From contig JALTZH010000138.1 of assembly GCA_027051265.1 (NCBI GenBank), positions 1-13,627 of the forward strand: 13,627 nt of DNA, read 5' to 3'. This DNA is from an archaeon (GTDB taxonomy: Archaea; Hydrothermarchaeota; Hydrothermarchaeia; JALTZZ01; JALUTC01). Both the position numbers and the translations under genes were made by a program. Below the pieces are notes generated by a model, which was not told the origin of the DNA, did not search any database, and saw only the letters and a program-made list of their open reading frames with translations. Below, piece after piece: positions 1 through 13,627 of the stretch (its first letter is position 1; every line of letters begins with the position of its first letter).

Positions 1-711
1 GTTTGGCTTTGGTTTTATAAAGTAATTGGTAAGGAAAAATGTCCAATCGTTGATACATGGTGGCAGACAGAAACAGGTATGCATGTGATAACAACATATC
101 CGAATATGAAAATGAAACCAGGGTATGTAGGTAGGGGAATCTTTGGTATAAAAGTTGATGTGGCAGATGAAAAAGGAAATATTTTAAAACCTGGTGAAAA
201 AGGACATCTTGTCATAAAAAATTTCTTCCCAGCATTGATGAGAACGATATATAAGAATGAAGAGAGGTATAAATCATATTTCAAGAATGGTTTCTATTAT
301 GCTGGTGATTATGCAATGAAAGATGAAGAAGGTTATATAATGATTTTAGGTAGAAGTGACGAAATTATAAAAACCAGTGGTTATAGATTAGGAACTTTTG
401 AGATAGAATCAGCAATCGTTTCACATGAAGCTGTTGCAGAAGCTGCAGTGATAGGAAAGCCTCATGAGATAAAAGGAGAAATTATTAAAGCGTTTGTTGT
501 ATTGAAAAAAGATTATGAACCAAGTGAGGAACTTAAGGATAGTATAAGAAAAAAAGTTCGTGAAATTCTTGGACCTATTGCAGTTCCTGCAGAGATAGAA
601 TTCGTTAAATCTCTACCAAAAACGAGAAGTGGAAAGATAATGAGAAGAGTTTTAAAAGCAAAGGAATTGGGTTTACCTCTCGGTGATTTATCAACATTGG
701 AAGAGGAATAA
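1..711 (+). CDS. acs: acetyl-CoA synthetase-type acyl-CoA ligase, C-terminal part (5' end outside window)
   Basis: The frame is open from base 1 to the TAA at 709-711, giving 236 residues; the true start lies upstream. Family members activate acetate (or another short acid) with ATP to the acyl-adenylate and then the CoA thioester in the cytoplasm. Seen here: the adenylate-forming signature DTWWQTETG at residues 18-26, a KPG segment and FGI typical of Acs, RTIYKNEERY, the GDYAMKDEEGY loop, and the hinge to the C-terminal domain with SGYRLGTFEIESA, where Acs usually has SGHRLGTAEIESA. The end carries PKTRSGKIMRR with the catalytic, acetylatable Lys at about residue 212. Full Acs is about 630-660 residues, so roughly the last third is present. 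The residue after TETG is Met rather than the usual Gly, and several active-site neighbours differ from the acetate enzyme, so a propionate- or other short-acyl-specific enzyme is possible. No break is seen. Confidence 0.93.
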   Translation, partial: VWLWFYKVIGKEKCPIVDTWWQTETGMHVITTYPNMKMKPGYVGRGIFGIKVDVADEKGNILKPGEKGHLVIKNFFPALMRTIYKNEERYKSYFKNGFYYAGDYAMKDEEGYIMILGRSDEIIKTSGYRLGTFEIESAIVSHEAVAEAAVIGKPHEIKGEIIKAFVVLKKDYEPSEELKDSIRKKVREILGPIAVPAEIEFVKSLPKTRSGKIMRRVLKAKELGLPLGDLSTLEEE

Positions 712-811
712 TTTCATAATTTTATTTTTCTTAAGAGGATATAAACGTAATCTCTAAGATATTAAAGCGTGTTAATCTAGAAGTTATACATTAGCTTTAA
801 ATTATTTATTT

Positions 812-1069
812 ATGATTAAACCCAAACTTATTCCTATAGGATCTAATATTGGTTTGTTATATAAGTTGGTATTTTATACTCTAGCTGCTTTACTTGGATT
901 AGCTATAATAGGTTTCTCAATTAGTGGTGGACCAATTATAATATTTGTAATATTCACTCTTCTACTTATAATATTTCTATTATAGATTCCACTACATGAT
1001 TATTACAATGTAGGAAAAGTTAAGAGAGTTTTAAAAATTTTAGAGAAATTAGTATTAAGGATTGGATAA
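812..1069 (+). pseudogene. small two-helix membrane protein frame with in-frame TAG (possible decayed gene)
   Basis: ATG at 812 opens a 57-codon frame ending in TAG at 983-985. It encodes two strongly hydrophobic stretches (around YKLVFYTLAALLGLAIIGF and IIIFVIFTLLLIIFLL). The same frame continues past the TAG for 27 sense codons of a basic amphipathic helix (KVKRVLKILEKLVLRIG) to TAA at 1067-1069. Hydrophobic helices followed by a cytoplasmic basic helix read like one protein interrupted by a stop, so a decayed gene is the simplest explanation; a genuine 57-residue membrane peptide is the alternative. A TTTAAATTA box lies just upstream (796-804) but is too close to the ATG for a standard archaeal promoter. 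No family recognised. Confidence 0.3.
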
Positions 1070-1209
1070 TGATGTGTTGAAGTACCTGTCATATAGGTAA
1101 GAATATAATATTAGGTGATAAACTCGAATATAATTTACTTGTAGAACTTAAAAAGAGGTTAAAAAAGTTTAGAGCTGAAGCAGAACTTCAACTATACAAA
1201 GATACGTGA
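1069..1209 (+). pseudogene. possible gene remnant with in-frame TGA, charged helix
   Basis: The frame begins at ATG 1069, overlapping the TAA that ends the previous frame. It reads Met-Met-Cys, then TGA (1078-1080), then 42 codons to TGA at 1207-1209. The downstream part, from STCHIGKN through LVELKKRLKKFRAEAELQL, looks like a protein (charged, helix-forming, no further stops). I read it as the tail of a decayed small gene. The CxxTC arrangement around the TGA could tempt one to think of selenocysteine, but no SECIS-like element was found. Together with 812-1069 this accounts for most of the 587-base gap; nothing else is seen in 712-811 or 1210-1260. Confidence 0.22.
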
Positions 1210-1268
1210 TTTAAAATAACATTAATTCATTAAAAAATTAAGGTTTTTTTAGAACAATATAAAAAATC

Positions 1269-1275
1269 TTTAAAA
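1269..1275 (+). promoter_or_regulatory. TATA box of the 1299 gene (leaderless-type spacing)
   Basis: TTTAAAA centred 27 bases before ATG 1299, the normal distance from an archaeal TATA box to the transcription start. This implies a leaderless or nearly leaderless mRNA. No Shine-Dalgarno sequence precedes the ATG. Confidence 0.5.
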
Positions 1276-1298
1276 AACAACTGTAGCATTGAAAAATT

Positions 1299-2075
1299 AT
1301 GAAAGCAATTATTTCTCTAGATACAATTTCTTCGAAAAAATTGATTGCAAAAGCCACTAAAAAATATATAGAAAAAGATATAAATAAGAGATTAATAATA
1401 ATAGCAAAAGGTTCTACCAATGCATTTTTGGTTGAAGAAATTTTGAAAAGAGAAATTGATAAAAATAGATACATCGCAGGATATTTAGATCATCACGGTG
1501 CATGTGTGACGGATGTAAACTTCAGGATAAAAGACGTAATCATTGATAGAGGAAAAATTATCGAAGGAAATTTATTCGATTATATAGAGAGGCTTGGTAA
1601 AGGAGATATTTTAATAAAAGGTGGAAACGCTATAGATCGAAACGGATACGTAGGTGTTCTTCTAGCCAGTAAAGAAGGAGGGACACTGAAGTATTATCCT
1701 ATGTTAAAAGCAAAAGGTGTTCGTATAATAATACCAATAAGTTTAGACAAATATATACCTCATGACATATTTAAAATATCAAATATAATTGGTATTGAAG
1801 AATTGGATTACTCTGAAACAATAAAATTAGGTATATTACCTATAGCCGGTGAGGTGATTGACGAAATAAAAGCGTTTCAAATATTGTACAACGTTTCCTC
1901 ATATCTTATATCTGCTGGAGGATTAAACGATAGAATCAAACTTTTTTTACTTGTTGGTAATGATGAAGATGTTAAGAGAGCTGTAGAAGATATCAAGAGA
2001 CTAAAAAACAACACGTTTAGATATATAGTTCCAAGGAATTGTAAATCATGTCAATATGATTGTTCTATGAAATAG
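1299..2075 (+). CDS. conserved protein of unknown function with GSTN and KGGNAID motifs and a C-terminal Cys cluster
   Basis: 258 residues. I recognise this as a conserved uncharacterised family shared by archaea and anaerobic bacteria, but no function is known to me. Visible landmarks: IIIAKGSTNAFLVEEIL near residue 33, an AGYLDHHGACV segment, ILIKGGNAIDRNGYVGVLLA around residues 105-124, GGTLKYYPML, then IPISLDKYIP and a LPIAGEVIDEIKA stretch. The G-S-T and IKGG elements resemble phosphate-binding loops of ribose-5-phosphate isomerase/DeoR-like (ISOCOT) folds; that is inference. The last residues carry Cys-x2-Cys-x3-Cys, suggesting a metal site. The start is supported by the TATA box 27 bases upstream. 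It lies 38 bases before the zinc-ribbon gene on the same strand, so the two may be co-transcribed and both bind metal. Confidence 0.85.
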   Translation: MKAIISLDTISSKKLIAKATKKYIEKDINKRLIIIAKGSTNAFLVEEILKREIDKNRYIAGYLDHHGACVTDVNFRIKDVIIDRGKIIEGNLFDYIERLGKGDILIKGGNAIDRNGYVGVLLASKEGGTLKYYPMLKAKGVRIIIPISLDKYIPHDIFKISNIIGIEELDYSETIKLGILPIAGEVIDEIKAFQILYNVSSYLISAGGLNDRIKLFLLVGNDEDVKRAVEDIKRLKNNTFRYIVPRNCKSCQYDCSMK

Positions 2076-2113
2076 AGAAATTTTTTCAAACGTTAATTCA
2101 TCTTATATAATTT

Positions 2114-2347
2114 ATGTTCAAATCATGTCCAGGTAGTAGTATGTTTAAAAATTTAAGCATCGAAGTTCAAACCTGTCCTTATTGTGGAAATGAGGTTGAA
2201 TTTTTCAGCGATGAAATGGAAGTCGTCTGTGATAATTGTGGTAAAAAAGTTAAACGCATTTTGGATAAGAACCTCTGCATAAACTATTGTAAATATGCAA
2301 AGGAATGTTTAGGTGAAGACATGCTGAAAAAATTAAAAGGAGAATAA
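2114..2347 (+). CDS. small Cys-rich zinc-ribbon protein
   Basis: 77 residues with nine Cys. Order: Cys-Pro-Gly-Ser-Ser at 5-9, Cys-Pro-Tyr-Cys-Gly at 21-25, Cys-Asp-Asn-Cys-Gly at 39-43 (together a rubredoxin/zinc-ribbon knuckle pair), then Cys-x3-Cys-x5-Cys near the end (CINYCKYAKEC). From memory of related archaeal and clostridial proteins, the same CPG, two knuckles and C-x3-C-YAxxC order occurs in small proteins and in HD-domain fusions. That conserved CPG is why I prefer ATG 2114 over the in-frame ATG at 2141, although a TATA-like TTATATAA (2103-2110) fits the later start better. Function unknown; a metal- or cluster-binding partner of the preceding gene is plausible. Its 3' end overlaps the convergent ABC ATPase gene by 15 bases. 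Confidence 0.85.
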   Translation: MFKSCPGSSMFKNLSIEVQTCPYCGNEVEFFSDEMEVVCDNCGKKVKRILDKNLCINYCKYAKECLGEDMLKKLKGE

Positions 2348-3112
2348 CGGATCAACACCTATTCTCTTTAAAACATCTTCTTCTTTTAATATATCATCAA
2401 CATTTCCTTGCATAAACGTTTCTTTGTTTTTGTTCATCAATATTACGTCATCTGCAATCTCTTTTACAACTCTTATATCATGTGTTGTAACTACTATTGT
2501 TTTCTTTCTTTTTATTTCTTTAATATATTTTATTACTTCCTTTTTTGTTTCATAATCCAAAAATGCAGTAGGTTCATCCAACAATAATATCTTCGGATCT
2601 AAAACAAGAACAGCTGCAAGTGCAACCTTTCTTTTCTCACCTTCACTTAATCTCATAGGTTCTTTATCGAGCAAATTTTCGAGTCCAAATTTCTTAATTA
2701 TATTCTTCATTATTTCTATATTGGAATTGTCTATTTGCTTTAATGAAAATTCAATTTCATCTTTAACTGTAGGATTAAAGAGGAAATCGTCAACGTTTTG
2801 AAACATTATAGCAACGTCTTTTCTTAAATTCTTATACTCATCTAAATTTTTCCCAAAGATTTTAACATATCCTCTCATAGGTTTAATTAGTCCGGATAAT
2901 ATCAGCATTAACGTACTCTTTCCGCATCCTACAGGTCCAAGAATTGCGGTACATCTATTTTTAACTACTTTTAAACTAGCATATTTTAGACCAATAGTTC
3001 CATCTGGATATTTGTAATATAAATCCTTTGCTTCAATTGCAATTTCATTACTTTGCTTTTCTAGCATAGTATTTATTAAAAAATATTCCTCTGTTGAAAG
3101 TTTAAAAAACAT
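2333..3112 (-). CDS. ABC transporter ATP-binding protein, ECF/CbiO type, without partner genes
   Basis: 259 residues. All ABC motifs are present: Walker A GPVGCGKS at 59-66, Q-loop Gln105, signature LSEGE at 155-159 (Glu-Gly-Glu instead of GGQ), Walker B ILLLDE at 175-180 and H-loop His211. YPDGTIGL before Walker A and the overall spacing match the EcfA/CbiO ATPases of energy-coupling-factor importers for cobalt, nickel or vitamins. These need an EcfT transmembrane subunit and a substrate-binding S subunit, neither of which is in the window. The start is uncertain: the N-terminus is about 15 residues longer than usual if ATG 3112 is used. The in-frame ATG at 3067 (Met16) gives a more typical length and has TTTAAA-like sequence about 30 bases upstream. 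Confidence 0.9.
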   Translation of the reverse strand: MFFKLSTEEYFLINTMLEKQSNEIAIEAKDLYYKYPDGTIGLKYASLKVVKNRCTAILGPVGCGKSTLMLILSGLIKPMRGYVKIFGKNLDEYKNLRKDVAIMFQNVDDFLFNPTVKDEIEFSLKQIDNSNIEIMKNIIKKFGLENLLDKEPMRLSEGEKRKVALAAVLVLDPKILLLDEPTAFLDYETKKEVIKYIKEIKRKKTIVVTTHDIRVVKEIADDVILMNKNKETFMQGNVDDILKEEDVLKRIGVDPLFSF

Positions 3113-3142
3113 GCAAAATTTCTTCTTAAACTTTTATCATTC

Positions 3143-3406
3143 TTACACTAGTTTCATTAAGATTATAGAAATGAAAGTTAGGATTATACCTAAAGATATT
3201 CCCAACATGAACCTTAAAAGCTTATCAAGCTCTTCTCCAAATCTTTTAACTCATTTGTATTCTTTTAAATCCTTTTTCAACCTTTCCTCCATTTCTCTAA
3301 TATTGCTTCTCAATCTATTTTTCGTGTCTTTGATTATTTTGGCTCTTATAGCTTTTCTGAGTAGTAGCTGAAAAACAGCGAATGATATAAATTTAACAAT
3401 ACCATG
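3143..3406 (-). pseudogene. decayed coiled-coil protein with C-terminal membrane anchor
   Basis: On the - strand one frame is open from 3406 to TAA 3143-3145 except for a TGA at 3251-3253. Upstream of the TGA it reads a charged helix (AKIIKDTKNRLRSNIREMEERLKKDLKEYK). Downstream it reads VKRFGEELDKLLRF and one hydrophobic helix (MLGISLGIILTFISIILM). Coiled coil then a single C-terminal membrane helix is the architecture of abundant small archaeal proteins and of the broken gene at 4500-4830. Splitting such a protein with a stop between coil and anchor indicates decay. No good start codon precedes the coil. The 5' part runs into the 70-base repeat at 3343-3412, so the original N-terminus may have been replaced. 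Confidence 0.5.
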
Positions 3407-3412
3407 CTATCT
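3343..3412. repeat. 70-base repeat, copy 1: unoccupied TnpB insertion site
   Basis: Bases 3343-3397 align without gaps to 4962-5016 (I count 9 or fewer differences in 55). Bases 3398-3412 (AATACCATGCTATCT) align to 6465-6479 (AATATCATGCTACCT), 13 of 15 identical. In the second copy the TnpB element lies exactly between the two blocks. Copy 1 is therefore a related empty site, with TTAAC where the filled site has TTGAC. Read on the - strand both copies encode a similar hydrophobic stretch (SFAVFQLLLRKAIR versus SFVIFQLLIRKTIR), but differences are not concentrated at third codon positions, so this may be conserved DNA rather than protein. Confidence 0.8.
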
Positions 3413-3486
3413 GGATAGTCTTGATATCCATACTCGCAAGAAACCTTTAACCAAAGAGTTATGAGAGTCAAATATATTAATTAAAG

Positions 3487-3494
3487 TTATATAA
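3487..3494 (+). promoter_or_regulatory. TATA box of the HEPN-MNT operon
   Basis: TTATATAA lies about 53 bases before ATG 3543, predicting a transcript start near 3517 and a leader of about 26 bases. It is the only clear TATA box in the spacer before the pair. Confidence 0.4.
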
Positions 3495-3542
3495 ATGAAT
3501 CTATCGAGATGTGGAAAAAAGGTTATAATCGTAAATTGATAT

Positions 3543-3923
3543 ATGAAAAAAGAGGTGGAAATATTTTTAAAAAGAGCAGAAAGTTTTATTAAAGATGCTT
3601 TAGAGGATTTAAAAAGGGGAGACTATGATATAGCAATGTTTCATATAGAGATTGCATGCCAGCTTATTGTTAAAGCTAAACTTCTTGATTTAACTGGATA
3701 TTTTGAGAGAACACACAGCATAAGAAAACTACTTAAAGATTTATCGAAAATGTATAAAAACAAAGAAATAAATGATTTCATCGATAAAAATTGGAAAATT
3801 ATGAGAATTCTTGAATACTCTTATATTGCGGGGAGATATTTGCAAGTGGACTTCGAAGCAAAGGAAGTAAAAGAAGCTTTAAAATTTTATGAGAAGCTGA
3901 GGGATCTGTTATGGACTTCCTGA
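3543..3923 (+). CDS. HEPN-domain protein of a HEPN-MNT pair
   Basis: 126 residues, all-helical, matching the PF05168-type HEPN domain: paired helices with HIEIACQLIVKAKLL at 34-48 and RTHSIRKLLKDL at 56-67, ending in an AGRYLQVDFEAKEV helix. HEPN proteins next to minimal nucleotidyltransferases are usually read as toxin-antitoxin pairs in which HEPN is the RNase toxin. The catalytic Rx4-6H motif of HepT-type toxins is absent: the only His residues are 34 and 58 and neither has Arg at the right distance. It may therefore act as a nucleotide- or RNA-binding partner, or use other residues. Its stop overlaps the next gene by 13 bases, implying translational coupling. Confidence 0.88.
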   Translation: MKKEVEIFLKRAESFIKDALEDLKRGDYDIAMFHIEIACQLIVKAKLLDLTGYFERTHSIRKLLKDLSKMYKNKEINDFIDKNWKIMRILEYSYIAGRYLQVDFEAKEVKEALKFYEKLRDLLWTS

Positions 3924-4255
3924 AATTGGTTTATGAGGAAAGAAAAAAATATTTTGAAAATTTGGATGAATATTTAAAAGAAATAAAAAACATCGTTAAA
4001 AAAGAAATTTCGGAGTTTGAAATATATATTTTCGGTTCTGTTGCGGAGAATAGATATTCCATAGGCTTATCAGATATAGATGTTGCAATAGTTTCTGATG
4101 AATTTAAGGATAGAAAAAAAAAGTTGGATGTTTTTGGTATGTTAACATGGATTTTTATGGATTCCCCATTTGAATTCCATTTATTAACAAAAGAGCAATG
4201 GAACTTCTATAGAAGATTTATAAAAACCGTAAAAGCCGTTCTCTCCTCAAGGTAG
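3911..4255 (+). CDS. minimal nucleotidyltransferase (MNT) of a HEPN-MNT pair
   Basis: 114 residues. It has the nucleotidyltransferase core: Gly42-Ser43, then Asp55-x-Asp57 (GSVAENRYSIGLSDIDVAIV), with a likely third acidic residue Glu88 in PFEFHLL. MNT proteins of the PF01909/PF18765 type transfer nucleotides. In the bacterial MntA-HepT system MNT AMPylates the HEPN toxin and so acts as antitoxin. All three acidic positions appear intact, so the enzyme could be active. ATG 3911 lies inside the end of the HEPN gene (13-base overlap, different frame). HEPN first, MNT second is a common order in thermophilic archaea. The stop codon sits in a hairpin (4243-4283). Confidence 0.9.
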   Translation: MDFLKLVYEERKKYFENLDEYLKEIKNIVKKEISEFEIYIFGSVAENRYSIGLSDIDVAIVSDEFKDRKKKLDVFGMLTWIFMDSPFEFHLLTKEQWNFYRRFIKTVKAVLSSR

Positions 4256-4283
4256 CTTCATAATATTCAGCCACTTTGAGGAG
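4243..4283 (+). terminator. hairpin over the MNT stop codon followed by a T-rich run
   Basis: CTCCTCAAGGT (4243-4253) can pair with ACTTTGAGGAG (4273-4283) with a single G-U pair, leaving a 19-base loop. TTTTCCGTTCCGTTCTCTTT follows directly. The stop TAG is at 4253-4255. A hairpin plus pyrimidine/T-rich stretch fits a transcription terminator or a structured 3' end of the HEPN-MNT mRNA. Confidence 0.4.
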
Positions 4284-4299
4284 TTTTCCGTTCCGTTCT

Positions 4300-4437
4300 C
4301 TTTTATTAGGAGGACTTCATTGGGGGAGCATTCGGAAGGAATGAGACCCCCACATTCTGACTTTAATAACTTCTACCCATTTAGGTTTAGGTTATACGTA
4401 CATATTGGGCAGAGGCAAGAAGTTTTCATTATTTAAT
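4300..4437 (+). other. possible remnant of another TnpB 3' end, with strong hairpin at 4321-4352
   Basis: GGGGG (4322-4326) pairs with CCCCC (4347-4351) and CATTC (4329-4333) with GAATG (4339-4343), making a compact two-part stem in otherwise AT-rich DNA. The overlapping + frame reads SLGEHSEGMRPPHSDF and continues openly to TAA 4435-4437. Archaeal tnpB genes often end in a tail of this kind (GE..EGMRPP..), encoded by the hairpin-rich omega-RNA region, so this may be the 3' stub of an older insertion. That rests on memory of the family only; a stand-alone structured RNA is the alternative. Bases 4256-4299 and 4438-4499 hold nothing else recognised apart from a weak inverted repeat (GCAAGAA 4415-4421 / TTCTTGC 4452-4458). 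Confidence 0.3.
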
Positions 4438-4499
4438 TAAATGTTAACAGTTTCTTGCTCCGTTGCAAGTTTACGATGTTATTTCTTCGATAAATTTTT

Positions 4500-4830
4500 G
4501 TGGAATTCATCGAAGCATTAGAAAGGGATAAGGAGCTTAGGAAGAGGTTAACAAAGCTCATCGTTTCAGAGATTGTTCTGGATCCAGAGATCAAGTTTAT
4601 TCTCGTTGAAAAAAGTCTCGAAACCCTTGCAACAAAAAATGATATCAAAGATTTGAGAAAAGAAATTAAAGACGTGGAAAATAGCTTGAGATACGAGATT
4701 TGATGCTTTGAACAAAAGGATTGATGATATAAACAAAAGGATCGATGATGTCTTCAAGGTTGTTTTGGCAACCCTTGTTGTAATTGTTGTTGGAATAATT
4801 GGTTTATTCGCTTCAAAGCTCTTTATCTAA
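4500..4830 (+). pseudogene. coiled-coil membrane-anchored protein broken by a +1 frameshift
   Basis: GTG 4500 opens a frame (MEFIEALERDKELRKRLTKL, then LETLATKNDIKDLRKEIKDV) that ends at TGA 4701-4703. The +1 frame, open from 4690, continues directly with FDALNKRIDDINKRIDDVFK and one hydrophobic helix (VVLATLVVIVVGIIGLFASKL) to TAA 4828-4830. The halves form one sensible 110-residue protein of a family common in thermophilic archaea: N-terminal ALERD helix, ATK(N/D)DI heptads, C-terminal membrane anchor. Its function is unknown to me. The shift must lie within 4690-4700. No classical slippery sequence is seen, so mutation is more likely than programmed frameshifting. An in-frame TAA lies just upstream of the GTG. 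Confidence 0.6.
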
Positions 4831-4986
4831 TTTATAGAGCAAACAAATTTAGCAATAGGAATCACTTTGAGATCAAGGAAATCTATCATTAAAGCAGTGC
4901 TAAAAAAAGTCACTACCAAAGATGATATCGAGAAACTTAGAAACGAAATTAAAAACGAGGACTCTTATAGTTTTTCTGATCAGTAG
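4831..4986 (+). pseudogene. second, truncated copy of the coiled-coil family
   Basis: Directly after the TAA of the preceding pseudogene the same frame continues open for 51 codons to TAG 4984-4986. It contains AVLKKVTTKDDIEKLRNEIKNE, clearly related to the ETLATKNDIKDLRKEIKDV segment of the neighbour. The similarity stops at about 4960, exactly where the 70-base repeat (copy 2) begins, so the gene's 3' half was lost at that junction. No start codon of its own is evident. It looks like a tandem relic or a fragment joined by rearrangement. Confidence 0.45.
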
Positions 4987-5016
4987 CTGAAAAATAACGA
5001 ATGATACGATTTTGAC
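4962..5016. repeat. 70-base repeat, copy 2, left part (filled TnpB site, ends in TTGAC)
   Basis: Aligns base for base with 3343-3397 and ends in TTGAC (5012-5016), immediately followed by the insertion sequence. The right-hand part of the same repeat resumes at 6465-6479. TTGAC is thus the inferred target of insertion, close to the TTGAT used by the well-studied ISDra2. Confidence 0.8.
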
Positions 5017-5055
5017 AAAGTCGATCCAAGCTTCGCCCTTTAGGGCGGAGTAACA

Positions 5056-5063
5056 TTTAAATA
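5056..5063 (+). promoter_or_regulatory. candidate tnpB promoter TATA box
   Basis: TTTAAATA inside the left end of the element. At normal archaeal spacing transcription would start near 5086, just before the 14-base inverted repeat, placing that hairpin in the tnpB mRNA leader. Confidence 0.35.
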
Positions 5064-5090
5064 TCGAACACTTCATTATATTTATAGGAA

Positions 5091-5180
5091 CGTGGCGAGG
5101 TGGGTAGATTGAGGAAGCTACGAGGAAGGCTAAAAAGAAACGAGCAAAATGTTTGTTTGGTATATGCCCACCTCGCCACG
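5091..5180 (+). repeat. perfect 14-base inverted repeat in the tnpB leader
   Basis: CGTGGCGAGGTGGG (5091-5104) is the exact reverse complement of CCCACCTCGCCACG (5167-5180), with a 62-base loop and a few more possible inner pairs. It lies between the predicted promoter and the ATG at 5223 and would form a very stable hairpin in mRNA or single-stranded DNA. Confidence 0.8.
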
Positions 5181-5222
5181 AAGCGTCGAAAAAAGAAAGA
5201 TATGAAGAGGAAACAAAAATCA

Positions 5223-6480
<1,258 letters not shown>

Positions 6481-6527
6481 AATAATTTATTTAATTTATA
6501 ACGGAACATAAAATCTATACATCTGGT

Positions 6528-7100
6528 TCAAATTGTTCCTTTAAGACTTGGAACGTTTTCATCAACTATGCTGGATGCTTCTCTTAAAGAAAAACCTAGA
6601 GATTTAAAAATCGCTTCGTATAAGTGATGTAAATCTCTGTAATAGAAGGAAACGATATGAAGATTTATTTTTGAGTTGTAAGCAAATGTCTTTAAGAAAT
6701 GTAGAATCAGATCATCTGAAATATCTTCTATTGCTATATTTTTGATCTCAATATTTGTGTAAAAATAACTTCTTCCTGAAATATCTACAACTGTCATTAC
6801 AAGAGAATCATCCATTGGTATTATAGAATATCCGAACCTTCTTATACCTTTTTTATCTTTAAGTGCATTATTGAAAGCTGTTCCTAAAACAATTGCTATA
6901 TCTTCGATTAAATGATGCTTCAAATCTCCCTCAGCTTTTATCTTTAAATCAAACTTGGAATAATAGGAAAGCGTTTTTAACATATGTTCCAAAAATTTGA
7001 TTCCGATATTGATTTCATGCTCTCCATTACCATCTAAATTTATATATAATTCTATATTTGTTTCTTTTGTTTTTCTTGAAACTTCATATGTTCTTTTCAA
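6528..7100 (-). CDS. hisB: imidazoleglycerol-phosphate dehydratase
   Basis: 190 residues, normal length for monofunctional HisB. It catalyses dehydration of imidazole glycerol phosphate to imidazole acetol phosphate (histidine biosynthesis) with two Mn ions in the cytoplasm. Seen: RKTKETNIELYINLDGNG at 9-26, FLEHML with metal His39, the core His62-His63-x2-Glu66-Asp67, the MDDSLVMTVVDISGR strand (usually MDEAL...VDLSGR), and the C-terminal His158-His159-x2-Glu162 (DLHHLYEAIFKSLG), so the metal ligands are all there. The start is TTG at 7100: an in-frame TAA lies 18 bases upstream, no ATG or GTG gives the full N-terminus, and TTTAAG-like sequence precedes it. No other his genes are in the window. 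It is transcribed divergently from copA. Confidence 0.95.
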   Translation of the reverse strand: MKRTYEVSRKTKETNIELYINLDGNGEHEINIGIKFLEHMLKTLSYYSKFDLKIKAEGDLKHHLIEDIAIVLGTAFNNALKDKKGIRRFGYSIIPMDDSLVMTVVDISGRSYFYTNIEIKNIAIEDISDDLILHFLKTFAYNSKINLHIVSFYYRDLHHLYEAIFKSLGFSLREASSIVDENVPSLKGTI

Positions 7101-7283
7101 TACTACTAGTATAACTTAAACTCTTTTCCTATTTAACCTTAGTGTGATATATAAAATCAATAAAAAAGATAAGAAATGCAAATATAAGAAGTATACTATA
7201 GTAAAGCTAGCTGGGAGTATGAGTTTTCATTCTTTAAAGCTTAAGATTTTTCTCATGCAATCATCAAAATACTTTCTTTTAAT
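7101..7283. promoter_or_regulatory. divergent hisB-copA spacer with short palindromes
   Basis: The 183-base spacer must hold both promoters. It contains TATATAAAA-like sequence near 7147-7155 and three small perfect palindromes: TACTATAGTA (7194-7203), AGCTAGCT (7205-7212) and CTTTAAAG (7232-7239). The last two lie at plausible operator/TATA distance for copA and could bind a copper-responsive regulator. No regulator gene is adjacent, and palindromes this short can arise by chance in AT-rich DNA. Confidence 0.3.
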
Positions 7284-9659
7284 ATGAAAGAATGTAGAAT
7301 AAAAATCATAGGGATGCATTGCGTTGCTTGTGAATCAACTATAAAAAATAAACTCTTATCTCTTAACGGTGTTAAAGATGTTAACGTTTCTCTCGCCTTA
7401 GAAGAAGCAAAAATTTTATATGATGAAAAGATTATTAATTTAAAAGATATTATAAAAGAGATACAAAAACTGGGTTACGATGTATACAAAGAAGAATTCT
7501 ATATAAAGTTAAGAAACTTCGATACAATAGATGATGAAAGAATAATTAAGGAAAAAATTTCGGGAGAGAAAGGAGTTATTGATGTCGAGACATTTCATGC
7601 TTTAAAATTAATAAAGGTAACTATAAATCCCAATGAAACTTCTTTAGATGAAATTATATCTAAACTAAAAGCAATGGGTTACGAGGTTCTTGAAATAAAA
7701 AGAGAATTAGAGGAAGAAGTTGAAAAGAAAGTTTATCTTAAAGAAATAAACTTCTACAAAACAAGGTTTTTAATTTCCTTCGTTTGTTTAATACCAATTG
7801 CAATACTGTCTTATACAAAATTATATATAGCATATAAGGAAATAATACTTTTTATATTAACATCTATAATAATGTTTTTTTCCGCTTCTAGACTTATTAA
7901 ATCGGCAATCATTTCGTTCAGAAATTTATCTCCGAATATGGATTCTCTTGTCATATTAGGTACAGGTACAGCATATATCTACAGCACTTTAGATTTGTTT
8001 TTACTTAAAACGGGAAACATTTTTTTCGAAGCATCTGCATTCGTAATCACAATAATATTACTAGGTAGATATATAGAGAGCAGATTAAGAGTAAAAACGT
8101 TTGATGCAATTAGAGAACTAAGTAAATTGATACCAAAAAACGTAAGAGTTTTGGAAAATAACAAGGAAAAGATTAAAAGATTCAACGAAGTTAAAATTCG
8201 AGATATTGTTTTAGTTAAAGAGGGAGAGACAATTCCAGTAGATGGTATTATATTGGATGGATATGGAGAAGTGGATGAATCTACAATAACTGGTGAATCA
8301 AAACCTGTAGTTAAGAAAAAGAGAGATCCTGTAATCTCCGGTACAATTGTGAGAAGTGGTTTTCTAAAAATCGTAGCTACAAGAGTTGGAAAGGATACAA
8401 CATTATCCCAAATGATAAAGTATGTGAAAGAATCAAGCATAAAAAAACCTAGTGTTCAGAAATATATTGACAAGATAGTTGGTAAATTCACATGGATCGT
8501 CATAATGGTTGCAACTCTAACGTTTTTCATATGGAAATTTTTAATTGGTATAGAGACATATAAGGCTGTTCTCTTCACATCAGCTGTTCTCGTAATTTCA
8601 TGTCCCTGCGCTTTAGGTCTTGCTTCTCCTTTGGTTTATTTGGTAGCTATAAACAAATCGTTAAGAAATGGTATACTCGTTAGAAATCCTGAAGTCTTTG
8701 AATTGATTAGACAGATAGGATATGCGTTCTTTGATAAAACCGGAACAATCACGCATGGAAGACAAGAGATCAGCATAATTAAAACCTATGGGCAACGTGA
8801 GGAAGATGTGTTGAGATATGCAGCAATAGCTGAATCAAGAAGCAACCATACAATAGCAAGAGTTATAGTTGAAGAAGCAAAGAAAAGGAATTTATACAAT
8901 GGTGAGGAACCAAAATTCTTCGAAACATTTCTTGGAATGGGTGTCTATGCAAAATACAACGGACATGAAATTCTTGTAGGAAATGAAAAGTTGATGAAAA
9001 TGTTTGACATCGATACATCTTTTATAGTAAATGATCTTAAAGAAATAAGAAAAAAAGGTGTAACGGTTATTTTAATCTCAATTGATGGAAAGATCTCCGG
9101 GATAATAGGTTTAACCGATAAGATAAGAAATGATATCAAAGATATTGTAAAATTTCTCAAGGATAAAAATATCAAACTTATAATTTTATCGGGAGATAAT
9201 GAAATTATTGTAAAGAAAGTTGCTGAAGAACTTGGTTTTAATGAATTTTATGCAGAAGTTTCACCAGAAGATAAAGCTAAAATCATAGAAAGATATCAGG
9301 ATAAGGCAAAGGTTATGATGGTTGGTGATGGTATAAATGATTCACCAGCACTAATAAAAGCAGATGTTGGAATAGCAGTCTCGAAAGCTACTGATGTAGC
9401 AAAAGCTTCTGGAGATATCATATTACTAAAGGACGATTTAAAATTGATAAGAAGTTTCTTCAAATTATCTGAGAAAACTTTAAGAAAAATAAAGTTCAAC
9501 ATATTTTACGCATTTCTATATAATACATTACTTATACCAATAGCTGCTGGAGCGTTATATCCAACAATTTTTATAAGACCAGAAATTGCCGGAACCGCAA
9601 TGGCGTTATCTTCGATTAGTGTTACAATTAATAGTTTATTACTAAAATTCGAACGATAA
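7284..9659 (+). CDS. copA: Cu+-exporting P1B-type ATPase
   Basis: 791 residues, normal for CopA. Domains: a heavy-metal-binding domain with GMHCVAC (1-70), a second HMA-like domain without the Cys pair (72-140), a transmembrane core of eight predicted helices, and A, P and N domains. Motifs: TGES 336-339, Cys440-Pro-Cys442 in the metal-path helix, phosphorylated Asp484 in DKTGT, GDGINDSP 681-688, and the Cu+-selective Tyr746-Asn747 and Met773-x2-Ser-Ser 776-777 in the last two helices. This combination marks Cu+/Ag+ export rather than Cu2+ or Zn2+. Odd point: the nucleotide-binding SEHP motif reads Ser-Asn-His522-Thr523, so Pro is Thr (ACA, one base from CCA). ATG 7284 places the HMA domain exactly at the N-terminus. 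Confidence 0.96.
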   Translation: MKECRIKIIGMHCVACESTIKNKLLSLNGVKDVNVSLALEEAKILYDEKIINLKDIIKEIQKLGYDVYKEEFYIKLRNFDTIDDERIIKEKISGEKGVIDVETFHALKLIKVTINPNETSLDEIISKLKAMGYEVLEIKRELEEEVEKKVYLKEINFYKTRFLISFVCLIPIAILSYTKLYIAYKEIILFILTSIIMFFSASRLIKSAIISFRNLSPNMDSLVILGTGTAYIYSTLDLFLLKTGNIFFEASAFVITIILLGRYIESRLRVKTFDAIRELSKLIPKNVRVLENNKEKIKRFNEVKIRDIVLVKEGETIPVDGIILDGYGEVDESTITGESKPVVKKKRDPVISGTIVRSGFLKIVATRVGKDTTLSQMIKYVKESSIKKPSVQKYIDKIVGKFTWIVIMVATLTFFIWKFLIGIETYKAVLFTSAVLVISCPCALGLASPLVYLVAINKSLRNGILVRNPEVFELIRQIGYAFFDKTGTITHGRQEISIIKTYGQREEDVLRYAAIAESRSNHTIARVIVEEAKKRNLYNGEEPKFFETFLGMGVYAKYNGHEILVGNEKLMKMFDIDTSFIVNDLKEIRKKGVTVILISIDGKISGIIGLTDKIRNDIKDIVKFLKDKNIKLIILSGDNEIIVKKVAEELGFNEFYAEVSPEDKAKIIERYQDKAKVMMVGDGINDSPALIKADVGIAVSKATDVAKASGDIILLKDDLKLIRSFFKLSEKTLRKIKFNIFYAFLYNTLLIPIAAGALYPTIFIRPEIAGTAMALSSISVTINSLLLKFER

Positions 9660-9677
9660 TTATGAATTGATGATTCC

Positions 9678-10796
9678 TCATAAGTCAAGATTTGTTAAAC
9701 CAATACTTTTCGCATATCTTATTGCCTCTAAATATTCGCTTTTGGTTAATCTTCTATTTATATCCTTATATTTATAAGCTTTGAACTCAGGTCTATATTG
9801 TTCCATTATGTTGACACGGACATCGTTTCCAAGATTTTTTTTAATCCAGTTAAGAATAGGCTTCGTACAACAATCGAGGTGATTTGGCATCACGAGATGT
9901 CTTATCAATAACTCAGCCTGTTTCTTTGCAATCAAATGATTTCTAGAGACAATTTCAAAATAATTCTTAACGTTTGATAATCTTTCCGCACATTTATCGT
10001 TTCCATACTTAAAATCTGCTAAATATACATCAACACAACCATCAAGCAATTTCATTGTTTTTATACTCATATACATATTGGAGTTCCATACAATAGGAAT
10101 GTTTACGTTTAATGCTATAAGCATATCCATTATTGTGTGAAGATTTGGTGTCGGTTCTCCACCAACAAGATTTATATTCCTCGATTCCTCTTGGAGTTTT
10201 CTCCTTGTAGCTATTTCAGCAATGGTTTTTCCATCTATTGCTATACCTTTCTCAAACTGACGTGAAATCGTCCAGTTTTGACAAAAAACACAGTAAAAGT
10301 TACATCCAATAAAAAAGAAGGTATGGCTTGGTACCAAACATCCTTCTTCACCAAGATGAATGAATTCCGAACTAAGTCTTGAAATTGCATCCAGATTACA
10401 GAAACCTTTTTGTTTTTTTAATCTATCAACTTTACATCTTCTCTCACAAAATTCACACGATTTTAGCATCTTATATGCGAGGAAACGCTTTAACTTAAGC
10501 AAGTTTTTTTCTTTGAAATCCAATTCCTTTATGGTTACGTTTTGTTTATCTATTCTTTCCAATTCATCTCTAAACTTCTTTATCATATGATCGTGATATT
10601 TCCACAATTCTTCCTCATCTTCCTCTTCGTTAAAATCAACCTCTATCGTTTTTAATATAAGAAATTTAGCAAGTTTCTTTTCTGAGACTATATCAACATA
10701 TCTACCCAAAGCTTTTTTAACACCTTCATCCTCCAACGCTACTAAAGCATCAGGTCTATATAAGTACCACATAACGATTGAAAAAATTTTTAACAT
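9678..10796 (-). CDS. radical SAM protein, PflX-like (COG1313 group)
   Basis: 372 residues. The radical-SAM cluster motif is C165-x3-C169-x2-C172 in GCNFYCVFCQNW, and the CQNW ending is characteristic of pyruvate formate-lyase-activating-enzyme relatives. SAM-binding GGEPTP is at 212-217. Before it lies a second Cys set, Cys114-x2-Cys117-x3-Cys121-x11-Cys133 (CEFCERRC...GFC), matching the extra motif of the PflX/COG1313 family. The first 100 residues are charged and helical. The substrate is unknown; by family it may install a glycyl radical or act on a small molecule, but no glycyl radical enzyme is nearby. It converges on copA with 18 bases between stops. ATG 10772 (Met9) is an alternative start. 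Confidence 0.9.
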   Translation of the reverse strand: MLKIFSIVMWYLYRPDALVALEDEGVKKALGRYVDIVSEKKLAKFLILKTIEVDFNEEEDEEELWKYHDHMIKKFRDELERIDKQNVTIKELDFKEKNLLKLKRFLAYKMLKSCEFCERRCKVDRLKKQKGFCNLDAISRLSSEFIHLGEEGCLVPSHTFFFIGCNFYCVFCQNWTISRQFEKGIAIDGKTIAEIATRRKLQEESRNINLVGGEPTPNLHTIMDMLIALNVNIPIVWNSNMYMSIKTMKLLDGCVDVYLADFKYGNDKCAERLSNVKNYFEIVSRNHLIAKKQAELLIRHLVMPNHLDCCTKPILNWIKKNLGNDVRVNIMEQYRPEFKAYKYKDINRRLTKSEYLEAIRYAKSIGLTNLDL

Positions 10797-10829
10797 CTAA
10801 AGTATCATAGCTAAATCTAGAACAAAAGG

Positions 10830-10852
10830 TTGTTAAAATGATCCTTTAACAA
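10830..10852. promoter_or_regulatory. inverted repeat, candidate operator upstream of glyA
   Basis: TTGTTAAA (10830-10837) and TTTAACAA (10845-10852) form a perfect 8-base inverted repeat with a 7-base spacer, just upstream of the glyA TATA box and about 34 bases before the start of the divergent radical SAM gene. Its size and position fit the binding site of a dimeric regulator. Confidence 0.4.
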
Positions 10853-10862
10853 AGCAATTAAC

Positions 10863-10868
10863 TTTAAA
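10863..10868 (+). promoter_or_regulatory. TATA box of glyA
   Basis: TTTAAA within ACTTTAAATTATT, centred about 32 bases before ATG 10898; transcription would begin a few bases before the start codon. Confidence 0.5.
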
Positions 10869-10897
10869 TTATTTTTAACATTTTATTTTAATTTTTC

Positions 10898-12184
10898 ATG
10901 TATTTTGAAATTGTAAAAAAGATTAGAAATATATTAAAGGAGCACCATAAGTTCTATGATGAATCCTTACCTATGATAGCAAGTGAAAACGTTTCATCTG
11001 CTTTGGTACGTGAGATTGTTGCAAGTGATTTCCAGCATAGATATGCTGAGGGAGATATAGGTAACAGATTTTATCAAGGATGTAAATATGTTGATGAGGT
11101 TGAAAGCATCGTAGTCGATCTTTCTAAGAAATTGTTCAACTGTAGTTTCGTAGAATATAGACCAATTTCTGGAACAATTGCTAATCTCGCTGCATATGCA
11201 TCGATTGCCAAAAGAAACGATGGTATAATCTCTCTATCGGTTAAAGATGGTGGTCATATAAGTCATACGGAGATTTCTGCTGCTGGAATACTTGGGCTTA
11301 GGTTTTACTACTTTGAATTTGATCAGAATAGAATGAATATCGATGTTGATAAAAGTATAAAGAAGATAAGAAGAACAAAACCTAGAATAATAAATTTAGG
11401 TGCAAGTCTCTTTCTATTTCCACATCCAGTCAAAGAAATGAGAGAGATAGCTGAGGAAATAGATGCTATCGTAGTATACGATGCTTCACACGTCTTAGGA
11501 TTGATTGCTGGGAAACAGTTTCAAGATCCAATTAGAGAAGGAGCACATATAGTTACGAGTTCTCATCACAAAACATTTCCTGGACCTCAGGGAGGGTTAA
11601 TATTGACAAATGACGAAGAGCTCTACAAAAAATTTAAGAACAAAACCTTTCCCGGATTGGTTAGTAATCATCATCTACATCATAAAGCTGCTCTAGCTAT
11701 AGCGTTGCTTGAGATGCTTGAATTCGGTGAGAAATATGCAAAACAGATAATAATCAACGCAAAGACTCTAGCAGAAGAATTATACAACTATGGATTTAAT
11801 GTTCTATGTGCAGATTATGGATTTACGGAATCTCATCAAATAGTAATAGATGTGTCAAAATTAGGAGGAGGGGATAAGATTGCAAAAAAACTTGAACGTG
11901 CTAATATAATAGTGAACAAAAATCTATTGCCATGGGATGATTTGAAAAACGTTCAAAATCCATCAGGTATAAGAATTGGTGTTCAAGAATTAACGAGAAT
12001 TGGTATGAAGGAAAATGAAATGAAGATTATTGCAACGTTTTTCAAAAGATTACTCATTGATGGTGAGAGTGAATCTAAGATTAGAGAAGAAGTGATTAAC
12101 TTGAGAAAAAATTTTAAATATATAGAGTATAGTTTTGTTAAAAATCCCGCATATAAATATTACGAGTTCGAGGTAATAGAATGA
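10898..12184 (+). CDS. glyA: serine hydroxymethyltransferase, archaeal type
   Basis: 428 residues, the usual archaeal length. This PLP enzyme interconverts serine and glycine, passing the one-carbon unit to a pterin carrier (tetrahydromethanopterin or a relative in many archaea). Seen: LPMIASENVSS near residues 24-34, RYAEGDIGNRFYQGCKYVDEVE at 48-69, a PISGTIANLAA PLP-phosphate loop, Asp195-x2-His198 (VVYDASHVLGL), and Schiff-base Lys225 in SSHHKTFPGPQGG. Most family members have T(T/S)THK there; the second His in place of Thr is slightly unusual. A TATA box at 10863 supports the start. Its stop overlaps the next gene's start as ATGA, so glycine/serine interconversion is coupled to the downstream phosphatase, which may produce serine. 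Confidence 0.96.
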   Translation: MYFEIVKKIRNILKEHHKFYDESLPMIASENVSSALVREIVASDFQHRYAEGDIGNRFYQGCKYVDEVESIVVDLSKKLFNCSFVEYRPISGTIANLAAYASIAKRNDGIISLSVKDGGHISHTEISAAGILGLRFYYFEFDQNRMNIDVDKSIKKIRRTKPRIINLGASLFLFPHPVKEMREIAEEIDAIVVYDASHVLGLIAGKQFQDPIREGAHIVTSSHHKTFPGPQGGLILTNDEELYKKFKNKTFPGLVSNHHLHHKAALAIALLEMLEFGEKYAKQIIINAKTLAEELYNYGFNVLCADYGFTESHQIVIDVSKLGGGDKIAKKLERANIIVNKNLLPWDDLKNVQNPSGIRIGVQELTRIGMKENEMKIIATFFKRLLIDGESESKIREEVINLRKNFKYIEYSFVKNPAYKYYEFEVIE

Positions 12185-13627
12185 AGCTAGTTGTATTTGA
12201 TCTCGATGGTACATTAATCGATTGTGAAATAATAGACGAGCTTGCAAAATATACAAAGAATTACGAAAAAGTTAAAGAAATCACGGAAAAAGCAATGAAA
12301 GGTGAAATGGATTTAAAGGAAGCGATGTATAAGAGAATAGAATTGATAAGGGGTGTTCCATATGAGAAAGTCATTGAACTTGCTAACAACTTACCTTTGA
12401 TGAAAGGAGCAAGAGAAGTCGTTAAAACTTTAAAGGACAACGGTTTTATAACTTGTATAATAACGGGGAGCTTTGATATATTTGCAAATAAAATCAAAGA
12501 AGAACTAGGTATTGACTACGTATTTGCAAACGGATTAATGTTTAAAAACGATGTAATCGATGGTTTTTATGGTGAGATAATAGATGATAAATCGAAACTC
12601 ATGGTATTACAGAAGTTACTTGAAAAATTAAACCTCAAACTAAAAGATGTTGTGGTTGTTGGAGATGGAGCAAACGATATAAGTATAATGGAAAGAGCAG
12701 GATTAAGTATATCATTCAATGGAAAAGGAGATGTAAACCTGGTTGCAGATGTTATAATAAGAGAGAAAGATTTAACTAAAATTCTTAACTACATATTTAG
12801 GAGGATTGATGAAGACTCTCTCATAAAAGAAAGGGATCGGTTGGATAACGAGCTAAAAGAATTAAGAAAAAACATTTTAAGTAAGAAAAAAATACTTAAA
12901 CAATTGGATGATGAGTGGAAGAGATTAATAAATCAAATAAGAAGTGTTAACAGAAGAGCAAACGAACTTCGAGAGAGAAGAAGAGAATTGAGAAAGGAAT
13001 TGAAACGATTACAAAACAGAGAAATTAGATTGGAAAACGAGATACATGAGTTGGAAAGCAGATACAACGAATTAAAACCTAGACTAACTGGAAACGTTAG
13101 GAAGTTGCAAAGAGCAATTTCAGCATTGGAATGGAAATTACAAACAAGTGTAATGTCTCTAAGAAGAGAAAGTGAGCTTGTTTCGAAGATTGAAAACCTT
13201 AGAAAAAAACTCGAACCATATAAAGAGTTGTTAGAGATTGAGAACAATCTAAAAAAGAAGAGAACTCAGATAGAAAAAGTTAAAGGAAAAATTGAAGAAG
13301 TTAACAAAGAAATAGAGACCGTAACAAAAGAACTCGAAGAGTCAATATCTAAGATAAGAGAAATAGAAAAAAAAGTGGAAGAAATAAACAAGGAGAAAAT
13401 TAAAATATTAAACGAACTAGAAAACTTAAATAAAGAGTATGAGGAAAAGAAAGATAAGCTTGAAAGTATAAAGAAGGAACTAGATGCCTATAAATCAAGC
13501 TACGAAGAAAGAATTAAAAAGAGAAAAGAGAGAAGGGAAAAAGTCTTAGCTAAAAGGTTGTACAAGAGATTTCTATCTGGAGAAAAATTAGGTAGCGATG
13601 AAATATTACTCCTTAGAAGATATAATT
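12181..13627 (+). CDS. SerB-like HAD phosphatase fused to a COG1340-type coiled coil (3' end outside window)
   Basis: 482 residues are seen with no stop. Residues 1-205 are a HAD-IB phosphatase resembling phosphoserine phosphatase: Asp7-x-Asp9 in FDLDGTL, Thr95 in IITGSFD, Lys137/139 in the DDKSK loop, and GDGANDISIM at 161-170. Residues 211 to about 460 are almost pure charged heptads. They include LEWKLQTSVMSLRRESELV at about 316-335, which matches the signature I remember from the archaeal coiled-coil family COG1340. Near the window end a non-coil segment, FLSGEKLGSDEILLL, resembles that family's C-terminus. ATG 12181 overlaps the glyA stop. The pairing with serine hydroxymethyltransferase supports phosphoserine as substrate; the coil may mediate assembly or bind ribosomes or RNA (inference). 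The frame was checked codon by codon. Confidence 0.9.
   Translation, partial: MKLVVFDLDGTLIDCEIIDELAKYTKNYEKVKEITEKAMKGEMDLKEAMYKRIELIRGVPYEKVIELANNLPLMKGAREVVKTLKDNGFITCIITGSFDIFANKIKEELGIDYVFANGLMFKNDVIDGFYGEIIDDKSKLMVLQKLLEKLNLKLKDVVVVGDGANDISIMERAGLSISFNGKGDVNLVADVIIREKDLTKILNYIFRRIDEDSLIKERDRLDNELKELRKNILSKKKILKQLDDEWKRLINQIRSVNRRANELRERRRELRKELKRLQNREIRLENEIHELESRYNELKPRLTGNVRKLQRAISALEWKLQTSVMSLRRESELVSKIENLRKKLEPYKELLEIENNLKKKRTQIEKVKGKIEEVNKEIETVTKELEESISKIREIEKKVEEINKEKIKILNELENLNKEYEEKKDKLESIKKELDAYKSSYEERIKKRKERREKVLAKRLYKRFLSGEKLGSDEILLLRRYN

Follow-up and report, generated by a model that had tools for sequence, protein, structure and literature searches.

A phosphoserine phosphatase domain joined to a COG1340-type coiled coil beside glyA in an archaeal contig, and its apparent decay within the class

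Already in 2005 COG1340 was noted as a group conserved among archaea whose function was unknown (PMC1322226). The coiled-coil family arCOG01159, to which TK2157 belongs, is given in Table 1 of Makarova et al. 2019 as present in 492 of 524 archaeal genomes; the same source records it as "linked to" arCOG01158, SerB, and places it among the top-priority uncharacterised archaeal proteins (PMC6393860). TK2157 appears in a mass spectrometry list of T. kodakarensis chromosome fractions (PMC7325993), and a mutant carrying a transposon in tk2157, immediately upstream of arcS, was partially thermosensitive (PMC6393311). Our literature searches returned no functional study of COG1340 and nothing on the Pfam family DUF7121 (PF23435). 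The phosphoserine phosphatase (PSP) of M. jannaschii, structure 1f5s, is a 211-residue stand-alone enzyme. In the following paragraphs we compare these proteins with a gene at the end of a 13,627-nucleotide archaeal contig (the window), in which a SerB domain and a coiled coil are joined. The features of the locus, all on the + strand, are:

10898..12184, +, glyA, serine hydroxymethyltransferase, 428 aa, directly upstream of the fusion (NF000586, Pfam SHMT)
12181..12184, +, ATGA overlap of the glyA stop and the fusion start codon (read in the sequence; glyA ends ...GAA TGA)
12181..12795, +, SerB (HAD-IB phosphoserine phosphatase) domain, residues 1-205 (TIGR00338, alignment to 1f5s)
12775..13083, +, predicted hairpin, long helix 1 (residues 199-301), which continues directly from the SerB domain (AF2)
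13084..13158, +, predicted hairpin tip, residues 302-326, with a short helix at 305-322 (AF2; conservation peak at about 311-330)
13126..13149, +, LEWKLQTS signature, residues 316-323 (T322 and E330 do not vary across 25 sequences)
13159..13575, +, predicted hairpin, long helix 2 (residues 327-465) (AF2)
13549..13626, +, conserved C-terminal segment, AKRLYKRFLSGEKLGSDEILLLRRYN (no variation at G467 and K469 among 25 sequences; end of the G002 orthologue)

The fusion ORF (12181-13626, + strand) comprises 482 codons and is open to the end of the contig, position 13627 being the last and the stop codon lying beyond it. The final residues read ...LLRRYN, followed by a single T, and the complete orthologue in genome G002 ends ...LLQRFNLI*; judging by this alignment, only two or three codons and the stop are probably missing. 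The first-pass annotation had described a HAD phosphatase running without interruption into a coiled coil, and this is what we find, in one ORF and with all four HAD motifs kept. No missed stop or sequencing error, which it had named as a possible flaw, was found near 12790-12830: the frame is open there, and the junction is repeated in G001 and G002. We give practically no weight to an assembly or sequencing artefact. The contig belongs to a MAG and ends within the gene, but the same junction occurs in G001, an independent genome and the only other one of the genus examined (81% identity), and in G002, from another genus of the same order (42% identity, complete ORF with stop); dozens of genomes in another phylum also carry the fusion, some of them complete. 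These independent genomes rule the artefact out.

Comparison of the window with G001 gave a pN of 0.064 and a pS of 0.775 for the SerB half, 0.160 and 0.827 for the coiled coil, and 0.095 and 0.692 for GlyA; dN/dS was computable for GlyA only (0.053). Nonsynonymous differences are thus few and the synonymous sites saturated or nearly so, which argues that selection keeps both halves.

Searched separately, as the annotation had suggested, each half has its own matches. The SerB half scores 216.7 bits against TIGR00338 over residues 2-205, above the curated equivalog cut-off of 144.15. Its best PDB match is the M. jannaschii enzyme (E=1.5e-46); the two correspond over the entire HAD-IB domain, are about 41% identical across 204 columns of the structural alignment, and agree in the fold predicted for the window's domain (TM 0.81, normalised to the target). 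HAD motifs I to IV and the substrate residues of that enzyme are kept (DLDGT, TGS, K139, GDGAND, E16 and R52), T replacing the S of 1f5s in motif II; in the alignment D7, D9, E16, R52, T94, K139, D162, N165 and D166 occupy catalytic or substrate positions. Unlike the M. jannaschii protein, the SerB domain is followed by a coiled coil of 272 residues. The fusion is the sole SerB over the TIGR00338 cut-off in its genome, and SerA is present there at 593 bits, also above cut-off, from which we surmise that the host most likely relies on the fusion as its phosphoserine phosphatase.

A different substrate has to be considered at this point. The coiled coil might tether SerB so that it dephosphorylates phosphoproteins, instead of or besides free phosphoserine; deletion of serB in Halobacterium salinarum led to strikingly more phosphorylated protein sites, according to work cited in PMC4895103. 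That effect may be indirect and belongs to another archaeon, and the presence of SerA leads one to expect the ordinary serine route, so that we regard phosphoproteins as very unlikely targets.

The composition of coiled coils can bias profile searches, and as a control an HMM was built from ten stand-alone coiled coils of the class only. The window coiled coil scores 168.8 bits against it, and an unrelated coil from the same genome scores -25.7; 1000 block shuffles and 1000 heptad-register shuffles reach 21.5 at most, which rules out similarity by composition alone. Searching the window's genome with Pfam DUF7121 (gathering cut-off 29 bits) gave no match; of the 17 class members in the alignment, the window included, 15 match it at E<=0.001, the window lying outside that set. 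The COG1340-like character claimed by the annotation therefore stands as homology to the stand-alone members and fails, for the window copy, at the DUF7121 threshold. By way of its homologues, their DUF7121 matches and the published entry, we place the coiled coil on sequence grounds in the COG1340/arCOG01159/DUF7121 kind, as a diverged relative of DUF7121 below scored membership, which most of its class relatives attain. It resembles TK2157 in its LExKhQT tip and FK.GEKL...LLLQR C-terminus, and differs from the TK2157-type family in its fusion to SerB and in its divergence.

The LEWKLQTS signature singled out by the annotation occupies residues 316-323, within the internal stretch that is most strongly conserved across the family. 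Conservation in 25 sequences peaks at residues 311-330 or so and again towards the C-terminus; T322, E330, G467 and K469 are invariant across this set, which spans several archaeal phyla. Mean pLDDT was 84.8 in the AF2 model of the fusion and 91.8 in that of the isolated coiled coil; the alignments behind them comprised 4 and 1 sequences, and pTM was only 0.51 and 0.57, respectively. The coiled coil is likely an antiparallel hairpin with LEWKLQT at its tip, the exact shape being less sure than the hairpin itself. Known structures were uninformative: when the coiled-coil profile was run against PDB sequences, the hits were weak and of mixed coiled-coil types, a chemoreceptor leading at E 1.2e-5, and the SMC coiled-coil arms that Foldseek retrieved with the model (E no better than 7e-4) show a generic resemblance. 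The LEWKLQT tip motif is perhaps reminiscent of eukaryotic Bfr1/proton-pump-interactor coiled coils.

The identity of glyA is clear (NCBIfam NF000586, 480 bits, cut-off 335; Pfam SHMT, 4.6e-74), and the four-base overlap with it, reported in the annotation, is read in the sequence as ATGA at 12181-12184. The overlap is also ATGA in G001 and is TTGA in G002. The class survey covered 23 genomes, and the coiled coil was found in 22. The proposed link to glyA bears out in this class: glyA lies directly upstream in 21 of those 22, the sole exception, G014, having a pyridoxal-dependent decarboxylase there. In G030 the same three parts, glyA, serB and the coiled coil, adjoin one another but are encoded separately. 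The gene after the coiled coil, visible in 20 class genomes, encodes in 19 of them a DUF373 membrane protein, a second uncharacterised archaeal family in the cluster (loci L018-L031, L062 and L063); searching the literature for DUF373 together with the coiled coil returned nothing. In the window's genome DUF373 is on another contig, beside other genes, and in G002 (contig C165) phosphoribosyl-ATP pyrophosphohydrolase (PRA-PH) takes its place downstream of the fusion. A further histidine-pathway gene, for IGPD (HisB), lies in the window at 6528-7100 (- strand).

Elsewhere in the window, a gene for a HEPN-domain protein followed by an overlapping nucleotidyltransferase gene (3543-4255) resembles a HEPN/MNT pair. 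An IS605 OrfB/TnpB-like transposase occupies 5100-6447; its C-terminal ORF is 5575-6447, and the ORF upstream in another frame (5100-5540) may, by eye, be the N-terminal part, having no Pfam match. An ORF of 258 aa at 1299-2075 (+ strand), also without a Pfam match, has a cysteine-containing tail, CKSCQYDCSMK. Outside the window, the SerB domain of locus L092 (G116) is broken across two frames (residues 1-111, then 113 onward), which indicates a frameshift or sequencing error.

The fusion is not a new kind of protein, since it is the usual form in another phylum and the SerB link is already published. Of the 149 genomes in the phylum that includes G023, probably Methanobacteriota, 134 match. 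A single continuous match spans both halves in 23 of them, most of the other matches have the SerB half in an ORF of about 450-690 aa, and wherever both halves are listed they are in the same ORF. The domain order is that of the window, in most genomes within a single ORF of about 500-690 aa. These fusions differ in having the TATA-binding protein gene (TBP) upstream, with a four-base overlap in G023, and topA downstream, without glyA; their coiled coils are only about 20-29% identical to that of the window, and SerB motif I is often DxDNV. Because TBP and topA, and not glyA, accompany the fusions of this phylum, a serine-metabolic complex would not be general. The odd "phosphoserine phosphatase" labels on long coiled-coil proteins, for which the annotation had offered the fusion as a cause, are explained by genuine fusions, one other phylum being mostly fused.

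Within the class, the fused SerB is intact in families f1, f2, f8 and f10, the fusion gene of G016 (f8) being split across two contigs. In families f7 and f6 it persists without its catalytic residues. The fusion of G014 (L010) is in frame, has FE-DRTL for FDLDGTL, has lost GDGAND and scores 103.8 bits against TIGR00338; that of G011 (L011), also in frame, has large deletions, lacks both the catalytic Asp motif and GDGAND, and scores 38.9 bits. Both domains are apparent pseudo-phosphatases. Families f3, f4, f9 and f5 have the coiled coil alone, with no fused SerB; in f5 a SerB with an N-terminal extension, ACT-like by inspection, is encoded elsewhere in the genome. This series within the class, from intact to dead to coiled coil alone, is new here.

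The SerB-domain tree places the class fusions in one group and those of the G023 phylum in another, each with strong support (98/99), and the two have no clear sister relation; in the coiled-coil tree the intact, dead and stand-alone forms of the class are not resolved into fused and unfused clades. One early fusion, followed by repeated decay and loss, would fit this pattern, and several fusions might also have given rise to it. The coiled coil thus appears as the constant part and the phosphatase as the dispensable one. Since the coiled coil outlives the enzyme, its function should be separate, and the tip and C-terminus are its likely contact sites.

The annotation had further proposed that the fusion ties the whole COG1340 family to serine and one-carbon metabolism. 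This is not supported: two class families have a dead phosphatase and four have none, yet all six keep the coiled coil, and in other phyla the neighbours of the coiled-coil gene are TBP and topA, ribosomal L10/P1, or a RadA/RadB-like (Rad51-family) ATPase gene. The same observations favour a reading in which the coiled coil is an information-processing factor, associated with the ribosome, tRNA or the chromosome, SerB and glyA being incidental companions in the operon and the fusion a neutral product of overlapping genes. Its occurrence in 492 of 524 genomes (PMC6393860), the identification of TK2157 in chromosome fractions (PMC7325993) and the partial thermosensitivity of the tk2157 insertion (PMC6393311) point the same way. 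Against it, abundant proteins are numerous in the chromosome-fraction list, and the thermosensitivity may reflect a polar effect of the transposon on arcS; a neutral accident is also hard to square with a fused SerB that is usual across another phylum and under purifying selection in the window's genus. We treat this as a tentative alternative that deserves to be taken seriously. As to the function of the coiled coil, its surroundings in the class favour serine metabolism and those elsewhere favour information processing.

We consider the best explanation of the window locus to be an active SerB at the base of a pan-archaeal coiled-coil hairpin, co-translated with GlyA, with a probability of roughly 0.65. 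Directly behind it stand the fusion, the intact catalytic residues, the strong synonymous bias, the conserved gene order glyA-(SerB)-coiled coil and the survival of the coiled coil through the decay of SerB; that the enzyme is active, that the coiled coil tethers it and that its tip has a partner we infer. From family membership and the presence of SerA and GlyA in the genome, the SerB half would convert 3-phosphoserine supplied by SerA to serine, which GlyA would take to glycine and one-carbon units. The coiled coil would be a module of its own and of greater age, with a conserved tip and C-terminal segment that may bind something else, and the fusion would place SerB on this arm. The coiled coil can do without the enzyme, since it is still found next to glyA in families whose SerB is dead or missing.

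SerA was found in 20 of the 23 class genomes, including most of those without an intact SerB. The latter pattern, SerA without intact SerB, holds for most of G003-G009, G011, G013, G014 and G017-G021 (families f3, f4, f6, f7 and f9). The retention of SerA in most of these genomes suggests that another phosphatase probably replaces SerB there. Searches of the class genomes without SerB found no TIGR01491 match in f3, f4, f6 or f9 and histidine phosphatases in f5 only; HAD-IB relatives gave weak matches, among which no substitute candidate stood out. A more elaborate scheme, in our view improbable, would have a pan-archaeal docking arm, with an essential tip partner of its own, capture SerB and GlyA into a serine/one-carbon complex in this class; after decay, the dead domain would have served for a while as a base with a structural or regulatory role, another phosphatase taking over its reaction.

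The class families thus flag lineages that have SerA and no recognisable SerB, in which another phosphoserine phosphatase would be expected. For the coiled-coil family as a whole, the class series separates the function of the coiled coil from that of the phosphatase, and marks the tip and the C-terminus as the sites to test.
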